This document shows, in pieces, positions 1 through 64,000 of a DNA stretch of 64,000 nucleotides. Source of the stretch: Thermoplasmata archaeon (GTDB lineage: Archaea; Thermoplasmatota; Thermoplasmata; Sysuiplasmatales; Sysuiplasmataceae). The stretch spans positions 1 to 64,000 of the forward strand of contig JAJZXY010000006.1 of assembly GCA_021806165.1 (NCBI GenBank), written 5' to 3'. Made by a program: the position numbers and the translations under genes. Within the stretch, counting starts at the first letter, position 1; every line of letters starts with the position of its first letter. The notes beneath the pieces are model-generated. The model saw only the letters and a list, made by a program, of their open reading frames with translations, ran no database searches and was not told where the DNA came from.

Positions 1-114
1 CCCCACGGGACATTCCTCTCAGACACTGTTTCGGCCGGCGCGTCCGAATTCTCCCTTTACCACTCGGGCCTGATGGCGTGGACCGCAGTTTCGCTGATAA
101 CCGCACGTATCTGA
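1..114 (+). CDS. C-terminal fragment of an unidentified protein (5' end outside window)
   Basis: The frame starting at base 1 is open for 37 codons and stops with TGA at 112-114. Its codon choice resembles the real genes nearby. A second frame is open to 140 but is rich in rare CGN arginine codons, so frame 1 is preferred. The last part (HSGLMAWTAVSLITARI) is hydrophobic. The fixX-like gene downstream makes a FixC-like oxidoreductase or a transporter possible, but the fragment is too short to name. Confidence 0.35.
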   Translation, partial: PHGTFLSDTVSAGASEFSLYHSGLMAWTAVSLITARI

Positions 115-166
115 AGCAGCCGATGCAGGGCAAAGATTAATTGCAGCCGGATGAATACAACCAGAC

Positions 167-478
167 ATGCCGGGGGCGGCTGAAAGGGAAGGCAGGCTGT
201 CGGTCGAGGACAGGACCGGCCTGGACTCTTACGAATTTGGAGGCGCCGATTTCATTCGTGTCGACACCGCTGTTTGCGCAGGGTGCGACACACGGCCGTG
301 CCTCTATGTCTGCCCTGCAAAGGTCTACAAGGAAGACGGGGCGCGCAACCTTGTCTACAATCCTGAAGGGTGCATGGAGCTTGGCGCCTGTGTGATTGTA
401 TGCAGGCACATCGGAAAGGGCGCCATCACCTGGAGCTACCCCGACGGCGGCAAGGGAATATCCTACCATTATGGCTGA
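167..478 (+). CDS. fixX: FixX-like ferredoxin
   Basis: FixX-type ferredoxin of 103 residues. Family members pass electrons with FixC (ETF:quinone oxidoreductase-like) from flavoprotein FixAB. Visible marks are the N-terminal VEDRTGLDSYEF block, Cys37/40/45/49 in a CxxCxxxxCxxxCP pattern, Cys69/75/79 in the second motif, and the C-terminal ITWSYPDGGKGISYHYG typical of FixX. The second motif reads CMELGAC where the family has CLECGTC, so the expected cysteine at residue 72 is leucine (codon 380-382). One cluster may be [3Fe-4S] or absent. The ATG at 167 is the only ATG after the upstream stop and has no Shine-Dalgarno. FixA, FixB and FixC are not in the window. Confidence 0.85.
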   Translation: MPGAAEREGRLSVEDRTGLDSYEFGGADFIRVDTAVCAGCDTRPCLYVCPAKVYKEDGARNLVYNPEGCMELGACVIVCRHIGKGAITWSYPDGGKGISYHYG

Positions 479-535
479 CCGTGCCTCTCCCTGTCTGCCG
501 TGCTGAATCACCATGTTGCTTCTGAGGTGTTCTGA

Positions 536-1063
536 TTGAAGAATGGAAAGATTGTGGTAAGGAAGGCGTCGGGCAGGGATGGAGACAGTTTCATAGCACT
601 CGTCCGGGAACTGGCAGACTATGAGAAACTCCCGCCGCCAGGCAGAAGGGAGGAGGCAAGACTCAGGCGGGATGCGTTCGGCAGGAAGCCCAGGTTCGAA
701 CTGCTGATGGCATTCCGTGGCGGAAAAGCGGTCGGCTATGCCGCATTCTTCATGACATACTCCACCTTCCTGGCCAGGCCGACGCTCTACCTGGAGGACA
801 TCTACATTTCGCAGGAAAGCAGGCGGTCGGGTGTGGGTAGCGCCATCTTCGCAAAGCTGGCGGCAACCGCCGTGAGAAGGGGTTGCGGAAGGATGGAATG
901 GTCCGTTCTCAGGTGGAACAGGCCGGCCATAGCATTCTACCGGGGACTGGGTGCGCGGGAGCTGAAGGAGTGGACATACTACAGGCTTACAGGTGATGCG
1001 ATAAGGGAGATTTCAGGAAGGAAGGGCGGAAGGAGGGGAAAAGGCGCCGAGGGGGAGATTTGA
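536..1063 (+). CDS. GNAT family N-acetyltransferase, diamine acetyltransferase-like
   Basis: GNAT acetyltransferase of 175 residues that would move an acetyl group from acetyl-CoA to an amine. The acetyl-CoA loop is SRRSGVGS (about 95-102), preceded by LYLEDIYIS. It is followed by EWSVLRWNRPAIAFYRGLGA, which resembles the spermidine/spermine (SAT1-like) branch, as does the ending EWTYYRLTGDAI. Substrate remains inferred. The start is TTG at 536 with GAGGTG seven bases upstream. The last 15 residues are a basic, low-complexity tail (GRKGGRRGKGAEGEI). The final 18 bases overlap the 3' end of the oppositely oriented tRNA-Ser gene, so the tail may be incidental read-out into the tRNA. Confidence 0.85.
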   Translation: MKNGKIVVRKASGRDGDSFIALVRELADYEKLPPPGRREEARLRRDAFGRKPRFELLMAFRGGKAVGYAAFFMTYSTFLARPTLYLEDIYISQESRRSGVGSAIFAKLAATAVRRGCGRMEWSVLRWNRPAIAFYRGLGARELKEWTYYRLTGDAIREISGRKGGRRGKGAEGEI

Positions 1064-1141
1064 ACTCCCGAGTCGCAGAGCGACACGAGCTGGCTGTTGA
1101 AAGTTCCAGGCTCGCGCCTTACCGGGCTGGGCCACCTCGGC
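1046..1141 (-). tRNA. tRNA-Ser(GGA) with a probable 12-nt intron
   Basis: On the minus strand the 7-bp acceptor (GCCGAGG/CCTCGGC), a D arm with GGTAA, anticodon stem CGAGC/GCTCG, a long variable arm (GTCGC-TCT-GCGAC) and T arm GGGAG-TTCAAAT-CTCCC all pair. The variable arm marks a class II tRNA. The anticodon loop is 19 nt instead of 7. Removing 12 nt (plus-strand 1092-1103) after position 37 leaves loop CTGGAAA with anticodon GGA (1105-1107), which reads UCC/UCU serine codons. The intron 3' end can form a CCA bulge next to a short helix, as expected for the archaeal splicing endonuclease. CCA is not encoded. Confidence 0.9.
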
Positions 1142-1165
1142 CTGCACCATCGTTATCTGACCACC

Positions 1166-1175
1166 GTATTTAACA
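1166..1175 (-). promoter_or_regulatory. Box A promoter of tRNA-Ser
   Basis: Minus-strand TGTTAAATAC lies about 28 bases before the tRNA 5' end, which suits an archaeal TATA element that sets the transcript start a few bases upstream of the mature tRNA. Confidence 0.55.
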
Positions 1176-1221
1176 ATGTCCGAAAGGCAGCATCCCTGCA
1201 AATCCAGATCGTGTTCCCGAC

Positions 1222-1232
1222 AGTTTTAGATA
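1222..1232 (+). promoter_or_regulatory. Box A promoter of nadE
   Basis: AGTTTTAGATA is centred about 26 bases before ATG 1253, with no Shine-Dalgarno in between. This predicts a leaderless nadE transcript and supports that start. Confidence 0.6.
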
Positions 1233-1252
1233 CCTCGCTTCAATAGACTCGC

Positions 1253-2050
1253 ATGCTTCCCCAACTGAAAGCCGGTGCCAGGGAAAAGATTGTTACTTTC
1301 ATAAGGCACACTGTGGAGGAGAGCGGGGCATCCGGCGTGGCGGTCAATCTCAGCGGCGGCATAGATTCGGCGCTTACCTTGAAGCTGTGCGTTGAAGCAC
1401 TGGGTCCGGGGAAGGTCCACGCACTTCTCCTCCCGGACAGGAGCGAGAGCGGGAGTGACGAGGAGGACGCACACTTGTTTGCCACATCCCTCGGCGTTCA
1501 TGTCCACCGCTATTACATAGGGGGGATAGTTGGAGAGTTCTCTTCCATTGTCGGTGTGGAAGACAGGCGCGTTCTTGGAAACATCAAGGCCAGGACCAGG
1601 ATGGTTTTCGTCTATGCTGTAGCGAACAGCCTGAATCTTCTTGTCGCAGGCACAAGCAACAAGAGCGAGTTCCTTACAGGCTACTATACAAAGTTCGGTG
1701 ACGGGGCATCTGATTTCTGCCCGATAGGCGATCTGTACAAGAGCGAGGTAAGGCAGCTTGCCTCCGAGTCTGGTGTGCCTGCCGTATTCATCGAAAAGGC
1801 GCCCAGCGCGGGACTCTGGGCCGGTCAGACGGATGAGGGTGAAATGGGCATTACCTATGCTGAACTGGATACGATACTACATTCCGTCGAAAGGGGCATG
1901 GATGCAGCCTCCATTTCGTCGGCAGAGGGGATAGACTTGGCGGCTGTTGAGCGTGTGCTCGAAATGGTCAGAAGCTCAAGGCACAAGCGCAGCTCCGCAT
2001 CCATTCCTCCGATCGATGGCACTGTCCCGAGCCCGGACTGGCCCGGATGA
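1253..2050 (+). CDS. nadE: NH3-dependent NAD+ synthetase
   Basis: Catalyses the last step of NAD synthesis: nicotinate adenine dinucleotide + ATP + ammonia to NAD+. The protein has 265 residues, the size of the ammonia-dependent form, with no glutaminase domain. The PP-loop SGGIDSA is at 34-40. Other family blocks are AGTSNKSEFLTGYYTKFGDG and PIGDLYKSEVRQLA, which bind ATP and the deamido-NAD substrate. The ATG start fits a leaderless transcript. Downstream is a threonine dehydratase in the same direction. The NMN enzymes NadM and PncC are encoded about 42 kb away. Confidence 0.95.
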   Translation: MLPQLKAGAREKIVTFIRHTVEESGASGVAVNLSGGIDSALTLKLCVEALGPGKVHALLLPDRSESGSDEEDAHLFATSLGVHVHRYYIGGIVGEFSSIVGVEDRRVLGNIKARTRMVFVYAVANSLNLLVAGTSNKSEFLTGYYTKFGDGASDFCPIGDLYKSEVRQLASESGVPAVFIEKAPSAGLWAGQTDEGEMGITYAELDTILHSVERGMDAASISSAEGIDLAAVERVLEMVRSSRHKRSSASIPPIDGTVPSPDWPG

Positions 2051-2068
2051 GCCATAGCAAAGGAAAGG

Positions 2069-2076
2069 ATTTAAGC
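2069..2076 (+). promoter_or_regulatory. Box A promoter of the threonine dehydratase gene
   Basis: GATTTAAG lies about 26 bases before ATG 2099. This favours that ATG over an in-frame TTG at 2087. Confidence 0.5.
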
Positions 2077-2098
2077 AACGGCAAGTTTGCATCTGCAT

Positions 2099-3028
2099 AT
2101 GCTCGGCAGGGAAATCGTTGAGGATGCGTCGAGGGTTGTATACAGGCACTGCATACGCACACCTCTTTACAGGGATGCGCACCTCAGCGCCCTGACAGGG
2201 ATGGATATCTATCTGAAGATGGAACTGTACCAGCCGGTACATTCATTCAAGATACGCGGTGCATCCAACAAACTTTCAAGGATCGAAGGGCCAGAAGTTA
2301 TCACCGCCTCATCAGGAAATCACGGAATTGCGGTTGCATTTGTCGCAGGCGAGCTGGGCAAGAAGGCGATAGTAGTCCTCCCCGAAGACGTGAACCCTTC
2401 CAAGCTGCAGATGATCAGGGAACTGGGGGCTGAAGTAGTGTTGAAGGGAAGGAGCTCAGACGAACGGATGCGCTATGCTGCCGACTACGCCGCATCACAC
2501 TCGATCCCGCTGATCCCCTCATTCGACGACGCACACATAATAGGGGGGCAGGGAACCATCGGCCTCGAGATACAGGAGCAGAAGGATGTGGGATGCATCA
2601 TTTCCCCTATCGGCGGCGGCGGCCTGATATCAGGAATTGCCCTGTCGTACGGCGGCAGAGGCACGCAGATATTCGGCGTGCAGGCGGAGGGTGCATGCTC
2701 AATGTACAAATCGGTAGGTGCAGGCACCCCTGTGACTGCCGATTCCAATACGGTAGCAGACGGCATAATGGTTTCGACACCCGGCGCTGTGAACGTATCC
2801 ATTGTGAGGGAGAGGGTCAGGGAAATATTCCTTGTCAGCGATAATGATATAATCGATGCATTCAGGGAAATGTGGTCGCATTCGCACGTTCTCATGGAGC
2901 CCGCAAGCGCTTCAACGGTGGCAGCACTCCTGAAGAATGCTTCTGTCCTCGGGGAAAAGGGGATCACCAGCGCAGCCCTGATCATAACCGGCGGCAATGT
3001 TTCGGACAAGGTCCTGAAGATGCTCTGA
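2099..3028 (+). CDS. Threonine/serine dehydratase (PLP fold type II)
   Basis: PLP enzyme of 309 residues that deaminates threonine to 2-oxobutyrate and probably serine to pyruvate. The PLP lysine is K51 in HSFKIRGA. The substrate loop SSGNHGIAVA is at 71-80 and the phosphate-binding glycine loop GGGGLISG at 172-179. There is no C-terminal ACT domain, so it is the short form without isoleucine feedback and could also act as a serine racemase. ATG 2099 is chosen because a box A sits 26 bases upstream; a TTG at 2087 would add four residues. Confidence 0.88.
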   Translation: MLGREIVEDASRVVYRHCIRTPLYRDAHLSALTGMDIYLKMELYQPVHSFKIRGASNKLSRIEGPEVITASSGNHGIAVAFVAGELGKKAIVVLPEDVNPSKLQMIRELGAEVVLKGRSSDERMRYAADYAASHSIPLIPSFDDAHIIGGQGTIGLEIQEQKDVGCIISPIGGGGLISGIALSYGGRGTQIFGVQAEGACSMYKSVGAGTPVTADSNTVADGIMVSTPGAVNVSIVRERVREIFLVSDNDIIDAFREMWSHSHVLMEPASASTVAALLKNASVLGEKGITSAALIITGGNVSDKVLKML

Positions 3029-3033
3029 TACAG

Positions 3034-3531
3034 CTATTTCTTGTATCCTATCTTCCTCAGGAAGTCACGCCTCTCCTGCCTGTCTGCGTCAGATTCCAGA
3101 CCGGCGGGAGAGCTGCCATCCATCACTCCGATGATTGCTGCCCCCTCCCCTTCCCTGAGCACAACTGCGCGGGCGGGATTGGCTGTTGCACAGTACACTG
3201 TAGTGATCTCGGGAACGGCCTTCAGCGCCTGCATGACGTTGATGGGGTATGCGCCGGCAATCAGAACAACCAGCAGGTGCCCTGCACCAATCATGGATGC
3301 ATTTCTTGCTGCAGCCGAGACAAGGACCTCATCGCTGCCTTCTGTCCGTATCAGCCTTGGCCCGGAAGCCTCGTTGAAGGCAATTCCGAACCTGATGCCG
3401 GGCATGCTGCCGTTGAGCGCCTCGTACACGTCCTCCGCAGTCTTGATGAAATGTGCCTGTGCAAGTATTATGTTCGATTCAGCCGGAAGCTCCAGGTCCA
3501 CCAGGTCGATTGAATGCGCCATTCCACTCAC
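3034..3531 (-). CDS. Adenosine-specific kinase family protein (DUF355)
   Basis: A 165-residue protein of the archaeal and bacterial adenosine-specific kinase family. Family marks are the N-terminal ESNIILAQAHFIKTAEDVYEAL and the central TVYCATANPARAVVL, with a C-terminal GVMDG block. The fold is distinct from ribokinase-type adenosine kinases; the kinase role is known from only a few members, so it is inferred here. GTG at 3531 is chosen because GGAGG lies seven bases upstream and the GTG overlaps the stop of the upstream membrane protein gene (GTGA). ATG 3522 is the alternative. The overlap implies coupled translation. Confidence 0.8.
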   Translation of the reverse strand: MSGMAHSIDLVDLELPAESNIILAQAHFIKTAEDVYEALNGSMPGIRFGIAFNEASGPRLIRTEGSDEVLVSAAARNASMIGAGHLLVVLIAGAYPINVMQALKAVPEITTVYCATANPARAVVLREGEGAAIIGVMDGSSPAGLESDADRQERRDFLRKIGYKK

Positions 3532-4010
3532 ACTTTCCCTCCTCCCCGAGGAGGCTGCGGCGGATAAGGCTGTTGGGCCTGCCTGTATGGCTCATACCAG
3601 CCAGGCGGGCTGCCCGGGTATCTCGTCATCGAATCCCTTATCTTGATGTATGCGATAATCAGGAGTATGCCCGGGATAACGAGGCCGAATACGAGTTGAA
3701 GAATGCCCAGGACAAGAGACGGCGTCTCGGCGTCCGCAACCAGTCCCTCGGACAGTCTCTTATACACCATGTAATAGTCCAGAATGATCCAGACGAACCC
3801 TATGAGAACCAGGATAATGAAAGGCGCAACAAACAGCGCAGGCATGAACCAGGGCGATGGTACAGCCGGGCCCCCGGGATTGACGGGCTGCCCGGCAAAC
3901 AGCAGCCCAATGTAGGCACTTGCAAAAACCATTACTGCCGAGATTACCGCCTGAACCACGATGGCCGCGAGGGCGAGCACTCTGGCACTGTCGGCGTCAG
4001 GATCCAACAT
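3528..4010 (-). CDS. Three-helix membrane protein of unknown function
   Basis: A 160-residue protein not recognised as a named family. It has three hydrophobic segments (about 12-40, 56-80 and 100-126) and a hydrophilic, proline- and tyrosine-rich C-terminal tail (PPGWYEPYRQAQQPYPPQ) likely on the cytoplasmic side. Such tails often mediate protein contacts; that is inference. It is the first gene of a two-gene unit with the adenosine-specific kinase family gene, sharing a 4-bp stop/start overlap. Start is ATG 4010. The 99-base gap upstream also holds the promoter of the divergent tRNA-Gln. Confidence 0.7.
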   Translation of the reverse strand: MLDPDADSARVLALAAIVVQAVISAVMVFASAYIGLLFAGQPVNPGGPAVPSPWFMPALFVAPFIILVLIGFVWIILDYYMVYKRLSEGLVADAETPSLVLGILQLVFGLVIPGILLIIAYIKIRDSMTRYPGSPPGWYEPYRQAQQPYPPQPPRGGGKV

Positions 4011-4071
4011 GACAATTCATATCTGCGCAGCATCTAATAGCACTTTCCCACGACCCCCTCCGGTGGATTAG

Positions 4072-4080
4072 TTTTATTTA
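4072..4080 (+). promoter_or_regulatory. Box A promoter of tRNA-Gln
   Basis: TTTTATTTA is centred about 34 bases upstream of the tRNA 5' end at 4110, giving a predicted transcript start a few bases before the mature end. Confidence 0.5.
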
Positions 4081-4109
4081 CTATTTCGGTGGTAGTGCGC
4101 TATCGCCCT

Positions 4110-4182
4110 AGCCCCGTAGTGTAGCGGTCAATCATGCGAGACTCTGGATCTTGCGACGGCAGTTCGAATCTGCCCGGGGCTA
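4110..4182 (+). tRNA. tRNA-Gln(CTG)
   Basis: Folds as a standard class I tRNA: acceptor AGCCCCG/CGGGGCT, anticodon stem CGAGA/TCTTG with one G-T pair, loop CTCTGGA with anticodon CTG (4144-4146), T arm GGCAG-TTCGAAT-CTGCC and discriminator A at 4182. It reads CAG. No intron and no encoded CCA. Confidence 0.93.
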
Positions 4183-4306
4183 CTTCTTTCCAGAACAGTT
4201 GAATTGCCAGCGTTGCGGCTGTTACTGCATGGCGGCAGGCTCGGGCCCGCAATGTCTGAAACGGAATGCGGCACATGGGCAAGACAGTATGAAGCTGCCT
4301 GCATTA

Positions 4307-4852
4307 TTACACCTGTTGCGCCCTCTTCTCCGCAAGGGAGCGCAACCAGCAGACGCTTCTCCAGTTTCTAGTCGTTGCATCGACCTTTAGCTTTTTTTCA
4401 AAAAAGTTGTTTGAGAGCCTGGTTCTGCCATAACCGCCTGGGCAGTACAGGTAGATTTCATGCCCGCTGAATCTGTAATCCTCCCCCTCACTCCGGACCT
4501 CATCCACCTCATCCGCCGGGAAAAGCGCCGGGGTGGCGGAGAGGAATGTCACGTGCATCTTGCCGTCATCAATCCCTGTGAACGGCATTCCGTCTACCAA
4601 CCGCCGGAGGTCCGTTGCACTCCTGATGAACACTTTAACACCGTAGCCAAGGCTCTCAAGCAGAGCATCCTCTATTGCACCTTTCAGCCTGGTCCTGTCC
4701 CCTTCCTCGATATCGAAAATCACGTTTCCGCTGCGGAGATACGTTTCCACCTCCTCGGCTCCCAGGGATGAGAAGATTCGCCTGAGGCCGGGCATGTCCA
4801 CAATCTTGTTTCCCACATTGATTCCCCTCAGGAGTGACACATAGCTGTGCAT
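4307..4852 (-). CDS. DUF1697 family protein
   Basis: A 181-residue member of DUF1697, a family without an established biochemical role. Signature blocks are YVSLLRGINVGNK at the N terminus, ETYLRSGNVIFD, and the C-terminal ATTRNWRSV, in the expected order and spacing. Length matches the family (about 175-185). The start is ATG 4852. A run coding for NNFFEKKLK (4384-4402) forms a T/A-rich inverted repeat but is coding, not a terminator. The gene stands alone between tRNA-Gln and the broken acetyltransferase gene. Confidence 0.85.
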   Translation of the reverse strand: MHSYVSLLRGINVGNKIVDMPGLRRIFSSLGAEEVETYLRSGNVIFDIEEGDRTRLKGAIEDALLESLGYGVKVFIRSATDLRRLVDGMPFTGIDDGKMHVTFLSATPALFPADEVDEVRSEGEDYRFSGHEIYLYCPGGYGRTRLSNNFFEKKLKVDATTRNWRSVCWLRSLAEKRAQQV

Positions 4853-4957
4853 CGCCAGTCAATCAGTTCACAGCTATTTCAACTGCTCAGGGAGGGGACC
4901 GCAGAAGCAGAAAGGAATGATTGGCCTGCTCCTGCTATGCAGCCATGCGGGGGAACC

Positions 4958-5545
4958 ATGACCGAATTGCCTGATGACAATGCAGCGCGTGAGCTGACAA
5001 CAGACACATGGAAGGATTTTGAGCAACTGCTTGGAAAATAGGGGGGAGTGCAGGCCGGATGCTGGTGCAAGTATTACCGGCGCACGGGGCAGAATCCGGG
5101 CGGATCGCCCGCCGAACGGGAGGGGAATAGCCACAGGGCGAAGGAGCTGCTTGTAAAATCCGGCTCCGCTCACAGCATCATTGTCTATTCCGGAGGCAGC
5201 GCGATTGGCTGGTGCCAGTTCGGCCCGGCAGGGGAGCTGCCGAGGATCGACGGCATCCGTAACCACAAGGCACTCGGCTCAGCATCTCCTGCCAGCCGGC
5301 TCTGGAGAATCACATGCTTCTCTGTTGACAGGGAATACAGGCACCGCGGAGTAGCGCGATACGCCCTTGCTGCGGCCCTGGATGCCATCGGAAGGTACGG
5401 CGGCGGAACAGCGGAGGCATACCCGGTGACATGGAATAGAGCTGTCAACATCTGGTTCGGTACAGTGAGCATGTTCAGGGAACTTGGTTTCAGTGATGCA
5501 GGGAGGCTTGGGAAAAGAGGCCTTCCTGTGAGGAAGGATGTGTGA
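4958..5545 (+). pseudogene. GNAT acetyltransferase interrupted by an in-frame TAG
   Basis: The reading frame from ATG 4958 (MTELPDDNA...) to the stop at 5545 matches a GNAT family whose N terminus runs into a GGVQAGCWCKYYR-type block. An amber codon at 5039-5041 falls between LGK and GGVQAG in the same frame. Without it the product would have 195 residues. The acetyl-CoA loop (EYRHRGVARYAL) and the WRITCFSV strand are intact downstream. GTG 5048 could give a 165-residue product lacking about 30 N-terminal residues, but its G-rich upstream stretch is too close for a normal ribosome site. The gene is probably newly broken, or there is a base-call error. TAG ends other genes here, so routine decoding as an amino acid is unlikely. 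Confidence 0.75.
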
Positions 5546-5687
5546 AGCTCAGCCTGGTTCTGTGGCTGTGTCAACATTCACTGTTCGCCGCCTCTGCCCG
5601 ACCACCGGCCATAACGCCCGGCGGGCGCTCCCCTGTGAGCATCCAATATAGGTCCCTTCCGTGGTCAACTCTTCGGGGAGAATGGAA

Positions 5688-6845
5688 ATGGCAACGAGAT
5701 ACAGTTTCACATCAGAGTCTGTGACAGAGGGTCATCCGGACAAGGTTGCAGACCGGATTTCAGACTCAATCCTGGACGCCGCAACTGCGGAAGACAGGTA
5801 TTCAAGAGAGGACTGTGAGACAGTACTGCTGCAGGGGATTGTAGTTGTGACGGGACAGATCAGCACCAGTAACAGACTGGGTTACGCCGGTATCGTGCGC
5901 AGCGTTCTGCGTGGCATAGGGCTCGACAATGCCCTCGGCTACATCGACTGGAAGACATGCGCCGTTCTAGTATACGCTGAGGTGCAGTCGCCTGATATAT
6001 CGGCAGGCATCGGGAAGCCGGGCAGGGGCATGGGCGCAGGTGACCCGGGAATAATGTTCGGCTATGCATCCGGCGAAACCAGGAAGCCCATGCCTCTCCC
6101 GATCATGCTTTCACACCGCATGGTCCGGCGCCTGGCGCAGGTGAGAAGGGATGGAACGCTGCCGTATCTCAGGCCTGACGGCAAGTCTCAGGTGACTGTG
6201 GATTATGAGGACGGCGTCCCCGTGTCGGCCAGCCGCGTCGTTGTAGCAGCGCAGCATACAGAGAAAGTGGACAGAAGCAGGCTCAGCGAGGAGATTGAGG
6301 CTGAAGTGATACGTCCGTCGATCCCCGAGGAAATGCTTTCCTCTGATGCGCTCTTCCTGGTCAACGAGACAGGGAGGTTTGTTATAGGAGGCACCCGGGC
6401 GGATACCGGGATTACGGGCAGGAGGATTGTGGCAGACACATACGGAGGATTCGGCTCCCACGGCGGAGGCTGCTTCATGGGGAAGGACCCGACAAAGGTG
6501 GACAGGTCTGGCGGATACGCCGCCAGGTACGTTGCAAAGAACATTTTTGCGGCAGGCATTGCATTGAGGTGCACGGTTCAGCCGGCATATGCAATCGGTG
6601 TCTCCGAACCTGTATCCTTTACAATTGATATTACGGGAACAGGGCAGGTCGTAGGCAGCCTCATCGGGGGAGAAGCTTCAGCAGTATTTGATCTCAGCCA
6701 AGGGGCCGTCATAGAGAGTCTTGACCTCCACAGGCCAATATACAGAGATACGGCATGCTACGGGCACTTTGGAAGGGATGGGGAAAAGTTCAGCTGGGAA
6801 AGGACCGACAGGAAGCGGAAGATGGAACAAGTCCTGCATGTCTAG
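5688..6845 (+). CDS. metK: S-adenosylmethionine synthetase, bacterial type
   Basis: Makes S-adenosylmethionine from methionine and ATP. The sequence follows bacterial/eukaryotic MetK, not the separate archaeal MAT family: FTSESVTEGHPDKVAD, GAGDPGIMFGYA, RPDGKSQVTVDY, GRFVIGG, DTYGGFGSHGGG, DPTKVDRSGGYAARYVAKN. Odd residues are GAGDP where GAGDQ is usual and GGGCFMGKD where GGGAFSGKD is usual, both near the active site. ATG 5688 is chosen because GGGGAG lies seven bases upstream; ATG 5682 and GTG 5661 are in frame. The product has 385 residues. Stop is TAG. A bacterial MetK suggests gene replacement by transfer. Confidence 0.93.
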   Translation: MATRYSFTSESVTEGHPDKVADRISDSILDAATAEDRYSREDCETVLLQGIVVVTGQISTSNRLGYAGIVRSVLRGIGLDNALGYIDWKTCAVLVYAEVQSPDISAGIGKPGRGMGAGDPGIMFGYASGETRKPMPLPIMLSHRMVRRLAQVRRDGTLPYLRPDGKSQVTVDYEDGVPVSASRVVVAAQHTEKVDRSRLSEEIEAEVIRPSIPEEMLSSDALFLVNETGRFVIGGTRADTGITGRRIVADTYGGFGSHGGGCFMGKDPTKVDRSGGYAARYVAKNIFAAGIALRCTVQPAYAIGVSEPVSFTIDITGTGQVVGSLIGGEASAVFDLSQGAVIESLDLHRPIYRDTACYGHFGRDGEKFSWERTDRKRKMEQVLHV

Positions 6846-6910
6846 GCGCTCACCGCTGCGGTCTCCTGTAGCCTGGAAGAACTTCAAAGAGTTCTTATAT
6901 TGAATCTATT

Positions 6911-8653
6911 TTGGACCGATCCCAAACGAAGAGGAAACTTCAGTTGAATAAGATTGGTGCGGAAGCGGTAAGGTCCCCGGGGTACAAGTGGGTAGTCCTG
7001 TCAAACACAACCATAGCAATACTGATGGCCACCATCGATACCAGCATTGTCATAATTTCCCTTCCTTATATACTGCAGAGCATACTTCACCATCTTCCCG
7101 GAGGCACCGCGCCTGTAACCTCTGCAGCTTATGCAATCGCTACTGCAAATTCATTCATCTATGTAATCTGGTCCCTGATGGGTTATATGCTTGTCACCGC
7201 AACCCTCCTGATATTCTTCGGGAGGATTGCGGACCTGAAGGGGAGGGTGAAGATATACAATGCAGGATTTGCCATATTCACAGTGGGCTCCCTTCTTGCC
7301 GGCTTCTCAGGCATAATCATTCCCAACGGCGTTATGACCGAGGGTCTGCAGCTTGTCATGTTCAGGTTCCTTCAGGCGGTGGGAGCCGCAATGCTCTGGT
7401 CAAACTCGGCAGCCCTTCTTACGGACGCCTTCCCTCCCAACCAGCGCGGCCTTGCCCTAGGCACAAACATGGTCTCGGGTGTGGGGGGCAGCATGCTCGG
7501 CCTTGTCCTTGGCGGTGTGATCACCTCCTTCGCCAGCTGGAGGTACATATTCTTCATCAACGTCCCGATAGGCGCATTCGCAACCATCTGGGCCTACTCG
7601 AGGCTCCATGAAATTTCAACACCCACGAAATCAGAATCGCTGGATATTCCGGGGGCTGTCTTCTTCTCCCTCTCAATTGCTATGCTGCTGCTGGGCTCAA
7701 CCTTCTACACCCTGGGCGGCATGACATCGGGCACCGCGGCAGCGAGCAGCGTCCTTTACGCAACCTTCCACCCCTACATAGGATACAGCGTGATATGCTT
7801 CGCACTGGCCATTGTCCTGATGGTTCTCTTTGCAGTCAATGAAACAAGGTGGGCAAAGTATCCCCTAATGAAGTTCAGCCTGTTCAGGAAGAGAATGTTC
7901 AGCACGGGCGTCCTCTCCTCCACCCTGCTCTCGCTGGGGAGGGGAGGAATGATGTTTCTCCTTGTATTCTACCTTGAAGGCGTCAAGGGCCTCAGCGCTT
8001 TCAATGCAGGACTGTGGCTGATACCGATGAGCCTGGGCTTCCTTGCCGCCGGACCGCTGAGCGGCATCATCTCCGACAGGGTCGGCTACCGCGGTCTCAC
8101 CACCGCCGGCATAGTGATATCAGGCGCTGTCCTCCTTGCCCTTAGCGTCATACCGCAGACCATCCCTGTCGCCGAGCTGGCCGGCATACTTGCCCTTGCA
8201 GGCATCGGCGGCGGCCTGTTCGCATCGCCCAACATAGCTGCAATCATGAATTCAGTCGAAGCCAAGGACAGGGGGGTTGGCGCTGCAACAAACTCGACCA
8301 TGCTCAACGTTGCAAGCATGATGGCCATGACGCTTGCATTCGTGTTCATAGGCACAACGGTCGACGTTTCGCACTTCATAACACTCTTTGTAGGGACCAT
8401 CCACAATCTCCCGGCCTCAGAGGTCAACAGCCCGGTATATCAGGCCGCATGGACCCCGTTCATGGATTCCTTCCACAAGGTGTTCCTCGTGTTTGGATTG
8501 ATAGTGATGGCAGGCATCATACCTTCCCTGCTCAGACCAAAGATGCAGCGCGCAACAGAGGTCGTCGAAGACAAGTCGCGCGTCGAGCTGAAGGCTGGGG
8601 AGAGGACACTTCAGGCGGAAGTCCCCGAGCCTGAAACAACCAGCAGAAGCTGA
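6911..8653 (+). CDS. MFS transporter, DHA2 (14-helix drug exporter) family
   Basis: A 580-residue major facilitator, probably a proton-driven exporter of drugs or metabolites. The first helix contains the [10 protein letters not shown] motif of the EmrB/QacA group. The loop motif [11 protein letters not shown] follows helix 2, and there are about 14 hydrophobic segments. A hydrophilic tail of about 45 residues ends the protein. The substrate cannot be read from sequence. The start given is TTG 6911; another in-frame TTG is at 6944. A TTCTTATATT box lies at 6892-6901, somewhat close for a leaderless start at 6911, so the N terminus is uncertain. Confidence 0.88.
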
Positions 8654-8668
8654 TGCAGCCGACCAATG

Positions 8669-8677
8669 CTTTTATGC
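8669..8677 (+). promoter_or_regulatory. Box A promoter of purP
   Basis: GCTTTTATG is centred about 25 bases before ATG 8697, supporting a leaderless start there rather than TTG 8688. Confidence 0.55.
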
Positions 8678-8696
8678 ACAGCATCCATTGCACTTC

Positions 8697-9857
8697 ATGA
8701 CTCCCATGATCGAAAGAAGATTTGTGGAGGAGATTGCCCGGGGCTACGGCAGGAAAGTATCGATTGGCGTGATCGCCTCCCATTCCGCTCTTGACGTCCT
8801 GGACGGGGCAAGCCAGGAGGGGGTGCCCTCAACCGCTGTCACGCAGAAGGGACGTGGCGACGCATATGCGAGATACTTCAGGAAGGTCACTTCACCGGGC
8901 GGAGCAGTCCGCGGAATCGTGGACAATGTGCTGAGCCTGAACCGCTTCCCCGAAATCATGGAAGAGGTGAACAGGGTTGCGCTGCGGAAGATGAACACAG
9001 TTTTTGTGCCTAACAGATCCTTCTCATCATACTGCTCCCTGGATGATATCGAGCAGAAGTTCGACATACCTATATTCGGATCAAGGGGAATGCTGCGCAG
9101 CGAGGAGAGGGAGGAGAAGGAGAACTACTATACCCTTCTGGAGGAGGCAGGCCTCCCTTATCCTGAGAAGATAGAGAATCCAGATGACATAGATTCACTC
9201 GCAATCGTGAAACTGCACCACAAAGTGAAGAAGCTGGAAAGGGGATTCTTCACAGCTTCCAGCGGAGAGGAATACAGGAGGAAGTCACAGGAGCTGATCA
9301 GGTCTAATGTAATCACCGCTGAAGATCTTTCGACATCAAGGATTGAAAGATATGTTATAGGGCCAGTTTTCAACCTGGACTTCTTCTACTCACCCCTGCA
9401 GGAAAAGGGCGAGAAGATTGAACTCCTCGGGATAGACTGGCGCTTCGAATCATCCCTTGACGGGCACGTGCGCCTTCCGGCAGACCAGCAGCTCTCCCTG
9501 CCGCAGTCGCAGCGCATACCGGAGTACACCGTTGTGGGGCACAACAGCGCAACCATGCGCGAGTCCCTTCTCCAGGCTGCCTTCGATCTTGCGGAGAAGT
9601 TCGTAAAGGCAGCTGCGAAGAGGCATCCGCCCGGCATAATTGGGCCGTTCACCCTTCAGACATGCGTCGACAAGGACATGCACTTCTTCATCTATGATGT
9701 CGCACCGAGGATCGGCGGCGGGACCAATGTCCATGCCTGGTCCGGTCACCCCTACGCCAACATGCTCTACAACACGAACATGAGCACAGGCAGGAGAATT
9801 GCGATGGAAATCAGAGAGGCGGCGGCGCAGGAGCGGCTCGGTGAAGTCGTAACCTGA
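8697..9857 (+). CDS. purP: FAICAR synthetase PurP (ATP-grasp)
   Basis: Formate-dependent 5-formaminoimidazole-4-carboxamide ribotide synthetase, the archaeal replacement for the folate-dependent transformylase step of purine synthesis. Family blocks are IGVIASHSALDVLDGA near the N terminus, IFGSRGMLRSEE, FNLDFFYSPL, ELLGIDWRFES, IGPFTLQT and APRIGGGTNVHAWSG, covering the DUF1246 domain and the ATP-grasp/DUF1297 domain. Length (386 residues) is slightly above typical PurP (about 360). Paralogous PurP-like proteins of unclear role exist in archaea, so the assignment is strong but not certain. The last codons read EVVT before the stop; the next 225 bases hold the control region of the surface protein gene. 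Confidence 0.85.
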   Translation: MTPMIERRFVEEIARGYGRKVSIGVIASHSALDVLDGASQEGVPSTAVTQKGRGDAYARYFRKVTSPGGAVRGIVDNVLSLNRFPEIMEEVNRVALRKMNTVFVPNRSFSSYCSLDDIEQKFDIPIFGSRGMLRSEEREEKENYYTLLEEAGLPYPEKIENPDDIDSLAIVKLHHKVKKLERGFFTASSGEEYRRKSQELIRSNVITAEDLSTSRIERYVIGPVFNLDFFYSPLQEKGEKIELLGIDWRFESSLDGHVRLPADQQLSLPQSQRIPEYTVVGHNSATMRESLLQAAFDLAEKFVKAAAKRHPPGIIGPFTLQTCVDKDMHFFIYDVAPRIGGGTNVHAWSGHPYANMLYNTNMSTGRRIAMEIREAAAQERLGEVVT

Positions 9858-9965
9858 GCGCGCATCTGCGTAATTTTTACATGCCTTAATGTGTCTCGGA
9901 CGTTTGCTGCCGGGGCACTGTCCAGCTTTCGCAGCCTTCTGCGGAGGGCAGGAGGGCCGTCAATA

Positions 9966-9976
9966 ACCTTTATTAA
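9966..9976 (+). promoter_or_regulatory. Box A promoter of the PKD surface-protein gene
   Basis: CCTTTATTAAG is about 110 bases before ATG 10084 and implies an untranslated leader of roughly 85 bases, unlike the leaderless genes nearby. Confidence 0.5.
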
Positions 9977-10012
9977 GTGGTACTAGTTAGGCGGAAAAAA
10001 GTTGGCTTCGAA

Positions 10013-10026
10013 CCGTGTTGTCACGG
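10013..10026 (+). promoter_or_regulatory. Hairpin in the 5' leader of the PKD surface-protein mRNA
   Basis: CCGTG-TTGT-CACGG is a perfect 5-bp stem with a 4-base loop within the predicted leader. A GC-rich stretch (CCGGGGCCGCGG) and a good Shine-Dalgarno (GGAGG, 8 bases before ATG 10084) follow. A role in mRNA stability or translation is inference. Confidence 0.4.
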
Positions 10027-10083
10027 CAACCATTGTCTAAGTTCTTTGTTTGCCGGGGCCGCGGTAGTTCGGAGGAAATACCA

Positions 10084-13000
10084 ATGCAAAAGTGGAAACT
10101 GAAAGGAGTGGCGTCTCTGCTTGTCGTCCTGCTGCTAGCAGCTCCGGCGATAGCACTGTTTGCGCCCACAGTCGGCAACAGTATTGCTAGCAGGTCGACC
10201 GCAACCAAGGCAAGCCCCCAGGCAGCTGGCGGCAACACGTTCCAGGTCGCTCTGGTTTCCACTGTGACCGGTTCCTCGATATCACCGCCTCCCACCAACG
10301 CAAATGTGACGCTGACGAGCACGCATAACCCGTCCGTGTCATATGTGCTCAATTACACCACACTCTACTCAATTCAGGGAATTCCTGCCACCGGAGGCCT
10401 CGTGCCAGGCTACTACACAGTATCGGCCAGCGCACCCGGCTACTTCACCAGCACACTCCAGAAACCTGTTGCATTCAACAACACAGCATCCGTGACTACG
10501 CCCGACCTCGTCCTTTACAAGAAGGTGTCGACCGGAGGCGTAGCATTCTCGCAGACGGTGACCACAGCAGGCGGCGTGGCAATCCAGGGTGCGCTCGTCC
10601 AGCTTCTTGTGACCTCATGGTCCAACGGGACGGTTGTCAGCAGCTCATTCGGCGTCTACAACCAGACATATGTGAGTGGCTATACCAACTCCAGCGGCCA
10701 GGTTTCCTTCACCATATCAAATGCCTATAACTACGAGGTCATAGCCTCTGTCAACAACTCAAACACGACCCTCTCGAACTACTTCGCACCAGTAAGCTAC
10801 CGGGTGGCGGGCTCGTCTCTCGGAACCACATTCACCAACACCGCAGCACTCCCGTACGCCTTCGACCTCAGCGGCGTTGTCAGGACCAGCGGGGGAACAC
10901 TCGCAACGGGTGTATCCGCATACCTGCTCAGTTACGGGTCCACGGCACTTCCACTCCAGGTGAGATTCTTCAAGGCTTCGGTTACTGCCTATTTCTACAA
11001 CTTCTATGTCACAAACGGCACATACCTCCTTGCAGTGAACGCAAGCGGCCAGGGTTCCTTCATATCAAACGCGGTCGTCAGCGGGGCCACGACGCTCAAT
11101 ATACAGCTCGGCTCCAAGTTCAGCGCTTCCGCACCGCTCTCAAGAGCAGATGTCACCTATGCTGCAGGAACTCCGAACTGGAACTACATGAACATCAGCT
11201 ACTACCAGTCACTTGACAACGGCTCGGTCATACAGGGCGTCCCGTACGCATATGTGCCCAGCGTTGCAATGCAGGTGGCACTCGCATTCAATGACGGCTA
11301 TCCAGCCATCAATGCATCGACGATAACATCAGCCCAGAGCGCCATCGCGGCTCTCGGCCCCGAGTACACCACTACATACAGCCTTCTCAATGTCAACTCA
11401 ACCGCGTATATCGGCTCCAACACCTACACCGCTACACTTCAGGGCCTGAGGACAGGCTCGCTCTTTGCGACCAGGTCGTTCTATTACAACATAACCGACT
11501 CATACCACTCCCTTGCATCGCTCGCAGCCAACGGCACCTCCTACGGAGTGGTGATGCAGGTCAACTACAACACAACCGAGATGCAGTATGTCTATGCTGT
11601 GACAGTTCCGGAGGGCTTCCAGCTGTCCACCAACAGCAGCAGCGGCCCCTTCGGGCCTGTCAATGTGACGGGCCACACCACAATAACCATCTATGGAACC
11701 ACGACAGGCTACGGCTATGCAACAGTCTCCCTTTCAATTCTCAAGGGAAGCACACCGGTTGTAAAGGCTGCCGCCGTTACTGGCACCTACGCCTTTGCCT
11801 ACACCAAGGGCGGAGTTGTCAAGTACTACATTGTCAGGGCAGGCATGCCAATCAACTACACCGCGCAGGGCTCATATGACCCGTCCGGCGGACCGCTCCT
11901 GTATTCATGGCACTGGAGCAACAGCACAGCCCCCTCCTCATATACAAACAACACATACAGCACCGTGGTCAACCACACATATGCCAATTTCACAAGGCCC
12001 GGCATCTACGAGTATGTGACGCTCACCGCCACATCCGTGACCGGGTACTCGGCCAACACATCTATACTTGTCAGGGTGGCAAACGACACCACGCTCACTT
12101 CCTCAATAACTGTTGTGGGCAAGACAGTTTATTCCGGCAGGGTGTATGCGAACCAGAGCACGCCCATCACTGTAAACGGACTTGCATCAAAGGCATCTGT
12201 GAGCCCGGGAGACAACCAGGGCACCATTGTGTCATACAATTTCAGCTGGGGAGACGGTGCAAACAACTACACAGTGGTCAGCTACACTGCAAGCAACCTC
12301 AACACGACGCACTCATATTACTCACCAGGCAACTACACACTCAACCTCACAGTGACTGATGAGGTCGGCTTTACCGCAAAGACAAGCATCACCGTCCAGG
12401 TCAACAAGACTCTGAAGCCCATTGTCTCATTCCTTGTATACAACAGCGCGTGGAAGTCCGCGGGCGGCTCCGTCAGGGAGAACACGACGGTTCATTTCAA
12501 CGCATCTGCCACCTCTGACCCCAACTTCCCAGTCTCCGGCCTGACATTCAAGTGGGACTTCGGTGACACTCACAACACAACCAACGCATCAACGCGGGGC
12601 AACGCCCTCTACAGCAGGTACCAGAACATCACAGGCACCGCCGGGACGAATGTCTCTCACATTTACACATACATCAGCAGCACACCCATCACAGTAACGC
12701 TTACAGTGGTCGACCCGGCAGGCAACAGCGCCAGTTACACCTACAACCTGACAGTAACATCACAGCCCAGGCCCGATCTGCGCATCATCAACATAACATT
12801 TGCACCGAAGGTGTTCACACAGGGCTCCTCGGGCACGGTCAAGGTCTTCCTGATTAACATAGGGAATTCCAATGCCAACCTATCCAAGGTCACGCTCGTC
12901 GCAATCAACGCACAGAGCGGCAAGAAGACCAGCATGGGGACAATCTCCTCATTCTACAACTCGACCAACAACACGGCAGTCACATCAATAGCGCCAAACG

Positions 13001-13269
13001 AGACGGTCTACGGCACACTTCACTGGACACCCTCCAGCTTCGGCAACTTCACAGTACAGGCAAGCAGCTCTGCAGCATACCAGCTTTCCTCGCCCGACAC
13101 AACCGCTAGCCAGCCTCTGTCAATCAATCAGTCGCAGCTTCAGGTGTATGCCCTTTACATAGGCATAGTTGTCATCATAGTGGCCGTCATAGCGGTGATT
13201 GCACTGAGGAGAAGGATGCCCAAGCGCAAGGGGTACGAGAAGGGGCAGCCTCCGAGGAAGGGAAAGTAG
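10084..13269 (+). CDS. Large secreted, membrane-anchored PKD/CARDB surface protein
   Basis: A 1061-residue exported protein. It starts with a signal peptide (MQKWKLKGVASLLVVLLLAAPAIALFAP) and ends with one membrane helix followed by a basic tail (RRRMPKRK), so it is anchored with its bulk outside. The N-terminal third has carboxypeptidase-regulatory-like beta repeats (GLVPGYYTVSASAPGYF). The second half has three PKD-like domains (SYDPSGGPLLYSWHWSN; FSWGDGANN...YYSPGNYTLNLTVTD; FKWDFGDT...TLTVVDPAG), then a CARDB-type domain (PDLRIINITF...NIGNSNANL). Dozens of N-x-S/T sites suggest heavy N-glycosylation. It may be a cell-surface or adhesion protein; no enzyme domain is visible. ATG 10084 is chosen for its Shine-Dalgarno and signal peptide. 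Confidence 0.85.
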   Translation: MQKWKLKGVASLLVVLLLAAPAIALFAPTVGNSIASRSTATKASPQAAGGNTFQVALVSTVTGSSISPPPTNANVTLTSTHNPSVSYVLNYTTLYSIQGIPATGGLVPGYYTVSASAPGYFTSTLQKPVAFNNTASVTTPDLVLYKKVSTGGVAFSQTVTTAGGVAIQGALVQLLVTSWSNGTVVSSSFGVYNQTYVSGYTNSSGQVSFTISNAYNYEVIASVNNSNTTLSNYFAPVSYRVAGSSLGTTFTNTAALPYAFDLSGVVRTSGGTLATGVSAYLLSYGSTALPLQVRFFKASVTAYFYNFYVTNGTYLLAVNASGQGSFISNAVVSGATTLNIQLGSKFSASAPLSRADVTYAAGTPNWNYMNISYYQSLDNGSVIQGVPYAYVPSVAMQVALAFNDGYPAINASTITSAQSAIAALGPEYTTTYSLLNVNSTAYIGSNTYTATLQGLRTGSLFATRSFYYNITDSYHSLASLAANGTSYGVVMQVNYNTTEMQYVYAVTVPEGFQLSTNSSSGPFGPVNVTGHTTITIYGTTTGYGYATVSLSILKGSTPVVKAAAVTGTYAFAYTKGGVVKYYIVRAGMPINYTAQGSYDPSGGPLLYSWHWSNSTAPSSYTNNTYSTVVNHTYANFTRPGIYEYVTLTATSVTGYSANTSILVRVANDTTLTSSITVVGKTVYSGRVYANQSTPITVNGLASKASVSPGDNQGTIVSYNFSWGDGANNYTVVSYTASNLNTTHSYYSPGNYTLNLTVTDEVGFTAKTSITVQVNKTLKPIVSFLVYNSAWKSAGGSVRENTTVHFNASATSDPNFPVSGLTFKWDFGDTHNTTNASTRGNALYSRYQNITGTAGTNVSHIYTYISSTPITVTLTVVDPAGNSASYTYNLTVTSQPRPDLRIINITFAPKVFTQGSSGTVKVFLINIGNSNANLSKVTLVAINAQSGKKTSMGTISSFYNSTNNTAVTSIAPNETVYGTLHWTPSSFGNFTVQASSSAAYQLSSPDTTASQPLSINQSQLQVYALYIGIVVIIVAVIAVIALRRRMPKRKGYEKGQPPRKGK

Positions 13270-13314
13270 GCAGCAGGGGCAGTCAAACCTTTTACATAAA
13301 CACATTAATGTTTT

Positions 13315-15006
13315 TCACATGCTTTCCGGTGCAGCGATGCCCATGCAGCGCAGTGCGTTGCCTATGGCTATCTTCGATGCGCTGACAAGCGCCAGCCTCG
13401 AACCTATCCTGCTCTCGGGCGCCTTGAGCACAGGCACCACCCTGTAGAACTGATTGAACTCGGCTGCAACCTGCTGTGCATAGGTTGCCACCCTGTGGAC
13501 CGCCATCGATCCTGCTACATCCCTGAGCACGGAGGGGAAGAGGGCAATCTGCCTGGCAAGCCTGAGCTCGTTCTCCTCCTCATATGTGGGTTCCGGGCAG
13601 TTCCACTCCCCAGCTCTTGAAAGAATACTGCAGGCGCGCGCATGTGAATACTGCACGAACGGGGCGCTGCTTCCCTCGAAGTTGAGCGCCTCCTCCCACC
13701 TGAAAATGATCTTCTTTTCAGCCTGGAGCCTGACTATGTTGTACCTGACCGCTCCGATGCCCACTGCAGCAGCTATCGCCTCCGCCTCCTCACCCGGCAG
13801 TTCAGGCCTCCTGCTGAGCACCTCCCTGAGCGCCCTCTCCTTTGCCTCCCTGACGACGTCATCGAGTAGGACGCCAACCCCCTGGCGTGTCGACATCTTT
13901 CCCTCCTCGAGGGATACGAAAGAGTGGAAGAGGAAATCTATGCGATGCGACTCACCGAGCATCTCCAGCGTCCTGACCAGGTATTTCATCCCCAGTTTCT
14001 GATCCTCCCCCAGCACATCAACCAGCCTTCCAGCCCTGGAAAGCTTGTCCATGTGATACGCAACATCCCTTGTCGTGTAGAGGCTTGTGCCGTCAGACCT
14101 TGTGAAATAGAAACGGTCCTCCTCTCTGTCTCCATCGAGCGGGAGGTACCAGGCGCCCCCTTCCTGAGCGGCTGAAGGAAGAGCCTTTAGCCTTTCAACG
14201 ACGCGTCTCACGCTGCCGTCCTTTATCAGCTCGCTTTCGAAAACAAACCTGTCGTGGAAGACGTTTATGCTCTCAAGGCTCTCCCTTATACCGGCAAGGA
14301 CCATCTCAGCGGCCTTCCTTGTCTCGGCAATCAGCGCCGCATCACCTCTCTCGAGCCTCTGCTGTATATCCCGGATCTCTGACGCGGCACCCTCGTCCTT
14401 CTCAATTTCCTGGTTCGCCCTGATGTAATGGCGGACAAGCTCATGGTCCGGCTTTCCTCCCTCATCCCCTGCCATGTACCTCTTAAGCCCCCAGTAGAGA
14501 ACCACCACCTGCCTGCCAACGTCGTTGACGTAATATTCCGATGATATGTCCATGCCGGCCTGCCGCAGGGATCTGGTCAGCGTGTCGCCCAATATTGCAT
14601 TCCTTGTCCGCCCTATGTGCATCGGTCCGGTCGGGTTAATCGATGTGTGCTCAACAAGCATGCGCCCCCCGCCTTCCACAGACTTCCCGTATGAGTCACC
14701 CATCCGGTTCGCAGTTGCAACCGCGGATGAGGCAAGTTTCACCGGGTCAGCGCTCATGTTAAGGTATCCGCCCTTCGAGCTCACCGCAATGGTTCCGCTG
14801 ACAGATCCTGCTCCGCCCGCAAGGGCCGAGGCTATCTCCAGCGGGCTCTTCCTGAGCGTCTTGGCAAGCCGGAAGCAGGGGTAGGTGAAATCCGCGATGT
14901 CGCCGCCCGTTTCAAGCCTTGGCTCCTCCTCTACCCCGTAGAGCTGCTTCAGCATCCCTGCCGCATACGCGGACGCAGCCTCCCTGAAAGGACGATAGGG
15001 GTCCAT
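13315..15006 (-). CDS. argS: Arginyl-tRNA synthetase
   Basis: Charges tRNA-Arg. Class I synthetase of 563 residues with the N-terminal Add-1 domain, a HIGH-type motif HIGR at about 130-133 inside EHTSINPTGPMHIGRTRN, a KMSKS-like GKMSTRQG, and the C-terminal DALR anticodon-binding domain (SHARACSILSRAGEW, then AQQVAAEFNQFYRVVPVL). ATG 15006 lies two bases after the stop of the aRF1 gene, so the two translation genes are co-transcribed. No truncation is seen. Confidence 0.95.
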   Translation of the reverse strand: MDPYRPFREAASAYAAGMLKQLYGVEEEPRLETGGDIADFTYPCFRLAKTLRKSPLEIASALAGGAGSVSGTIAVSSKGGYLNMSADPVKLASSAVATANRMGDSYGKSVEGGGRMLVEHTSINPTGPMHIGRTRNAILGDTLTRSLRQAGMDISSEYYVNDVGRQVVVLYWGLKRYMAGDEGGKPDHELVRHYIRANQEIEKDEGAASEIRDIQQRLERGDAALIAETRKAAEMVLAGIRESLESINVFHDRFVFESELIKDGSVRRVVERLKALPSAAQEGGAWYLPLDGDREEDRFYFTRSDGTSLYTTRDVAYHMDKLSRAGRLVDVLGEDQKLGMKYLVRTLEMLGESHRIDFLFHSFVSLEEGKMSTRQGVGVLLDDVVREAKERALREVLSRRPELPGEEAEAIAAAVGIGAVRYNIVRLQAEKKIIFRWEEALNFEGSSAPFVQYSHARACSILSRAGEWNCPEPTYEEENELRLARQIALFPSVLRDVAGSMAVHRVATYAQQVAAEFNQFYRVVPVLKAPESRIGSRLALVSASKIAIGNALRCMGIAAPESM

Positions 15007-15008
15007 GC

Positions 15009-16241
15009 TCAGATGCCCGTCCTGTAACGCAGCACAGCCGCGAGGCCACCGAACGCGTTCAGCAGCATCTTACCCTCTTCGGATGCGTCGGATATGAGCT
15101 CTATTTCGGTCCCCATGCGCTCAGCCGTTTCGAACATCTCGTCCACAATGTCAGACTCTGATGTGAGCGACATCTGCGTCCCGCATCTGCCGCATGCAGG
15201 CGCCTCCGCCTCCTCGGACTGTATCTCGTTCTGCACATTGCCGCAGCTGCCGCATGTGTACACCCTCTCCATCTTCTTCAGTCCCTCGCTCACAAGAAGA
15301 AGTGCGACGGCCCCCATGTCCAGCGAGGCCTTCACCTCCCTGATCCCGTAGGCGGCGAGTCCTCCGTCCTGCTTCCTTAGCTCAGTCATGAATTTCTCCA
15401 CGAGCGCCTTCTGCTTCATTATGTCCAGGTCCTTCAGCTTGTCCCTGGCGTTTTCGACAAGCTCCCTGAGTCCGTATTCGTCGGTGTAACCGGTATCAAA
15501 CAGCGTGTCCACTACCTTGCTCTGGAGTTCATAATGGAGGTAGCCCTCCTTGACGAAAAAGTCCTTTGTCCCGCCGGGTCCGCCAACAAGTATTCCCTTC
15601 AGCCCCTTTATCCCGAGGAATATGGTGCTGCATGCCTCCGCAACCTCCTTGAAATACTCATTGGCAGCGATCTCGATCAGCCTTTCGAAACGGAGCGACG
15701 ACTGCCCTCCCATCCTGTGCTTGCTCGGGACGAGCGACTGCATGTTCTTCACCATTTGAATCGCCTGCCCCCTGAGGAAGCCTATGGTTGCCTCCTTCCT
15801 GTCAATGACAAGCAGGCCGAACAGATCCCTCTCCTCCAGCATCGATTTCAGCGGGTCCAGGTAAAAGCTCGAATCACACCTGTAGAGGAATGTTCCAATG
15901 GGCTCCGGCGGCTCTATGACGTGCTGCACCATTGTTGTCTGGTCGCCATTCTTCGGGATTGTGCCAACAAAGAATGCAATGCCATGATCAGGAGCGAGCA
16001 TCTTGTAGTATTTCAGGCGCGAGAGTATGGAGCTTATGGCAGACTGGACGTTCTTCCTGGTGGTTGATGACTTTATGTTGGATGACTGCGACTGCTCCTC
16101 CCTCAGGTAGTTGGCAACATCCGAGATCATCTTCCCCGCCGGTACGTAGAGGGAGATTAGCTCTGTCCCCCTGCCCTGGTAGGAGGAGATTCTCTCTATC
16201 TCCCGCCTGAAGTCATATCTCTGTCTTTCTGTTATTTCCAT
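15009..16241 (-). CDS. prf1: Peptide chain release factor aRF1
   Basis: Recognises all three stop codons and triggers peptide release. The product has 410 residues, the usual archaeal size. The codon-recognition motif NIKS is at 55-58 and the catalytic GGQ at 178-180 (HRMGGQSSLRFER). The C-terminal third contains a zinc-ribbon-like insertion (CGSCGNVQ...ACGRCG) typical of archaeal and eukaryotic RF1. ATG 16241 is chosen because a box A (TTTAGTATTAAAA on the minus strand) is about 26 bases upstream; GTG 16250 would add three residues. The gene leads an operon with argS. Confidence 0.95.
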   Translation of the reverse strand: MEITERQRYDFRREIERISSYQGRGTELISLYVPAGKMISDVANYLREEQSQSSNIKSSTTRKNVQSAISSILSRLKYYKMLAPDHGIAFFVGTIPKNGDQTTMVQHVIEPPEPIGTFLYRCDSSFYLDPLKSMLEERDLFGLLVIDRKEATIGFLRGQAIQMVKNMQSLVPSKHRMGGQSSLRFERLIEIAANEYFKEVAEACSTIFLGIKGLKGILVGGPGGTKDFFVKEGYLHYELQSKVVDTLFDTGYTDEYGLRELVENARDKLKDLDIMKQKALVEKFMTELRKQDGGLAAYGIREVKASLDMGAVALLLVSEGLKKMERVYTCGSCGNVQNEIQSEEAEAPACGRCGTQMSLTSESDIVDEMFETAERMGTEIELISDASEEGKMLLNAFGGLAAVLRYRTGI

Positions 16242-16260
16242 GTCTGTCACTTTGATTGAT

Positions 16261-16309
16261 TTTTAATACTAAAAAAAATCTCTCCTCCGGTGAAAGCACC
16301 ATTAAATGG
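16261..16309. promoter_or_regulatory. Divergent promoters of prf1 and pyrH
   Basis: The 86-base gap carries two box A elements. Minus-strand TTTAGTATTAAAA (16261-16273) lies 26 bases before prf1 ATG 16241. Plus-strand ATTAAATGG (16301-16309) lies about 24 bases before pyrH ATG 16328. Both genes look leaderless. Confidence 0.6.
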
Positions 16310-16327
16310 TAGGAAGCAGGTTGTCAA

Positions 16328-17014
16328 ATGCCAGTTGAAAAGATAGCTATCTCGATCGGAGGATCCATCCTCGTCCCGGATAACGATGACATGTCATTCA
16401 TCAAACAGCTCGCCTCTACGCTACTCGAATTACTCCCCAACTATAAATTTCTGGTTGTATGCGGCGGCGGGAAGATTGCACGCTACTACATAACAATCGG
16501 CCGTTCCCTGGGTGCCGACGAATCTTCGCTGGACGAGCTCGGAATCGAAGTCACAAGACTGAACGCGCGCCTCCTCATCACGGCACTGGGGGAAAAGGCA
16601 TACTACAAGCCTGCAGAGAGCCTGGATGAAGCCAGGCTTGCGCTGAACAGCAATCCTATAGTCGTCATGGGCGGAACGCACCCCGGCCACACAACCGATG
16701 CTGTTGCTGCAATGGGCGCCGAACGCATCAAGGCGGTCAGGCTGATCAATGCGACATCCGTTGACGGCGTCTACACCGAAGACCCAAAGGTAAATCCCCA
16801 GGCAACGAAGATCGACAGGATGTCCTACAAGGAGCTGCTCGACAAGGTCATCTATTCCAGGATGGATGCTGGCTCAAGCTTCGTGTTCGACCCTCTGGGG
16901 GCGAAGCTTATCAGCAGGAGCAAGATTCCCACAGCTGTTGTCCACGGGAGGGACATACAGCAGCTTTCCAATGCGATAAGGGGCCAGGAGTTCAAGGGAA
17001 CACTGATTACCTGA
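16328..17014 (+). CDS. pyrH: UMP kinase, archaeal type
   Basis: Phosphorylates UMP to UDP in pyrimidine nucleotide synthesis. Amino acid kinase fold of 228 residues; the first strand IAISIGGSIL carries the phosphate-binding glycines, followed by VVCGGGKIARYY. The substrate loop GGTHPGHTTDAVAA and the ATP-side block NATSVDGVYTEDPKVN are those of the archaeal subgroup, which is shorter than bacterial PyrH. The start is a leaderless ATG. The 3' end overlaps the convergent dtdA gene by 8 bases. Confidence 0.93.
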   Translation: MPVEKIAISIGGSILVPDNDDMSFIKQLASTLLELLPNYKFLVVCGGGKIARYYITIGRSLGADESSLDELGIEVTRLNARLLITALGEKAYYKPAESLDEARLALNSNPIVVMGGTHPGHTTDAVAAMGAERIKAVRLINATSVDGVYTEDPKVNPQATKIDRMSYKELLDKVIYSRMDAGSSFVFDPLGAKLISRSKIPTAVVHGRDIQQLSNAIRGQEFKGTLIT

Positions 17015-17834
17015 GCTCCGCCGACTGGTGGTCGAGCCTCCTCAGCCCGGCCGCCTCCATCAGCCCCGCCACCCTTTCTATCCCATCCATGTTTTTCCTG
17101 TCCTCGTGAATGACATAGTGGGCTGTTCCAGGGCTCCTTTCGGCAATCATTGAGGCAACCTTCTCATCGATCGAAGGCAGCGAGTGGTTCGGTATGAAGT
17201 GGCCGAAGTTGATTTTCCTCTTCTGCGCAATCTCCTTGAATCTGGAGCAGTAGTGGCCGCCGCCTATGCCTATTGCGTTGACGCCCTCGGACTCGCTCAT
17301 TGAGAGGAGGACAGCTGCAAGCCTCCCACCAGCCTCTTCATCCCTCCAGGCATTTTCGTCGCTGCCTATCTCTGCAAACAGGGCTGGAGTCCGAAGGTGC
17401 GGTCCATGGTGCGTCGCCTCGTAGGTCACCTGGTATCCGTCGTGCTCCTTCGCCTGCATTGAAAGCAGCAGGCCTGTCATGAGCTCCGGGCATGACGGCA
17501 CCGCCTCGCATGGCATTCCGCCCAGCCTTGCCTCACCGTAGTTGCCAATGGGATGGAATGTGATGGCAGGCGTGTTTGTTGCAGACCTGTGCGTCGACAT
17601 GAAGACGAGCCTGTCGGGTCTGAGGCCGAAATCCCTCTCTATCTCATCATCAAGGCCCTCTCTGTGGATGTGTATGGAATCAATGCTGACTATCATTGCA
17701 TCCCGTGATGCAAAGAGCTCCTTTCCCCCCGCCGACGCCTCCTTCTCAAATCCGCCCAGCTTCTTCAGCTGGCCGCCGACGTTGCTGCTGGCGGGGTCTG
17801 GAGTGCAAAGTACGAAGACAGTGTTCAACCTCAA
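17007..17834 (-). CDS. dtdA: D-aminoacyl-tRNA deacylase, archaeal/plant DTD2 type
   Basis: Removes D-amino acids wrongly attached to tRNA. Family blocks are STHRSATNTPAITFHPIGN, YQVTYEATHHGPHL, AFIEIGS-like LFAEIGSDENAW, and GGGHYCSRFKE, which supplies the zinc-binding and catalytic histidines. Length (275 residues) fits. The start given is TTG 17834; TTG 17828 has better spacing (seven bases) from a GAGGG Shine-Dalgarno overlapping the end of the upstream ABC permease gene, so either is possible. The gene is at the 3' end of the ABC exporter operon, four bases after the permease stop, and may be transcribed with it. Confidence 0.92.
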   Translation of the reverse strand: MRLNTVFVLCTPDPASSNVGGQLKKLGGFEKEASAGGKELFASRDAMIVSIDSIHIHREGLDDEIERDFGLRPDRLVFMSTHRSATNTPAITFHPIGNYGEARLGGMPCEAVPSCPELMTGLLLSMQAKEHDGYQVTYEATHHGPHLRTPALFAEIGSDENAWRDEEAGGRLAAVLLSMSESEGVNAIGIGGGHYCSRFKEIAQKRKINFGHFIPNHSLPSIDEKVASMIAERSPGTAHYVIHEDRKNMDGIERVAGLMEAAGLRRLDHQSAELR

Positions 17835-17838
17835 ACCC

Positions 17839-18615
17839 TCATTTGAGGCCGATTCTCACTCTTCTGTATGAAAGTATTGAAAGCAGGAACATTGCAGCAG
17901 TGACCACAACCAGTATAATTTCATCGTCAAGCAGCGCCGGCGTGAAGCTGGATATGTAGCCTGCCCTGACAGTATTGGCAACATACGTCAGAGGGTTGAA
18001 ATCCACAACCAGCCGCAGCGCGAGAGGGGCTGTGGTGGATACTGGATAGAAGACAGTGCTTGCGAAGCTTGCGAAGAAGAGTATGATGACCTGGATGCTG
18101 TTGTACATCTGGTTGGACTTGGATATGGCGGCCAGCGCAAGGAGGAATGCTCCCCAGAACACGCTACCTATTATGAGATTGGCGATTATCAGAGCGAAGC
18201 CTGCAACTGTAAGGGCAAGCCCGCCTGTCAGCACAGCCGAAATGATGAGCATTATGATGGCGCCGAATATCGCCAGGGCCATGGTCGTCAGAACGATGCC
18301 GAGGAGGTACTCCGCTCTTGTGTAGGGGCCTGAGAGTATCTGCTCGAACATGCCGTACCGCCTGTCCGACCAGAGCATGCCTCCCGCCACGGCACCGGCC
18401 GTGAGCGTCTGGAAGGAGATGATGCCGGGGGATAGGAAGCTCATGTAATCGATGCTCGACCCGCCAACCGCAATTCCCCCGATCAGCGAACCGAACATGT
18501 ATCCCATGAAGACAAGGTAGAGCGTGGGCATCATGAGAAGGAAGACCATCGTGCCTGGGTCGGCATTTACAAGTATGTTCCTCATTGCAAGCCTGTAGGA
18601 ATTCAGCAGGTCCAC
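17839..18615 (-). CDS. ABC-2 type exporter permease
   Basis: Membrane half of an ABC-2 exporter with 258 residues and six hydrophobic segments. The DrrB-like pattern is clear: a long first cytoplasmic loop ending MLWSDRRYGMFEQILSGPYTRAEYLLG, and a late FNPLTYVANTVRAGYI block before the last helix. It pairs with the ATPase encoded four bases upstream. Substrate is unknown; relatives export drugs, lipids or polysaccharides. It sits in a six-gene operon with an ArsR-type regulator and a bactofilin-like protein. Confidence 0.88.
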   Translation of the reverse strand: MDLLNSYRLAMRNILVNADPGTMVFLLMMPTLYLVFMGYMFGSLIGGIAVGGSSIDYMSFLSPGIISFQTLTAGAVAGGMLWSDRRYGMFEQILSGPYTRAEYLLGIVLTTMALAIFGAIIMLIISAVLTGGLALTVAGFALIIANLIIGSVFWGAFLLALAAISKSNQMYNSIQVIILFFASFASTVFYPVSTTAPLALRLVVDFNPLTYVANTVRAGYISSFTPALLDDEIILVVVTAAMFLLSILSYRRVRIGLK

Positions 18616-18619
18616 CCGA

Positions 18620-19570
18620 TCACCCTCCCGCCCCGACGGCCTTCAGGAATACCTCCTCCAGCGTAACAGCGTGTATGTTGAGCCATTCGAGCTTAATGCC
18701 GCTCTTCACCGCAATATCCACCACGGCCCTCACAGTCTTCTCCGGCTCAGGACCTATCAGCTTGAACGGCTCCCCCTTTTCAGCTGGCCGCTCAACCCTA
18801 ACGCCGGGTATGGACTCCAGAAGCCTCGCTATTTCGTTCCCGTCACGGTCGAAAGATGCTTCGACAGTCTTGAAACCCGAATAGCTGCGCTTCAGGGCGC
18901 TGACGCTGTCATTTGCAAGTATCTTTCCCCTGTCTATGATGGCTATCCTCTGGCAGAGGTAGTCGGCCTCTTCCAGGTTGTGCGTTGTGAACAGCACGGT
19001 AAGCCCGTCCTTCGCCTTCTCCATGACCATGTCCAGAATCTTCCTCCTTGCAATGGTGTCGAGGCCGACCGTGGGCTCGTCGAGGAAGAGCAGCTCCATG
19101 TCGTGCATGAATTCCCTTGCCACCTGCACCCTCCTCTTCTGCCCGCCAGAAAGGTCCCACATTCTCTTCTTTCTTGAATCTTCAAGCTCAAAGAAAGAGA
19201 GCAGGTCTTCAATCCTCTTCTCCCTCTCCTTCTTCGGAGTGCCCCAGAGCACTCCATAGATGTCAAGCGACTTCTCGACCGTAGTGAAATCAAACGACTC
19301 CTCCTGCATCACGACACCAACCCTCCTCCTCAGAGATTTTCCCGCATGCATGAGGTCAGTGCCGAGCACCGTCGCACTGCCGGATGTGGGCCTGATGAGC
19401 GTTGTAAGCATCTTTATCGTGGTGGTCTTGCCTGCGCCGTTCTTACCCAGGAAGCCGAATATCTCACCCTTCCTGATGCCGAAACTGATGCCGTCCACAG
19501 CGTATCTGCCCCCTCCGTAGGTAAAGCGGAGATCCTTCACCTCAACCACGTTTTCCTGTTCCACCGGCAC
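18620..19570 (-). CDS. ABC-2 type exporter ATPase
   Basis: ATP-binding subunit of 316 residues in the DrrA/CcmA group. Walker A GKNGAGKTT is at 42-50, the signature LSGGQ at 140-144 and Walker B LLFLDEPTVGLD from 160. A C-terminal extension of about 90 residues (GVRVERPAEKGEPFKLIGPEP...LEEVFLKAVG) is typical of the DrrA family. The start is GTG 19570, four bases after the stop of the bactofilin-like gene. It drives the permease encoded immediately downstream. Confidence 0.92.
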   Translation of the reverse strand: MPVEQENVVEVKDLRFTYGGGRYAVDGISFGIRKGEIFGFLGKNGAGKTTTIKMLTTLIRPTSGSATVLGTDLMHAGKSLRRRVGVVMQEESFDFTTVEKSLDIYGVLWGTPKKEREKRIEDLLSFFELEDSRKKRMWDLSGGQKRRVQVAREFMHDMELLFLDEPTVGLDTIARRKILDMVMEKAKDGLTVLFTTHNLEEADYLCQRIAIIDRGKILANDSVSALKRSYSGFKTVEASFDRDGNEIARLLESIPGVRVERPAEKGEPFKLIGPEPEKTVRAVVDIAVKSGIKLEWLNIHAVTLEEVFLKAVGAGG

Positions 19571-19576
19571 ACCACT

Positions 19577-20323
19577 TCATGCTCTTCTTGTCGAGCTACC
19601 CACTTCCGCACCCTTCTCAGCAGTGCACGCTTCTGTATATGTCACCGACCGCACTCTGCAGTCCCTACCTATCTTCACCGTTCCTGCAGACAGGGTGCCG
19701 ACGATGCAGCGGTCAACAGTAACTTCGCCTTCCGCTTCTATCTTCTCTACCGTGAGCATCGATCTCCCTCTTCCTGCAAGCCTGTTGATTAACCTTCCGT
19801 TCTTGCCGTGCATGTTTATGACAGCGTTCCTGCAGCTCAGCGTACCCACCTTTCCCCCGCCCTCTATCTCGACCTCGGGTGCGGAAAGTGTATCTGCATT
19901 GATGGAGCCGAGGATCTCCACCCTCCTTCCAGAGGAGGCGGCGGCAGCACTCAGGCTGCCGGAGACAGAAAGAAGCGTCTCGGCGCGAACCGCGCTCCCC
20001 ACCCTGCATGAACCCGAGACATGGCAGTTCATGCTGCTTATTGAGCCGCCCGTTTCAAATGAGCCTGACACTTTGATCTCCGCTGATTTCACGTTGCCGC
20101 CTGCGTGGACAGAGCCTGAGCAGCCCAGCGTTCCGCTTCTTATCTCCCCGGTCACAGCTGCGCTTCCTGAGATTTTAACGGACCTTGCGTTCACACTTGC
20201 AGCCCTGGCGCTTCCTGAAAGGGAGATCTCCTCCGTTTCAAATTCTGTTTCAGGGGTGAACACCTCATCACCGGCTGATCCCTGGGCCTCATAATACCTG
20301 TCAAATCGCTCCGCACCCATCAT
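19577..20323 (-). CDS. Bactofilin-like (polymer-forming) beta-repeat protein
   Basis: A 248-residue protein built of short repeats of about 17-20 residues with the pattern x-x-x-I-x-G-S-h-x-h (ISLSGSARAA, VKISGSAAVTG, LGCSGSVHAGG, IKVSGSFETGG, LLSVSGSLSAAA, VEILGSINADT). This is the signature of a right-handed beta-helix as in bactofilins, which form non-polar filaments. An acidic N-terminal segment precedes the repeats. No signal peptide, so it is probably cytoplasmic. Its ATG overlaps the stop of the 42-residue gene upstream (ATGA). Bactofilin membership is inferred from repeat pattern only. A role as scaffold for the exporter is a guess. Confidence 0.65.
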   Translation of the reverse strand: MMGAERFDRYYEAQGSAGDEVFTPETEFETEEISLSGSARAASVNARSVKISGSAAVTGEIRSGTLGCSGSVHAGGNVKSAEIKVSGSFETGGSISSMNCHVSGSCRVGSAVRAETLLSVSGSLSAAAASSGRRVEILGSINADTLSAPEVEIEGGGKVGTLSCRNAVINMHGKNGRLINRLAGRGRSMLTVEKIEAEGEVTVDRCIVGTLSAGTVKIGRDCRVRSVTYTEACTAEKGAEVGSSTRRA

Positions 20324-20448
20324 TCACGCCCCCCTGCTTCCCTGAGCCTGCTGTTTATGTCTGTCAGGAGTTGCTTTATGCGCCCTATCCTCGCCCGCAT
20401 CTCCTCCGTCACAGCAGCATCTGAAAGTTCCTGGTATCTCGTCTTCAT
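20320..20448 (-). CDS. 42-residue hypothetical protein in the exporter operon
   Basis: A small open frame that starts at ATG 20448 directly after the TGA of the upstream membrane protein gene and ends in a TGA overlapping the ATG of the bactofilin-like gene. The product begins MKTRYQELSD and is highly charged, with a predicted amphipathic helix through its middle (MRARIGRIKQLLTDINSRL). Perfect fitting between both neighbours is the main evidence that it is translated. It may be a helical adaptor; nothing in it is recognised. Confidence 0.65.
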   Translation of the reverse strand: MKTRYQELSDAAVTEEMRARIGRIKQLLTDINSRLREAGGRE

Positions 20449-20781
20449 TCAATCACCTTCGGGCCCCTTCAGCGCATCCCTTATCTCCTCGAGGAGGGCA
20501 ACAACGTCGTCCATCTCCTCAAGCATCGCCCTCTGCGAAGCCCTGAGCGTCCTTGCAGTTTCGTAGGAGGAACCCCTTTCCTGCTCCGCCGTTGTCGTCA
20601 TTGCCAGGCCGACTACGCCCAGTCCCCCTGCAACGAGGAGGGCCGCAAGCACTATAATCGTGCCCATGATTGCGTCAAGACCGCTTCTCATCTCCAGCAG
20701 TGCCGCAGCGGGTACGAACACACCTATGGCAATCGAGGGCGCAAGCATCAGCATCCTGTTCTGCCGGTTACTCATTCGCAT
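20449..20781 (-). CDS. Small membrane protein with C-terminal helix
   Basis: A 110-residue protein with two hydrophobic segments (about 10-29 and 37-61) and a charged C-terminal part (TARTLRASQRAMLEEMDDVVALLEEIRDAL) that should form a cytoplasmic coiled coil. Not a recognised family. Start ATG 20781 follows GGAGG by three bases; ATG 20775 is nine bases away and equally possible. It overlaps the regulator gene upstream by 14 bases and touches the 42-residue gene downstream, so it is translated as part of the operon. Confidence 0.7.
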   Translation of the reverse strand: MRMSNRQNRMLMLAPSIAIGVFVPAAALLEMRSGLDAIMGTIIVLAALLVAGGLGVVGLAMTTTAEQERGSSYETARTLRASQRAMLEEMDDVVALLEEIRDALKGPEGD

Positions 20782-21079
20782 TTTCCTCCAGTTTGGTTAA
20801 CAGAGCGGGCGTCAAGACCAACTCGAAGGGGAGTACGTGGTAAGTCTTCCTCTCCCGCTCGTCCACCTCTCCTGCGGAAAGCAGGCCTGCCACGAGCCCC
20901 GCATTCTCAAGAGATTCGAGGTAGAGGTGCACTAGGGGGTATGAAAGCTTGAGCTCCTTCGCCAGCGCGTATATGTGCTTGGGTTCACGTTCGAGGGAAG
21001 CAATGATCCTCACCCTGACCGGGTTAGACATTACCTTCATCAGCCTCAGAAGCTCCTTCATGCTGCGTATCTCAGCCAC
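20768..21079 (-). CDS. ArsR-type winged-helix transcriptional regulator
   Basis: A 103-residue DNA-binding protein with the ArsR-like core: LRLMKVMSNPVRVRIIASLE, then the helix-turn-helix HIYALAKELKLSYPLVHLYLESLENAGLV and a wing leading to KTYHVLPFE. No cysteine metal site is present, so it does not look like a metal sensor. It is the first gene of the operon ending in the ABC exporter and probably controls it. Start is GTG 21079. Confidence 0.85.
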   Translation of the reverse strand: MAEIRSMKELLRLMKVMSNPVRVRIIASLEREPKHIYALAKELKLSYPLVHLYLESLENAGLVAGLLSAGEVDERERKTYHVLPFELVLTPALLTKLEENANE

Positions 21080-21140
21080 AGCTCACCATATATGTAAAAG
21101 AAACCTGATATATTAAACTTCTTCTATCTATGCAGAAGTA
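21080..21140 (-). promoter_or_regulatory. Promoter and candidate operator of the ArsR/ABC operon
   Basis: Minus-strand TTTAATATATC (about 21108-21118) is a good box A 30-35 bases before GTG 21079. Just upstream is the dyad CTTCT-GCATAGAT-AGAAG (about 21121-21138), and CATATATG is palindromic downstream of the box. Either could bind the ArsR-type regulator; no binding data exist. Confidence 0.45.
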
Positions 21141-21199
21141 GCTGTTCAGCCGACATCTCCCTTTAAGGCCCGCAGACGCATTATGGCGGGAGCGTCTTT

Positions 21200-21532
21200 A
21201 TGGTGCATCTCAAGAGCAGTGATGCCAGGGGTAGCCCCGCCGGTTCCGGCGGAAGGAAGCTGCATGTAGTGCTTTCAATGCATCTGAAGGATTACACCGG
21301 GGGAAGGAATGAAATCGACATACCAGCGGCCGAATCTGTTGGCGTACTCATCGGAGATCTGGACATCCTCTTTCCAGGCATATCCTCACGCATCCTCGAC
21401 GACCAGGGTGGCGTAAGGCGCCATGTGAACATTTTCGTCGACGGCGAGGAGATAAGGCGGGGTGCGGGCATCCGCACTTCCCTTTCGGACGCACTGGAGG
21501 TCGTGATACTCCCTTCTGTCGCGGGTGGTTGA
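21200..21532 (+). CDS. MoaD/ThiS-like ubiquitin-fold protein
   Basis: A 110-residue protein whose last 90 residues follow the beta-grasp fold of sulfur carriers and archaeal SAMPs, ending in the diglycine VAGG needed for activation by an E1-like enzyme. The core starts at KLHVVLSMHLKDYTGG and includes HVNIFVDGEEI, as in MoaD-like proteins. It could deliver sulfur (molybdopterin, thiolation) or modify proteins. The first 20 residues are unusual and the start (ATG 21200) is not certain. The stop lies four bases before the ATG of the beta-propeller gene, so the two are probably co-translated. Confidence 0.75.
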   Translation: MVHLKSSDARGSPAGSGGRKLHVVLSMHLKDYTGGRNEIDIPAAESVGVLIGDLDILFPGISSRILDDQGGVRRHVNIFVDGEEIRRGAGIRTSLSDALEVVILPSVAGG

Positions 21533-21536
21533 TAGG

Positions 21537-22646
21537 ATGGCAGGCAAAACAGGAAGAATGGCAAAGGATGAGATTCTGCTGATGGTCGGTACAAAGAAGG
21601 GTGCATTCCTCTTCCGATCCAGGGACGGAAGGCGAACGTGGAAGTCGCAGGGCCACTTTTTCAGGGGGAAGGAAATATACCACATGACATACGACAGGCG
21701 CTCCCGCTCTCTGTTTGCTTCTGTTGGCAGCGGCCAGTGGGGACCCCTCGTGTCAGTCAGCCGCGACATGGGAAAGACTTGGAAGGAAAGTGAAGCGCCA
21801 CCCAAGTTTCCCAAGGGTTCACGTCTCTCGGTGGAGAGGGTCTGGCATATCGAGCCTGGACCGGAGGAGCAGCCTGGCAGGATCTATCTTGGTGCGGAGC
21901 CGGCCTGTCTCTTCGTCAGCGACGATGACGGGAACAGCTGGAATGTAAATGAATCAATCATGCGTCACCCCACAAGGCCCAAGTGGCAGCCGGGCAACGG
22001 AGGACTCTGCCTGCATTCCATACTGCCGGATGCTCGCGATCATCGCCGTCTTCACATCGGCATCTCTGCGGTGGGTACCATGTTCACCAGCGATTCAGGG
22101 GGAAGCTGGAAATTCCAGAACAGGAATGTTCTTGCCGACTTCTTCCCCGATTCGGTAAAGTATCCTGAATTCGGGCAGTGCGTCCACAAGCTGGTGAGAA
22201 GTCCGGCAAGGGCAGACACGATATTCCAGCAGAATCACTGCGGCGTATTCAGAAGCCGTGACAATGGAAGCAGATGGGCGAATATAACCAGCAACCTCCC
22301 CTCCCGCTTCGGCTTCCCGATGGCTGCCGACTCAGGCGGGAAGCCAAGGATATATGTCGCTCCGCTTGAGGGTGATTTCTCCAGGATACCGCACGATGGA
22401 AGGTTCAGCGTCTGGGCCTCCGACGATGAGGGCGATGAGTGGTTCCCGCTGAACAGGGGCATTCCGAAGGTCTCCTACTACGATGTTCTGCGCGAAGGTA
22501 TGAAAGCAGATCGTGAGGACCCGGGCGGCGTCTATTTCGGCACAACCACAGGACAGCTATACCACAGCAGGAACAGGGGGGAGAGCTGGACATGCCTGAA
22601 TTCGGGCCTCCCTCCAGTACTTTCAGTCGAGGTCTCCGCATCCTGA
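21537..22646 (+). CDS. BNR/sialidase-like beta-propeller protein
   Basis: About 370 residues with repeated Asp-box (BNR) motifs of the S-x-D-x-G-x-T-W type: SRDGRRTWKS, SRDMGKTWKE, SDDDGNSWNV, TSDSGGSWKF, SRDNGSRWAN, ASDDEGDEWF, SRNRGESWTC. This builds a beta-propeller as in sialidase-like and VPS10/photosystem assembly proteins. Catalytic arginine triad of true sialidases was not identified, so enzyme activity is doubtful. No signal peptide, hence probably cytoplasmic. ATG 21537 is chosen; GTG 21525 and ATG 21558 are alternatives. The tight link with the MoaD-like gene suggests a joint role, not known. Confidence 0.78.
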   Translation: MAGKTGRMAKDEILLMVGTKKGAFLFRSRDGRRTWKSQGHFFRGKEIYHMTYDRRSRSLFASVGSGQWGPLVSVSRDMGKTWKESEAPPKFPKGSRLSVERVWHIEPGPEEQPGRIYLGAEPACLFVSDDDGNSWNVNESIMRHPTRPKWQPGNGGLCLHSILPDARDHRRLHIGISAVGTMFTSDSGGSWKFQNRNVLADFFPDSVKYPEFGQCVHKLVRSPARADTIFQQNHCGVFRSRDNGSRWANITSNLPSRFGFPMAADSGGKPRIYVAPLEGDFSRIPHDGRFSVWASDDEGDEWFPLNRGIPKVSYYDVLREGMKADREDPGGVYFGTTTGQLYHSRNRGESWTCLNSGLPPVLSVEVSAS

Positions 22647-22656
22647 GCGCCGGCGG

Positions 22657-23403
22657 TCAGACGATTTGGGAGAAGATCTGATCCACCCAGTCAAGGAATT
22701 CGGGACTCTTTCTCTCCCTCGGCCTGGGCAGGTCGATATGCATGTTGCTGACCATCCTCCCCGGTCTCTGGCTTATTATGACCACCCTGTCCGCCATGTA
22801 TACCGCCTCCTCCAGGTTATGCGTCACCATCAGCACGGCTGAAGGAGGAAACTCATCGTCCTTCCAGAGGGTCAGCACCTCGTCCCTCAGCCCCTGGGCT
22901 GTAAGCACGTCCAAAGCCGAGAAAGGCTCATCCATGCACAGCAGGTCGGGCTTTACAGCGAGGCTTCTAGCAATGCCAACGCGCTGTTTCATCCCGCCGG
23001 ACAGCTCCTTTGGATAGGCATCCTCGAACCCGTTCAGCCCGACAATGTCTATGTACTTCCTGGCCATGCCGCAGCTCTCCTCGCGCGGTATGTTCCTCGC
23101 CTCAAGCCCAATGCATACGTTCTCCATGACAGTCAGCCACGGGAAGAGGGCAAAGGACTGGAATACCATTGAAACCACCACCTTTCTCTCGGCGGCGCTC
23201 CCATTGAATTTCACGGTGCCGGCGGAGGGCTTCTCAAGTCCTGCAACCATCCTCAGCAGCGTGCTCTTCCCCGAACCGGAGGGGCCCACTATGCAGACAA
23301 ATTCGTTGTCATTGACGTCGAAACTGATGTCTTCAAGGATCGGGAACGTGTTGCCGTCCACAAGGAGCGACTTGGACAGCTCCCTTACCTCAAGGAACGC
23401 CAT
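22657..23403 (-). CDS. ABC importer ATPase, nitrate/sulfonate/taurine type
   Basis: ATP-binding subunit of 248 residues. Walker A GPSGSGKST is at 40-48, signature LSGGMKQRVGIARSLA, Walker B LLCMDEPFSALD, and the switch histidine in VLMVTHNLEEAVYMADRV. This set is typical of the TauB/SsuB/NrtD group. It pairs with the fused permease 30 bases upstream. Substrate-binding protein is not encoded nearby, so substrate is unknown: nitrate, sulfonates, taurine and thiamine precursors are the usual choices. Confidence 0.88.
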   Translation of the reverse strand: MAFLEVRELSKSLLVDGNTFPILEDISFDVNDNEFVCIVGPSGSGKSTLLRMVAGLEKPSAGTVKFNGSAAERKVVVSMVFQSFALFPWLTVMENVCIGLEARNIPREESCGMARKYIDIVGLNGFEDAYPKELSGGMKQRVGIARSLAVKPDLLCMDEPFSALDVLTAQGLRDEVLTLWKDDEFPPSAVLMVTHNLEEAVYMADRVVIISQRPGRMVSNMHIDLPRPRERKSPEFLDWVDQIFSQIV

Positions 23404-23433
23404 GGGGCAGCCTCCTGAACGGAGTGGAATGCA

Positions 23434-25146
23434 TCAACTCACCCCTTCAAGCTTGTACTTCCTTTCCGCAAGCGTCTGCAGCCTCCTCCAGAAGAGCCTG
23501 TTGATAGCCACGACAACCAACACCATCGTCACAAGCGAAAGTACAAGGAGTCCGATGTCTTCGGGCGTCGAGTACGATGCTTTGTCGATTAGGTAGCCTA
23601 TCCCGAGCACATAATAAGGCTTTCCGCCAGTCAGCGAAGGGACATACTCCGAAACAATGAGTGCGTTCCAGCCGCCGCCGAAGGCTGTTATGCTTCCGGT
23701 CATAAGCGAGGGGAAGATTGCCGGGAGGAGGACACGCCTGACGTAAAGCCACCTCCCCAGGCCGTAGTTCCTTGCTGCATCCTTCAGCTCCGACGGAATG
23801 GACTTGAGACCTGCAACTATGTTGAAGAAGACATACCAGACCATCCCAGTTACCAGAAGCAGGACAGACGGTATATCGAGACCGTGAGTCGCGCCAATCA
23901 GCGCAACAACAAGCAGCGGGAAGACAGCCGTCGCAGGTATCGAGGCGACAACTTCGGCCGCAGGCATCACAAGCCTGTTGAGCCTTCCCGTTCCCGTGGC
24001 GAGGATTGCAAGTGGAATTGCTATGGCGACAGAGATGAAATAAGCCGAGATCAGCCTCAGGAGCGAAAGGCCGAGTGCCAGGGGCAGTATGGCCGCATAC
24101 TCCCTTCCCGACTTCAGAAGGAGCCCGTATACAGAAAGCGACGCCTCAACAGCGCCAGCAATCAGCAGGGCAGCGAGAACAATGCCTGTGACTATCCCGG
24201 CCGCCTTCCAGTAGCGCGACCGCCTCCTGACAAACTCTGCAATTGCATGCCCAGCCCTGTTCACAGTAGTGGATACTGCACGGTAGCCGCCAGAAACCCT
24301 TCTGCGCGATCTCCTGAATGAAGGGATCCATGTGAAATAAGCCCTGAATGGGAACGCATACGTCCCTTTCTGTGAACGCCCCTCCTCAGCAGTGAATTCA
24401 TATCTGTATTTCTCGGCCCAGGTGGAAGTGGGCCGCCAGATAAAGACATCCATTGCAATGATGAGCGTGATGAGGAAGAAGAAGCCCTCGAGCAGCAGCG
24501 GCACATTGCCAAGGCTGGCAGCGAAGTAGAGGAGTGAACCAATGCCCGGGAGTATAGTGCCGCCGCCCTGGGCTGTTATTATGTATTCCGCAGGGATCAG
24601 GAAATACCACCCTCCTGCCCAAGAGAGCATGCTGTTGTAGACTAGCTTGGGAATCATGGATGGCAGGAGCAGGCTCCTGAACTTCTTCCAGCCGCTCAGG
24701 CCGTAAACACCTGATGCATCAAGCAGCTCTGCAGGCATTTCCCGCAGAGAATCGTAGACGCCGAACGTCATGTTCCACGCCATGCTTGTGAATATGAGGA
24801 ATATGGAGGCGAATTCCCAGCCGACAGACCTGACAGGTATGAGTTCAATGAAAAGCAGGATTGCAAATGGGAAGAAGCCGAGAATGGGCACGGACTGCAG
24901 TATGTCAAGAAGTGGCTGGAGAACCTTCTCGGTCATCCTGTTGGCGTACATCGCATACCCGTAAATGATTGCAAATGCGAGGGAAAGGAAGTATGCGGCC
25001 CCCATCCTGAGGGTGCTCCTGAACGCGTCATATGGGATGGCGTAAGCCGATACAATCCCGGTAGACCCGCTCATGTATCCTGATAGAGCTACCGCTGCAG
25101 TTGATAGAAATAGGAGTACTGCTGCAGTCACCCTCCTCATTTTCAC
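23434..25146 (-). CDS. ABC importer permease with two fused BPD domains
   Basis: A 570-residue membrane protein containing two copies of the binding-protein-dependent permease domain. Each copy has its cytoplasmic EAA-type loop: ELLDASGVYGLSGWKKFRSL in the first half and ELKDAARNYGLGRWLYVRRV in the second. A hydrophilic linker with many arginines joins the halves. The fusion supplies the whole membrane dimer in one chain. Most relatives are single-domain. GTG 25146 is the start given; ATG 25140 is an alternative. It is the first gene of the two-gene importer unit. Confidence 0.87.
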   Translation of the reverse strand: MKMRRVTAAVLLFLSTAAVALSGYMSGSTGIVSAYAIPYDAFRSTLRMGAAYFLSLAFAIIYGYAMYANRMTEKVLQPLLDILQSVPILGFFPFAILLFIELIPVRSVGWEFASIFLIFTSMAWNMTFGVYDSLREMPAELLDASGVYGLSGWKKFRSLLLPSMIPKLVYNSMLSWAGGWYFLIPAEYIITAQGGGTILPGIGSLLYFAASLGNVPLLLEGFFFLITLIIAMDVFIWRPTSTWAEKYRYEFTAEEGRSQKGTYAFPFRAYFTWIPSFRRSRRRVSGGYRAVSTTVNRAGHAIAEFVRRRSRYWKAAGIVTGIVLAALLIAGAVEASLSVYGLLLKSGREYAAILPLALGLSLLRLISAYFISVAIAIPLAILATGTGRLNRLVMPAAEVVASIPATAVFPLLVVALIGATHGLDIPSVLLLVTGMVWYVFFNIVAGLKSIPSELKDAARNYGLGRWLYVRRVLLPAIFPSLMTGSITAFGGGWNALIVSEYVPSLTGGKPYYVLGIGYLIDKASYSTPEDIGLLVLSLVTMVLVVVAINRLFWRRLQTLAERKYKLEGVS

Positions 25147-25584
25147 TCACCATGGTCCTTCCTCTCCTCAATTTTGCAGGTGTTATAAGTAATGTCACAG
25201 GAAAGCTACCTGAAAGGTCGCCCGCACATGTTCCTGTCCGCGCAGCGGATGTCAGCTTCCGGAGTATATGGGTTTTGCCTATGCGGACGGATTTAGTAAT
25301 GAAATTCCGTTAATAGACAGCCTTATGTGGAAATTATCCGCTCAACTCACTGACCTGTAGAAATCATGTTTCTGCAATGGGAATATACTTATACCAAAGC
25401 ATAATTGATCATTACCGGTGCCAAGAATCCGAGGCTGATGGCTCAACTTTCCTCCTAAGCAAACTGTTTTATCCCCACCACATCGGCTTTGGTCTTTGGC
25501 ACTTACCTGTTATGTTTAATTTTGTCATGTGCATGCCGGTCAGGGATGGAATGTTTATTGAAGGTCACCACGATTTCATTGAGG
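25147..25584. other. Long intergenic control region between the ABC importer and cca
   Basis: This 438-base stretch has no credible gene. On the minus strand TTACTTATAAC (about 25183-25193) is a likely promoter for the ABC importer. The imperfect dyad CGGATTT-AGTAATG-AAATTCCG (25288-25309) could be an operator. On the plus strand several T/A boxes occur (TGTTTTATC near 25470, TTTAATTTTG near 25515, TGTTTATTG near 25552); the last suits a leaderless or short-leader cca transcript. No riboswitch was recognised. Confidence 0.4.
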
Positions 25585-26943
25585 ATGGAAAAGCAGCTTG
25601 AGCAGAAGGTTCTGGCAAGGATCAGGCCAGACACCGAGGAAACCGGGAGGATCGAGTCTGCCGCGGCCGAGGTGGCCAGGAGGGTGGAGGCAGTAGCTCC
25701 GCGCTACGAGGGACAGGCTGGTGGCTTGATAAGGCCGGTCCTGGTCGGCTCAGTCGCAAAGGGAACATTCCTGAAGGAGGCGGACGTCGACCTTTTCATG
25801 ACCTTCCCAGTCTCAGCACCGAGGGAGGTCCTTGAGAAGGTCGGCCTTTCAATTGGAAAGGAGGTTCTCGATGAACCCATTGTCAAGTACGCCGAACACC
25901 CGTACATGAGGGGCAAGATGGGTGGCGTCAACGTAGACCTCGTGCCATGCTATGCCATCACCGATCCTTCAATGAAGATGTCCGCCGTTGACAGGACACC
26001 TTTCCAGTCCGACTACGTCAATCGGAACATGCAGATATTCCAGCGCGATGAGGTAAGGCTCCTCAAGCGCTTCTTCAAGGGTATAGGTGTTTACGGGGCC
26101 GAGGCAAAGGTCAGTGGTTTTTCAGGCTATCTTTGCGAGCTGCTCATCATGAATTACGTCACATTCATATCCACCATACAGGCAATTTCTCAGTGGACGA
26201 GCGGTGAGATGATCCAGATACCCGGCACCGCCCTCGGGGAGAAGCTCACCTCCTCCGATGCGCTGTTGACACTGCCTGACCCTGTGGACGGCGACAGGAA
26301 CGTGGCCGCGGCCCTCGGTGCAAATCCATTCTCCACCGCTGTCATTGCATCCCGCCGGTTCCTGAAGAAGCCGGAGATGCGCTTCTTCTTCCCCAGGGAT
26401 CCCGTGTCTGCGACCGTAGCAGAGATAAGGAGAAAGATGAAGGAAACAGGGCATGGCCTGCTCCTCCTGCGCCTGGACAGGGCGGAAGTCGTGGATGACA
26501 ACCTCTACCCGCAGATTCAGAAGGCCAGGCGTAACATTGCAGCGCTTCTCGAAAAGAACGGCTTTGAAGTCAACAGGTCGGTCTACAATGCGGGAAAGGA
26601 TATCCGCATACTGTTCGAGCTCAGGAATTCATTCAATCCTCAAAGTTGGCTGCGTGAAGGCCCTGCGGGGTGGTCTGAGAACTCCTCTGCTTTTATTGAC
26701 AAGCACAGAAGGGCGGGAGGCACCATTTCACTGATAGACGGAATTCTCTATTCGGAAGAGGAGAAACCATTCGGCTCGCCTGCCGACCTCCTGAGGGAGG
26801 GTATGGGAAAGCTGAGCCTTGGTGCCGACCTGGACAAGCTCAAGCGCACCGCAACCGTTCACGGCGGGGATGAGGTTGTCACGGCAGCAAACAGGGAGAT
26901 ACTGAGCTCCCTGCTGTTCCCCTCCTTCCCGTGGGAGCGCTGA
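25585..26943 (+). CDS. cca: CCA-adding tRNA nucleotidyltransferase, class I
   Basis: Adds CCA to tRNA 3' ends; needed because the tRNAs here lack encoded CCA. Archaeal class I enzyme of 452 residues. The nucleotidyltransferase motif GSVAKGTFLKEADVDLF has GS at 55-56 and the metal-binding DVD at 67-69. It is followed by GGVNVDLVPCY (third carboxylate) and the tRNA-binding RLLKRFFKGIGVYGAEAKVSGFSGYLCELL. ATG 25585 starts the family homology; upstream in-frame codons to 25489 have no similarity. The stop is one base from the end of the convergent membrane protein gene. Confidence 0.95.
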   Translation: MEKQLEQKVLARIRPDTEETGRIESAAAEVARRVEAVAPRYEGQAGGLIRPVLVGSVAKGTFLKEADVDLFMTFPVSAPREVLEKVGLSIGKEVLDEPIVKYAEHPYMRGKMGGVNVDLVPCYAITDPSMKMSAVDRTPFQSDYVNRNMQIFQRDEVRLLKRFFKGIGVYGAEAKVSGFSGYLCELLIMNYVTFISTIQAISQWTSGEMIQIPGTALGEKLTSSDALLTLPDPVDGDRNVAAALGANPFSTAVIASRRFLKKPEMRFFFPRDPVSATVAEIRRKMKETGHGLLLLRLDRAEVVDDNLYPQIQKARRNIAALLEKNGFEVNRSVYNAGKDIRILFELRNSFNPQSWLREGPAGWSENSSAFIDKHRRAGGTISLIDGILYSEEEKPFGSPADLLREGMGKLSLGADLDKLKRTATVHGGDEVVTAANREILSSLLFPSFPWER

Positions 26944-26944
26944 T

Positions 26945-27625
26945 TCAGGCAACAGAAAAGTCGTATGTGCTGCTCCTGGTCTGCTGGCTGCCGCCGGATT
27001 TTGCCAGGATGTAAAATGAATAGGAGCCTGAAGTCACATTTGTTATGTAGCTGAAGTCAGACCCTGACACAGGGTTCATGGCTGCTGAGAAGGTTGCAGA
27101 GCCGTGTGTGACAAAGAGCGTTGCGCTCACATCCCCTATGGAAAGGATGTGCGCTGTGATGTTGACCTCGCCCGCCGATATGGTGGGCGTCGTATTCAGC
27201 TGGACTCTCTGCCAGGTGCTTCCGCTGTGCTGATACATTGCAACAGCGTCCGGGCCCTTGAACGAAGGCGGGGTGGTGAATGCGAACGGAGGGTTAAGGA
27301 GGAGTATCCAGATTGCCAGCGCCGTAATGAAGTAGGTCCCGCCCTTATAGATGTAGTCCTTTCTCTTGTACTTCGACAGGTCCACCTTCAGAAGCCTGAA
27401 AAGCAGCCTGAAGAGGACGTACGCCATCAGCACAATGATCAGGAAGCCAACTATGCCGCTGACATGTATTGTGGCAGCAGCGGCCGCTGCGCCGACCGCG
27501 ATTCCGAACACGGTTGTGATTATTACGACCTTGCTGTCAGCAAGGTCGTTTTCAATGAACTCCTTCTCATTGAATTCCGGGGGAACGAAGTCGAACTGCT
27601 CTTCGACCCTCTTCTTCTTCGCCAC
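26945..27625 (-). CDS. Membrane protein with extracellular beta domain, unknown function
   Basis: A 226-residue protein not recognised as a named family. An acidic/basic N-terminal segment (MAKKKRVEEQFDFVPPEFNEKEF) is cytoplasmic. Helices at about 33-54, 57-78 and 95-112 follow. The last 110 residues are a threonine/serine-rich, probably Ig-like domain with N-glycosylation sites (NTTPTISAGEVNITAHILS, ITNVTSGSYSFYIL) that should face outside. It is convergent with cca, with one base between the stops. Confidence 0.7.
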   Translation of the reverse strand: MAKKKRVEEQFDFVPPEFNEKEFIENDLADSKVVIITTVFGIAVGAAAAAATIHVSGIVGFLIIVLMAYVLFRLLFRLLKVDLSKYKRKDYIYKGGTYFITALAIWILLLNPPFAFTTPPSFKGPDAVAMYQHSGSTWQRVQLNTTPTISAGEVNITAHILSIGDVSATLFVTHGSATFSAAMNPVSGSDFSYITNVTSGSYSFYILAKSGGSQQTRSSTYDFSVA

Positions 27626-27738
27626 GTCCCTCCCTTTAAGTGAGGAAGACTAAAAATGTTTCCCAGCCCGGGGGGAGGCATGCATGCGCATCCATGCCAC
27701 GCGATCTCATTGTTTCCGGCGACCTCCCCCCTTCCCCG

Positions 27739-27747
27739 CTTAAATAC
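27739..27747 (+). promoter_or_regulatory. Box A promoter of the 33-codon ORF
   Basis: GCTTAAATA is centred 26 bases before GTG 27769, the spacing seen for other leaderless genes in this window. The ATG at 27751 would be upstream of the predicted transcript start. Confidence 0.5.
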
Positions 27748-27768
27748 AACATGCTCGTCATTCACCAC

Positions 27769-27870
27769 GTGCGAGAAGCTGAAGAAATCATTGAAGACAT
27801 TGATGAGGGAATTGACTGCAGCTGGGAGGAAATCTACCGCCTCTACGGCTGCAGCCCCCTCTATGCATAA
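27769..27870 (+). CDS. Candidate 33-residue leaderless small protein
   Basis: A short acidic open frame: VREAEEIIEDIDEGI, then DCSWEEIYRLYGCSPLYA. Support comes from context: a box A at the leaderless spacing from GTG 27769, codon usage like neighbouring genes, and a hairpin terminator 24 bases after the stop. Two cysteines 12 residues apart might bind metal or form a disulfide. If the ATG at 27751 is used the product has 39 residues. No family is recognised. It is the only sizeable coding capacity between the divergent membrane protein gene and the convergent PfkB gene. Confidence 0.5.
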   Translation: MREAEEIIEDIDEGIDCSWEEIYRLYGCSPLYA

Positions 27871-27893
27871 AGATTATCGCACAGCCCATCCCC

Positions 27894-27926
27894 GCGGCCT
27901 GGTCTCCTCCGGGCCGCCTTTTTTTT
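27894..27926 (+). terminator. Intrinsic-type terminator
   Basis: GCGGCC (27894-27899) pairs with GGCCGC (27912-27917) around a 12-base loop, followed after one C by eight T residues. This bacterial-looking terminator follows the small ORF and abuts the stop of the convergent PfkB gene. Archaeal polymerase stops at T runs alone; the strong stem is an extra. Confidence 0.7.
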
Positions 27927-28914
27927 AGACATGCGCCGACTTCAGCGCGCGCTTAAGCCTGGATGCGGAAGGCAGCCCCCTTGTGCCTCCCTTCATTGTG
28001 CACTTGATTGCAGCATTCATGGATCCATGCCTCATTGCCTCCGAGAAACTGCCGCCGGAGAGTATTGAACACAGGAAGCCTGCGTCATAGGCATCACCTG
28101 CGCCTGTTGCATCCACCGCTTCCACGTGGAAGCTCTTCTGCCTGTATACTCTCCGCTTTTCGTAGCCATACGAGCCGTCAGACCCGGCCTTCACCACAAT
28201 GCGTCCGGCTCCCATGCCAACAAGACGCCTGGCTATGCCCGCAGGCGACAGCTTTTCGCCTGAAAGCAGCTGCCAGTCCTCGGTGGAAATGAAGAGGATG
28301 TCGGCCAGTCCTGCGGCCTTCACTAGCTCTTCCATCGCCTCCCCTCTTTCCCACAGCCGCGGCCTGTAGTTGACGTCGTAGCTTACCATGCTCCCCGCAG
28401 AGGCTGCCCTTGAGGCCGCCTTCACAGCGCTCTTCTTCGCCGCGGAACCGATTGCCTGTGCTATGCCGCTGTAGTGAAAGCACTGCCATCTTCCGGAGGC
28501 TTCAAGCTCTTCACGCGTAATGCGGTATGAGCTTGCGCTGCTGCCCTTCCTGTAGTATGTGAATTCATGCCCTCCGCCTCCAGTAAGCGTAATGAAGTAT
28601 ATCCCGGTAAATCCGCCCCTCACGGACGAGAGAAACTCGGTGCTCACCCCCTCCTCTTCAAGCCTCCCGGAAACAAACCGGCCGAAATAGTCGTCGCCCA
28701 CTGCACTTGCAACGGCGGAGCGGAATCCCAGCCTGCTCGCCGAAACGGCCACATTCACAGCGTCGCCGCTGATGCTTGCACCGTACATCCCATTTCCCAT
28801 ATCTGAAAATTCCACCAATGGCTCTCCCATCGACAAGATACCAGGTTTCAGCCCGGTCGACCCCTCACCCTTCATCGGGAGTGAATGGGCTAACTGGTAG
28901 AATAGATGAGTCAT
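27925..28914 (-). CDS. PfkB family sugar kinase (2-keto-3-deoxygluconate kinase-like)
   Basis: Ribokinase-fold enzyme of 329 residues. The N-terminal ILSMGEPLVEFSDMGNG, the glycine-rich GDAVNVAVSASRLG and the catalytic signature DATGAGDAYDAGFL (Asp as base) are clear. Closest in look to KDG kinases, which phosphorylate 2-keto-3-deoxygluconate in Entner-Doudoroff variants; substrate is inferred. ATG 28914 overlaps the stop of the molybdopterin oxidoreductase gene (ATGA). The family homology only starts about 26 residues in, so an internal ATG is also possible. Confidence 0.82.
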   Translation of the reverse strand: MTHLFYQLAHSLPMKGEGSTGLKPGILSMGEPLVEFSDMGNGMYGASISGDAVNVAVSASRLGFRSAVASAVGDDYFGRFVSGRLEEEGVSTEFLSSVRGGFTGIYFITLTGGGGHEFTYYRKGSSASSYRITREELEASGRWQCFHYSGIAQAIGSAAKKSAVKAASRAASAGSMVSYDVNYRPRLWERGEAMEELVKAAGLADILFISTEDWQLLSGEKLSPAGIARRLVGMGAGRIVVKAGSDGSYGYEKRRVYRQKSFHVEAVDATGAGDAYDAGFLCSILSGGSFSEAMRHGSMNAAIKCTMKGGTRGLPSASRLKRALKSAHV

Positions 28915-29510
28915 TTGCGCCTGGCCGGAGCCGTCTTCTTGTGAATGAACCGTGCCAGTGGATTCTTGAACCTCTCTTCTGTGGTGAAGTCGCCCCTTTC
29001 GTGATAGCCTCTTTCCTCCCAGAAGCCGTCGCGGTATTCCTTCAGTATCTCCAGCCCGGCCAGCCACTTTGCGCTCTTCCAGCCGTAGAGTGTGGGCACA
29101 ACAAGCCTCAGCGGGGCGCCCTGCTCCGGTGAAAGCTTTTCAGAATTGAGCCTGAGTGCAAGGAACGCATCAGTCATGTTTTCCATCGGTATCACTGTCG
29201 TGTAGCCGTCCAGACAGCGGGCGAAGGCAAATCCAGCCTTATCCCTTACCCCTGCCTTCTCCGAGAGGACCGAAAACGGGATGCCTTCCCAGACGCAGTC
29301 TCTGATGCTCCACTTGGTCACGCAGTGGAAATCAGCCTCAAGCCTGCCATCTGCCGCCGACTCCAGATCAGCGTAACCCATGTCCAGTTCCCTGTCAACA
29401 AGACCCGAAAGTACAAACCTGAATGACTTCTCGTCCACTTCAGGGACTCCGTTTACGGTGTAAATCACGAACCGGTGGCCCCAGAACTGACCAGGCGGGA
29501 GTTCTCCCAT
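28911..29510 (-). CDS. Sulfite oxidase-like molybdopterin oxidoreductase
   Basis: A 199-residue protein of the oxidoreductase molybdopterin-binding family (YuiH/sulfite-oxidase-like). The molybdenum-ligand cysteine is C63 in FHCVTKWSIRDCVWEGIPF. GYTTVIPMEN, APLRLVVPTLYGWKSAKWLAGLEIL and the ending EERGYHERGDF are family blocks. There is no dimerisation domain, heme domain or signal peptide, so it is the minimal cytoplasmic form. Its substrate is unknown. Its stop overlaps the start of the PfkB kinase gene. Molybdenum cofactor genes other than the MoaD-like protein are not in view. Confidence 0.87.
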   Translation of the reverse strand: MGELPPGQFWGHRFVIYTVNGVPEVDEKSFRFVLSGLVDRELDMGYADLESAADGRLEADFHCVTKWSIRDCVWEGIPFSVLSEKAGVRDKAGFAFARCLDGYTTVIPMENMTDAFLALRLNSEKLSPEQGAPLRLVVPTLYGWKSAKWLAGLEILKEYRDGFWEERGYHERGDFTTEERFKNPLARFIHKKTAPARRK

Positions 29511-29562
29511 GGTAAAGTATCAGGGATACCGTGGATATATTGTTAATGAAGCTGCCGCCGCT

Positions 29563-30264
29563 TCAGAAGAGCTCGGCCCCTGAATGCACCACAATTCCGC
29601 TGCCTGTTATGCTGTACGGCCTTATGCGTCTCGAATGGGCCGCCCCCCTCATCTTCACCACGCGTATGGTCAGCTGCTGCTCAGACTCATCGCTGGAGTC
29701 AACAGACCTCAGCAGTATGACGCCGTCTGCGGTATACTCAACCATCCCGTCGCGTGAGGCACCCGGGTTGTTTTCGCTTATCTCAGATGTGAGCAGCGCA
29801 GACGCACCGCTCTCCCTTATGAGCCTGCACAGGGTGAAGAGTCCCCCCCTCTTCTCAGCCGGCGTATCATAGAGCATGGACAACAGGGACACAGAGTCGA
29901 TGACCACTCTGCTTGCCCCGAATTCCCTGATGAAGCCTGGAAGCTCGCTTCTTATCCGCTCTACAGAAGTCTTCGCGTCGGTGGGCTCCAGTCTGACAAG
30001 AGCGAGAGCGCCTTTCGAGGCATGCGCTGCAAGGTCCCAGCCGAATGATGATGCATTCCTTGTCAGGGAGGTTTCATCCTCCTCCAGAGAAATGAAAATG
30101 CACTTCTCCCCCTCCCCCAGCCCTTTCAGGATGAACTGCATCCCGGCAGTGGTCTTGCCCGTTCCGAATGAACCCAGGACAGCCACCACTGAACCGCGCG
30201 GTATTCCTCCTCCGAGCATATCGTCCAGCCCTGAAATGCCTGTCTGCATTGCGCCCTCCATCAT
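29563..30264 (-). CDS. KaiC-like RecA-superfamily ATPase
   Basis: A single KaiC-type RecA domain of 233 residues. Walker A GSFGTGKTT is at 31-39, preceded by TGISGLDDMLGGGIPRGS. Then comes CIFISLEEDETSL, Walker B region SRVVIDSVSLLSML, and the typical GVILLRSV...RVVKMRGAAHSRRIRPYSIT ending. Single-domain KaiC-like proteins are abundant in archaea; roles include signalling and archaellum control, but most are uncharacterised. ATG 30264 overlaps the stop of the second ATPase gene upstream, so the pair is co-translated. Confidence 0.85.
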   Translation of the reverse strand: MMEGAMQTGISGLDDMLGGGIPRGSVVAVLGSFGTGKTTAGMQFILKGLGEGEKCIFISLEEDETSLTRNASSFGWDLAAHASKGALALVRLEPTDAKTSVERIRSELPGFIREFGASRVVIDSVSLLSMLYDTPAEKRGGLFTLCRLIRESGASALLTSEISENNPGASRDGMVEYTADGVILLRSVDSSDESEQQLTIRVVKMRGAAHSRRIRPYSITGSGIVVHSGAELF

Positions 30265-31100
30265 ATCCTCTCCATGTCAATAACAACCAGCCCGCTCTGC
30301 GACGTCAGCGAAGTGGCAAACCTGGCTATCCTCTGTTCATCCAGGTGAGGCATCAGACTCACGAACTTTGCTATGTGCAGGTAGCGCTGCCGCTTGCTGC
30401 TTGTGGTATGCCTGCTCCATTCGAATACCAGAACCCCGTCCACGCTGTCCAGTATCATCTGTTCCTTCCTCTTTTCCAGAATTCCCGAGGTAAGGAGAAG
30501 GTATATCACCCCATTCCAGCGTTTTGCCATCCTCCGCATTCCCCTCAGCATGGAAACCACCTCCATGATGCCCACTGAGTCGTTGACGAGGAGGTCAGTC
30601 AGCGAGTCCACGAACACGACGCTTCCTTCAGCCTTGCTGTCCAGGAAGTCCACAAATGATGTAACGAGGCCGCCTTTCCTCGGTTCTAACAGGCTGCTGC
30701 TCCTTCCGATCCAGGCGGGGGGGACGACAGATTGCTCGAAATATCTCTCTGAAAAGTCGGTGAATTCGACATGCTTCCTGAATGCAGAATGGAAATCATC
30801 GTTGAAGGAAAAGAGGATCTCCTGGAGTATCTCCTCCCTTGGCTTGAAGAATGTGGCATACCGTATCCTTTCAGGGAGGTTACCTTCAGCGGCTGAATCA
30901 CCCATGAGGAATGAAACAGATTCCGGCCTTTCAATGGCCATGGACAGTTTTGCTGCAGAGGTGTATGCAAACTCAACGTACCCGCTCCCGACGTCACCGA
31001 GGAGGAGGACCACCGAACCGGGCGGAAAGCCTCCGCCAATTATCGAATCGAAATCCGAAACTCCTGTCGGTATCCTCCTTGTCCGTGCATCCGATCCCAT
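30261..31100 (-). CDS. RecA-fold HTR-like ATPase homologue with degenerate P-loop
   Basis: A 279-residue RecA-fold protein resembling archaeal HTR-like/GvpD-type proteins: RRIPTGVSDFDSIIGGGFPPGS, FAYTSAAKLS, VVFVDSLTDLLVND and a C-terminal YLHIAKFVSLMPHLDE. The P-loop reads GDVGSGYVE (35-43) and lacks the Walker A lysine. Nonstandard P-loops occur in this family, so it may bind but not hydrolyse ATP, perhaps partnering the intact ATPase encoded next. ATG 31100 is chosen: a TTAATC box lies about 29 bases upstream and homology starts there; ATG 31187 would add 29 residues. Confidence 0.75.
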   Translation of the reverse strand: MGSDARTRRIPTGVSDFDSIIGGGFPPGSVVLLLGDVGSGYVEFAYTSAAKLSMAIERPESVSFLMGDSAAEGNLPERIRYATFFKPREEILQEILFSFNDDFHSAFRKHVEFTDFSERYFEQSVVPPAWIGRSSSLLEPRKGGLVTSFVDFLDSKAEGSVVFVDSLTDLLVNDSVGIMEVVSMLRGMRRMAKRWNGVIYLLLTSGILEKRKEQMILDSVDGVLVFEWSRHTTSSKRQRYLHIAKFVSLMPHLDEQRIARFATSLTSQSGLVVIDMERI

Positions 31101-31250
31101 GATCGCTCCATATCCTTCTGGCAGGATTAATCTTTGTCTCCCTTTTGAAAACCCTTTGAAAATCATTTGCGGAAACTGGATCGCCATCTTTATTAGACGC
31201 CCTTGCGACTTTTGTTTGCCACAATATCAAACTGAATAGCGGAGGAGCGA

Positions 31251-31277
31251 ATGAAGAATTACGGTGAGTTCTGTTGA
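31251..31277 (+). CDS. 8-codon leader ORF upstream of the giant repeat protein
   Basis: ATG 31251 follows a strong GGAGG (31241-31245) and opens the frame MKNYGEFC, whose TGA (31275-31277) overlaps the TTG start of the 1465-residue gene (31274-31276). The only good ribosome site here belongs to this mini-frame, so the large gene is probably reached by translational coupling. A missed frameshift joining the two is the alternative. Confidence 0.5.
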   Translation: MKNYGEFC

Positions 31278-34200
31278 CTGGGAACTACTTCGGCAGCATG
31301 AAACTCGGCAAGCAGCTTGCCGAAAAGGCGCGTGAAGTTGCCCAGGAGAAGGAGGAGGCTGCCGCAAGGCTCGAGGAGCTAGACAGGCTCATGTCTCTCG
31401 CCGCAATACTGGGCCTCTCGCCTGAAGCTGCCTCCAGGGCCAGATCACAGGCAGGGAACCAGTACGAGACAAGGGAGTACAGGGAGTGCATTGCAACCTG
31501 CGCCGCCGCATATGATGCACTCAAGTCAGACATAGTTTCAATGTTCACCAAGAGGATGGAATCGACAACAGGCATGATGCAGTTCCTGTCCAGGAGGGGG
31601 TCGGATACAACTTCCCTGCAGGAGGCGCTCGAGAATGTCCGCGCACTGCTCGCCTCCGAGAAATTCGAGGACGCGGAGTCGTCTCTCACCTCCATATGGC
31701 AGAAGGAGGAAAAGACGCTGGCTGAAATATTCTCCCACGAGTTTTCAGCTGTGCAGCAGGCACTGATGGAGGCAAAGATGCTCTGCGGCAACATAGACGG
31801 CGTGGAGGGTGCGCTGTCGGATGCAAGAAATGAAGTCACAGCCAACAATGTGGAGAATGCATTCAGACTTCTGGAGCATGCCGGCGGTCTCATCGCAAGG
31901 CAGATCAGGCAGAAGGTGGATGAAGAGCTGAAACTGCTTTCAAGGAAGGTCGAAATTTCAAAGCTCTTCGGCCTGGGCGTTGCCCCCTACAGGGAGAAGA
32001 TCGAGAGGATTGGGTCACAGCCGCAGGATCAGCGCCTCGGTGAAATGCAGCAGATGCTCGACAGCCTGAATATGGAGCTGGACAGGAAACTGAGACGTGC
32101 ATTCGAGATAAGGCTGAAGACAATTCGCTCTGACCTTTCGGACAGGACGCTAATGACGGGCGTCGTCTCATCTGCCTCATCTGCCGTTGCAGGTATAGAG
32201 TCGCAGCTCACCGCAGGAGACTATGATGCCGCCTACACCTCCCTGACAGACCTTGAGTCAAGGCTGGAGAAGGCAAAGTACGATCACATTGCGCGGATAC
32301 TGCTGAATGGGAAGAAGTACATCACCATGGCGCTCAAGAGCGGTATAGACCTCGCTCCTGTGAACGAGCACCTGAACGAAGTCAGGGAGCTCATGAAGCG
32401 CAGGCGCTTCCACGAAGCTATCGCCGCAGCCGAGAAGGCGAACGACGAGGCTATGCGTCTTTCGAGTCTCACATCGGATGCAGACGAGGCAATGCAGAGA
32501 CTGGAGGGAGAGTTCCACGCCCTTGTTTCTCTTGTTTCGAATTCAGTGGAGATCAGCATCAGGTATGCCGAGGCAAAGAGAAAGTTCGAATCACGCGATC
32601 TGGCTGGCTTCCTTGCTGACTCAGGACCGCTGAAGAAGGATATGGACGCGCTGCTGGAGAATTTCGCTACTGGGCAGATTGACGCGCTCGACAGGAGCAT
32701 AGGAGCCCTTGAATACCTGGGCGCTGAAACTCTGGACATGAACAGGCGCATTGGCGCGGCCGTCTCACTTGTAAAGAACGGCGAATATGCCCGCTCCCTT
32801 GAAATGACAACCGCCCTGGAAAAGGATGTCGATGTAAAACTGCTGGAGCTTGACCAGTCCTGGATGCTGCGGGCCGGCGGTGCAGTGGACTCCAGCACAG
32901 GTCTACTCAAGGAGAGGCTTGAAAAACTCATGGAGACGGTGCGCTCGCTGGATGCAAGGAAGGAGAGTTACCGTGCCGCATCCGTCGCGAAGGACGTTGT
33001 GGACTGGGCATCAAACGGAAATGTATTCAGAGTTCGCTCACTGATACAGCGCACTCGCAGGCTGCTAAGCGTCGTCGATGAGGTCAGCAGTTCATCAGCC
33101 GTAAACATGCTCGAGGCAGCTGAGCGGAATGCGGAGATGGACACTGAGTCTGCGCTGAATACCGCGGGCGAGGCACACGACATTGTCTACAGCCTTCTCA
33201 ATGATTATTTCGTGAGGGAGATGTCCTCTCTGATGGACATGGTCTCCACATGCAGGAGAAAGAGGGTGGAGATTGGTTATGGTTACACACTTATCAGCAG
33301 GTCAAGGGCAGCCCTCAAGTTCGAGGATTTCGAGGCTGCAGCGAGGATGGCCTCCCTGGCAAGGGAGGAAATACAGAACAAGCTGAAGCAGGTTGAGGCA
33401 ATTGAAGCCGACCTGGTCAAGGCTGAGAAGCTTTTAGCTGAGGCCAGGAAGGGTAATGCCGGCACGCTCGAAATGCAGAAGCTCATCTCGGGCGTAAAGG
33501 CGTCGCTGAAGCGTTATGATTATTCGCAGGCAAAGAAGGAGATATCACAGGTCCTGCTGCTGGAGGAGAGGAGCATGGCTTCCAGTCTTGCGGCCAAGGA
33601 GATCATTGCAGTAAAGGGGGTGCTCGCCGTTGCCGCAGAGGTCGGCATAGCCGACCCCGACCTGGAAGCAAGAAAGGAGCAGATTCTTGGCCTGATGCGC
33701 GAACGCAACCATTACGACGCCCTGATTACCGCCCGCTCACTAATGAAGGATGCTTCTGAAGCTGTAACATCAAGACTGACGGAGATGGTCAATGAGACGG
33801 CGGCAAGGAGCGCCAAGGCTGAGATAGACGGGCTGGACGTAAACGTTGTGGAGTCAAGGCTGGAAAAGGCACGCTCCCTCATCTCCTCGGGCCAGCTGGA
33901 GCAGTCCCTCAGCAGTATAAGACTTGCTGGAAGTGAGCTCGAACTTGTATTGAACTCCGTCAGCGAAGCAATTACCTCCATAGAGAAGGCAGACGCGATC
34001 GTCATCAAGCTCGACGAGCTGAACATGCTGGAGGCAGGAACATTCAACCTGCTTAAACAGGCAAAGAACCTGTTGAAGAATGACCAGCACCTCCTAGCCC
34101 TCGAGACAGCCAAGAAGTGCCTTGAAACATGTTCGGAAAGGCTCAAGACAAAGGGCCCCCAGCTCCTTCAGGAGTACACCGAGCAGATTTATGCAAGCGT

Positions 34201-35671
34201 GGGCAATGACGGGATGGATGGCATTTCGGAGGAGGTCAACGGCGCTGCGGCCCAGGTTGCCTCAGGCTCCCTGGATGCGTCCGACTCACTCATAACACTC
34301 AAAAGCATGGCTGAAAGGCTCGCACTCCAGAAGGAGATGGCCGAGAGGACATACGATGTGCTGAAGAAGAGGGCAGCCGCCCTGCTCCAAGGCGGCATCT
34401 CATCCGAAAGACTCGACGGGGACATATCCCAGGTCGGCAGCCTTCTGGATGCCAGGAATTTCAAGGCGGTCATAGAGAAGGGCATTGCTGTTGAACAGCT
34501 GATGGAGGACCTGTCCAAGGGAAGCGAGAGGGCCAGGCAGAAGCTCACTGCCCTTGAGGACAAGATTGCCTCCTACGCCGAGCTGGGCATCAATATGGAT
34601 GCCTGCAGGGCAAAGGCCGCTGAAGCAGCCGAACTGATTTCATCAGGCAACTTCACTGAGAGCACTGGTCGTATGCAGGAATGCGAATCCGAGGCAGAGA
34701 GGATACTGCACCAGGCCTGCATCTCCAAGATGGCTGCGGCCGAATCGGCATCGGAGGTCGCCTCAAGACTCGGCATCTCAGAAAGGGACGGCACCACCCC
34801 CGAGTACAGGGAGATGATAGAGTCTGGAGACGCTCCCGGTGCTTTCGCTGTTGCAGCAAGGAAGCTCGAGGAAATATCACCTCTGGTGGCAAGCGCCCTC
34901 AGGGACAGGTTTGAAAATGCTGTCAATATAGACGGCCTGTCACAGAGTTTCACCGCAGGAATGAGAAATGAATTCGAGGAGCTGATGGAGTCTCAGCGTT
35001 ACTCCGAATCTCTCGACTTCACAGAGAAGCTGGAAAGGGATATGAAGTCAAAGTCTGCGATGCTCGCAGAGATGGACGGCCTCTCCAGGCAGTTTTCCGA
35101 CGTCGCCGGTGATCTGCGCAGGACAGGCATAAACATCAGGACCTTCGACATGAGATACGGCGCTATAACAATGGAGCTCTCGGACCAGAGCCTTGAGGAG
35201 ATGAGGAAGCTGGTCGACGAGATGAAGAAGCTCAAGTCGGAATACTCCCCCAGGCTGACCATTGGCTGCTCCGGCAGCCGATGGGGCCCTCAGCTGACAG
35301 TTACCAACGCAGGAAGGGTTGTCGCTCTGAGCGCATCAGTCAGCATCAAGGGCGAGGCACTGACGAAAGTGGAGGCGCTTGGCAACCTGAAACCGGGGGA
35401 GAGCAGGACGATGAATCTGCCCGGAACGGTACGCGGAGAGATCGTTGTGAACGCAGTGGCCTCAAGCCCTGTTGACAACGGCAATTTCTCCACGACGCTC
35501 ACATTCCACCTCGATGGAAGCTCAATCACGCCGCTTGTATTTTGCCCTGCATGCAGGGGGAAGATCAGGAGTGGCGGCAGGAGTTACACATGCGCATGCG
35601 GCAGGACCTACCATGAGCAGTGCGCCCGCCGCTCATCCGCGTGTGAATGCGGCAAGCCAATCAGCATGTGA
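31274..35671 (+). CDS. Giant helical-repeat protein with beta domain and C-terminal RING-like zinc finger
   Basis: A 1465-residue protein not recognised as a named family. From residue 1 to about 1335 it is helical, with about 18 copies of a loose unit about 75 residues apart, each centred on a helix-turn-helix such as LLASEKFEDAESSL, LTAGDYDAAYTSL, LMKRRRFHEAIAAA, LKRYDYSQAKKEI, LLKNDQHLLALETA and LISSGNFTESTGRM. These look TPR-like or spectrin-like. A beta-sandwich (PRLTIGCSGSRWGPQLTVTN...LKPGESRTMNL) follows, then a treble-clef finger with CPAC, CACG, YHEQC and CECG. No signal peptide or membrane helix: a cytoplasmic scaffold is likely. TTG 31274 or ATG 31298 may start it. It is divergent from the two RecA-fold ATPase genes. 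Confidence 0.8.
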   Translation: MTGNYFGSMKLGKQLAEKAREVAQEKEEAAARLEELDRLMSLAAILGLSPEAASRARSQAGNQYETREYRECIATCAAAYDALKSDIVSMFTKRMESTTGMMQFLSRRGSDTTSLQEALENVRALLASEKFEDAESSLTSIWQKEEKTLAEIFSHEFSAVQQALMEAKMLCGNIDGVEGALSDARNEVTANNVENAFRLLEHAGGLIARQIRQKVDEELKLLSRKVEISKLFGLGVAPYREKIERIGSQPQDQRLGEMQQMLDSLNMELDRKLRRAFEIRLKTIRSDLSDRTLMTGVVSSASSAVAGIESQLTAGDYDAAYTSLTDLESRLEKAKYDHIARILLNGKKYITMALKSGIDLAPVNEHLNEVRELMKRRRFHEAIAAAEKANDEAMRLSSLTSDADEAMQRLEGEFHALVSLVSNSVEISIRYAEAKRKFESRDLAGFLADSGPLKKDMDALLENFATGQIDALDRSIGALEYLGAETLDMNRRIGAAVSLVKNGEYARSLEMTTALEKDVDVKLLELDQSWMLRAGGAVDSSTGLLKERLEKLMETVRSLDARKESYRAASVAKDVVDWASNGNVFRVRSLIQRTRRLLSVVDEVSSSSAVNMLEAAERNAEMDTESALNTAGEAHDIVYSLLNDYFVREMSSLMDMVSTCRRKRVEIGYGYTLISRSRAALKFEDFEAAARMASLAREEIQNKLKQVEAIEADLVKAEKLLAEARKGNAGTLEMQKLISGVKASLKRYDYSQAKKEISQVLLLEERSMASSLAAKEIIAVKGVLAVAAEVGIADPDLEARKEQILGLMRERNHYDALITARSLMKDASEAVTSRLTEMVNETAARSAKAEIDGLDVNVVESRLEKARSLISSGQLEQSLSSIRLAGSELELVLNSVSEAITSIEKADAIVIKLDELNMLEAGTFNLLKQAKNLLKNDQHLLALETAKKCLETCSERLKTKGPQLLQEYTEQIYASVGNDGMDGISEEVNGAAAQVASGSLDASDSLITLKSMAERLALQKEMAERTYDVLKKRAAALLQGGISSERLDGDISQVGSLLDARNFKAVIEKGIAVEQLMEDLSKGSERARQKLTALEDKIASYAELGINMDACRAKAAEAAELISSGNFTESTGRMQECESEAERILHQACISKMAAAESASEVASRLGISERDGTTPEYREMIESGDAPGAFAVAARKLEEISPLVASALRDRFENAVNIDGLSQSFTAGMRNEFEELMESQRYSESLDFTEKLERDMKSKSAMLAEMDGLSRQFSDVAGDLRRTGINIRTFDMRYGAITMELSDQSLEEMRKLVDEMKKLKSEYSPRLTIGCSGSRWGPQLTVTNAGRVVALSASVSIKGEALTKVEALGNLKPGESRTMNLPGTVRGEIVVNAVASSPVDNGNFSTTLTFHLDGSSITPLVFCPACRGKIRSGGRSYTCACGRTYHEQCARRSSACECGKPISM

Positions 35672-35680
35672 ACACGTCCT

Positions 35681-36217
35681 TCAAAGGCCCCTGACCTCCT
35701 TTGAATAGTATGGATGCAGGCTGCTCATCCTCCGGCAGAGATCGTCAAGCTGCCACGGGTCGATGCCCTCAAGTATGTACTCTGCAAGCTCCATTGCCTC
35801 CAGCTCCTTTGCTGACATAGGGAGCGGCCTGCCGTAGCATTCCATTTCCACATCCCCGAGCACCCTGCTGAATATGAATGAAGCTCGCTCGAAATGTGCA
35901 GGGCCTGTCACCACATGGATCGAGGAGAATTTCAGATTCTTCAGTATGAGCCCTGAAAAGCAGGCGTTCCCCAACGTGTCCAGGCTCATTGTCTCAAGGA
36001 TTGTCGCCACATGCGCAGGGATGCCCTCCTGCTCTGCTATCTCCTGCATCAGCAGCGCCTCGCTTCTTGCACCCGACGTCGCACCGCCTGAGAATATCAG
36101 TGCGGATGCAGCTGTGCTTCCGGCCAGCGCAACCCCGTGCCTGACCCTCAGGCGCAGCTCTTCAGTGGGCAATCCGCCTTCAGGCCTGTCCCCCAGCACA
36201 ATGATGATCGGCCTCAT
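35681..36217 (-). CDS. YdcF/DUF218-like protein
   Basis: A 178-residue DUF218 (YdcF/SanA-like) protein. The family pattern is visible: IIIVLGDRPEGG at the N terminus, RVRHGVALAG, LIFSGGATSGARSEALLM, TMSLDTLGNACFSGLIL and VVTGPAHFERASFIF. E. coli YdcF binds S-adenosylmethionine; the reaction of the family is unclear. Unlike SanA it has no membrane helix. It is last in the three-gene unit after ftcD and fchA, 18 bases from fchA. Confidence 0.8.
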   Translation of the reverse strand: MRPIIIVLGDRPEGGLPTEELRLRVRHGVALAGSTAASALIFSGGATSGARSEALLMQEIAEQEGIPAHVATILETMSLDTLGNACFSGLILKNLKFSSIHVVTGPAHFERASFIFSRVLGDVEMECYGRPLPMSAKELEAMELAEYILEGIDPWQLDDLCRRMSSLHPYYSKEVRGL

Positions 36218-36235
36218 CTACGGCACGCACCCGCT

Positions 36236-36835
36236 TCAGCGCGTGAACTGCGGCGGTGAGCGCATAAGCTCAAGCGCCCTCCTGTTCATCTCTTCCACGA
36301 ATGCATCATCCTTTATTGACTCAAGGTTGATCTCTAGATTCTCGTACGCCCCCTTGAGCGCAGCCGATGCGAGTATGCCCCCCACAACGGCATCCGACCT
36401 GCTGTTCCTGTTCCCGTTCTCCGCCATGTATGTTGCCATCGACTCGAGCTCGGAGCAGAGTTCCATGATTTGTAGTGGAACCTCGGTGGCCTTCTTGAGC
36501 GCCGCCTGCACCCTTTCGAATCGTTTCAGCTTCTGCAGTTCAGTGTTCTTGGGGAGTGATATGGCTTTCATGACCCCTTCGAAGCTCCTTGCATCCCTGT
36601 CGCTGCACCTGAGAAGCTCCGCGGATACCCTGACAGCCCTCCGCTTAATCTCCCCAACCCTGGCTGCAACCTGCCTGTAGGCCTCCTTGCCGAGCGTCAG
36701 GTTGCAGTCCATTGCCACCAGGGCCGCACCCAGGGACCCGACAACGGCTGAGGCCGAACCTCCTCCGGGAGTGGGCGATGCTGAACTCAACTCCTTCACG
36801 AACTCCTTCAGCTTCCTTTCCGAAAATGACATCAT
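36236..36835 (-). CDS. fchA: Formimidoyl-tetrahydrofolate cyclodeaminase
   Basis: Converts 5-formimino-tetrahydrofolate to 5,10-methenyl-tetrahydrofolate and ammonia. All-helical protein of 199 residues with the family motif SPTPGGGSASAVVGSLGAALVAM near the N terminus and DAVVGGILASAALKGAYENLEIN near the C terminus. It corresponds to the second domain of mammalian FTCD, here a separate gene. Its ATG overlaps the stop of ftcD (ATGA), so the two enzymes of the route are co-translated. Confidence 0.9.
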   Translation of the reverse strand: MMSFSERKLKEFVKELSSASPTPGGGSASAVVGSLGAALVAMDCNLTLGKEAYRQVAARVGEIKRRAVRVSAELLRCSDRDARSFEGVMKAISLPKNTELQKLKRFERVQAALKKATEVPLQIMELCSELESMATYMAENGNRNSRSDAVVGGILASAALKGAYENLEINLESIKDDAFVEEMNRRALELMRSPPQFTR

Positions 36836-37752
36836 TCCATCTCCCTGCTCATAAGTGCATCCAGGAGTCTGCCTTCCATTATCTGTGACCTGTCGAATTC
36901 AATCAGGCCGAGCCTGTCTTCGGCCGCCTCCGATATCGCGGACACGGGCACCATGCCCACTATCTCGCTCCCGGTGACAGAGACCCCTTCAGCCTCCGCC
37001 TCCCTCACTACGCGCGTGAAAACTGCGAGCGGGGTGGTCATGGACAGGTCCGTCAGGTTCATTGAAACCTGTGCCTCCTTCCTCTTCTCGATAAAAAAGC
37101 CAAGCGCCTTTACACCAGGCATGCCTCCGTCCCTCTCCCTTATCTTCCTCGCAATTCTCTTGGCAAGCGATACGTCCTCCGTACCAAGGTACACGTTGTA
37201 TGCCACAAGCACAGGTCTGGCACCAACTACCGTGGCACCGGCGGTTGGGTGCAATTCCGGCTTACCGAAGTCCGGTCTCCTCTCTTCGGTCTGTATGCTC
37301 TCTTTCAGTCCCTCGTATTCACCCTTCCTTATGCTGGAAAGGCTCCTCCTGTCCTCCCTTGAGGCAGATTTCTCGTAGAGGTATGTGGGAATTTCCAGTT
37401 CGTCTGCAATCCTCCTTGCCAGTGAGATGGATAGCGCCACGCATTCCTCCATTGTAACGCCCTGCAGCGGTATCAGGGGTATGACATCCGTGGCACCGAT
37501 CCTCGGGTGCTGCCCGCTGTGCCTGTTCATGTCTATGAGCTCAGCAGCCCTCCTGCAGGCCTCAAAGGCGGCATCGGCCACCTCATCGGGCGTTCCCACG
37601 AAGGTGAGAACAGATCTGTTATGGTCTCCATCCATCTCGGAGCCGAGGAGTATGACACCCTTGCTGGAGCTGACAGCATCGGCTATCTTGCCAACCACAG
37701 AGGCATCACGCCCCTCACTGAAATTGGGGACACATTCAACCAGTCTTGCCAT
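36832..37752 (-). CDS. ftcD: Glutamate formimidoyltransferase
   Basis: Moves the formimino group of N-formimino-L-glutamate, made in histidine breakdown, to tetrahydrofolate, giving glutamate. The protein has 306 residues, matching the first domain of mammalian FTCD. Blocks: LVECVPNFSEGRD, DHNRSVLTFVG, MNRHSGQHPRIGATDVIPLIPL, PTYLYEKSA, PTAGATVVGARPVLVAYNVYL and QVSMNLTDLSMTPL-like QVSMNLTDLSMTTPL. Start is ATG 37752. It leads the unit ftcD-fchA-ydcF-like. Its partner HutH is encoded 10 kb away. Confidence 0.93.
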   Translation of the reverse strand: MARLVECVPNFSEGRDASVVGKIADAVSSSKGVILLGSEMDGDHNRSVLTFVGTPDEVADAAFEACRRAAELIDMNRHSGQHPRIGATDVIPLIPLQGVTMEECVALSISLARRIADELEIPTYLYEKSASREDRRSLSSIRKGEYEGLKESIQTEERRPDFGKPELHPTAGATVVGARPVLVAYNVYLGTEDVSLAKRIARKIRERDGGMPGVKALGFFIEKRKEAQVSMNLTDLSMTTPLAVFTRVVREAEAEGVSVTGSEIVGMVPVSAISEAAEDRLGLIEFDRSQIMEGRLLDALMSREME

Positions 37753-37782
37753 ATTACCGGATTCTGCCTTGTTCGTAATCCT

Positions 37783-37800
37783 TCAACTGCTTAAAACAGT
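37783..37800 (-). promoter_or_regulatory. Promoter with dyad upstream of ftcD
   Basis: Minus-strand TGTTTTAAGCAG is a box A about 40 bases before ATG 37752. It is flanked by the inverted repeat ACTG/CAGT, which could form an operator overlapping the box. Confidence 0.35.
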
Positions 37801-37829
37801 ATTCGGTTTGGCACCCCGGCTGGTATTCT

Positions 37830-38984
37830 TCATTCACCGCCTTTCCAGGCTATGGGTGAAACAGACACAGGAGTCATTGAAAGCATCTTCTTCCTCACAT
37901 TGCTGACAAGCGCACTTATTTCATCGGAGGAGTATTTCTCAAGCTCACCGCTGTCGGCGAGCCTGGCAATCTCCGGATCGAAAGGCAGCTCACCGAGCTT
38001 CTCGAGGCTGCGGAGCATCTCCGTCTCCGCCCCTGCATCCCTGGGGTAGAGTTCTATCCTTTCCCCGCAGTGCGGGCACTTGAGGTAGCTCATGTTCTCC
38101 ACCAGGCCGATAACAGGGACCTTGGTCACCTTCGCCATGTCCAGCGCCTTCTCCACGATCATGTGCGCGAGTGACTGGGGCGTTGTAACCATCAGTATGC
38201 CGTCAAGTGGGACCGACTGGAATACAGTGAGCTGAGCATCGCTTGTCCCTGGAGGAAGATCAAGCAGGAGGAAATGCAGGTCTCCCCACTCAGTCTGGCC
38301 GTACATCTGGACTATGGCCCTCGTGACCAGCGGCCCCCTCCAGACGACAGCCTGCGTCTGCTTCTCCAGTATCAGGTTCATCGAAATCATCTTTATTCCC
38401 GCCCTGGTTGTTGCAGGAATCAGCATCTTGTCGTTTGCCCCGGCCCTGCCTTCCACGCCAAGTATCTTCGCCATGCTGGGACCTGTAATGTCGGCGTCGA
38501 GTATGCCTACCCTGAACCCCTGTTTGGCAAGCTCGCTTGCTATCACCGCGGTTGTGAGTGACTTGCCCACTCCACCCTTGCCTGAAACTACCCCTATGAT
38601 ATGCTGGATGCCCATCTTCCCGTATCTGTAGATGCCGGGCGCGATTTCGGTGGCCCCCTTGGGCTTGTTCTCCTCCCTCCTCCGCCTCAGTTCCTCGGAA
38701 AGGGCCGTCTGCTCCTCTTTCGACATCACCCCGAGCTTCAGATCCACAGTCTCGATCTCGGGGTTCGAAAGGAGTATCGTCCTGACATCAGACTCTATAG
38801 TCTTCTGTAGAGGGCATCCCTGCACTGTAAGCGCCACCTCCAGTGAAACCCCGGAACCGCTGACTGCCACGTTGCGGACCATGTTCAGCTCCACTATGCT
38901 GAGTCCGATCTCCGGGTCCCTTACAGGCTTTAACAGTTCAATGATCTTCTCCTTGTCCAGAAGTATACTCTCCTTTCTCTGCAT
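37830..38984 (-). CDS. mrp: Mrp/Nbp35-type iron-sulfur carrier ATPase with MIP18 domain
   Basis: Iron-sulfur cluster assembly and transfer protein of 384 residues. An N-terminal MIP18/DUF59 domain (about 11-95, PVRDPEIGLSIVELNMV, QGCPL) precedes the ATPase domain with deviant Walker A SGKGGVGKS at 134-142, DADITGPS, and LLLDLPPGTSDAQL. The CPHC pair near residue 310 can bridge a cluster between two subunits. The fusion is usual for bacterial and many archaeal Mrp proteins. It stands alone between ftcD and cgi121. Confidence 0.92.
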   Translation of the reverse strand: MQRKESILLDKEKIIELLKPVRDPEIGLSIVELNMVRNVAVSGSGVSLEVALTVQGCPLQKTIESDVRTILLSNPEIETVDLKLGVMSKEEQTALSEELRRRREENKPKGATEIAPGIYRYGKMGIQHIIGVVSGKGGVGKSLTTAVIASELAKQGFRVGILDADITGPSMAKILGVEGRAGANDKMLIPATTRAGIKMISMNLILEKQTQAVVWRGPLVTRAIVQMYGQTEWGDLHFLLLDLPPGTSDAQLTVFQSVPLDGILMVTTPQSLAHMIVEKALDMAKVTKVPVIGLVENMSYLKCPHCGERIELYPRDAGAETEMLRSLEKLGELPFDPEIARLADSGELEKYSSDEISALVSNVRKKMLSMTPVSVSPIAWKGGE

Positions 38985-39110
38985 TTATCCACGGCCGGTG
39001 ATGCACAACATCCCGCCTGGGTCCGGTGTAACCCGGTCCCGCCACCGCGGCAGACTGGTTGTACCTTTGCTGATTATTTTAGCCTTGTCCTGCTGCCGGA
39101 GCTCATGCCC

Positions 39111-39614
39111 TCATCTTTCAACGTCAATGAGTGCGATTTTCTCCAGAACCGCATCGGCAGCGGTGCTGCAGTCGACGCCATCCACTCCGAGAAGTCCGGC
39201 GTACTTCAGCTTCCCGCTGTTGATTTCCAGCAGCCCGTCATCCCTGGTAAGGCCCATTGAGCCTGTTATTCTTTCCGCCTCATCCCCATCCAGCGCAGGC
39301 ACTGCAACCAGTGCAATCTCCGTTTCATTCTCAACCCTGACCGCCTCGAGCGACTTTGAAAGCTGCCTGCTGCAGCCCGCATAGTGCGCGACTTCGGTCA
39401 TAAGGTCCATGGACGTGCTTTCTCCGCGATCCAGCGCCCTTGCGGCGTGCATATATGCGGAGATAAGGTGCACCCTGCCAAACACGACGCACGCACGGAC
39501 AGGCTGGACACGCCACCCCGCCTGCCCAAAGGTCCGGATCAGCGCCGACGCATCCACGGGATGCCGGGCGCGGAAACCCACGATGCTGTAGCTGCCTGCC
39601 TCAGCTGTTTTCAT
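39111..39614 (-). CDS. cgi121: KEOPS complex subunit Cgi121
   Basis: A 167-residue KEOPS subunit; the complex (Kae1, Bud32, Cgi121, Pcc1) makes the t6A base at tRNA position 37, and Cgi121 binds the tRNA 3' end and Bud32. The family block HLISAYMHAARALDRGESTSMDLMTEVAHYAGCSRQLS (about 48-85) and EIALVAV are visible. ATG 39614 is chosen; it overlaps the hel308 end by 14 bases, and longer upstream frames lack similarity. Other KEOPS genes are not in the window. Confidence 0.85.
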   Translation of the reverse strand: MKTAEAGSYSIVGFRARHPVDASALIRTFGQAGWRVQPVRACVVFGRVHLISAYMHAARALDRGESTSMDLMTEVAHYAGCSRQLSKSLEAVRVENETEIALVAVPALDGDEAERITGSMGLTRDDGLLEINSGKLKYAGLLGVDGVDCSTAADAVLEKIALIDVER

Positions 39615-41784
39615 CAAAAAACCAGTCCTTCGGGATGCTGTCTCCACTTTCCTTTGCCTCCTGCGTTCTCCTGCCCCTCCTTGCCTGGGAAAGGATCGAA
39701 CGTGCGAGCTGCGCACCTATCCCTGGAACGCGCATCAGCTCCTCCTCTGTCGACTCGGCAATCCTGCCGCGACTCCTGAATCCCCTGGAAAAGAGCGCTA
39801 TGGCCCTCGCCCGTCCAATGCCGCGGAGTGATGCGACGTCCATAAGCCTCTCGCTCACTCCCTTCTCTACCCTCCGGGCAATGCGTCCTATTTCGGCAGC
39901 GTTCTCACTTCCTGACAGCTCTGCAAGCTCCTCGGCGCTGTAGAGCAGCCATGCAGCCGTTTCGGCCTTGTTCCTCAGGTCTCCGGGATAGATTCCGTAG
40001 CGCTTGAGTATGCTCTCCTCCCTCTCCTCACCTATCCAGTCCTTGAGCATCATCGCAGTCTTGAGTTCAGAAAGGTACAGCATATCATCCTCCGCATCGT
40101 CGAAGCTCAGAATCATCTCACCACTCCTGTTGTCAATCACCTCCAGTAGCATCTCACTGTCAGAGTTCCTGGCATAGATGGGAATCATGTCGGGAGTCGA
40201 GCATATGCCGTGGAGCAGTCCCAGCTCCTTTCCCTTCCTGAATTCAGAAATCAGCTTCCTGAGAGTGATTGCCGACTTCGGGTCAATATAAAGGTCTGAA
40301 ACCCTCTTGCCGAAGAGCGTGGCCCTGAACTCCTCCCCCTCGCCCGTCACCATTCCGTTGGTCCTCAGATAGTCAAGTGCATCCACTGCGGCGTCTTCAA
40401 GCGCTTCAAGATCAAACTGGTATGCATAGAATGTCAGCGCAAGGAAATCCCTGAGCTCGCCCATGCTGTTGGCGAGCCTCGTTGCAACCGCTGAGAGCAC
40501 ATGGTTGCGCAGCGACCTCTCATTCCCTATCTGGGACCTTATGCTTTCCACGTCTCCAAGCAGGTACTCTTCAAGGACGAAGGAAGCCATCTCCCTGTTT
40601 TTTGCGACTATGATGGCTTCGCCGTAGGGGTCGTAGCGCGGCCGTCCAGCTCTTCCGCACATCTGCTTTACCTCCATGACGGGTATGAGGGTGCTGCCCA
40701 GCTGCGAGTCATACCTGTACAGGTCGCGTACTATCACAGTTCTTGCCGGGAGGTTTATGCCGGCGGCAAGTGTAGGGGTGGCAAAGAGGCACTTGATCTT
40801 CCTCTCCTTGAACAGTTTCTCAACCATACGCCTCTGAGAATTGGTGAGGCCCGCATGGTGAAATGCCAAACCGCTCTTAACGCAGTCCTTTAGCCGCGAG
40901 CTCATCTCACCAGGTTCCTCGAGATCATCCTGAAGCTCCTCGTCTGACACCGCTTCCGCATCCTCATCCTCCTGAAGCAGCTTCCTCATCTGGCTGCGGT
41001 ATTTCATGGCAGCGCTTTCGCAGTTCTTCCTGGTGTTGACAAAAACAAGAGCCTGACCTCCGTTGCTGAGTGAATCGTGTATGAGGGACCACACATCCTC
41101 CTCAATCTTCCGGACTGCCCTCCTTTCGTTATTGCTGAAAAATATCTCAGAATTTGCATAGACCCCCTGCTTGAGCTCGACAGGCCTCCACTCGCTCGTA
41201 TAATGCTCCGCATCAAGCCATTCAGCAATCTCGGCAGAATTCTTGATCGTGGCACTCAGACCGATAACCTGGATGTTCGGTATCAGTTTCCGCAGCCGCG
41301 CTATCACCATTTCCAGGGTTGGTCCCCTGTCGGGCTCATTGATAAGGTGTATTTCATCGACCACTATGACGGACAGCTTCGAAATCCAGGCGGCGCTGTG
41401 CCTCAGGAGTGAATCGGCCTTTTCGCTCGTCGCCACTATTATGTCATAGCCTGCAAGAGAATCGCCCCTCGAATCAAAGTCTCCAGTTGATATGGCCACC
41501 CTGAAACCTAGCTGCTCATAGGCCTTGAGCTCCTCATACTTCTCGGAGGCAAGGGCCCTCAGAGGCACGATGTACATGCCCTTCTGTCCCATGCTCGCCG
41601 CCCTGAGCAGCGCCATGTAGCCGATAAGCGACTTCCCGCTGGCTGTCGGGACCGCAACCACCATGTTCCTGCCCTGCAGCACTGAAGGGACGGTTGCAGA
41701 CTGGGTGGGATAGAGTTCTTCAATCCCCTGTTCCCGAAGGGTTCTGGCCACCTCAGGGTCAAGATGCAGCTCTTCAACCAGCAT
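39601..41784 (-). CDS. hel308: ATP-dependent DNA helicase Hel308
   Basis: 3'-5' superfamily 2 helicase that acts at stalled replication forks. It has 727 residues. Motif I AVPTASGKS is at 44-52, motif II DEIH at 143-146, motif III GLSATIKN, motif IV VFVNTRKN, and motif VI QMCGRAGRPRYDPYGEAI. A winged-helix and ratchet region follows. The C-terminal helix-hairpin-helix (LRGIGRARAIALFSRGFRS, VPGIGAQLARSIL) is as in archaeal Hel308. Insert around residues 265-290 (acidic) is slightly longer than usual. The stop overlaps the cgi121 start. Confidence 0.95.
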   Translation of the reverse strand: MLVEELHLDPEVARTLREQGIEELYPTQSATVPSVLQGRNMVVAVPTASGKSLIGYMALLRAASMGQKGMYIVPLRALASEKYEELKAYEQLGFRVAISTGDFDSRGDSLAGYDIIVATSEKADSLLRHSAAWISKLSVIVVDEIHLINEPDRGPTLEMVIARLRKLIPNIQVIGLSATIKNSAEIAEWLDAEHYTSEWRPVELKQGVYANSEIFFSNNERRAVRKIEEDVWSLIHDSLSNGGQALVFVNTRKNCESAAMKYRSQMRKLLQEDEDAEAVSDEELQDDLEEPGEMSSRLKDCVKSGLAFHHAGLTNSQRRMVEKLFKERKIKCLFATPTLAAGINLPARTVIVRDLYRYDSQLGSTLIPVMEVKQMCGRAGRPRYDPYGEAIIVAKNREMASFVLEEYLLGDVESIRSQIGNERSLRNHVLSAVATRLANSMGELRDFLALTFYAYQFDLEALEDAAVDALDYLRTNGMVTGEGEEFRATLFGKRVSDLYIDPKSAITLRKLISEFRKGKELGLLHGICSTPDMIPIYARNSDSEMLLEVIDNRSGEMILSFDDAEDDMLYLSELKTAMMLKDWIGEEREESILKRYGIYPGDLRNKAETAAWLLYSAEELAELSGSENAAEIGRIARRVEKGVSERLMDVASLRGIGRARAIALFSRGFRSRGRIAESTEEELMRVPGIGAQLARSILSQARRGRRTQEAKESGDSIPKDWFFDENS

Positions 41785-41804
41785 CTGTTTACCTTAATAT
41801 ATGC

Positions 41805-41815
41805 AAGTACTTAAC
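41805..41815 (-). promoter_or_regulatory. Box A promoter of hel308
   Basis: Minus-strand GTTAAGTACTT is centred about 26 bases before ATG 41784, with no Shine-Dalgarno, so the transcript is probably leaderless. Confidence 0.45.
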
Positions 41816-41952
41816 CAGTTCAAGAGGCTGGACGAGCCTTTCAGCATGTCTCCAATGCCGGGGCAAATCGTAATGGCCCGGGTCAACCGTGAGGACTCTT
41901 CCCAAAAACCTTATTTAGCAACGAATCGTACAATTAAAAAGAGCTGAAATAT

Positions 41953-43971
41953 TTGTCCGATAACGTTAACAACGTGACCTCTGACGACAAGGTCGAGGAC
42001 GATCTGCCTGACGCAGACACCTGGATCGTGAGCCAGAATTTCTCAAGCACCGGTGAAATCAACATTCCACCTCATCTCGCAGACCAGGTTATAGGGCAGG
42101 ACGAGGCGGTGAGGGTAGTCAGGAAGGCTGCCGAGCAGAAGAGACACGTGATGCTCATAGGGGAGCCGGGCACCGGCAAGTCCATGCTCGCAAGATCCAT
42201 GACAGAGTTCCTGCCGAAAAGCGAGCTTCAGGATGTCATCGCCTACCACAATTCCGACGATCCTAACGAGCCCAAGATCAGGGTAGTGCCTGTGGGCAAG
42301 GGCAGGGAGATTGTGAATGCCCAGAGGGCCGAGATGCTGCAGAGGAGACAGCAGAAGGCATCTGTCTACTGGATGCTCGTGGTCATGATTCTCATTGTGT
42401 CTGTGGCGATATTCATAATCGACCATGACCCGTCCATTATACTCTTTGGCATCATAGGCGCCATTATCATCTACTTCATGATGCGCTACACCGGACAGCG
42501 CCAGGAAAGTATCATGGTTCCCAAGCTGCTTATCGGGCACAGCCCTGATGAGCTCCCCCCTTTCATCGACGCCACGGGGGCCCATGCAGGCGCCCTCCTC
42601 GGCGACGTAAAGCACGACCCTTTCCAGAGCGGCGGCCTTGAAACGCCGGCACATGAGCGCCTGGAAGTGGGTGCCATCCACAAGGCAAACAAAGGTGTAC
42701 TTTTCATTGATGAGATCAACCTGCTCAGGATAGAGTCGCAGCAGAGCCTTCTGACCGCGCTGCAGGAAGGCAAGTTCTCAATACTGGGGCAGAGCGAGAG
42801 GAGCTCAGGCGCCATGGTGAAGAGCGAGCCAGTTCCATGTGATTTCATTCTTGTTGCGGCAGGAAATCTGGACGCGCTGCAGGGTATGCATCCTGCGCTT
42901 CGGTCTCGTGTCAGGGGGTATGGCTATGAGGTTTACATGAACACGACCATGCCAGATACCAACCTAAACAGGGAGAAGCTGGTCCGCTTCGTCGCGCAGG
43001 AAGTGGTGAAGGACAAGAAGATACCCCATTTCGACAAGTTTGCTGTCTCTGAGATTATCAAGGAGGCGCAGCGGCGCGCCGGCAGGAAGGGCAGACTCAC
43101 CCTCAGGCTGCGTGAACTTGGTGGCCTGGTCAGGGTTGCAGGCGACATAGCCCGGGAAGAGAGTTCTGATGTGGTCAAGAATGAGCACGTCCTGAAGGCA
43201 AAGAAGATTGCCCGCTCCCTGGAACAGCAGGTCGCGGACAGGTACATTCAGAGAAGGAAGGAATACAACACAATATCGATTGGCGGCAGCCTCGTGGGAA
43301 CGGTCAACGGCCTCGCCGCACTTGGTGCCGATACAGGAATGTCTGAGTTCTCGGGAATAGTGCTGCCCATCGTTGCAGAGGTGACGCCGGCCCATACACG
43401 CTCTGGCGGAAGGGTGGTCGCCACAGGCAAGCTGGGGGAGATCGCAAAGGAGGCAGTTGACAACGTTTCAGCAATCATCAAAAAATACTCCGGCGAAGAC
43501 ATAAGCAACCATGATATCCACATACAATTCATAGGCACATATGAGGGCGTGGAGGGTGACAGCGCCTCCATTTCCATAGCCACCGCTGTGATTAGCGCTT
43601 ATGAGAACATCCCTGTCGACCAGACAATAGCCATGACAGGGAGCCTCAGTGTTCGCGGCGACGTCCTGCCCGTAGGCGGCGTTACTGCAAAGACAGAAGC
43701 TGCAGCCGAAACGGGACTGAGGGAGGTCATCGTACCGCTCGATAACCTTGGGGACATCATACTCGATCCAAAGTATGAGGGGAAGGTCAAGGTTTACCCT
43801 GTCAGGACGCTTCTCGATGTTCTCAGGGAAGCCCTGGTCCCCGGTTCCGAGAAGGACAAACTGATCTCGAAGCTCAGCTCCATACTCGGTGAGATGTCGA
43901 ACAAACAGGAAGATGTGGACCAGTCGGTCACAGCCACGAAGATAAAGGGCGGAAGACCGGTAGCCCGCTGA
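41953..43971 (+). CDS. lonB: Membrane-anchored archaeal Lon protease (LonB)
   Basis: ATP-dependent protease of 672 residues. AAA+ domain with Walker A GEPGTGKS at 70-77 and Walker [11 protein letters not shown] near 249-258. Two membrane helices are inserted at about 139-156 and 161-178, the hallmark of archaeal LonB. The protease domain has the Ser-Lys dyad S537 (EGDSAS) and K580 (GGVTAK). It degrades misfolded and regulatory proteins at the membrane. Start is TTG 41953; TTATTTAG near 41911 and AATTAAAA near 41935 are candidate boxes. It is followed 21 bases on by nadM. Confidence 0.95.
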
Positions 43972-43992
43972 GCCAGCCGAAGTTGATATTGG

Positions 43993-44514
43993 ATGAACGG
44001 CCTGATAGTGGGAAGATATCAGCCTTTTCATCTTGGCCACATGGCAGCAGTCAGGGAGGCCCTTGAGGTCTGCGACAGGCTGATTGTTGCCATAGGCAGC
44101 GCCCAGTACTCACATACTCGTGACAATCCCTTTACAGCAGGCGAAAGGTATGAGATGGTTTATGCCGCGCTTAGGGAGGAAGGGGTCTATGACAGGGTCA
44201 ACATAGTTCCGGTCATAGATGTTAACAGGTATGCGGTGTGGGTTTCGCATGTCCGCTCACTTGTTCCGCCGTTCAGCACGATTTTCACAAACAACCCTCT
44301 CACCCAGCGCCTCTTCAGCGAGTCTGGTTACGAAGTGAGGCAGACGAGGATTTACAACAGGGAGAAGTTCAGCGGATCGTTTATACGCGAACAGATGATC
44401 AACGGAGGCAACTGGAGGGAGTGCGTCCCGCCGTCCGTTGCAGATATTATAGGCAGGTTTGGCGGTGTAGATCGTGTCAGGGAGCTATTCTACCTTTCTG
44501 GGCAGGGCAGATGA
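43993..44514 (+). CDS. nadM: Nicotinamide-nucleotide adenylyltransferase, archaeal type
   Basis: Joins NMN (or NaMN) and ATP to NAD (or deamido-NAD). HxGH-type nucleotidyltransferase of 173 residues with GRYQPFHLGH at 7-16, the family block GSAQYSHTRDNPFTAGERYEM, and the late NREKFSGSFIREQMI containing the ISSTxIR-like motif. Start is ATG 43993. The 3' end overlaps the pncC-like gene by 41 bases; both act on NMN, so a common operon fits. Confidence 0.93.
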   Translation: MNGLIVGRYQPFHLGHMAAVREALEVCDRLIVAIGSAQYSHTRDNPFTAGERYEMVYAALREEGVYDRVNIVPVIDVNRYAVWVSHVRSLVPPFSTIFTNNPLTQRLFSESGYEVRQTRIYNREKFSGSFIREQMINGGNWRECVPPSVADIIGRFGGVDRVRELFYLSGQGR

Positions 44515-45007
44515 GCTGGTCGCCCTCCTGCATGACTTCTGCATAAGAGGCGGAGTGACGCTTTCCACCGCAGAGTCCGTTACAGGAGGACTCATCAGCT
44601 CACTCATAGTTTCACACGCAGGTGCATCGCGCTTCTTCAAGGGTGGCGCCGTTACCTACAGCAACGAATCCAAGGAGAGTATTCTGGGCGTAGATCACTC
44701 CACCCTGCTGTCCAGGGGGGCGGTCAGCGCAGAGACTGCTCTGGAGATGGCAGCAGGGGCGATGCGCATCTTTGGCAGCTCCGCAGCACTTTCCACCACC
44801 GGTATAGCCGGTCCTTCAGGCGCCACGGCTGAAAAGGAGGTGGGCCTGGTATTCATCGCAGCCTGCACTCCGTCGGGCGCGAGCGTTTCAAGATTCATAT
44901 TTCAGGGCGGCAGGGAGGATATAAGGCAGGCAGCAACCCTGGAGGCGCTGCGCATTCTGGTGCCCGGAAGGCAGGGCGGGGCCTCACATCAGCTCTTCAA
45001 AGAATGA
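44474..45007 (+). CDS. pncC: CinA C-terminal domain protein (NMN amidohydrolase-like)
   Basis: A 177-residue stand-alone CinA C-terminal domain, the PncC family that deamidates NMN to nicotinate mononucleotide. Blocks: TLSTAESVTGGLISSLIVSHAGASRFFKGGAVTYSN, GAVSAETALEMAAGA, STTGIAGPSGATAEKEVGLVFIA. The usual ESCTGG is ESVTGG here, a Cys-to-Val change near the active site. GTG 44474 is the only start that keeps the first helix, giving a 41-base overlap with nadM. The final 24 bases overlap the convergent channel gene. Confidence 0.85.
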   Translation: MSGSYSTFLGRADELVALLHDFCIRGGVTLSTAESVTGGLISSLIVSHAGASRFFKGGAVTYSNESKESILGVDHSTLLSRGAVSAETALEMAAGAMRIFGSSAALSTTGIAGPSGATAEKEVGLVFIAACTPSGASVSRFIFQGGREDIRQAATLEALRILVPGRQGGASHQLFKE

Positions 45008-46780
45008 CGATTCCCTTAGCGTCCTTATCTTCTCGTTGTAGGCTCTCGCAATTTCCTGCAGACCGATTACGCCCACAACCTGGTCCACCTTTCTCTTGCG
45101 GTCGACCACCACAAGAACCTCCACCTTTCCGCTTGTGAGTATGTTGAACGCCTCATGTGCCGACTGTTCAGGCGATATGGTCTTTACAGGCCGCTCTGAA
45201 ATGTCCCTGAGCCTCCTGGTAGCACCGCCGATCCCTGCAGCAATCTCTTCCCTCGTTACAAAACCGATGATTTCATTGACGCTCACAAGGACCGCGCCCG
45301 ACGTCTTGAGCCTGTCCATGAGCCCTAGGGCATCACTGAGAGTCGTGCCTGCGTCCATGGTGGAGACATCGGAAGCCATCGCATCCTTTACCTTTATGTA
45401 GTCCATCAGCGGCTTCTCATATTCCTGCTGGTGGGCAGGCGAGTGGGCCCTGTTGATCACCTGCGCCTTGTAGATTGAGTACTTGGTACCTGAGATGAAA
45501 TATGAAATGACTGTGGCAAGCATCAGCGGGAGGAACAGGGAATAGCCGCCAGTCATCTCAGTCCCCATTATTATTATGGAAATGGGTGCCTTGGAGACGC
45601 CTCCGAAGAAGGCAATCATGGATACTATGATGAAGTCGGCAATGCTCATGAACATGAACACGTGAAGGATGGAATGGAAGAAGACCCAGAGCACAGCACC
45701 CGTGAATCCTCCTATGACAATGCCAGGGGCGTAGACGCCTCCTGAACCGCCGGAACCTATGGAAAGGGAGGTGGCAATGATCTTGAGGAACACGAGTGCT
45801 ATCAGAATCCAGATTGGCATCAGGGCCAGAGCGGAGAACTGGCTCGTCTCCCCGAAGAAGAGAAGCTGGAGCCATCCGTAACTCAGGCCGAGTATCTGGG
45901 GGAATGCCATTGCAATGGCACCAACGGCAAGTCCCCCGATTGCCGGCTTGAAGTAGTTGGGAATTCTCTTGAGCTTCGAGAACTGCTTCCTCACGCCGTA
46001 GAAAGTGACCACGTAGAGTATCCCAAGAATCCCTGTGACTATGCCAACTATCACGTATACAATAAGCGACGCCGGATTGTGGAATCCAACCGTCGCCGAC
46101 TGAATGCTGAAGAGAGGCGTGTAGTTGAAGTGGTAGCCGAATATGGCATAACCCGTAACAGAGGCTATGATTGATGGGACGAGCGCATCAACTTCAAAAT
46201 CCCTTCTGTAGAGAACTTCAGTGCTAAGGAGGGCGCCTCCAAGGGGTGCCATGAATATGCTCCCGATGCCAGCCCCAATGCCAGCTGCGACAGCTATCCT
46301 CCTGTCGCGATCATCCATGCCGAACAGGTCAGCCATGAATGAACCGAACCCGGCGGCGATCTGTGCGACCGGCCCCTCCCTGCCAGCGCTTCCTCCGGAC
46401 CCGATGGTTATTGCAGACGCAACCAGCTTGACAGCTGGTATCCTTTTCCTGATCTTCCCCTTGTAATAGTGGAAGGATTCGATTGCCGCATCGGTCCCAT
46501 GCCCCTCCGCCTCAGGTGCCAGGCCGTAGACAAGGAAACCGGAAATCAATCCGCCGATTGTGGTGGAAACAGGTATCATCCAGTAGTTGTAGTGGCCTAT
46601 GAAGTAGAGGGGACCCTGGCCCTCGAGCGCAGTTGCAGGCGGCGTAAAGCCGGTGAGTCCTGTCAGGAGGTATTTCGTGCTGAAGGCGATTGCGTAGTAT
46701 AGGGCAAGCGACCCGAATCCTGCAATCACGCCAATGAAAATACCAACTATCATCCATTTTCTGACAAAGCCTGAACTCAC
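44984..46780 (-). CDS. CLC chloride channel/transporter with C-terminal CBS pair
   Basis: CLC family protein of 598 residues: about ten membrane segments up to residue 430 and two cytoplasmic CBS domains after (VKDAMASDVSTMDAGTTLSDALGLM; ISPEQSAHEAFNILTSGK). The anion-selectivity motif GSGGSAGREGP is at 127-137, with the gating glutamate in GREGP, and the later GSGGSGGVYAPG matches GxFxP. CBS pairs often bind adenine nucleotides and gate the pore. Channel versus Cl-/H+ exchanger cannot be decided here. Start is GTG 46780. Its 3' end overlaps pncC by 24 bases. Confidence 0.92.
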   Translation of the reverse strand: MSSGFVRKWMIVGIFIGVIAGFGSLALYYAIAFSTKYLLTGLTGFTPPATALEGQGPLYFIGHYNYWMIPVSTTIGGLISGFLVYGLAPEAEGHGTDAAIESFHYYKGKIRKRIPAVKLVASAITIGSGGSAGREGPVAQIAAGFGSFMADLFGMDDRDRRIAVAAGIGAGIGSIFMAPLGGALLSTEVLYRRDFEVDALVPSIIASVTGYAIFGYHFNYTPLFSIQSATVGFHNPASLIVYVIVGIVTGILGILYVVTFYGVRKQFSKLKRIPNYFKPAIGGLAVGAIAMAFPQILGLSYGWLQLLFFGETSQFSALALMPIWILIALVFLKIIATSLSIGSGGSGGVYAPGIVIGGFTGAVLWVFFHSILHVFMFMSIADFIIVSMIAFFGGVSKAPISIIIMGTEMTGGYSLFLPLMLATVISYFISGTKYSIYKAQVINRAHSPAHQQEYEKPLMDYIKVKDAMASDVSTMDAGTTLSDALGLMDRLKTSGAVLVSVNEIIGFVTREEIAAGIGGATRRLRDISERPVKTISPEQSAHEAFNILTSGKVEVLVVVDRKRKVDQVVGVIGLQEIARAYNEKIRTLRESSFFEELM

Positions 46781-47057
46781 CCAGAGCTGGAAAGCGCTTA
46801 CTCGGTCGATTTACGCACACCCGCCTTTTCTGAGAATATCAGTTTTGTGTTTGCAGTAATATTTTCACGAGCAATCTTGACGAAAAGATGATCATATAAA
46901 TATCTTCTTGAATAACGTCCAATCCGTCTATCCCACACCAGGTGTACGAGAAAAAATAGTCCTGCGCCATGCTTTGGGAGGCTGATTTTCGGAGGCCTGT
47001 CACACTTTTTAAGGGACATCTGCGTACAGGGCCAGCGCGACCAGCTTCCATCGCGCG
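46781..47057. promoter_or_regulatory. Divergent control region of clc and formamidase genes
   Basis: A 277-base AT-richer gap without a gene. Plus-strand CTTTTTAAGG (47004-47013) is a likely box A for the formamidase gene with a leader of about 25 bases. On the minus strand ATTTATATG (about 46893-46901) is the best box A for clc, which would then have a leader of roughly 90 bases. Confidence 0.4.
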
Positions 47058-48029
47058 GTGAATCAGATGCCGACCAGAAGATCCCTTAATGGACACCTGC
47101 CTTCGAACTATATACTGAGATGGTCGCCTGGAAACAGGCCTGCCCTTAACGTTTCCGATGGTGAAACGGTGACAGTCGATATACCAGAGGCTTCGACGGA
47201 TCAGATAAAGCCGAATTCCACAACCGCAGTGCTGAAGAGGATTGACAGGTCGAAGACGGATGCGGCGATAGGCCCAATACACATAGAGGACGCGTCGCCA
47301 GGCGATTTGCTCAGGGTGGATATACTGGATATCAAGTGCGACTCCTGGGGGTGGAGTGCCATATTCCCCGGTTTCGGGCTCCTCAGCGATGACTTCACCA
47401 GACCAAGGCTGTTCACATGGTCAATACGCGGCGGAGTGATTTCGCCGAGGCATTCATCATTCCTGAAGGGCCTGAGGCTGCCAGCCCGACCGTTCCTTGG
47501 GGTCATTGGCGTTGCGCCCGCGGAGGAGGACAGTTCCTACACAATGATACCGCCCCAGTATTTCGGCGGCAACATGGACAACAACAGGATAGGGACAGGC
47601 TCTTCGGTGTATTTCAGGGTAAATGTGCCGGGAGCCAACCTGTGCATCGCAGACACCCACGCTTCCCAGGGGGACGGGGAGGTATGCGGCACTGCAGTGG
47701 AAACGCCTTCCAGGACGAGGCTGAGAGTCAGGGTATACAGGGACGACCTGGGTATTGAAATGCCGGCTGTCATGTATTCAGAAAGGGGGAGGAGCGGCAC
47801 CCGCCTGTCCACATCGGGTATATCGCCGGACCTTCACGAAGCTGCCAGGAAGGCTGTCAGGGAGATGGTAGCAGTCTTGTACAGGAAGGGGCTCAGACGT
47901 GATGAGGCGTATCTTCTGTGCTCCGTTGCAGGTGACCTGAGGATAAGCGAGATCGTGGATGCACCCAACTGGAATGTAGGCATGTCCCTTGACACTTCGA
48001 CTCTCAAGCAGCTTGGCATCACTTTCTGA
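47058..48029 (+). CDS. Acetamidase/formamidase family amidohydrolase
   Basis: A 323-residue FmdA/AmdA family enzyme that hydrolyses formamide (or acetamide) to formate (or acetate) and ammonia. Family features are IGPIHIEDASPGDLLRVDILDIK, FGLLSDDFTRPRLFTW, YFGGNMDNNRIGTGSSVYFRV, ADTHASQGDGEVCGTAVE and LLCSVAGDLRISEIVDAPN. GTG 47058 is the start given; ATG 47067 would remove three residues. It is convergent with hutH, with five bases between the stops. Formamide can come from formimino compounds, which links it loosely to histidine breakdown. Confidence 0.88.
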   Translation: MNQMPTRRSLNGHLPSNYILRWSPGNRPALNVSDGETVTVDIPEASTDQIKPNSTTAVLKRIDRSKTDAAIGPIHIEDASPGDLLRVDILDIKCDSWGWSAIFPGFGLLSDDFTRPRLFTWSIRGGVISPRHSSFLKGLRLPARPFLGVIGVAPAEEDSSYTMIPPQYFGGNMDNNRIGTGSSVYFRVNVPGANLCIADTHASQGDGEVCGTAVETPSRTRLRVRVYRDDLGIEMPAVMYSERGRSGTRLSTSGISPDLHEAARKAVREMVAVLYRKGLRRDEAYLLCSVAGDLRISEIVDAPNWNVGMSLDTSTLKQLGITF

Positions 48030-48034
48030 CATGG

Positions 48035-49552
48035 TCAGGACAGTGCATCAAGCAATGCGCCCTTTCTGAGGAGGTCGGCGCACATCCTTATCTCGGTTGA
48101 AAGCTCCCTGTCCCTGTCCAGTGCAGGGACGATCTTCCTGATGATCTCATGCGCCCTGGCGATTCTGGGTGCTGTCGGTCCGCCCGATATGTCAAGCGCC
48201 TGGGCTGCGCATAGCGCCTCGATCGCAACGACCGTGTATGCATTTTCCACCATCCTTTTCAGCTTGATGGCGGAATAGGCCCCCATGCTGACGTAATCCT
48301 CCTGGTTGGCAGAAGTGGGAATCGAATCGGAGGATGACGGATGGCTGAGAACCTTCCCTTCAGAAACCAGGGCTGCAGCAGTGTACTGCGCAACCATGTA
48401 ACCGGACTCGAGTCCCGGATTCCTGGAGAGGAAAGGACTCAGGCCGCTCAGCTTTGAATCTGTGAGCCTTGCGGTCCTCCTCTCTGAAAATGATGCAACA
48501 GCCTGAAGCGGTATTCCGATTGCATCGAGTGCAACTGCAACCGGCTGGCCATGGAAGTTGCCGGCTGAAACGACATCCATGTCATCGGGAAAGACAATCG
48601 GGTTGTCGGTTGTTGAATTCATCTCCGTGACAATAACACTCTCGCAGTAGTCGGTCATGTCACGAAGCGGGCCCATGACCTGAGGAGCGCACCTCAGGGT
48701 GTACGGGTCCTGCAGCGCACTGCCTGTGTTTGTCCTCCTGCTGCCTGTGGACATCCTCCTCACCCTTTCGGCCACCCTAGCCGCGCCAGGGTGAGCCCTC
48801 ACCGATGCAACCCTCCTGTCGAATGGGGCTGTTCTGCCCCGCAGCGCCTCCAGCGTCATTGAGAAGACCACTATGGCTTCTTCCTGGAGCATGCGAATGT
48901 GGTGAATGGCCAGCGCGCCCAGGGCTGTCATGAACTGAGTCCCGTTGATGAGGGCAAGCCCCTCCTTGTGTTTCAGCGACAGAGGCTCAAGCCCCGCCTT
49001 TCCGAGTGCGGAAGAACCGCTCATGATCCTGCCCTCGAACTCCGCCATCCCTTCACCTATCAGCACCAGTGCCATATGGGCCAGCGGAGCAAGGTCTCCG
49101 CTTGCGCCGACTGATCCCCTGGACGGGATCATCGGATGGACCCCTTTGTTAAGCATATCTCTGAGAAGCCTCACCACCTCCACTCTTACACCGGAGTATC
49201 CCTTTACAAGTGTATTCAGGCGGAGCAGCATGACTGCTCTCGACTCGACCCTGGAAAGTGACTCGCCCGTTCCGGCAGAGGTGCTCCTGACAAGATTCTC
49301 CTGTAGCTTCCCGGCCTGTTCGGGCTCGATGCCCGTGTTCTGGAGTTCACCGAAACCAGTATTGACCCCGTAAATGGTGCCGCCACCTTCAATGGTCTTT
49401 TCAAGAGAAATCCTGGAATTCCTGACCCTTTCAATCGCCTTTCGGGAAATGTCCACAGGCGAGCTCTGCTCTGCCACGGAGACTAGCTGTTCTATTGTCA
49501 GGCTGTCACCGTCGAGGATGATTTTTGCAGGTCTATGGGCCAAGTATGTCAC
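48035..49552 (-). CDS. hutH: Histidine ammonia-lyase
   Basis: First step of histidine breakdown: histidine to urocanate and ammonia. The protein has 505 residues. The self-forming MIO cofactor triad Ala-Ser-Gly is at 150-152 in GSVGASGDLAPLAHM. YGVNTGFGEL, NTDNPIVF-type STTDNPIVFPD, QDYVSMG-type NQEDYVSMGAYSA and the late RELSTEIR block are present. Urocanase and imidazolonepropionase are not in the window; ftcD and fchA are at 36-38 kb. Start is ATG 49552. Confidence 0.94.
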   Translation of the reverse strand: MTYLAHRPAKIILDGDSLTIEQLVSVAEQSSPVDISRKAIERVRNSRISLEKTIEGGGTIYGVNTGFGELQNTGIEPEQAGKLQENLVRSTSAGTGESLSRVESRAVMLLRLNTLVKGYSGVRVEVVRLLRDMLNKGVHPMIPSRGSVGASGDLAPLAHMALVLIGEGMAEFEGRIMSGSSALGKAGLEPLSLKHKEGLALINGTQFMTALGALAIHHIRMLQEEAIVVFSMTLEALRGRTAPFDRRVASVRAHPGAARVAERVRRMSTGSRRTNTGSALQDPYTLRCAPQVMGPLRDMTDYCESVIVTEMNSTTDNPIVFPDDMDVVSAGNFHGQPVAVALDAIGIPLQAVASFSERRTARLTDSKLSGLSPFLSRNPGLESGYMVAQYTAAALVSEGKVLSHPSSSDSIPTSANQEDYVSMGAYSAIKLKRMVENAYTVVAIEALCAAQALDISGGPTAPRIARAHEIIRKIVPALDRDRELSTEIRMCADLLRKGALLDALS

Positions 49553-49607
49553 ACCCGGGTGATAAGCCGCTGGTCATGTTATTATTCTTTTGATTGGCCT
49601 GCGCACA

Positions 49608-50348
49608 TCAGGCCTTCCTGCAGATGAGCACCATCCTGCGCTTGACAAAGCTCAGGTCATTTTCCAGTGAGATGGCCTCGGCAAAGTCAGGCTCGCTTTG
49701 CTGCAGATATCTCCTGCACTCTGCAGCAGCCTTTCCGTCCAGTTCCAGAGGCGTTGCCCATTTTTCAAAATCCTGCCTTTCCTCGTTCACCTCAAATGCA
49801 TCCACCCTGAAGCCTGAAGCTTCGACAAGCTCCAGCCATCCGTGGAGATCCTCCGCAGTCTCATGGCTGTCATCACGCAGGCGCTCCAGCCGGTTGTATT
49901 CCTCAACAAACCCGTCCGGAGACAGCATGTCGACGATCCCTAGACCGCCTCCCGCTGTCAGTATTCGAGCAGATTCCGACAGGAACCTGTCCTTCTCTGC
50001 AAAATGATGGGCGGCCCTCCTGCAGGTAATGAAATCAATGGAACGATCGGCCACTGGCATTTGCTCCGCGCTGCCGATTATGAATGAAACTCCATTGCTG
50101 CCCGATTCGGAGGCAAGCCTCCGCGCCTCGGCCAGCATCTCGGCGCTCGTATCCATTCCAGTGACAGAGCTGCAAGTGCGGGAAACAGCGAATGCGGTGA
50201 ACCCCGTGCCGGTGGCCACATCCAGCACCTTCCAGGAAGCGCCGGGATTCATGAGTTCAATCAACCTGGAAAGATCCTTTCCTCCCGAGAATGAAGCACT
50301 CCCGGAATAGTCCCTCGCGTGCCTGCTGAACAGCTCCGATCTCTTCAT
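49608..50348 (-). CDS. Class I SAM-dependent methyltransferase (UbiE-like)
   Basis: A 246-residue methyltransferase. The SAM-binding motif I VLDVATGTGFTAFAVS is near residue 41, GMDTSAEMLAEARR follows, then GSAEQMPVADRSIDFITCRRAAHHF (motif II/post-I) and LTAGGGLGIVDM. The overall layout is that of UbiE/YcgJ-like small-molecule methyltransferases. Substrate cannot be read from sequence. Gap to hutH is 55 bases. Start is ATG 50348. Confidence 0.85.
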   Translation of the reverse strand: MKRSELFSRHARDYSGSASFSGGKDLSRLIELMNPGASWKVLDVATGTGFTAFAVSRTCSSVTGMDTSAEMLAEARRLASESGSNGVSFIIGSAEQMPVADRSIDFITCRRAAHHFAEKDRFLSESARILTAGGGLGIVDMLSPDGFVEEYNRLERLRDDSHETAEDLHGWLELVEASGFRVDAFEVNEERQDFEKWATPLELDGKAAAECRRYLQQSEPDFAEAISLENDLSFVKRRMVLICRKA

Positions 50349-50397
50349 GCGGATGACATGGCCAGAAGTGTGATTAGCCTTTGCCCGTCGCGCAAAG

Positions 50398-50796
50398 CTA
50401 CCTAGGCCTGAACTTGTAGCCGTATCTGATTATTCCAGAACTGCCTTCCTGCCCAAGCTTCCTGAGCGTCGCCTCCACCTCCATGCCTATGCTCAGCCTG
50501 GCCGGCTCGCAGTCAACTATCTGGCCAGTGAGCCTGACACCCTCCTCCATCTCCACCATCGCCATTATGTATGGCTTCATGAGGGAGAAGTCGGGCATAG
50601 GCTCATGGACAATTGTGAACGAGTAGACCTTTCCCCTGCCGGAGAGCTTGTGGCTCTTCATCTTGCCTATGCTCTTCCTTCTGCATTTGGGGCATATCTC
50701 CCTCGGCGGAAAGTGCACCGTGCCGCAATTCTCACATCTCTTCCCGATTAGGTTGTACCTGCTGGGATTCTCCCTCCAGTATCGCGGGTTGGCCAT
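50398..50796 (-). CDS. DUF35 OB-fold/zinc-ribbon protein of the thiolase-HMG-CoA synthase complex
   Basis: A 132-residue protein with an N-terminal rubredoxin-like zinc ribbon (CENCGTVHFPPREICPKCRR) and a C-terminal OB fold. In archaea such proteins bridge acetoacetyl-CoA thiolase and HMG-CoA synthase so that the intermediate is channelled. Gene order and two-base spacing after the thiolase gene fit that role. Start is ATG 50796. Confidence 0.9.
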   Translation of the reverse strand: MANPRYWRENPSRYNLIGKRCENCGTVHFPPREICPKCRRKSIGKMKSHKLSGRGKVYSFTIVHEPMPDFSLMKPYIMAMVEMEEGVRLTGQIVDCEPARLSIGMEVEATLRKLGQEGSSGIIRYGYKFRPR

Positions 50797-50798
50797 CT

Positions 50799-51965
50799 TC
50801 AGGCCCTCCTGAATATATGCACCACGGAGGTTCCGCCTGTCCCGCCTACATTGAGGGAGAGGCCAACCTCGGCATCAGTAACCTGCCTCTTGTCTGCCTT
50901 TCCCCTCAACTGCCTTGCGATCTCAACCGCCTGTGCCACCCCTGTCGCCCCCATGGGATCTCCCCTTGCCTTCAGCCCGCCGGAGGTGTTGACAGAAACC
51001 ACTCCATTGATCTCGGTCATGCCTTCGAGCGTTGCAGGGCCTCCGCGGCCCTTCTCAAAGAAGCCAAGGTCCTCAATGCTCATAATCTCTGCAATCGAAT
51101 AGGAGTCGTGTATCTCGGCAACATCAATATCCTTGGGATTGACGCCGGCTGTCCTGTATGCCTTCGTCGAGGCAACCTTCACAGAATCCATCCTTGTCAG
51201 CGATTCCCTGTGCTGTAGCGCGAGCGTGTCGGTGGCGGCTGCGGAAGCGGCGATCCTGATTGCCTCCTGTGCGTACTTTCCGGCTGCATCTGCAGGCGCG
51301 AGTATGAGCGCCGCAGCGCCGTCTGAGACGGGTGCGCAGTCAAAAACACCAAGAGGGTCAGCAACAACAGGCGACTTCAGTACAGTTTCCATTGTGATGG
51401 CCCTCTGATACTGGGCCTGCTTGTTAAGCGCCCCGTTCTTGTGATTCTTCACAGGAACGCTTGCGAGCTGCTCCCTGGTTGTCCCGTATTCGTGCATATG
51501 TCTCCTTGCCATCATTGCAAACAGGCTTGGCATCGTCGCGCCAGCAATGCCTTCCCACTGCTGGTCGCCGCCGGCCATCTGCACCATCGGTATTTCCTCA
51601 TCAGTAACGTCTGTCATCTTCTCGGCACCGGCAACCATGACTACGTCATGCAGCCCCGAGGCAACTGCCAGGTAACCCTCCCTGAGAGCCATGCCGCCTG
51701 AGGCGCCCGCAGCCTCTATCCTCACAGCAGGTATGTGCAGCTGTGAAAGGCCTGAATAATCTGATACAAGCGCTCCCAGATGCTCCTGGTCTATCAGGCT
51801 CCCGGCTGCCATATTCCCTATGTACAGGGCCTCTATCTGCTCGCCCGCGATGCCTGCATCGCTCACCGCATTGAGCCCGGCCTGCATACCAATGTCCCTC
51901 AATGAATGCTCCCAGAGCTCACCGAATCTGGTGTCACCGATGCCTATGATTGCAACTTCCCTCAT
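50799..51965 (-). CDS. Acetyl-CoA acetyltransferase (thiolase), archaeal type
   Basis: Condenses two acetyl-CoA to acetoacetyl-CoA for the mevalonate pathway. The protein has 388 residues of the SCP2-like archaeal thiolase group. The N-terminal IIGIGDTRFGELW, the HDS motif VAEIHDSYSIAEIM and the C-terminal LNVGGTGGTSVVHIF are present. The position normally held by the nucleophile cysteine (ACASGG) reads AAGASGG: residue 87 is Gly (codon GGC, plus-strand 51705-51707). This is unexpected for an active thiolase. Start is ATG 51965, two bases after the HMG-CoA synthase stop. Confidence 0.88.
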   Translation of the reverse strand: MREVAIIGIGDTRFGELWEHSLRDIGMQAGLNAVSDAGIAGEQIEALYIGNMAAGSLIDQEHLGALVSDYSGLSQLHIPAVRIEAAGASGGMALREGYLAVASGLHDVVMVAGAEKMTDVTDEEIPMVQMAGGDQQWEGIAGATMPSLFAMMARRHMHEYGTTREQLASVPVKNHKNGALNKQAQYQRAITMETVLKSPVVADPLGVFDCAPVSDGAAALILAPADAAGKYAQEAIRIAASAAATDTLALQHRESLTRMDSVKVASTKAYRTAGVNPKDIDVAEIHDSYSIAEIMSIEDLGFFEKGRGGPATLEGMTEINGVVSVNTSGGLKARGDPMGATGVAQAVEIARQLRGKADKRQVTDAEVGLSLNVGGTGGTSVVHIFRRA

Positions 51966-51967
51966 TT

Positions 51968-53038
51968 CTATTCCTTCATCACTATTTTTCCTTTGAACTT
52001 CGCATATCTCCCGTAGTCGAGAAGCTCTGACCGTTCAACCAGTGACTTGACGGTCGGTGCCGCAGCCTTGTTGTAATTCTCCATCTCATCAGTAATCGTG
52101 ATGTCGAATGCATCGCTGCCTGCACCTGAACCAAACGCCACTCCCAGCACCTTCTGTCCGGGCTTTGCCACATCCAGTATGGCAGAGAGTCCGATCATCA
52201 TCGAAGCCGAGTAGGTATTCCCTATGTAGGGTGTCGTGAGTCCAGTCTCATACTGCTTCTTCTCAAAACCCAGCTGCTGTGCGACACGCGTGGGAAACTT
52301 GCCGTTCGGCTGGTGGAATACGGCAAAATCGTAGTCTGAAGGCTGTGTGCCCTGAACCTTCATAAGTTCCCCGGCGCAAGTTGCCACGTGTCTGAAGTAG
52401 GCGGGCTCGCCTGTGAATCTTCCGCCATGGCTCGGATAGGGCTGCCCCTCCCTCCTCCAGAAGTCAGGGGTGTCGGAGGTGAATGAGAGCGTCCTGTTTA
52501 TTCTCGCGATCACACCCTCCTTTCCAATGATGAACGCTGCGCCTCCCGCGGACGCTGAGTATTCAAGTGCATCACCGGGCGCACCCTGCGAAGTGTCTGC
52601 GCCGATGGCAAGAGAGTACTTCGCCATTCCTGATGAGACAAGTCCCATGCTGGTCTGCATCGCGGCCGTACCTGCCTTGCACGCGAACTCGTAGTCGGCA
52701 ACCGTAATGAAATGCGATGCGCCTATCGCCTCTGCCACTATTGTCCCCGAAGGCTTTACTGCGTAAGGATGGGACTCGCTTCCGACATAGACTGCGCCTA
52801 TCTCCTCTGGATCCAAATCTGCCCTCGCAAGCGCATTCCTGGCTGCCTCCACCGATATTGTTATCACGTCCTCATCCGGATAAGGGACGGACTTGCTGAA
52901 TATCATGAGGCCGTTCTTCATCGCCTCGCCGTTCTCGCCCCACACACGCGCTATTTCCTCAGGAAGTATCCTGAAGCGCGGAATGTAGGCACCATATGTC
53001 ACAATGCCGACGTCCTTTTCACCGTGTCCAAACATCAT
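51968..53038 (-). CDS. Hydroxymethylglutaryl-CoA synthase
   Basis: Makes HMG-CoA from acetoacetyl-CoA and acetyl-CoA, feeding archaeal isoprenoid lipids. The protein has 356 residues, typical of archaea. The catalytic cysteine is C120 in [13 protein letters not shown]. The general acid/base glutamate lies in [15 protein letters not shown] and the substrate histidine in [20 protein letters not shown] is near the C terminus. ATG 53038 overlaps the stop of the regulator gene upstream. It forms one operon with thiolase and DUF35. Confidence 0.95.
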
Positions 53039-53730
53039 ATTCCATCATCCCCGATTCGTTCAAGCGCAGCAATCATTTCCTCTATCCCCATATCACTGAC
53101 AAGAAGCGGTATATTCTCCAGTTTCGACAAATGGATTGCAAGATCATCTATGTTTTCAGGCCTCTGGTAGACAACCGCCGCCGGTTTCATTGGGTGTGCA
53201 CGGACTGCAATCATCGGCGATCGCCCGTATTTCACCTGGGTGAATATGAGGGCGCGCTGGCTGCTCCATCCAAACACCTTGAGATAGTCTGCCGCGCCGA
53301 GGGTTGTGATCGCCTTTATGCTGTCCAGGACGGTGTATCCATGCAAATCCCTCTCCACACCTATGTTGCTGGAAACGCACTGGGCGTCCAGTGCCTTCAT
53401 CAGGCCCTCAAGGGTCACCGAGCTTGAAAACTCCCTTATGCTCAGGAGATAGTCAGGCTTCTCCTCTGTGTCAAACCTCTTGATGAAGCGCCCACCGTTG
53501 CGCATCTCCATCTGGATAAGCGCCTCCACATACCGCTTGACCATGGTTGTCCCGGGGGACTTCCTCCTGCCGGATTCGTAATCACTCACAACCGAGGCAG
53601 ACACCTTAAGCTCGTGGGAGAGATCGAGCTGGCTTATGTGAAACTCCTCCCGCCACTTGCGCATCGTCTTTCCCGGGTCGGACGATATCACAATTTCTCC
53701 TGCTATCTTCTCCTTCAGGGAATTGTGCAT
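53035..53730 (-). CDS. XRE-type helix-turn-helix regulator of the mevalonate operon
   Basis: A 231-residue protein with a Cro/CI-type helix-turn-helix (about 26-60: [30 protein letters not shown]) and a conserved C-terminal ligand-type domain of about 150 residues ([24 protein letters not shown]). Similar archaeal regulators precede HMG-CoA synthase genes, so control of this operon is likely; the ligand is unknown. The stop overlaps the HMG-CoA synthase start. ATG 53730 fits a leaderless transcript. Confidence 0.85.
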
Positions 53731-53751
53731 GGCTGTCGAGTAATCAATTCA

Positions 53752-53764
53752 TTATTTAAAATTG
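53752..53764 (-). promoter_or_regulatory. Promoter of the mevalonate entry operon
   Basis: Minus-strand ATTTTAAATAATG is centred about 27 bases before ATG 53730. The adjacent repeat of ATTGATTA/TAATGAATT type is a possible site for the operon's own regulator. Confidence 0.5.
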
Positions 53765-53791
53765 ACGATTTCAGATTCGTTGCTTGTCGTA

Positions 53792-54361
53792 TCAGGCCGA
53801 GAGCAGCTCCGCAAACCTGTGCCTGAACTTGCCCAGCTTCGGGTTAATCACTATCCTGCAGTATGGCTTTCCGGGATTCTTCCTGAAATAGCCCTGGTGG
53901 TATGACTCGGCCGGGTAGAATTCCTTCAGAGGCGAAACCTCGGTCAATACAGGATCGGTGTACAGCTCCTGCTCATCAACCCATTTAATTGTCTCCTCGG
54001 CAATCCGCCTCTGTTCTTCACCCTGGTAGAGTATGATGGACCTGTACTGCCTTCCGTAGTCAGCACCCTGTCTGTCACGGGTTGTTGGATCATGTGTCAT
54101 GAAGAATATCTCCAGAAGCTGCCTGTAGCTTACAGCACCCGGGTCAAACCTGACCTGTACAACTTCTGCGTGCCCAGTGGTGCCGCTGCACACCAGTTCG
54201 TAGCTGGGGTTGGGTACGTCGCCTCCTGCATATCCCGAAACCACGCCATTCACGCCCCTGACCTCTGAGAACACTGCCTCCGTGCACCAGAAACAGCCTC
54301 CCCCGAATGTGGCAAACTCCGCACTTCCTTCCCCATGGGAATCGCCGCTGTGTTCCGCCAT
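53792..54361 (-). CDS. msrA: Peptide methionine sulfoxide reductase MsrA
   Basis: Repairs methionine-S-sulfoxide in proteins. The catalytic motif GCFWC is at 22-26 (FGGGCFWCTEAVF), followed by GVNGVVSGYAGG, TGHAEVVQVRFDP, FFMTHDPTTRDRQGADYGRQYRS, and AESYHQGYFRKNP. Length 189 is normal. No further cysteine near the C terminus was found, so recycling may be direct by thioredoxin. The gene stands alone. It fits life with oxygen. Confidence 0.95.
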   Translation of the reverse strand: MAEHSGDSHGEGSAEFATFGGGCFWCTEAVFSEVRGVNGVVSGYAGGDVPNPSYELVCSGTTGHAEVVQVRFDPGAVSYRQLLEIFFMTHDPTTRDRQGADYGRQYRSIILYQGEEQRRIAEETIKWVDEQELYTDPVLTEVSPLKEFYPAESYHQGYFRKNPGKPYCRIVINPKLGKFRHRFAELLSA

Positions 54362-54460
54362 GATACCAATCTCTCTCCCTTAGATCCTGCGACTCAGCAA
54401 TAAAGTCATCGCCGCTGCATGCAGCACCTAACCTTTATTGCCAAACCGTACTGAAAAGTT

Positions 54461-54469
54461 CATTATACC
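54461..54469 (+). promoter_or_regulatory. Box A promoter of tRNA-Pro
   Basis: CATTATACC lies about 32 bases before the tRNA 5' end at 54497. A second box, CCTTTATTG, lies at 54432-54440. Confidence 0.45.
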
Positions 54470-54496
54470 TGAACAGTTTTCAGCACTGCCTTCACA

Positions 54497-54570
54497 GGGT
54501 CCGTGGGGTAACTTGGTTATCCTTGTAGGTTCGGGACCTATAGATTCCGGTTCAAATCCGGACGGACCCA
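54497..54570 (+). tRNA. tRNA-Pro(CGG)
   Basis: Acceptor GGGTCCG/CGGACCC, D arm GGG/TCC, anticodon stem GTAGG/CCTAT with loop TTCGGGA and anticodon CGG (54532-54534), T arm TCCGG-TTCAAAT-CCGGA and discriminator A (54570). No intron and no encoded CCA. Confidence 0.93.
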
Positions 54571-54647
54571 TTGCGTGCTGCTTACCGTTGCAGCTGCCAC
54601 TTAGAAGGGGCAGCCATCCGACCCCACCAGCGCTGGAAGTTTGGAAA

Positions 54648-54656
54648 CCTTAATAC
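54648..54656 (+). promoter_or_regulatory. Box A promoter of the GNAT gene at 54681
   Basis: CCTTAATAC is centred about 29 bases before ATG 54681, as for other leaderless genes here. Confidence 0.5.
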
Positions 54657-54680
54657 CTGTTCATCTGCACTAAGCGGCGC

Positions 54681-55142
54681 ATGGATGGCCTCTCAGTGTC
54701 TGCGGGCGGAGCGGCTGATTTGAAGCTGCTTCTCGCTCACAGATTGAACATGTTCAAGGAGATGTATCCGGAGATTGCCCATGATATCGATGCCCAGTCT
54801 GACATGACAGAATCATGGCTGAAATCGAAGCTCAATGAAGGGGTGCTCGTACCTTTCGTAGCACGGTTGGGTGGCAATATTGCGGGAAGTGCATGCCTGC
54901 TTATAAGAGAGGACCAGCCGAGGCCGGGAAGCAGTCTCATAGAGCACCCATACCTCATGTCCATGTATGTCGAAAGGGATTCAAGGCAAAGGGGGATAGC
55001 CACAGAAATCACAATTGCGGCAATCGCATGGAGCAGGGAGCACGGCTACGACCGCATCATACTTCACGCCTCCAGTGCAGGAAGGGGCGTCTATGAGAAG
55101 CTCGGGTTCAGGCAATCCAATGAGATGAAATTGCTGCTCTGA
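54681..55142 (+). CDS. GNAT family N-acetyltransferase
   Basis: A 153-residue acetyltransferase. The acetyl-CoA loop RDSRQRGIATEIT follows the strand YLMSMYVE, and the family ending RIILHASSAGRGVYEKLGFRQSNEM is clear. Substrate is unknown. ATG 54681 fits a leaderless transcript. The gene lies just after tRNA-Pro. The following 220 bases (55143-55365) hold no recognisable gene apart from the possible remnant described next. Confidence 0.87.
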   Translation: MDGLSVSAGGAADLKLLLAHRLNMFKEMYPEIAHDIDAQSDMTESWLKSKLNEGVLVPFVARLGGNIAGSACLLIREDQPRPGSSLIEHPYLMSMYVERDSRQRGIATEITIAAIAWSREHGYDRIILHASSAGRGVYEKLGFRQSNEMKLLL

Positions 55143-55365
55143 TCAGCTCAAAGCATGATGGCAGCAAGGGTGCAGGCAGCATGTTCCCAGGCCAGCTCCA
55201 ACCGGCGGTCGATGGCGATTCCCGCATGCATCTCCTGGAGAAGTGTTAATAGCGCGCCCTGGCAGCGTCCAGGCAGGTGAGTTGGCCGCAATGTCCGGGG
55301 ATAATGCTGCCAGTTTGAATGACAGCCTTGGAGTGATTTAACTTGACCGTATCTGAGCGGACGCC

Positions 55366-55698
55366 GTGAGAAGGAATTGCGCCCCGGAAATGGATAAGCA
55401 GCTTGAAGATGCTTTGGTCCCTGTCACTGGTTACGGCCGGATATTTACCAGGGAGGATCTGCCCGATGAAGCCCGCAGCGGGAGGGTAAACTGCGATCGT
55501 CAGTAAATCTATGGGCAGAGTATACATATCTCCGGCTGCGCAGCCGTCATACGGGCCAAGCTCCGGGCCAGGGGTGAGGAGAAAGAAATTCCATTTGAGG
55601 ACATGCTCAGGTTCAGCGATACATATGTGCGCAGGGACTGCGACTGGCATTATTTCCTCGGCCAGGCTTCAACAAGGCAGCCTCAATACTCGATGTGA
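55366..55698 (+). pseudogene. Remnant of a SnoaL/DUF4440-like (NTF2-fold) gene with an in-frame TAA
   Basis: One frame from GTG 55366 to TGA 55696-55698 is broken only by TAA at 55504-55506. Before the stop it reads LEDALVPVTGYGRIFTRED and EARSG, after it IYGQSIHISGCAAVIRAKL and RFSDTYVRRDCDWHYFLGQ. This succession matches the second half of DUF4440/SnoaL-like NTF2-fold proteins (V-YGD-A-V-TG-R...RFTDVWVRRDGRW-LVASQ). The N-terminal helices are missing or degraded; a piece resembling them (GELAAMSGDNAASLNDSL) lies in another frame near 55276-55330. A decayed gene is the best reading. Confidence 0.5.
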
Positions 55699-55707
55699 GC
55701 GCCAGCC

Positions 55708-56184
55708 TCATCCGTCCAGCTCATCCTTCAACGCTTCTATGATCCCGGCAATGATGTTCGCCGAAGCATTGTCTATGGTCTCCCTCCCAAGCAGCCCCAG
55801 GAGGGCGCCTGTGTCCACCGATGCCCACCATTCTATGCAGCTCCCCTCGGGTGACCCGGCGACGGCTATTTCCACCTCAACCTTCACAGCGCTGCCAAGT
55901 GCTCTCCCGCTTCCGGCTATCCTCACCCTGTCCGGTACATCGCCCTCATAGTGGAATTTCATGGATGCCGTTGCTGTTGAGAGGTAACCGGCCGCCACTC
56001 CTCCCATGCTTTCAAGGTCAAGCCTGAACCTCACAGATACCTGGCCTTCAACGACATCAAAGGATCTCACATCCGGCAGTATCCTCCCGACAGATTCAGG
56101 GGATCTTATGAAAGACAGGACCCTGTCGGCGGATGATGCGGTCTGGAAGCTGCCTGACAGTTCAATGCCGCGCACCGCTTTCAC
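55708..56184 (-). CDS. SRPBCC-fold protein, CoxG-like
   Basis: A 158-residue helix-grip (SRPBCC) protein resembling CoxG, with RGIELSGSFQTASSADRVLSFIRSPESVGRILPDV at the start and FRLDLESMG, MKFHYEGD and a C-terminal amphipathic helix. CoxG anchors CO dehydrogenase in bacteria, but the family is broad and binds lipids or hydrophobic ligands. GTG 56184 is chosen because GGAAGGAAT lies just upstream and similarity starts there. It overlaps the GlpA-like gene by 23 bases, so the two are co-translated. Confidence 0.75.
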   Translation of the reverse strand: MKAVRGIELSGSFQTASSADRVLSFIRSPESVGRILPDVRSFDVVEGQVSVRFRLDLESMGGVAAGYLSTATASMKFHYEGDVPDRVRIAGSGRALGSAVKVEVEIAVAGSPEGSCIEWWASVDTGALLGLLGRETIDNASANIIAGIIEALKDELDG

Positions 56185-57451
56185 CCGATTCCTTCCTGTG
56201 GACTGCATATTCGACGGCCGACAGCAACAGCTCCTCCGCATCAGGCCCCGCTGCCCTGCCTGCCCATGCAGGCAGATATCTGCCGATTGAAGGGTCACCG
56301 CTGCCTTGCTTCAGTCCCACAAGGGGGTTTGCAAGCTGCCTTATCTCCTCACCCCGCCTGGCGGAGCCCAGGATTGATGCCGCCTTCTCTGCTGCATTCT
56401 CCCCCACAAGGCGCGAAGTCGTCATTTTACCGCCTGTTACTGTCAGCAGGTTGTCCGTGTCTTTGTCAGCCTCGATCCGGAAGTCCCTTGTGGCATCCCT
56501 CCCTCCGGCACCGGCACCCCTGATAAGCGGTCTGAATGAAGCGTAGGCACGCGAAAATCCGGCTGCCCTGATCCCGGGCACCATCATGGCCGCCTCGTCC
56601 ATGAGCATATCAAGGTCGTCTCCGGATATGTTGAAAGAGGATATATCCTCCACCAGCGCAGCAGTTGTTCCGGCAATTGTCTTCGCGCCGTAAGGGACCA
56701 GAATGTCCCCGTCGGATGGTTTTCTCATCCTGTTGACCACCCGGAGCAGTAGCCTCCTTTCGCATACCGCCATGACACCCGCAGCAGGCATTACATCCGC
56801 AGCCGACCCGAGCAGTCTTGAAGTCTCTCCTGTCCACGGGCCTGTGCAGTTGATCACCAGCCTGCACCTTATTTCCATCCCCTTCCGCCCCTCCCTGCCG
56901 GAAAAACGGAGGGACGCAATGCTCCCGCCCTCTCTCACAGCGCCGGTGAGCTCCATGAAAGGCATAAACCTCACCCCCATCTGGATGGCTGTAGTCAATG
57001 CGCTGAGCAGGAACAGCCTCCCCTTCAGGACATTGTCATCAACCGACAGCGAGTAGCCCACACTGCTGCTGAGGGCAGGTTCGAGCGCTCTCGTCTCCTC
57101 GGCGCCGTTCTCGGAGAAGGGTATGGCACACCTTTTCAGCGCCTTTCCGAGTTCACTCCCGTAGGCTTCGTCACTGCCTCCGAGGGCCACAAACAGGCCG
57201 CCAGTTCTCTCGATGCAGTGCGGCGCCATTTCAATAAGCTTCCTGGACTCCGACCAGCATTCCCCTGCCGCCTCCGGATCGGTAACAGCATAGCGCGCCC
57301 CGCTGTGAAGAAGACCGTGGAAGCTGCCGGATGTGCCGGAACCGGCCGGACCCCTGTCGGCAAGCGTTACCGCGATCCCCCTCCTCGCCAGTGCAATTGC
57401 CGTGAATATACCGCTTGAGCCTGCACCGAGGACTATGGCTTCACTCCTCAT
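56162..57451 (-). CDS. FAD-dependent glycerol-3-phosphate dehydrogenase-like protein
   Basis: A 429-residue DAO-family flavoprotein. The FAD dinucleotide motif GAGSSGIFTAIALARRG is at 9-25. The block GSGTSGSFHGLLHSGARYAVTDPEAAGEC is diagnostic of GlpA/GlpD-type glycerol-3-phosphate dehydrogenases, and VINCTGPW and TVTGGKMTTSRLVGENAAEKAA support it. The C-terminal [2Fe-2S] BFD-like domain of E. coli GlpA is absent. It would oxidise glycerol-3-phosphate to dihydroxyacetone phosphate. Archaeal lipids use glycerol-1-phosphate, so a catabolic role fits best. Confidence 0.85.
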   Translation of the reverse strand: MRSEAIVLGAGSSGIFTAIALARRGIAVTLADRGPAGSGTSGSFHGLLHSGARYAVTDPEAAGECWSESRKLIEMAPHCIERTGGLFVALGGSDEAYGSELGKALKRCAIPFSENGAEETRALEPALSSSVGYSLSVDDNVLKGRLFLLSALTTAIQMGVRFMPFMELTGAVREGGSIASLRFSGREGRKGMEIRCRLVINCTGPWTGETSRLLGSAADVMPAAGVMAVCERRLLLRVVNRMRKPSDGDILVPYGAKTIAGTTAALVEDISSFNISGDDLDMLMDEAAMMVPGIRAAGFSRAYASFRPLIRGAGAGGRDATRDFRIEADKDTDNLLTVTGGKMTTSRLVGENAAEKAASILGSARRGEEIRQLANPLVGLKQGSGDPSIGRYLPAWAGRAAGPDAEELLLSAVEYAVHRKESGESGARH

Positions 57452-57510
57452 CTCTGTCCCGTCGATAGCTGTGCACCTGTATTAAATGCAGCGCAGCTGG
57501 CATGGCAGCA

Positions 57511-58143
57511 TCATGAGCTGTTGATTGCCTGCTCTATCTCTGCCGTGACCTCTTCAAGAGTGCGCCCTGCCGATACCTTGGCGAGCAGTCCGCGCCTGAA
57601 ATAGTAGTCCACCAGGGGAGCTGTCTTCTGCCAGAATGTCTTGATCCTCTCCCTTGTTATCTCCTCGACATCATCCGATCTGTGGACAAGGTCACTGCCA
57701 TCCCTGTCGCATTTGCCGCTTGTCTTCGGCGGGTTCTCGGATGTGTTGTATACGGCGTTGCACTTGGGGCAGACGCGCCTGTTTACTATCCTCTGAACCA
57801 GTATGTCTTCAGGTGCGTCGAAATACACAGCCATGTCCACCGATGCTACGCCTGAAAGGAAGTCAGCCTGCGGTATCGTCCTTGGATAGCCGTCTATGAT
57901 GTAGCCATTCCCCGTACTCTCTATCTTCTCCCGCAGTATTTCATTTACAATGTCATCGGGAACCAGTGCACCGTTGTCCATGAAATCTTTCGCTCTGCGT
58001 CCCAGGGCAGTTTCCCTTGTGATGGCTTCCCTGAGTATGTCCCCGGTGGCTATGCGCGAGAATGAATATTTTCCTGCGATCAGCAGTGCCTGTGTCCCCT
58101 TTCCAGCTCCCGGCGGCCCCAGAAAGACGAGGCGTGTCTTCAT
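57511..58143 (-). CDS. adk: Adenylate kinase, bacterial type with zinc-site lid
   Basis: Interconverts ATP + AMP and 2 ADP. A 210-residue long-form enzyme with P-loop GPPGAGKGT at 9-17, DGYPRTIPQA, and a LID domain whose Cys-x2-Cys...Cys-x2-Asp pattern (CPKC...CDRD) forms a zinc site. This is the bacterial type, unlike the archaeal AdkA family. Start is ATG 58143; box A is 26 bases upstream. Confidence 0.95.
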   Translation of the reverse strand: MKTRLVFLGPPGAGKGTQALLIAGKYSFSRIATGDILREAITRETALGRRAKDFMDNGALVPDDIVNEILREKIESTGNGYIIDGYPRTIPQADFLSGVASVDMAVYFDAPEDILVQRIVNRRVCPKCNAVYNTSENPPKTSGKCDRDGSDLVHRSDDVEEITRERIKTFWQKTAPLVDYYFRRGLLAKVSAGRTLEEVTAEIEQAINSS

Positions 58144-58163
58144 CAGCTATCCGTAACTGCTGG

Positions 58164-58175
58164 AGTTAAATAATT
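58164..58175 (-). promoter_or_regulatory. Box A promoter of adk
   Basis: Minus-strand AATTATTTAACT is centred about 26 bases before ATG 58143, predicting a leaderless transcript. Confidence 0.5.
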
Positions 58176-58239
58176 TCTCCCTCACTGCCGCGCCGCCCGG
58201 AAATGGGATGCGGGAGCGCAGAACCGGGATCCCGGGGGT

Positions 58240-58935
58240 TCAGAAGAGGACTATCAGGCCTGAAAGGTAGAGGACGGCCAGCGATATGATGGGGAGTAGC
58301 AGGCAGATGGCATAGGCCCTCAGGTTCCACATGAGTATCTTGGAACCGTCAAGCGGAGGCACAGGGATCATGTTGAACGCGCCGAGCCATGCATCGAGGA
58401 AGGCGACTCCCGCAAAGAATGTTGTCCAGAGCACGCTGTAGCCAGACACAGCCAGAGCACCGCCCAGGAATACAAACGAGAATGCCGTGTTTGTGAGCGG
58501 GCCAGCAGCGCTTACAATGCCGTTTTCCCTCCTGCCCAGATTTCCCGAAATGTATACAGCGCCAGGAGCTGCAAGGAGCAGACCAAGCAGGGAGGTGAAG
58601 AGGCCGAAGATCAGGCCGAAGAGCGAATACCTGAACTCCGCCCATGCACCGAAGCGCTGTGCATAATACTTGTGCATCAGCTCATGCAGCAGAAAACCTG
58701 TCAAGACAGATACAACCGAAATCAATATCGCCAGCGGCAGATCGGCCATGAGACCGACGTGCACGGTCAGTATGATCATGAACGCAGCCACGAGCACTGC
58801 AAAGGCAACGCCTATGTGCCTCCACTCAAGTCGGCTGAACTTTATCCCTCTCCTGGGGAGGTAGTAGTAGGGGGATCCGCCGTAGTTTCCGGAGCTGAGA
58901 TCATAGTCAATCCCCCGGTGTCCCTTTGCACTCAT
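58240..58935 (-). CDS. Site-2 protease family (M50) membrane metalloprotease
   Basis: Intramembrane zinc protease of 231 residues with about six membrane segments. The zinc motif HELMH (LLHELMHKYYAQRFGA) is within the second hydrophobic region. The distal aspartate motif is in FNMIPVPPLDGSK. No PDZ or CBS domain. Relatives cleave membrane-bound regulators. ATG 58935 is chosen; TTG 58953 lies only 16 bases from the box A CATAAAATAG and is less likely. Confidence 0.88.
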   Translation of the reverse strand: MSAKGHRGIDYDLSSGNYGGSPYYYLPRRGIKFSRLEWRHIGVAFAVLVAAFMIILTVHVGLMADLPLAILISVVSVLTGFLLHELMHKYYAQRFGAWAEFRYSLFGLIFGLFTSLLGLLLAAPGAVYISGNLGRRENGIVSAAGPLTNTAFSFVFLGGALAVSGYSVLWTTFFAGVAFLDAWLGAFNMIPVPPLDGSKILMWNLRAYAICLLLPIISLAVLYLSGLIVLF

Positions 58936-58981
58936 AGCAGGCGGACCATTCAACTTACAACTATTTTATGTTTGACGGCAA

Positions 58982-59371
58982 TCAGTACTGCTCATACACG
59001 GAATAGTGTATATCTGCCTTGAGAAGCGCGGATGAGAAGACAAGGCTGACCGCAGAAGGCAGGACGGCAACATTCACCCTGCCGCTCGACCCTATGTAAG
59101 TATCGGAGAAGTTGTGGCCTGCAAAGGTGTACTTGACAGTCAGCTCTATAAAGGCAGTTGAATTGTAGACCACCGTCATGTAACCGGAGTACCTCACGTG
59201 CACGACCTTCGTGACAGAAGAGGGTGGAGTAAGGGAGAGAGAGCTGTTGTTGACAAGGGTCGATATCTGTCCCATGTTCAGGATGGATGTCAAGAATATG
59301 GTCACTATGACAAGCACCGCCACTACCGTGGACAGTGAAGCAGTGATTATCTTCCACTCCCTGCTCTTCAT
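58982..59371 (-). CDS. Single-pass membrane protein with extracellular beta domain
   Basis: About 129 residues: a short basic N terminus (MKSREWK), one hydrophobic helix (about 8-30) and an outside domain with N-glycosylation sites (VNNSSLSLTPP, VVYNSTAFIELTVKYTFAGHNFSDTY), rich in beta-strand residues. No known family. ATG 59371 is chosen because AGGGTG lies six bases upstream; ATG 59398 is an alternative. Divergent from dinB. Confidence 0.65.
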   Translation of the reverse strand: MKSREWKIITASLSTVVAVLVIVTIFLTSILNMGQISTLVNNSSLSLTPPSSVTKVVHVRYSGYMTVVYNSTAFIELTVKYTFAGHNFSDTYIGSSGRVNVAVLPSAVSLVFSSALLKADIHYSVYEQY

Positions 59372-59504
59372 CTGATTCACCCTTTGTTGGTCATGCATTC
59401 CGGGCTGCCGGGCCACCCGGCGGAGTGAGCCAAGGACTGTCGGGTATAATATCAGTTGCGCATCTCTTATCCCTTTCCGGAATCATGCCGGGCGGGATGG
59501 AAAC

Positions 59505-59515
59505 AGTTTAAATTG
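59505..59515 (+). promoter_or_regulatory. Box A promoter of dinB
   Basis: AGTTTAAATTG is centred 24 bases before ATG 59534, which supports that start over a longer frame from 59456. Confidence 0.6.
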
Positions 59516-59533
59516 CAAACACAATTAAACGTC

Positions 59534-60616
59534 ATGCCTGAACGCATAGTGCTGCACGTTGACCTCGACTGCTTCTACGCCCAGTGCGAGGAGCTCAGAA
59601 AGCCAGAGCTCAAGGGCAGGCCGGTGGCTGTGTGCATCTACTCAGGAAGGACAGAGGACAGCGGCGCTGTTTCCACTTCAAATTACGAGGCACGAAGACT
59701 TGGCATCAAGTCAGGCATGCCTATAGCGTTCGCCAAGAGGAACGCATCCGCAGACACGGCCTTCCTCAGGGCGGACCTTGAGCATTACGACATGGTCTCG
59801 ATGCGCATAATGGCACTGCTGCGGACATTCACTCCTGTCATGGAGCAGGCAAGCGTCGATGAGGCTTACCTGGACGTTACAGGCATTGCGCCGGGATATG
59901 GCGAAGCTACGGCGATTGGCCAGCGCATAAAGGAGACTCTGCTGGGCAATGAAAGTCTCACCTGCTCCATAGGAATTGGCCCCAACAAGCTTATTGCAAA
60001 GATGGCCGCAGGCGTTGACAAGCCCGACGGACTCACCGTCATAACACCTGACCTGATAGAGCCATTTCTCTCCCCAATGCCTGTTGGCCAGCTTTTCGGT
60101 GTTGGGAAGGTGACTGAGAAGAAGCTGAATGAGGAGGGCATCGAAACAATCGGGCAGCTGAGGGAGATGCCCCTTGCAGAGCTCGTAAAACGGTTCGGGC
60201 AGGGCATGGCTTCCTGGCTCTACGGTGCATCCAGGGGGATCGACGACACAGAGGTTGTCGAAAGGAAGAGGGAGCAGTACGGCAGGATTGTGACACTGAA
60301 GGAAGACACGAGGGACAGGGCAGTGCTGCTTGAGACCGCCAGGCAGCTCATGTCCGACGTGGTAGGAATGGCAAGGCAGGACGGCCAGGCATTCAAGACA
60401 GTCACATTCATAGGTATAATGGATGACCTGTCCACAAGGACAAAGAACAGGAGCCTGCCTGAGTTCGTCGACGATCTCGACTCATGCATGCGCGTGATGC
60501 CGCTGCTGGTGGATGAATTCCTCGGGGAGCACAGCAGGAACCTCAGACGGATGGGAGTCAAGGTGTCAAATCTGGGGGAGAGGAAGGGGCAGAAGATGCT
60601 GTCCGATTTCATGTGA
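59534..60616 (+). CDS. dinB: Y-family DNA polymerase IV (Dpo4/DinB)
   Basis: Translesion DNA polymerase of 360 residues. The catalytic carboxylates are in HVDLDCFYAQCEE and ASVDEAYLDVTG. YEARRLGIKSGMP and CSIGIGPNKLIAKMAAGVDKPDGLTVI are palm/finger blocks, and GVGKVTEKKLNEEGIETIGQL is the helix-hairpin-helix of the thumb. The last residues QKMLSDFM match a PCNA-binding (PIP) box. ATG 59534 starts the homology and fits a leaderless transcript. The next gene starts 13 bases on. Confidence 0.94.
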   Translation: MPERIVLHVDLDCFYAQCEELRKPELKGRPVAVCIYSGRTEDSGAVSTSNYEARRLGIKSGMPIAFAKRNASADTAFLRADLEHYDMVSMRIMALLRTFTPVMEQASVDEAYLDVTGIAPGYGEATAIGQRIKETLLGNESLTCSIGIGPNKLIAKMAAGVDKPDGLTVITPDLIEPFLSPMPVGQLFGVGKVTEKKLNEEGIETIGQLREMPLAELVKRFGQGMASWLYGASRGIDDTEVVERKREQYGRIVTLKEDTRDRAVLLETARQLMSDVVGMARQDGQAFKTVTFIGIMDDLSTRTKNRSLPEFVDDLDSCMRVMPLLVDEFLGEHSRNLRRMGVKVSNLGERKGQKMLSDFM

Positions 60617-60629
60617 GTGGTGAACGCGC

Positions 60630-61334
60630 TTGGTACAGTTTTTCTTTCCGCTCATTGCAGCACTCTCCTTCGGGCCTGCACTGCTCATGCTCTACTTCTC
60701 CCTCTCCAGGTACACGTGGCCAAAGGTGGAGAAGGCATACTTCGACGACAGGTGGATCTTCGGCCTACTTGCAGTCGGGATAATAGTTGGCGCGGTCTTT
60801 GTCTATTTTCAGGACGGTGCCCAGGCCTCGGGCGGCGGCGTGCTATTTGTCATCCTGTTCTCTGTAATACAGCAGCTGGTCGTACTCGTGGTGCTCAACT
60901 TTCCGCGCGTCAGGCTGAAGGGCGGAGGACGGTTCTACGGTTACTCCCTTGGCACATCGATAGCGGCAGGCATTGCGCTCGGCGAGTACGGAATAGTGTT
61001 CCGGGGCGGAAGTGCTTTCGATTACCCCACACTGGCAATACTCCTGGTCTATACATTTGGCCTCGAGCTCATGGGGGGAGCCACCGGCTCGGTTATAGGG
61101 CATTCAATCGAGACAGGCGATGCAGCCAGGGGGATGACCCTCTCTTCGGCCATGCTTGTTGTCTTCAATTTTCTCATGATACCTGTATTCAGCTTCAGGC
61201 CGTCAGCCCTGACATTTGCTTTCGACTCGGCGGCGCTCCTCCTCTCCGCCGTGGTTTATGCATGGGTTTACCGGGCAGTGCTGCCAGCCCCGTTCCCCTC
61301 TGCGAAGCCGGAGCGGAGGAAGAGGATAATGTAG
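60630..61334 (+). CDS. Polytopic membrane protein of unknown function
   Basis: A 234-residue protein with about seven hydrophobic segments and a basic tail (KPERRKRIM). Features worth noting are GFELMGGATGSVIGHSIETGDAARG-like glycine-rich loop near residue 150 and short charged loops. It is not recognised. Start is TTG 60630, with GAACGC rather than a clear ribosome site upstream; it follows dinB by 13 bases and may be co-transcribed. The stop TAG abuts the stop of the next, convergent gene. Confidence 0.7.
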   Translation: MVQFFFPLIAALSFGPALLMLYFSLSRYTWPKVEKAYFDDRWIFGLLAVGIIVGAVFVYFQDGAQASGGGVLFVILFSVIQQLVVLVVLNFPRVRLKGGGRFYGYSLGTSIAAGIALGEYGIVFRGGSAFDYPTLAILLVYTFGLELMGGATGSVIGHSIETGDAARGMTLSSAMLVVFNFLMIPVFSFRPSALTFAFDSAALLLSAVVYAWVYRAVLPAPFPSAKPERRKRIM

Positions 61335-61757
61335 TCAGACCACCCTGTAATTTCCACTTGTGGGGGAATAGAGGGCGCCCGCCTCAACAAGCCTGTCCAG
61401 CTTCCTGCCCGCCTCCTCCTCACCAATGCCGAGATAGGCACCGAACTCCTCCGCTCTGAAGCTTTCGTGTTCGGCGAGGAATCTCTCAACGCTCCTTCTT
61501 TCCACCCTCCCGGGCGCGCGCGCACGTGAGGCCCTCCTCACGCGCTCCCTGTTCTGCGGCTCTGAAGCAGACTGCGGTTTCATGCCCGCATTGAGTATGA
61601 ACAGAGCAGCCCTCGCCGCCTCTGCACTATCTCCATCGTAATGCCTGACCGCCTTTCTCAGATCTATTGTTTTCCCGCAGTGTGCGCATTTTGCCTTCTT
61701 CGACGCGGCGTCGGCAACTCTCCCGAAGCCGCACGCGGTGCACGCAACTACTATCAA
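61335..61757 (-). CDS. Zinc-ribbon plus winged-helix protein
   Basis: A 140-residue protein. The N-terminal 45 residues form a zinc ribbon (CTACGFGRVADAASKKAKCAHCGKTIDL) like DUF1922. A basic linker rich in arginine (RERVRRASRARAPGRVERR) follows. The last 55 residues look like a winged helix (RFLAEHESFRAEEFGAYLGIGEEEAGRKLDRLVEAGALY). Nucleic-acid binding is likely; a precise role is unknown. It is 12 bases downstream of pdaD and probably co-transcribed. Confidence 0.75.
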   Translation of the reverse strand: MIVVACTACGFGRVADAASKKAKCAHCGKTIDLRKAVRHYDGDSAEAARAALFILNAGMKPQSASEPQNRERVRRASRARAPGRVERRSVERFLAEHESFRAEEFGAYLGIGEEEAGRKLDRLVEAGALYSPTSGNYRVV

Positions 61758-61769
61758 CTGCCCTCCGGT

Positions 61770-62240
61770 CTACTCGAATGAAAATACGACGGACGCGAGG
61801 CACGCGCCATAGTGGTCAAGTGGAATGTCCAGCTCCTCGGTAACGTAATAGATTTTCTTGAATTTCATTCTTCTCAGCTTCGACATCTCGTCCATCTTCC
61901 ATTCGAGAATCTGGTTGAGGTTCTTCTTCGTACCGTACATGTGCCCCTCGGCGACATAGCCTCCCTCGCCGTCCGCCCTGAAGCCGTATGCAACACCTGC
62001 CGAAATTGTTTCACCCTCGCCGCCCCTCATCTGCGCGAGAACGCAGTGGGTTATCATGCCTCTGGGAAGCTCCTTCTTCTGCACCTTCTTGACGCCAACC
62101 GGGAGGACAGATGAGACAGATACCAGGTTCTGCTCGCCTATGCCTGCGAGGATGAGTGCCTGGTCGAAGGCATTCAGGTCCGAGACCTTGCTAATCGCCT
62201 TGCCTGATGTCACGAAGAACCGTGTCGGGACAGGAAACAT
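61770..62240 (-). CDS. pdaD: Pyruvoyl-dependent arginine decarboxylase
   Basis: Converts arginine to agmatine, the first step of archaeal polyamine synthesis. A 156-residue precursor that cleaves itself between Ser43 and Ser44 in LVSVSSVLPVG, the second serine becoming the pyruvoyl group. Other blocks are FFVTSGKAISKVSDLNAFDQAL and the C-terminal GACLASVVFSF. Similar enzymes can act as histidine decarboxylase, but PvlArgDC is the archaeal norm. Start is ATG 62240. Confidence 0.92.
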   Translation of the reverse strand: MFPVPTRFFVTSGKAISKVSDLNAFDQALILAGIGEQNLVSVSSVLPVGVKKVQKKELPRGMITHCVLAQMRGGEGETISAGVAYGFRADGEGGYVAEGHMYGTKKNLNQILEWKMDEMSKLRRMKFKKIYYVTEELDIPLDHYGACLASVVFSFE

Positions 62241-62297
62241 GAAACGTCCATTATCAAGCTGCCCTTAAGCCTTTGCCCGTTTCACAAAGCACACGTC

Positions 62298-62984
62298 TCA
62301 GACGGCAGTGTCTACGCCGAATCCGGGCATTCCCTCTATACCCAAGCTCTCAGGGCTGAAGTGGAAAGACTCCATGAACGAGTCAACAAAATCCTGCCTG
62401 AACCTGGCGGTATCCGCCTCCCTTCCGAGCAGCTTCTTCGCCGAGGTCATCGTGGAGGGGCTCATGCCGCAGGGGTTGATGTATGAAAAACCACCCAGGT
62501 CGTTGTTCAGGTTCACTGCAAGCCCGTGGAAGGTAACCCACCTCTTGACCGCAATTCCCAGCGACCCGATCTTCTTTCCACCGGTCCAAACGCCCACCGG
62601 GCTGACCCTTGCCTCAGCCTCCACCCCCTGCTTTTCAAGCGCGTAGACAGCGGACTCCAGAATCCTGAGGACAAGCGTCCTGACACCAACCCTGTTCTCC
62701 GATATGTTCATGACCGGATATGCGACGAACTGGCCTGGCGAATGGAAGGTCCCTTCACCCCCCCTCTCAATCTGATATGCCGGGACAGGAAGCTCAGGCA
62801 CCTCCCCCCTGAACCCCCTCCCGAATGTTATCACCGGGTAGTGTTCTGTCAGGATGAGTGCATCATAAATCTTCGACTGCTGTCTCAGGGAGAGTAGCCG
62901 TCTCTGGATGTCAAGGCAGGCCGCGTAGTCGGTGAGCCCAAGGTCAACAACTGCACACTTCCTTTCCGGAACATCCTGTTCCAC
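62298..62984 (-). CDS. lipB: Octanoyl-(acyl carrier) lipoyltransferase LipB
   Basis: Transfers an octanoyl group for lipoate synthesis on 2-oxoacid dehydrogenase or glycine-cleavage proteins. The protein has 228 residues. LTEHYPVITFGRG, the RGGEGTFHSPGQ block, the catalytic lysine in GGKKIGSLGIAVKRWVTFHGLAVNLN and the catalytic cysteine in YINPCGM are all present. GTG 62984 is the start given. It lies 25 bases downstream of lpdA in the same direction, fitting a shared role. Confidence 0.92.
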   Translation of the reverse strand: MEQDVPERKCAVVDLGLTDYAACLDIQRRLLSLRQQSKIYDALILTEHYPVITFGRGFRGEVPELPVPAYQIERGGEGTFHSPGQFVAYPVMNISENRVGVRTLVLRILESAVYALEKQGVEAEARVSPVGVWTGGKKIGSLGIAVKRWVTFHGLAVNLNNDLGGFSYINPCGMSPSTMTSAKKLLGREADTARFRQDFVDSFMESFHFSPESLGIEGMPGFGVDTAV

Positions 62985-63009
62985 CCCGCCGTACAGCTGT
63001 GCCAGACCA

Positions 63010-64000
63010 TCACCTCACAATGAAATGAGTTGCCCTCTTGTCCGCCGCCTCGGCAGCCTCCATGAACGCTTCTGGCAGCGTCGGGTGCGGGTGTATTGTA
63101 AGCGCTACGTCCTCCAGCGTTGCACCCATTTCAATCGCCAGGGCGGCCTCGCTGATTAGTTCGGATGCTTCCCTGCCCACAATCTGGCAGCCTATGACCG
63201 TCCCGTCATCCTTCCTTGCAACAACCCTGACGAACCCCTCCGTATCCCCCAGGGTAGTGGCCCTGCCCGATGCTGTGAACGGGAACTTGCCTGTCTTGAC
63301 TTCAATCCCCTCCTTCTCGGCCTCGGACTGTGTCATTCCGGCGGTCGCTATTTCGGGGTCTGTGAACACTGCATTTGGCATGACCCTCTGCTCCATGGCC
63401 GAGGGGAGGCCGGCAATGCACTCGGCAGCCACCTTCCCCATTGCTGTTGCCCTGTGCGCCAGGAATGGAGGCCCTGTCACATCGCCCACGGCGTATATCC
63501 ACGGCACATTCGTCCTGCACCTCTCGTCAACAATGACAAATCCCTTCCTGTCCACGGCCACTCCCTGCTTTTCCAGCCCGGTGGCTGCGGCCGACGACCT
63601 CTTGCCGACGCTCACCAGCACAAGCTCGCTTTCCACCTGCGCGGTTCCGTCAGGACCCCTGACAGTGGAACGCACGGTCTCCTCACCCTTCTCACACTCC
63701 ACCACAGTGGATGATGTCATGACCCTGATGCCAAGTGATTTCAGCCTGCGTTCGACAACCCTGAGCACGTCCTGCTCAATACCTGGCATCACCTGCGGCA
63801 TCATTTCCACGACTGTTACCTCTGTTCCCAGCTTCGCAAACGCAACCCCCATTTCCAGCCCAATGAATCCTCCACCGACAACAAGGAGGCTGGACGGGGT
63901 ATGCTCAATGGAAAGAAGGTCCCTGACGTCGAGTATCGACTTATGGTCGAATCTGATGGAGGGAAGTTCGATGAAGGATGAGCCAGTCGCCAGCACAACG
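63010..64000 (-). CDS. lpdA: Dihydrolipoamide dehydrogenase (C-terminal part; gene runs off the window)
   Basis: FAD-linked dehydrogenase that reoxidises lipoyl groups of 2-oxoacid complexes. The visible 330 residues include the end of the FAD domain (VVLATGSS), the NAD-binding domain (SLLVVGGGFIGLEMGVAFAKLG, VTVVEMMPQ), the second FAD contact IYAVGDVTGPPFLAHRA, and the dimer domain with the catalytic His-Glu pair (ALTIHPHPTLPEAFMEA). The redox-active CxxxxC lies upstream of the window edge and is not seen. The lipB gene follows. Confidence 0.93.
   Translation of the reverse strand, partial: VVLATGSSFIELPSIRFDHKSILDVRDLLSIEHTPSSLLVVGGGFIGLEMGVAFAKLGTEVTVVEMMPQVMPGIEQDVLRVVERRLKSLGIRVMTSSTVVECEKGEETVRSTVRGPDGTAQVESELVLVSVGKRSSAAATGLEKQGVAVDRKGFVIVDERCRTNVPWIYAVGDVTGPPFLAHRATAMGKVAAECIAGLPSAMEQRVMPNAVFTDPEIATAGMTQSEAEKEGIEVKTGKFPFTASGRATTLGDTEGFVRVVARKDDGTVIGCQIVGREASELISEAALAIEMGATLEDVALTIHPHPTLPEAFMEAAEAADKRATHFIVR

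What the first reader, a model, noticed from the sequence alone, without database searches (positions are those of the whole stretch)
21200..22646. MoaD-like diglycine protein paired with an Asp-box beta-propeller
The two genes are four bases apart and the propeller has at least seven Asp-box repeats but no obvious sialidase site and no signal peptide. A ubiquitin-like carrier with a propeller partner might be a substrate-recognition or sulfur-transfer pair. Function is unknown.
Basis: inference. Interest (0 to 1): 0.55.

Follow-up and report, generated by a model that had tools for sequence, protein, structure and literature searches.

The report
Ubiquitin-like carrier paired with propeller
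Two neighbouring genes, one for a small ubiquitin-like protein and one for a wheel-shaped protein with an unchanging pocket, stay together from archaea to many bacteria, and their joint job, possibly sulfur delivery, is still unknown.

Summary
At 21200-21532 (+) lies a 110-aa ThiS/MoaD protein ending in GG, closest in the PDB to the sulfur carrier CysO. Four bases on, at 21537-22646 (+), lies a 369-aa cytosolic seven-bladed Asp-box propeller whose only close solved relative is 3b7f, function unknown. There is no generally recurrent third gene. W103, W150, H160, H217, Q232, H234 and R319 are identical in all 168 propellers aligned. Best reading: a dedicated CysO-type carrier, charged by an unlinked E1, serves a propeller enzyme as CysO serves CysM. 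Function was not tested here. Against it: 11 Streptosporangiales-type carriers have lost the GG, 37 propellers have no adjacent carrier, and two AlphaFold read-through models did not dock the two domains. The substrate-recognition reading has no specific support. Keyword searches of the open papers held found no description of the pairing.

The parts
21200..21532 (+). CysO/MoaD-type beta-grasp protein, 110 aa, C-terminal GG at 21524-21529
   Evidence: Pfam ThiS 2.3e-8 over cut-off; best PDB match 3dwg_C, CysO-type, 7.3e-14; start codon uncertain
21533..21536 (+). 4-base spacer between the two genes
   Evidence: direct reading
21537..22646 (+). cytosolic seven-bladed Asp-box (BNR) beta-propeller, 369 aa
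   Evidence: PDB 3b7f 1.8e-64; six strict Asp-boxes; family model matches 3b7f at Z 51.6
21618..21641 (+). degenerate first Asp-box SRDGRRTW
   Evidence: direct reading
21759..21782 (+). Asp-box SRDMGKTW
21843..21845 (+). W103, invariant
   Evidence: 168 of 168 propellers
21918..21941 (+). Asp-box SDDDGNSW
21984..21986 (+). W150, invariant
   Evidence: 168 of 168
22014..22016 (+). H160, invariant, start of a strand (LHSIL)
   Evidence: 168 of 168
22086..22109 (+). Asp-box TSDSGGSW
22185..22187 (+). H217, invariant, start of a strand (VHKLV)
   Evidence: 168 of 168
22230..22238 (+). Q232-N-H234, Q and H invariant
   Evidence: 168 of 168
22254..22277 (+). Asp-box SRDNGSRW
22419..22442 (+). Asp-box SDDEGDEW
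22491..22493 (+). R319, invariant (LREG)
   Evidence: 168 of 168
22566..22589 (+). Asp-box SRNRGESW

Best explanation
The two genes are a widespread two-gene module: a CysO-type ubiquitin-like sulfur carrier dedicated to a cytosolic seven-bladed propeller enzyme. Proposed mechanism: an E1 encoded elsewhere (here the MoaD-ThiF-rhodanese fusion or the second ThiF protein) charges the carrier's GG end as a thiocarboxylate; the carrier presents its tail to the propeller, whose invariant residues (H160, H217, Q232, H234, R319, W103, W150) form a pocket that binds the acceptor and takes the sulfur, as CysM does from CysO and MoaE from MoaD. Shown: the pair, its conservation, one coherent carrier family, the invariant residues. 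Inferred: that these residues form one pocket, physical binding, charging, direction of sulfur flow, and that the propeller is an enzyme. The acceptor is unknown. The confidence given is for the sulfur-carrier mechanism; that the two genes form one functional module I hold at about 0.97.
For: Adjacency in 125 of 162 decidable loci in both orders (28 carrier-first, 97 propeller-first). The 123 paired carriers tested form a near-exclusive group among 141 MoaD-type rows (2 label changes, shuffled mean 17.2, 0 of 500 as low). Best PDB match is CysO. GG kept in 111 of 122 readable pairs. E1 present in 19 of 19 and 28 of 30 genomes. Own genome: MoaE lies beside a different ThiS gene, and the MoaD-ThiF-rhodanese fusion lies beside a PLP enzyme of the CysM type. 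W103, W150, H160, H217, Q232, H234, R319 in 168 of 168 propellers. One natural fusion, L197.
Against: 11 of 122 readable paired carriers, all from Streptosporangiales-type loci, end ..PAL..PAL[AVS] or ..PSLA with no GG, so thiocarboxylate chemistry is not always needed. 37 of 162 decidable propellers have no adjacent carrier yet keep the invariant residues, although the 16 solo-locus genomes searched do hold MoaD-type genes elsewhere. Two AlphaFold2 read-through models gave pTM 0.75 and 0.79 for proteins in which the propeller alone is about 0.75-0.77 of the length, so the carrier was not confidently placed. No E1, sulfurtransferase or metabolic gene recurs beside the pair, so the acceptor cannot be guessed from neighbours. 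23 carriers have 1 to 360 residues after GG and would need trimming.
Confidence: 0.42

Rival explanations
1. The beta-grasp protein is a non-covalent subunit or regulator of the propeller; the GG tail is inherited from sulfur carriers and is dispensable.
For: 11 GG-less paired carriers; carrier-propeller fusion L197 with an internal GG; the invariant residues persist without the carrier.
Against: GG is otherwise kept in 111 of 122 readable pairs, hard to explain if unused; no docking in either AlphaFold2 proxy, one of them with a GG-less query; the fused enzyme MoaX has to be cleaved after its GG to work (PMC4326299, abstract), so a fusion does not show that the GG is idle.
Confidence: 0.27
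2. Both proteins serve one pathway in sequence without touching: the propeller is a small-molecule lyase or hydrolase and the carrier feeds sulfur to another enzyme of that pathway.
For: No docking in the proxies; solo propellers exist; a YCII-family gene joins the propeller in 5 loci (L061, L072, L209, L210, L213), twice without the carrier nearby.
Against: A two-gene arrangement with no generally recurrent third partner and one natural fusion point to direct contact.
Confidence: 0.18
3. Ubiquitin-like conjugation: the carrier is attached to proteins as SAMP1 is, and the propeller recognises substrates or conjugates.
For: Archaeal SAMP1-like similarity (NF041918 45.9 bits); JAMM-type genes in the genome.
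Against: SAMP1 cut-off (60 bits) not reached; JAMM and E1 are unlinked to the pair; invariant His, Gln and Arg residues suggest a small-ligand or catalytic site rather than a broad recognition surface (inference).
Confidence: 0.1
4. Adjacency is chance or mere genome background.
For: None found.
Against: 125 of 162 loci, both gene orders, archaea and bacteria; with 5 ThiS-type places in 1.88 Mb chance adjacency would be well under a few percent (rough inference).
Confidence: 0.01

Closest known systems
CysO-CysM-Mec+ cysteine synthesis system with MoeZR as E1 (mycobacteria; PMC3227635 abstract; the CysM and Mec+ roles recalled)
   Same: Carrier is of the CysO type (3dwg_C 7.3e-14) with the same tail; carrier gene sits beside its presumed acceptor enzyme.
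   Different: Acceptor gene is a beta-propeller, not a PLP enzyme; no JAMM or E1 adjacent. The host genome holds a CysO-like system separately.
MoaD-MoaE molybdopterin synthase, including the fused MoaX (PMC4326299 abstract)
   Same: Small ubiquitin-like carrier plus larger partner; fused forms exist in both.
   Different: Propeller instead of MoaE; the genome's MoaE is elsewhere, beside a different ThiS-family gene.
3b7f / Reut_B4987, BNR-repeat protein of Ralstonia eutropha JMP134, listed as function not known in 2009 (PMC2716378 passages)
   Same: Same propeller family: 1.8e-64 by sequence, Z 51.6, rmsd 1.6 over 354 residues; H160, H217, Q232, H234, R319 all present in the alignment.
   Different: No function or partner given in what I read; whether Reut_B4987 itself has an adjacent carrier was not looked up.
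GH74 xyloglucanases and sortilin/Vps10 Asp-box propellers
   Same: Asp-box propeller fold (GH74 Z about 28; Sortilin-Vps10 Pfam 41.4 bits).
   Different: GH74 has two tandem propellers and is secreted (tandem form stated in PMC2716378 passages; secretion recalled); this is one propeller without a signal sequence.

Membership tests
ThiS/MoaD superfamily | beta-grasp domain matched by Pfam ThiS above cut-off | tested here: met
   34.9 bits, cut-off 22.5
ThiS/MoaD superfamily | C-terminal diglycine | tested here: met
   window protein ends SVAGG
CysO sulfur carrier of cysteine synthesis | encoded with CysM and JAMM protease | tested here: not met
   neighbours are an ArsR-type regulator, ABC transporter genes and the propeller
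CysO sulfur carrier of cysteine synthesis | thiocarboxylated by an E1 | not testable with these tools
   E1 genes present, reaction not testable
MoaD of molybdopterin synthase | encoded with MoaE | tested here: not met
   MoaE at G000:C27:35393-35728 beside another ThiS gene at C27:35746-35982
SAMP1 ubiquitin-like modifier | NCBIfam NF041918 at or above cut-off | tested here: not met
   45.9 bits, cut-off 60
SAMP1 ubiquitin-like modifier | lysine conjugates in cells | not testable with these tools
   needs proteomics
3b7f-type Asp-box propeller family | full-length sequence and fold match | tested here: met
   sequence; fold: on a model of the homologue L049
Sialidase (GH33) | sialidase-like profile above cut-off and N-terminal RIP motif | tested here: not met
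   BNR_2 21.4 against 31.4 bits; the only RIP is residues 283-285, far from the N-terminus (direct reading). Motif placement recalled.
Sialidase (GH33) | arginine triad geometry and activity | not tested
   no coordinates available
GH74 | two tandem seven-bladed propellers | tested here: not met
   one propeller only
F510_1955 glycosylhydrolase (NF045728) | NCBIfam cut-off | tested here: not met
   43.8 against 175 bits
Ycf48 photosystem II factor | NCBIfam cut-off | tested here: not met
   21.6 against 326 bits
Known anti-phage defence proteins | PADLOC match | tested here: not met
   no match to either protein at E 0.01

The most novel reading that the evidence does not exclude
A new class of sulfur-carrier acceptor: a metal-dependent beta-propeller enzyme, with H160, H217, H234 and Q232 as metal ligands, that takes sulfur from its own ubiquitin-like carrier to make an unknown sulfur compound in archaea and bacteria; in one actinobacterial lineage the carrier has lost its reactive end and become a pure subunit. 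The three-His-plus-Gln make-up resembles the metal site of oligogalacturonate lyase, a resemblance recalled and not tested.
Probability: 0.25. Interest if true: 0.82.

Novelty: new variant of a known kind. Interest (0 to 1): 0.6.

Why it matters
The well-studied ubiquitin-like sulfur carriers have partner enzymes, and each such pair belongs to a biosynthetic route. This propeller is present in about a quarter of sampled actinobacterial (76 of 296) and a third of sampled acidobacterial genomes (68 of 199), in archaea, and the pair is in Pseudomonas and Burkholderia plasmid records, where the propeller is annotated as a sialidase or hypothetical protein. If the reading is right, a common annotation is wrong and an undescribed sulfur route is open to direct test. 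The GG-less lineage also offers a natural experiment on how a sulfur carrier becomes a plain protein subunit.

Tried and rejected
Neighbour guilt: 72 co-directional ORFs within 120 nt of 65 pairs were scanned; no Pfam family in more than 2. An earlier clustering of neighbour ORFs gave mostly same-taxon synteny and false ORFs in GC-rich DNA. YCII is the only recurrent associate seen (5 loci next to the propeller).

Complex: two AlphaFold2 runs on propeller-linker-carrier read-throughs (L049 with GG, L101 without GG) did not place the carrier; no coordinates or PAE were given, so pocket geometry and interface could not be measured. A window read-through in carrier-first order was aligned but dropped because carrier-only rows misaligned. 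Structure comparison did not list a metal-dependent lyase among the 50 rows shown; this excludes nothing.

C-terminal tails after GG were first taken as evidence against carrier chemistry; CysO-like genes beside CysM-like genes show the same short tails, so that argument was dropped.

Counts: rows dropped from the 168 were L003, L175, L205 (duplicates), L025 (second piece of L024), L050, L063 (broken propeller frame; L063 does have an adjacent carrier), L116 (partial viral hit). Six loci were undecidable at contig or stretch ends; L045 shows the start of a carrier there. Two of the 124 non-window paired loci (L195, L207) have unreadable or doubtful carrier ends. L061 and L213, counted solo, were looked at by eye and have no carrier. 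In the carrier tree L003, L195, L203, L204, L207 and L229 (duplicate or truncated domain) and three of eleven 'other' rows were left out. Loci are the best matches of each search, not a random sample: 80 of at least 513, 30 places of 77, 30 of 73, 10 of 16 plasmid hits fetched. Of 37 solo loci, the genomes of 16 were searched for carriers elsewhere.

Literature: searches for MoaD with BNR and propeller, MoaD with exo-alpha-sialidase (one food-fermentation paper seen in the listing, not read), ThiS/MoaD/beta-grasp/sialidase, sulfur carrier with sialidase or MoaD, Asp-box with ubiquitin-like and propeller, 3B7F, PA1355 with PA1356 (locus numbers recalled) found no account of the pairing. Three comparative surveys were searched for propeller, BNR, sialidase and glycosyl hydrolase: two have none of these words, one has only a figure-legend abbreviation. 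BexX with CysO found nothing; oligogalacturonate lyase with propeller, histidine and manganese gave one paper of no use.

Full report
1. The observation. The small protein (21200-21532, 110 aa, ends SVAGG) is a ThiS/MoaD protein by Pfam; its best solved relative is the mycobacterial CysO-type protein 3dwg_C (7.3e-14; the name CysO for this chain is recalled, the tool lists it as culture filtrate antigen cfp10A). It falls below the SAMP1 cut-off. The propeller (21537-22646, 369 aa) starts four bases after the first stop, has six strict Asp-boxes and one degenerate one, no hydrophobic N-terminus, and matches one solved structure over its whole length, 3b7f (1.8e-64), which a 2009 survey of Asp-box propellers lists as seven-bladed with function not known (PMC2716378, passages). 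Among 292 genomes of its phylum 19 hold such a propeller; the nearest named relative found is a Thermoplasmata MAG with 70% propeller identity (L036), so the window is probably from a Thermoplasmata archaeon (inference).

2. Pairing elsewhere. I collected propellers from the window's phylum, plasmids (ten of 16 hits fetched), the genome collection (best 80 of at least 513), and two bacterial phyla (76 of 296 and 68 of 199 genomes have one; best 30 places of each fetched). After dropping duplicates and broken frames, 168 remain including the window: 125 have a MoaD-like gene on the same strand beside the propeller, 37 do not, 6 run off a contig or stretch. By source the figures are 59 paired, 16 solo, 3 undecided (genome collection); 6 and 4 (plasmids); 13, 6 and 2 (phylum); 20 and 9 (actinobacterial); 26, 2 and 1 (acidobacterial); and the window. 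Carrier-first order occurs in 28, propeller-first in 97. In three pairs one gene lies between (L072, L209, L210). Record titles of paired loci include Thermoplasmata, Nitrososphaerales, Acidobacteria, Chloroflexi, Dormibacterota, Gemmatimonadetes, Rokubacteria, Eisenbacteria, Ignavibacteriales, Deltaproteobacteria and Actinomycetota, plus Pseudomonas, Burkholderia, Mitsuaria and Cupriavidus plasmids or megaplasmids. In the Pseudomonas and Mitsuaria records the pair is annotated MoaD/ThiS family protein and exo-alpha-sialidase. These samples are best matches, not random, so the rate is not an unbiased estimate.

3. One module, two genes. In a tree of 141 MoaD-type domains the 123 paired ones are almost one block (2 label changes; shuffled mean 17.2; 0 of 500 as low), apart from 10 E1-fused domains and 8 others; the alignment is short and support is modest. 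Distances in the two proteins correlate over 120 pairs (r 0.77, permuted maximum 0.06), which mainly shows inheritance together. No third gene recurs in general: 72 adjacent co-directional ORFs from 65 pairs gave no Pfam family in more than two. One actinobacterial genome has both domains in one ORF of 445 aa counted from the first ATG before the carrier (L197); being a single genome of unknown quality, an assembly error is possible.

4. The carrier end. Of 124 paired loci besides the window, 88 end exactly in GG, 20 have 1-20 residues after it, 3 have more than 20, 11 have no GG, and 2 cannot be read. CysO-like genes beside CysM-like genes also carry short tails after GG, so tails do not speak against carrier chemistry. 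The 11 GG-less ones (L034, L085, L098, L101, L102, L104, L108, L109, L110, L112, L113) end ..PAL..PAL[AVS] or ..PSLA; by record title or annotation they are Nonomuraea, Microtetraspora, Planotetraspora and Acrocarpospora. There the pairing persists although the reactive end is gone.

5. The propeller site. W103, W150, H160, H217, Q232, H234 and R319 are identical in all 168 sequences, paired and solo; the five His, Gln and Arg residues are also in 3b7f. In the predicted model of L049 the equivalents of W103, H160, H217 and R319 fall at or next to the start of strands that by their place in the repeat should be the innermost of successive blades, and Q232/H234 at the end of the following strand. 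In propellers these places face the central opening on one side (established topology, recalled), so I infer one pocket; no coordinates were available to measure it. Such invariance suggests catalysis or tight ligand binding rather than a general recognition surface.

6. The genome around it. The own genome has two ThiF proteins. One is a MoaD-ThiF-rhodanese fusion next to a PLP enzyme of the CysM type, with a JAMM-type gene about 5 kb away on the same contig. MoaE lies beside yet another ThiS gene. So the window carrier is neither the MoaD of molybdopterin synthase nor the E1-fused CysO-like domain, but an additional one with its own neighbour. An E1 is found in 19 of 19 and 28 of 30 genomes with this propeller; since E1s are common (12 of 14 control genomes), this permits but does not prove charging. 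Near the pair in the window are an ArsR-type regulator upstream on the other strand and an ABC transporter pair downstream on the other strand; I see no reason to tie them to it.

7. Mechanism. By analogy with CysO-CysM and MoaD-MoaE, where the carrier gene lies by its acceptor, I propose that the carrier brings sulfur as a thiocarboxylate to the propeller. What speaks against it: GG loss in one lineage, solo propellers with intact invariant residues, and no docking in two AlphaFold2 proxies (pTM 0.75 and 0.79; the linkers and the shallow pairing make this a weak test). The main rival is a non-covalent subunit. A step-wise pathway without contact and protein conjugation are less likely. A fusion such as L197 does not decide: the fused MoaD-MoaE enzyme MoaX must be cleaved after its GG to work (PMC4326299, abstract).

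8. Novelty. Both protein families are known; the pairing was not found in print, nor in the terms searched in three comparative surveys of ubiquitin-like proteins (PMC1779556, outline, one section and word search; PMC2948915, word search with passages; PMC1949818, word search). Subscription papers and supplements were not searched. I file it as a new variant of a known kind, carrier plus dedicated acceptor, with an acceptor type new to me if the mechanism holds.

Noticed in passing
L072:7342-8064, L209:713-1558, L210:689-1396, L061:7268-7999, L213:697-1398: A two-domain YCII-family protein lies next to the propeller in five loci, between propeller and carrier in three; a YciI gene is also near the pair in a P. 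aeruginosa plasmid (L029).
   Followed up: partly
L265:5008-6177 (G000 contig C28): The window's genome has a second, diverged propeller of the same family without a carrier, beside ABC transporter genes; it keeps the invariant residues.
   Followed up: partly
L001:1105-2547 (G000 contig C30): MoaD-ThiF-rhodanese fusion beside a CysM-like enzyme: the GG is internal, so this fused carrier would need cleavage to be charged.
   Followed up: partly
L002 and L274 (G000 contig C16, about 62.9-64.7 kb): A second ThiF-type protein lies within about 1 kb of a weak JAMM-type match; a possible separate E1-protease pair.
   Followed up: no
L039 and L249: The same Nitrososphaerales genome holds a solo propeller and, elsewhere, a paired copy.
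   Followed up: no
window 19577-20323: A 248-aa minus-strand protein with a weak bactofilin match (24.5 bits, cut-off 27.9), near an ArsR-type regulator.
   Followed up: no

Follow-up and report, generated by a model that had tools for sequence, protein, structure and literature searches.

The window analysed here (64,000 nucleotides of contig JAJZXY010000006.1 from a Thermoplasmata archaeon of the family Sysuiplasmataceae) carries on its forward strand, at positions 31274..35671, an uninterrupted reading frame that begins with TTG and encodes a giant protein of 1465 amino acids, composed of a predicted helical rod, a beta-sandwich and a C-terminal finger. Conservation at the N terminus (Y5, L11, K13, Q14 and L15, i.e. 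the KQL motif of residues 13-15, and, within the family, TGNYFG) sets in before the first ATG (M9). Since the conserved protein sequence extends upstream of M9, the TTG/GTG start is the right one. The frame is a real ORF, as proposed in the initial annotation. A frameshift artefact at the start was ruled out, because the N-terminal motif stays in frame up to the TTG/GTG codon in all close relatives. In one homologous locus (L101, 7805 onward; G352:C1:1683807-1688321), the giant frame is broken by a single in-frame TGA and was read as two pieces.

On the opposite strand, two divergent genes precede the giant gene: one encoding a degenerate KaiC/ArlH-like ATPase (30261..31187, minus strand) and one encoding a KaiC-domain protein (29563..30264, minus strand; TIGR03880). 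The two genes (29563-31187) overlap by 4 nt. The pair, divergent in the window, is located upstream of the giant gene and co-directional with it in locus L040, and KaiC-like pairs occur near or beside the giant gene in several families.

Between these divergent units lies a GGAGG sequence resembling a ribosome-binding site (31241..31245, plus strand), placed 5 nt before ATG31251 of an 8-codon ORF (31251..31277, plus strand; MKNYGEFC), whose stop codon, TGA31277, overlaps the TTG start of the giant gene. The initial annotation saw in this leader a device for coupled translation. The leader is indeed present in the window, but it is not conserved: no ATG leader was found in two genomes of the same genus (L031 and L032), which retain only an AGGAG in the corresponding position, 27 nt upstream of the start. 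In other members of the family, unrelated frames occupy the leader position, with a weak ribosome-binding site or none, and in L040 a separate GGAGAGG stands directly before the TTG (a leaderless SD start). The TTGA/GTGA overlap arises because the second codon begins with A (Thr or Ser), of which it is a by-product. Judged from these sequence comparisons, leader-coupled translation is not a conserved feature and, because the same-genus orthologues lack the leader, it is unsupported as a general trait. The proposal that MKNYGEFC regulates the giant gene by translational coupling draws on the position of the GGAGG and on the stop-start overlap; given the relatives described above, we regard it as improbable. 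As a proposal about expression, it has no bearing on what the protein does.

The protein was modelled with AlphaFold2 in two overlapping halves, comprising residues 1-800 (24 sequences) and 700-1465 (23 sequences). The mean pLDDT values were 85.0 and 85.4, respectively; with a pTM of 0.36-0.38, the models leave it uncertain how the rod is shaped as a whole. The rod, the beta-sandwich and the finger named in the initial annotation were all recovered in the models. The rod (residues 5-1324; 31286..35245, plus strand), delimited from the models and from its period, consists of units built of a helix of about 15 residues, a three-residue turn and a helix of about 40 residues. The helical character is as first described, and the number of units is corrected from about 18 to 21, the period averaging 61.9 residues. 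Foldseek searches with residues 1-800 and 700-1465 yielded no PDB fold match with E<0.001; spectrin, vinculin and HEAT or TPR superhelices were thus rejected as known folds for the rod. Its unit nevertheless resembles TPR in having a short helix, a G-x-Y/F turn and a following helix that begins like TPR helix B (the TPR_2/ANAPC3 matches of the rod are weak), and, by our own comparison, it resembles spectrin in having long helices shared by neighbouring units. It differs from both repeats in its 62-residue period and its helices of about 40 residues. No strongly hydrophobic 19-residue stretch was detected in the window protein (maximum 1.57), and the giant is probably a cytoplasmic rod-shaped scaffold.

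The rod is followed by an Ig/CARDB-like beta-sandwich (residues 1328-1420; 35255..35533, plus strand). CARDB (PF07705) is matched by the sandwich of 5 of 20 family members, and the match of the homologue L163 lies above the cut-off (1.1e-5, 26.0 bits vs 22.7); the window protein gave no such match. The PF1109 structures of this fold (2kl6, 3idu) were among the Foldseek matches, with E values of only 0.06-0.09. The folds are similar; unlike CARDB, the sandwich described here is part of a cytoplasmic protein and stands beside a zinc finger.

The C-terminal module (residues 1424-1460; 35543..35653, plus strand) is a C4HC3 binuclear treble-clef finger of Prok-RING-like type, with the pattern C-x2-C-x12-C-x-C-x4-H-x2-C-x6-C-x-C. 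Its eight ligands (C1424, C1427, C1440, C1442, H1447, C1450, C1457 and C1459) are each at least 90% conserved among 20 homologues, and the sequence and predicted fold agree with the eight-ligand, binuclear, cross-brace treble clef (with a putative zinc site) expected of a RING-type E3 ligase. The treble-clef finger first noticed in the sequence is therefore borne out, both by its ligands and by the model. In the clade of the window protein, the last knuckle reads CxC and lacks the proline of the more common CPxC. The finger belongs to a single homogeneous finger family. It matches Prok-RING_1 (PF14446) in 11 of 20 members (best E 9.6e-10), and several homologues score above the cut-off; the finger of the window protein itself gives E 0.69 and 10.4 bits, against a cut-off of 29.1. 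The Prok-RING_1 model shares the finger and does not describe its context of rod and sandwich.

The same finger also occurs in other settings. It forms the C terminus of an oligopeptide-type ABC transporter ATPase (L114, 6319-7662; L117, 4893-6236) and of surface-type proteins containing a signal-like N terminus, Ig/PKD-like repeats and a hydrophobic segment (L190, 3956-6433; L195, 2916-5321). In six loci (L040, L042, L047, L048, L074 and L094), the finger is followed by a C-terminal tail, K-K/R-x-V-A-L-K/R-[IF], which is found even behind a Pro-rich insert. This recurrent tail may possibly be a binding motif.

Of 60 relatives, 38 have a homologue of the giant; identity is 61% among members of the genus, falls to about 42% at family level and lies at 16-19% over the class as a whole. 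When a profile was built from 20 homologues, it matched 234 of the 349 Thermoplasmata genomes of the class set (each at least 80% complete). Most of the matching frames measure about 1400-1600 aa; for most of family f6, only the finger is matched. Twenty sequences, from proteins of about 1450-1607 aa, align in only 1639-1654 columns. So few columns imply that the repeats are collinear and have not been freely gained and lost inside the class. Longer matching frames (1755-3465 aa) are present in other classes of the phylum, and named relatives come only from Thermoplasmatota (including Candidatus Sysuiplasma superficiale) or from unplaced Euryarchaeota. In keeping with the initial annotation, which recognised no family, the window protein has no match in NCBIfam and none above the cut-off in Pfam; when PDB sequences were searched with the profile, nothing beyond weak TPR and RING/C1 matches emerged, and assignment to a known family on this basis was rejected. 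The genome of the window also encodes a 540-aa frame (L164, 5949-7568; G000:C22) that joins zinc ribbons at its N terminus to a few of the helical units that make up the rod, and a similar protein is found in L174.

To probe the idea of a ligase role for the finger, E2 enzymes (PF00179) were searched for in 100 genomes and 14 control genomes. Matches were obtained in 49 of the 100, including the genome of the window, and in 0 of the 14 controls. In the window's own genome, the E2 gene is part of an E1-Ubl-E2-JAMM operon (G000:C16; L131, 4841-6827), located outside the window and on a different contig from the giant gene. It encodes an E1 of the ThiF type (PF00899, 3.5e-47), a ubiquitin-like modifier (Ubl) ending in DPEGG, an E2 with an HPN motif and a catalytic Cys, which probably starts at a CTG overlapping the Ubl stop codon, and a JAMM protease matching PF14464/PF01398; a RING protein was not observed among its products. 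The giant therefore shares its genome with a cognate E1, E2 and modifier. E2 proteins of this one family are present in about a third of the 349 Thermoplasmata genomes, and in every locus read closely outside family f7 the gene is situated in an E1-Ubl-E2-JAMM operon. Searches of the open-licence literature turned up no description of the operon for Thermoplasmata.

Physical linkage of the giant gene to this system was observed in two families. In both genomes analysed from f39, another family of the phylum (L162 and L163, representing two genera), the gene order is E1-GIANT-Ubl-E2-JAMM, with all genes co-directional and the start of the giant gene overlapping the E1 stop codon (GTGA/ATGA). 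The f39 giants comprise 3155 and 3183 aa and are the only full-length head match there (E 1e-120). In f7, a Ubl-E2 fusion gene is arranged head-to-head with the giant gene in five genomes, G013, G025, G043, G057 and G364 (L074, 7408-8094; L148, 6330-7007; L149, 5719-6483; L153, 11842-12504; L152, 635-1300); in a further genome, G060, the contig ends just past the fusion gene. The fusion protein has an N-terminal Ubl-like domain and carries K, R, H or S instead of Cys at the catalytic position, i.e. its E2 part is inactivated. The queH gene follows the giant gene in several of the f7 genomes with a fusion. Genetic linkage to E1, E2 or Ubl was seen in f39 and, with an inactivated E2, in f7; it is absent from the genome of the window and from most others. 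In family f49 (L178), a different finger protein, whose finger is preceded by a hydrophobic segment, is encoded directly upstream of E1-Ubl-E2-JAMM.

At the level of whole genomes, the finger (on any protein) and E2 tend to occur together: a finger was found in 115 of the 118 E2-positive genomes of the class and in 53 of the 231 E2-negative ones (a comparison for which the Fisher test ignores relatedness). The three E2-positive exceptions (G164, G217 and G241) are incomplete genomes (81-87%). In family f6, both are present in 42 genomes, E2 only in 2, the finger only in 1, and neither in 34 (3 discordant cases; here too the test ignores relatedness). The finger of the giant itself does not behave in this manner. 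The expectation that it would be confined to genomes with E2 was contradicted by about ten families in which it is kept without a detectable E2 (f2, f4, f12, f13, f29-f31 and others). Conversely, in the E2-positive families f20, f25, f26 and f28 the giant lacks the finger, which these genomes carry on frames of roughly 240-310 aa. The idea that the giant's finger tracks E2 was rejected, with four changes on the protein tree and no correlation; the tree labels were set at family level from the last 75 residues only, and f11, f16 and f22 were scored as finger-less despite a finger before a Pro-rich tail. A corrected search placed losses of the finger from the giant in f9, in f20/f25/f26/f28 and in f21 (G047).

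The six small finger proteins that we read (from f6, f20 and f28 relatives) contain zinc ribbons behind the finger and, in several cases, a hydrophobic N-terminal segment. Such frames (174-287 aa, with hydrophobic N-terminal segment, finger and zinc ribbons) were noted in the E2-positive genomes of L165, L166 and L175 (f6) and of L168-L170 (f20). It is possible that the small finger proteins of f6 and f20 are alternative E3 candidates.

The retention of the rod in finger-less giants (f9, f20, f25, f26 and f28), together with its collinear, nearly gap-free length at only about 17-20% identity between families, is what might be expected of a general cytoplasmic rod, i.e. a spacer of spectrin-like type or an element of a cytoskeleton, anchored by its head to a partner. 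The placement of the giant within the ubiquitin-type loci of f39 and f7 would then reflect lineage-specific recruitment. However, two separate links to the ubiquitin-type system and the association of E2 with the finger exceed what recruitment in one lineage would produce, and we consider this explanation improbable.

Other gene contexts point in a different direction. In one clade (f14, f18, f21 and f29-f31), the giant gene follows smc-scpA-scpB co-directionally, an arrangement kept through deep divergence, and in another clade it is accompanied by lonB, hel308, cgi121, KaiC-like genes and hutH. On these contexts, the giant may have a chromosome-related role. The rod would then be a chromosome or condensin scaffold working with Smc-ScpA(B), and the finger would do no more than cap it, structurally or by binding protein, with no connection to ubiquitin-type tagging, which would accord with the persistence of the finger in the E2-less genomes of the smc clade. 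Yet on the tree the smc-scpA-scpB adjacency arose only once, for which reason we have demoted an SMC partnership from main explanation to rival; hutH is kept beside the giant almost as often, and in the genome of the window smc-scpA-scpB resides on a different contig from the giant gene. Moreover, the E1-GIANT-Ubl-E2-JAMM operon would be left unexplained, and a condensin scaffold of this kind appears unlikely.

We favour a ligase or RING-like reading, because of the E1-Ubl-E2-JAMM operon in the giant's own genome, the operon membership in f39 and the Ubl-E2 neighbour in f7. On this genomic context, we estimate at roughly one half the probability that the giant is a cytoplasmic RING-type, E3-like scaffold of an archaeal ubiquitin-like conjugation system. 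A cytoplasmic scaffold with a RING-like role had already been suggested in the initial annotation; the suggestion gains from the gene context and from the lack of a strongly hydrophobic stretch, and is weakened by the occurrence of the finger in E2-less genomes. The giant plausibly works like a RING scaffold, and as an E3 ligase it is a candidate member. In the mechanism that we propose, the finger would serve as an E3-type module recruiting the Ubl-charged E2, and the rod and sandwich would bind substrates or large assemblies and hold them in position. The targets would be tagged with Ubl, and the JAMM protease would subsequently remove the tag. As the most speculative step, the substrates might function in chromosome maintenance, as hinted by the smc-scpA-scpB, hel308 and KaiC-like ATPase neighbours in several families.

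Archaeal cascades comprising E1, E2 and RING proteins have been described mainly from Aigarchaeota and Asgard archaea (PMC5654768), and a survey of a few other archaeal genomes lists toolkits of this kind for three archaeal groups, one marine group II genome among them (PMC4327156). The closest known system is that of Candidatus Caldiarchaeum subterraneum, in which an E1/E2/small-RING (srfp) ubiquitylation cascade is accompanied by an Rpn11/JAMM protease (PMC5654768). Common to both is an operon encoding a ubiquitin-like modifier and E1-like and E2-like proteins, with a RING-type finger protein and a JAMM protease alongside. The RING protein of Caldiarchaeum is small, whereas the finger described here stands at the end of a rod of 1465 aa, which in f39 reaches about 3200 aa; in addition, the giant gene of the window is not part of the operon, and its finger has the ligand order C4HC3.

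The giant rod-and-finger scaffold, for which no family is recognised, is the most plausible E3-type partner of the Thermoplasmata E2. A more specific picture, in which a Thermoplasmatota ubiquitin-like system has as its E3-type component a rod scaffold of giant size (from 1465 aa up to about 3200 aa) and perhaps tags machinery of the Smc-ScpAB type, is offered only tentatively. If the finger engages E2, the giant would show how substrate choice is organised in a prokaryotic ubiquitin system, and the small finger proteins of the E2-positive families f6, f20 and f28 provide a natural comparison with it. If the giant scaffold is indeed an E3-type component, very large RING scaffolds would occur outside eukaryotes too.
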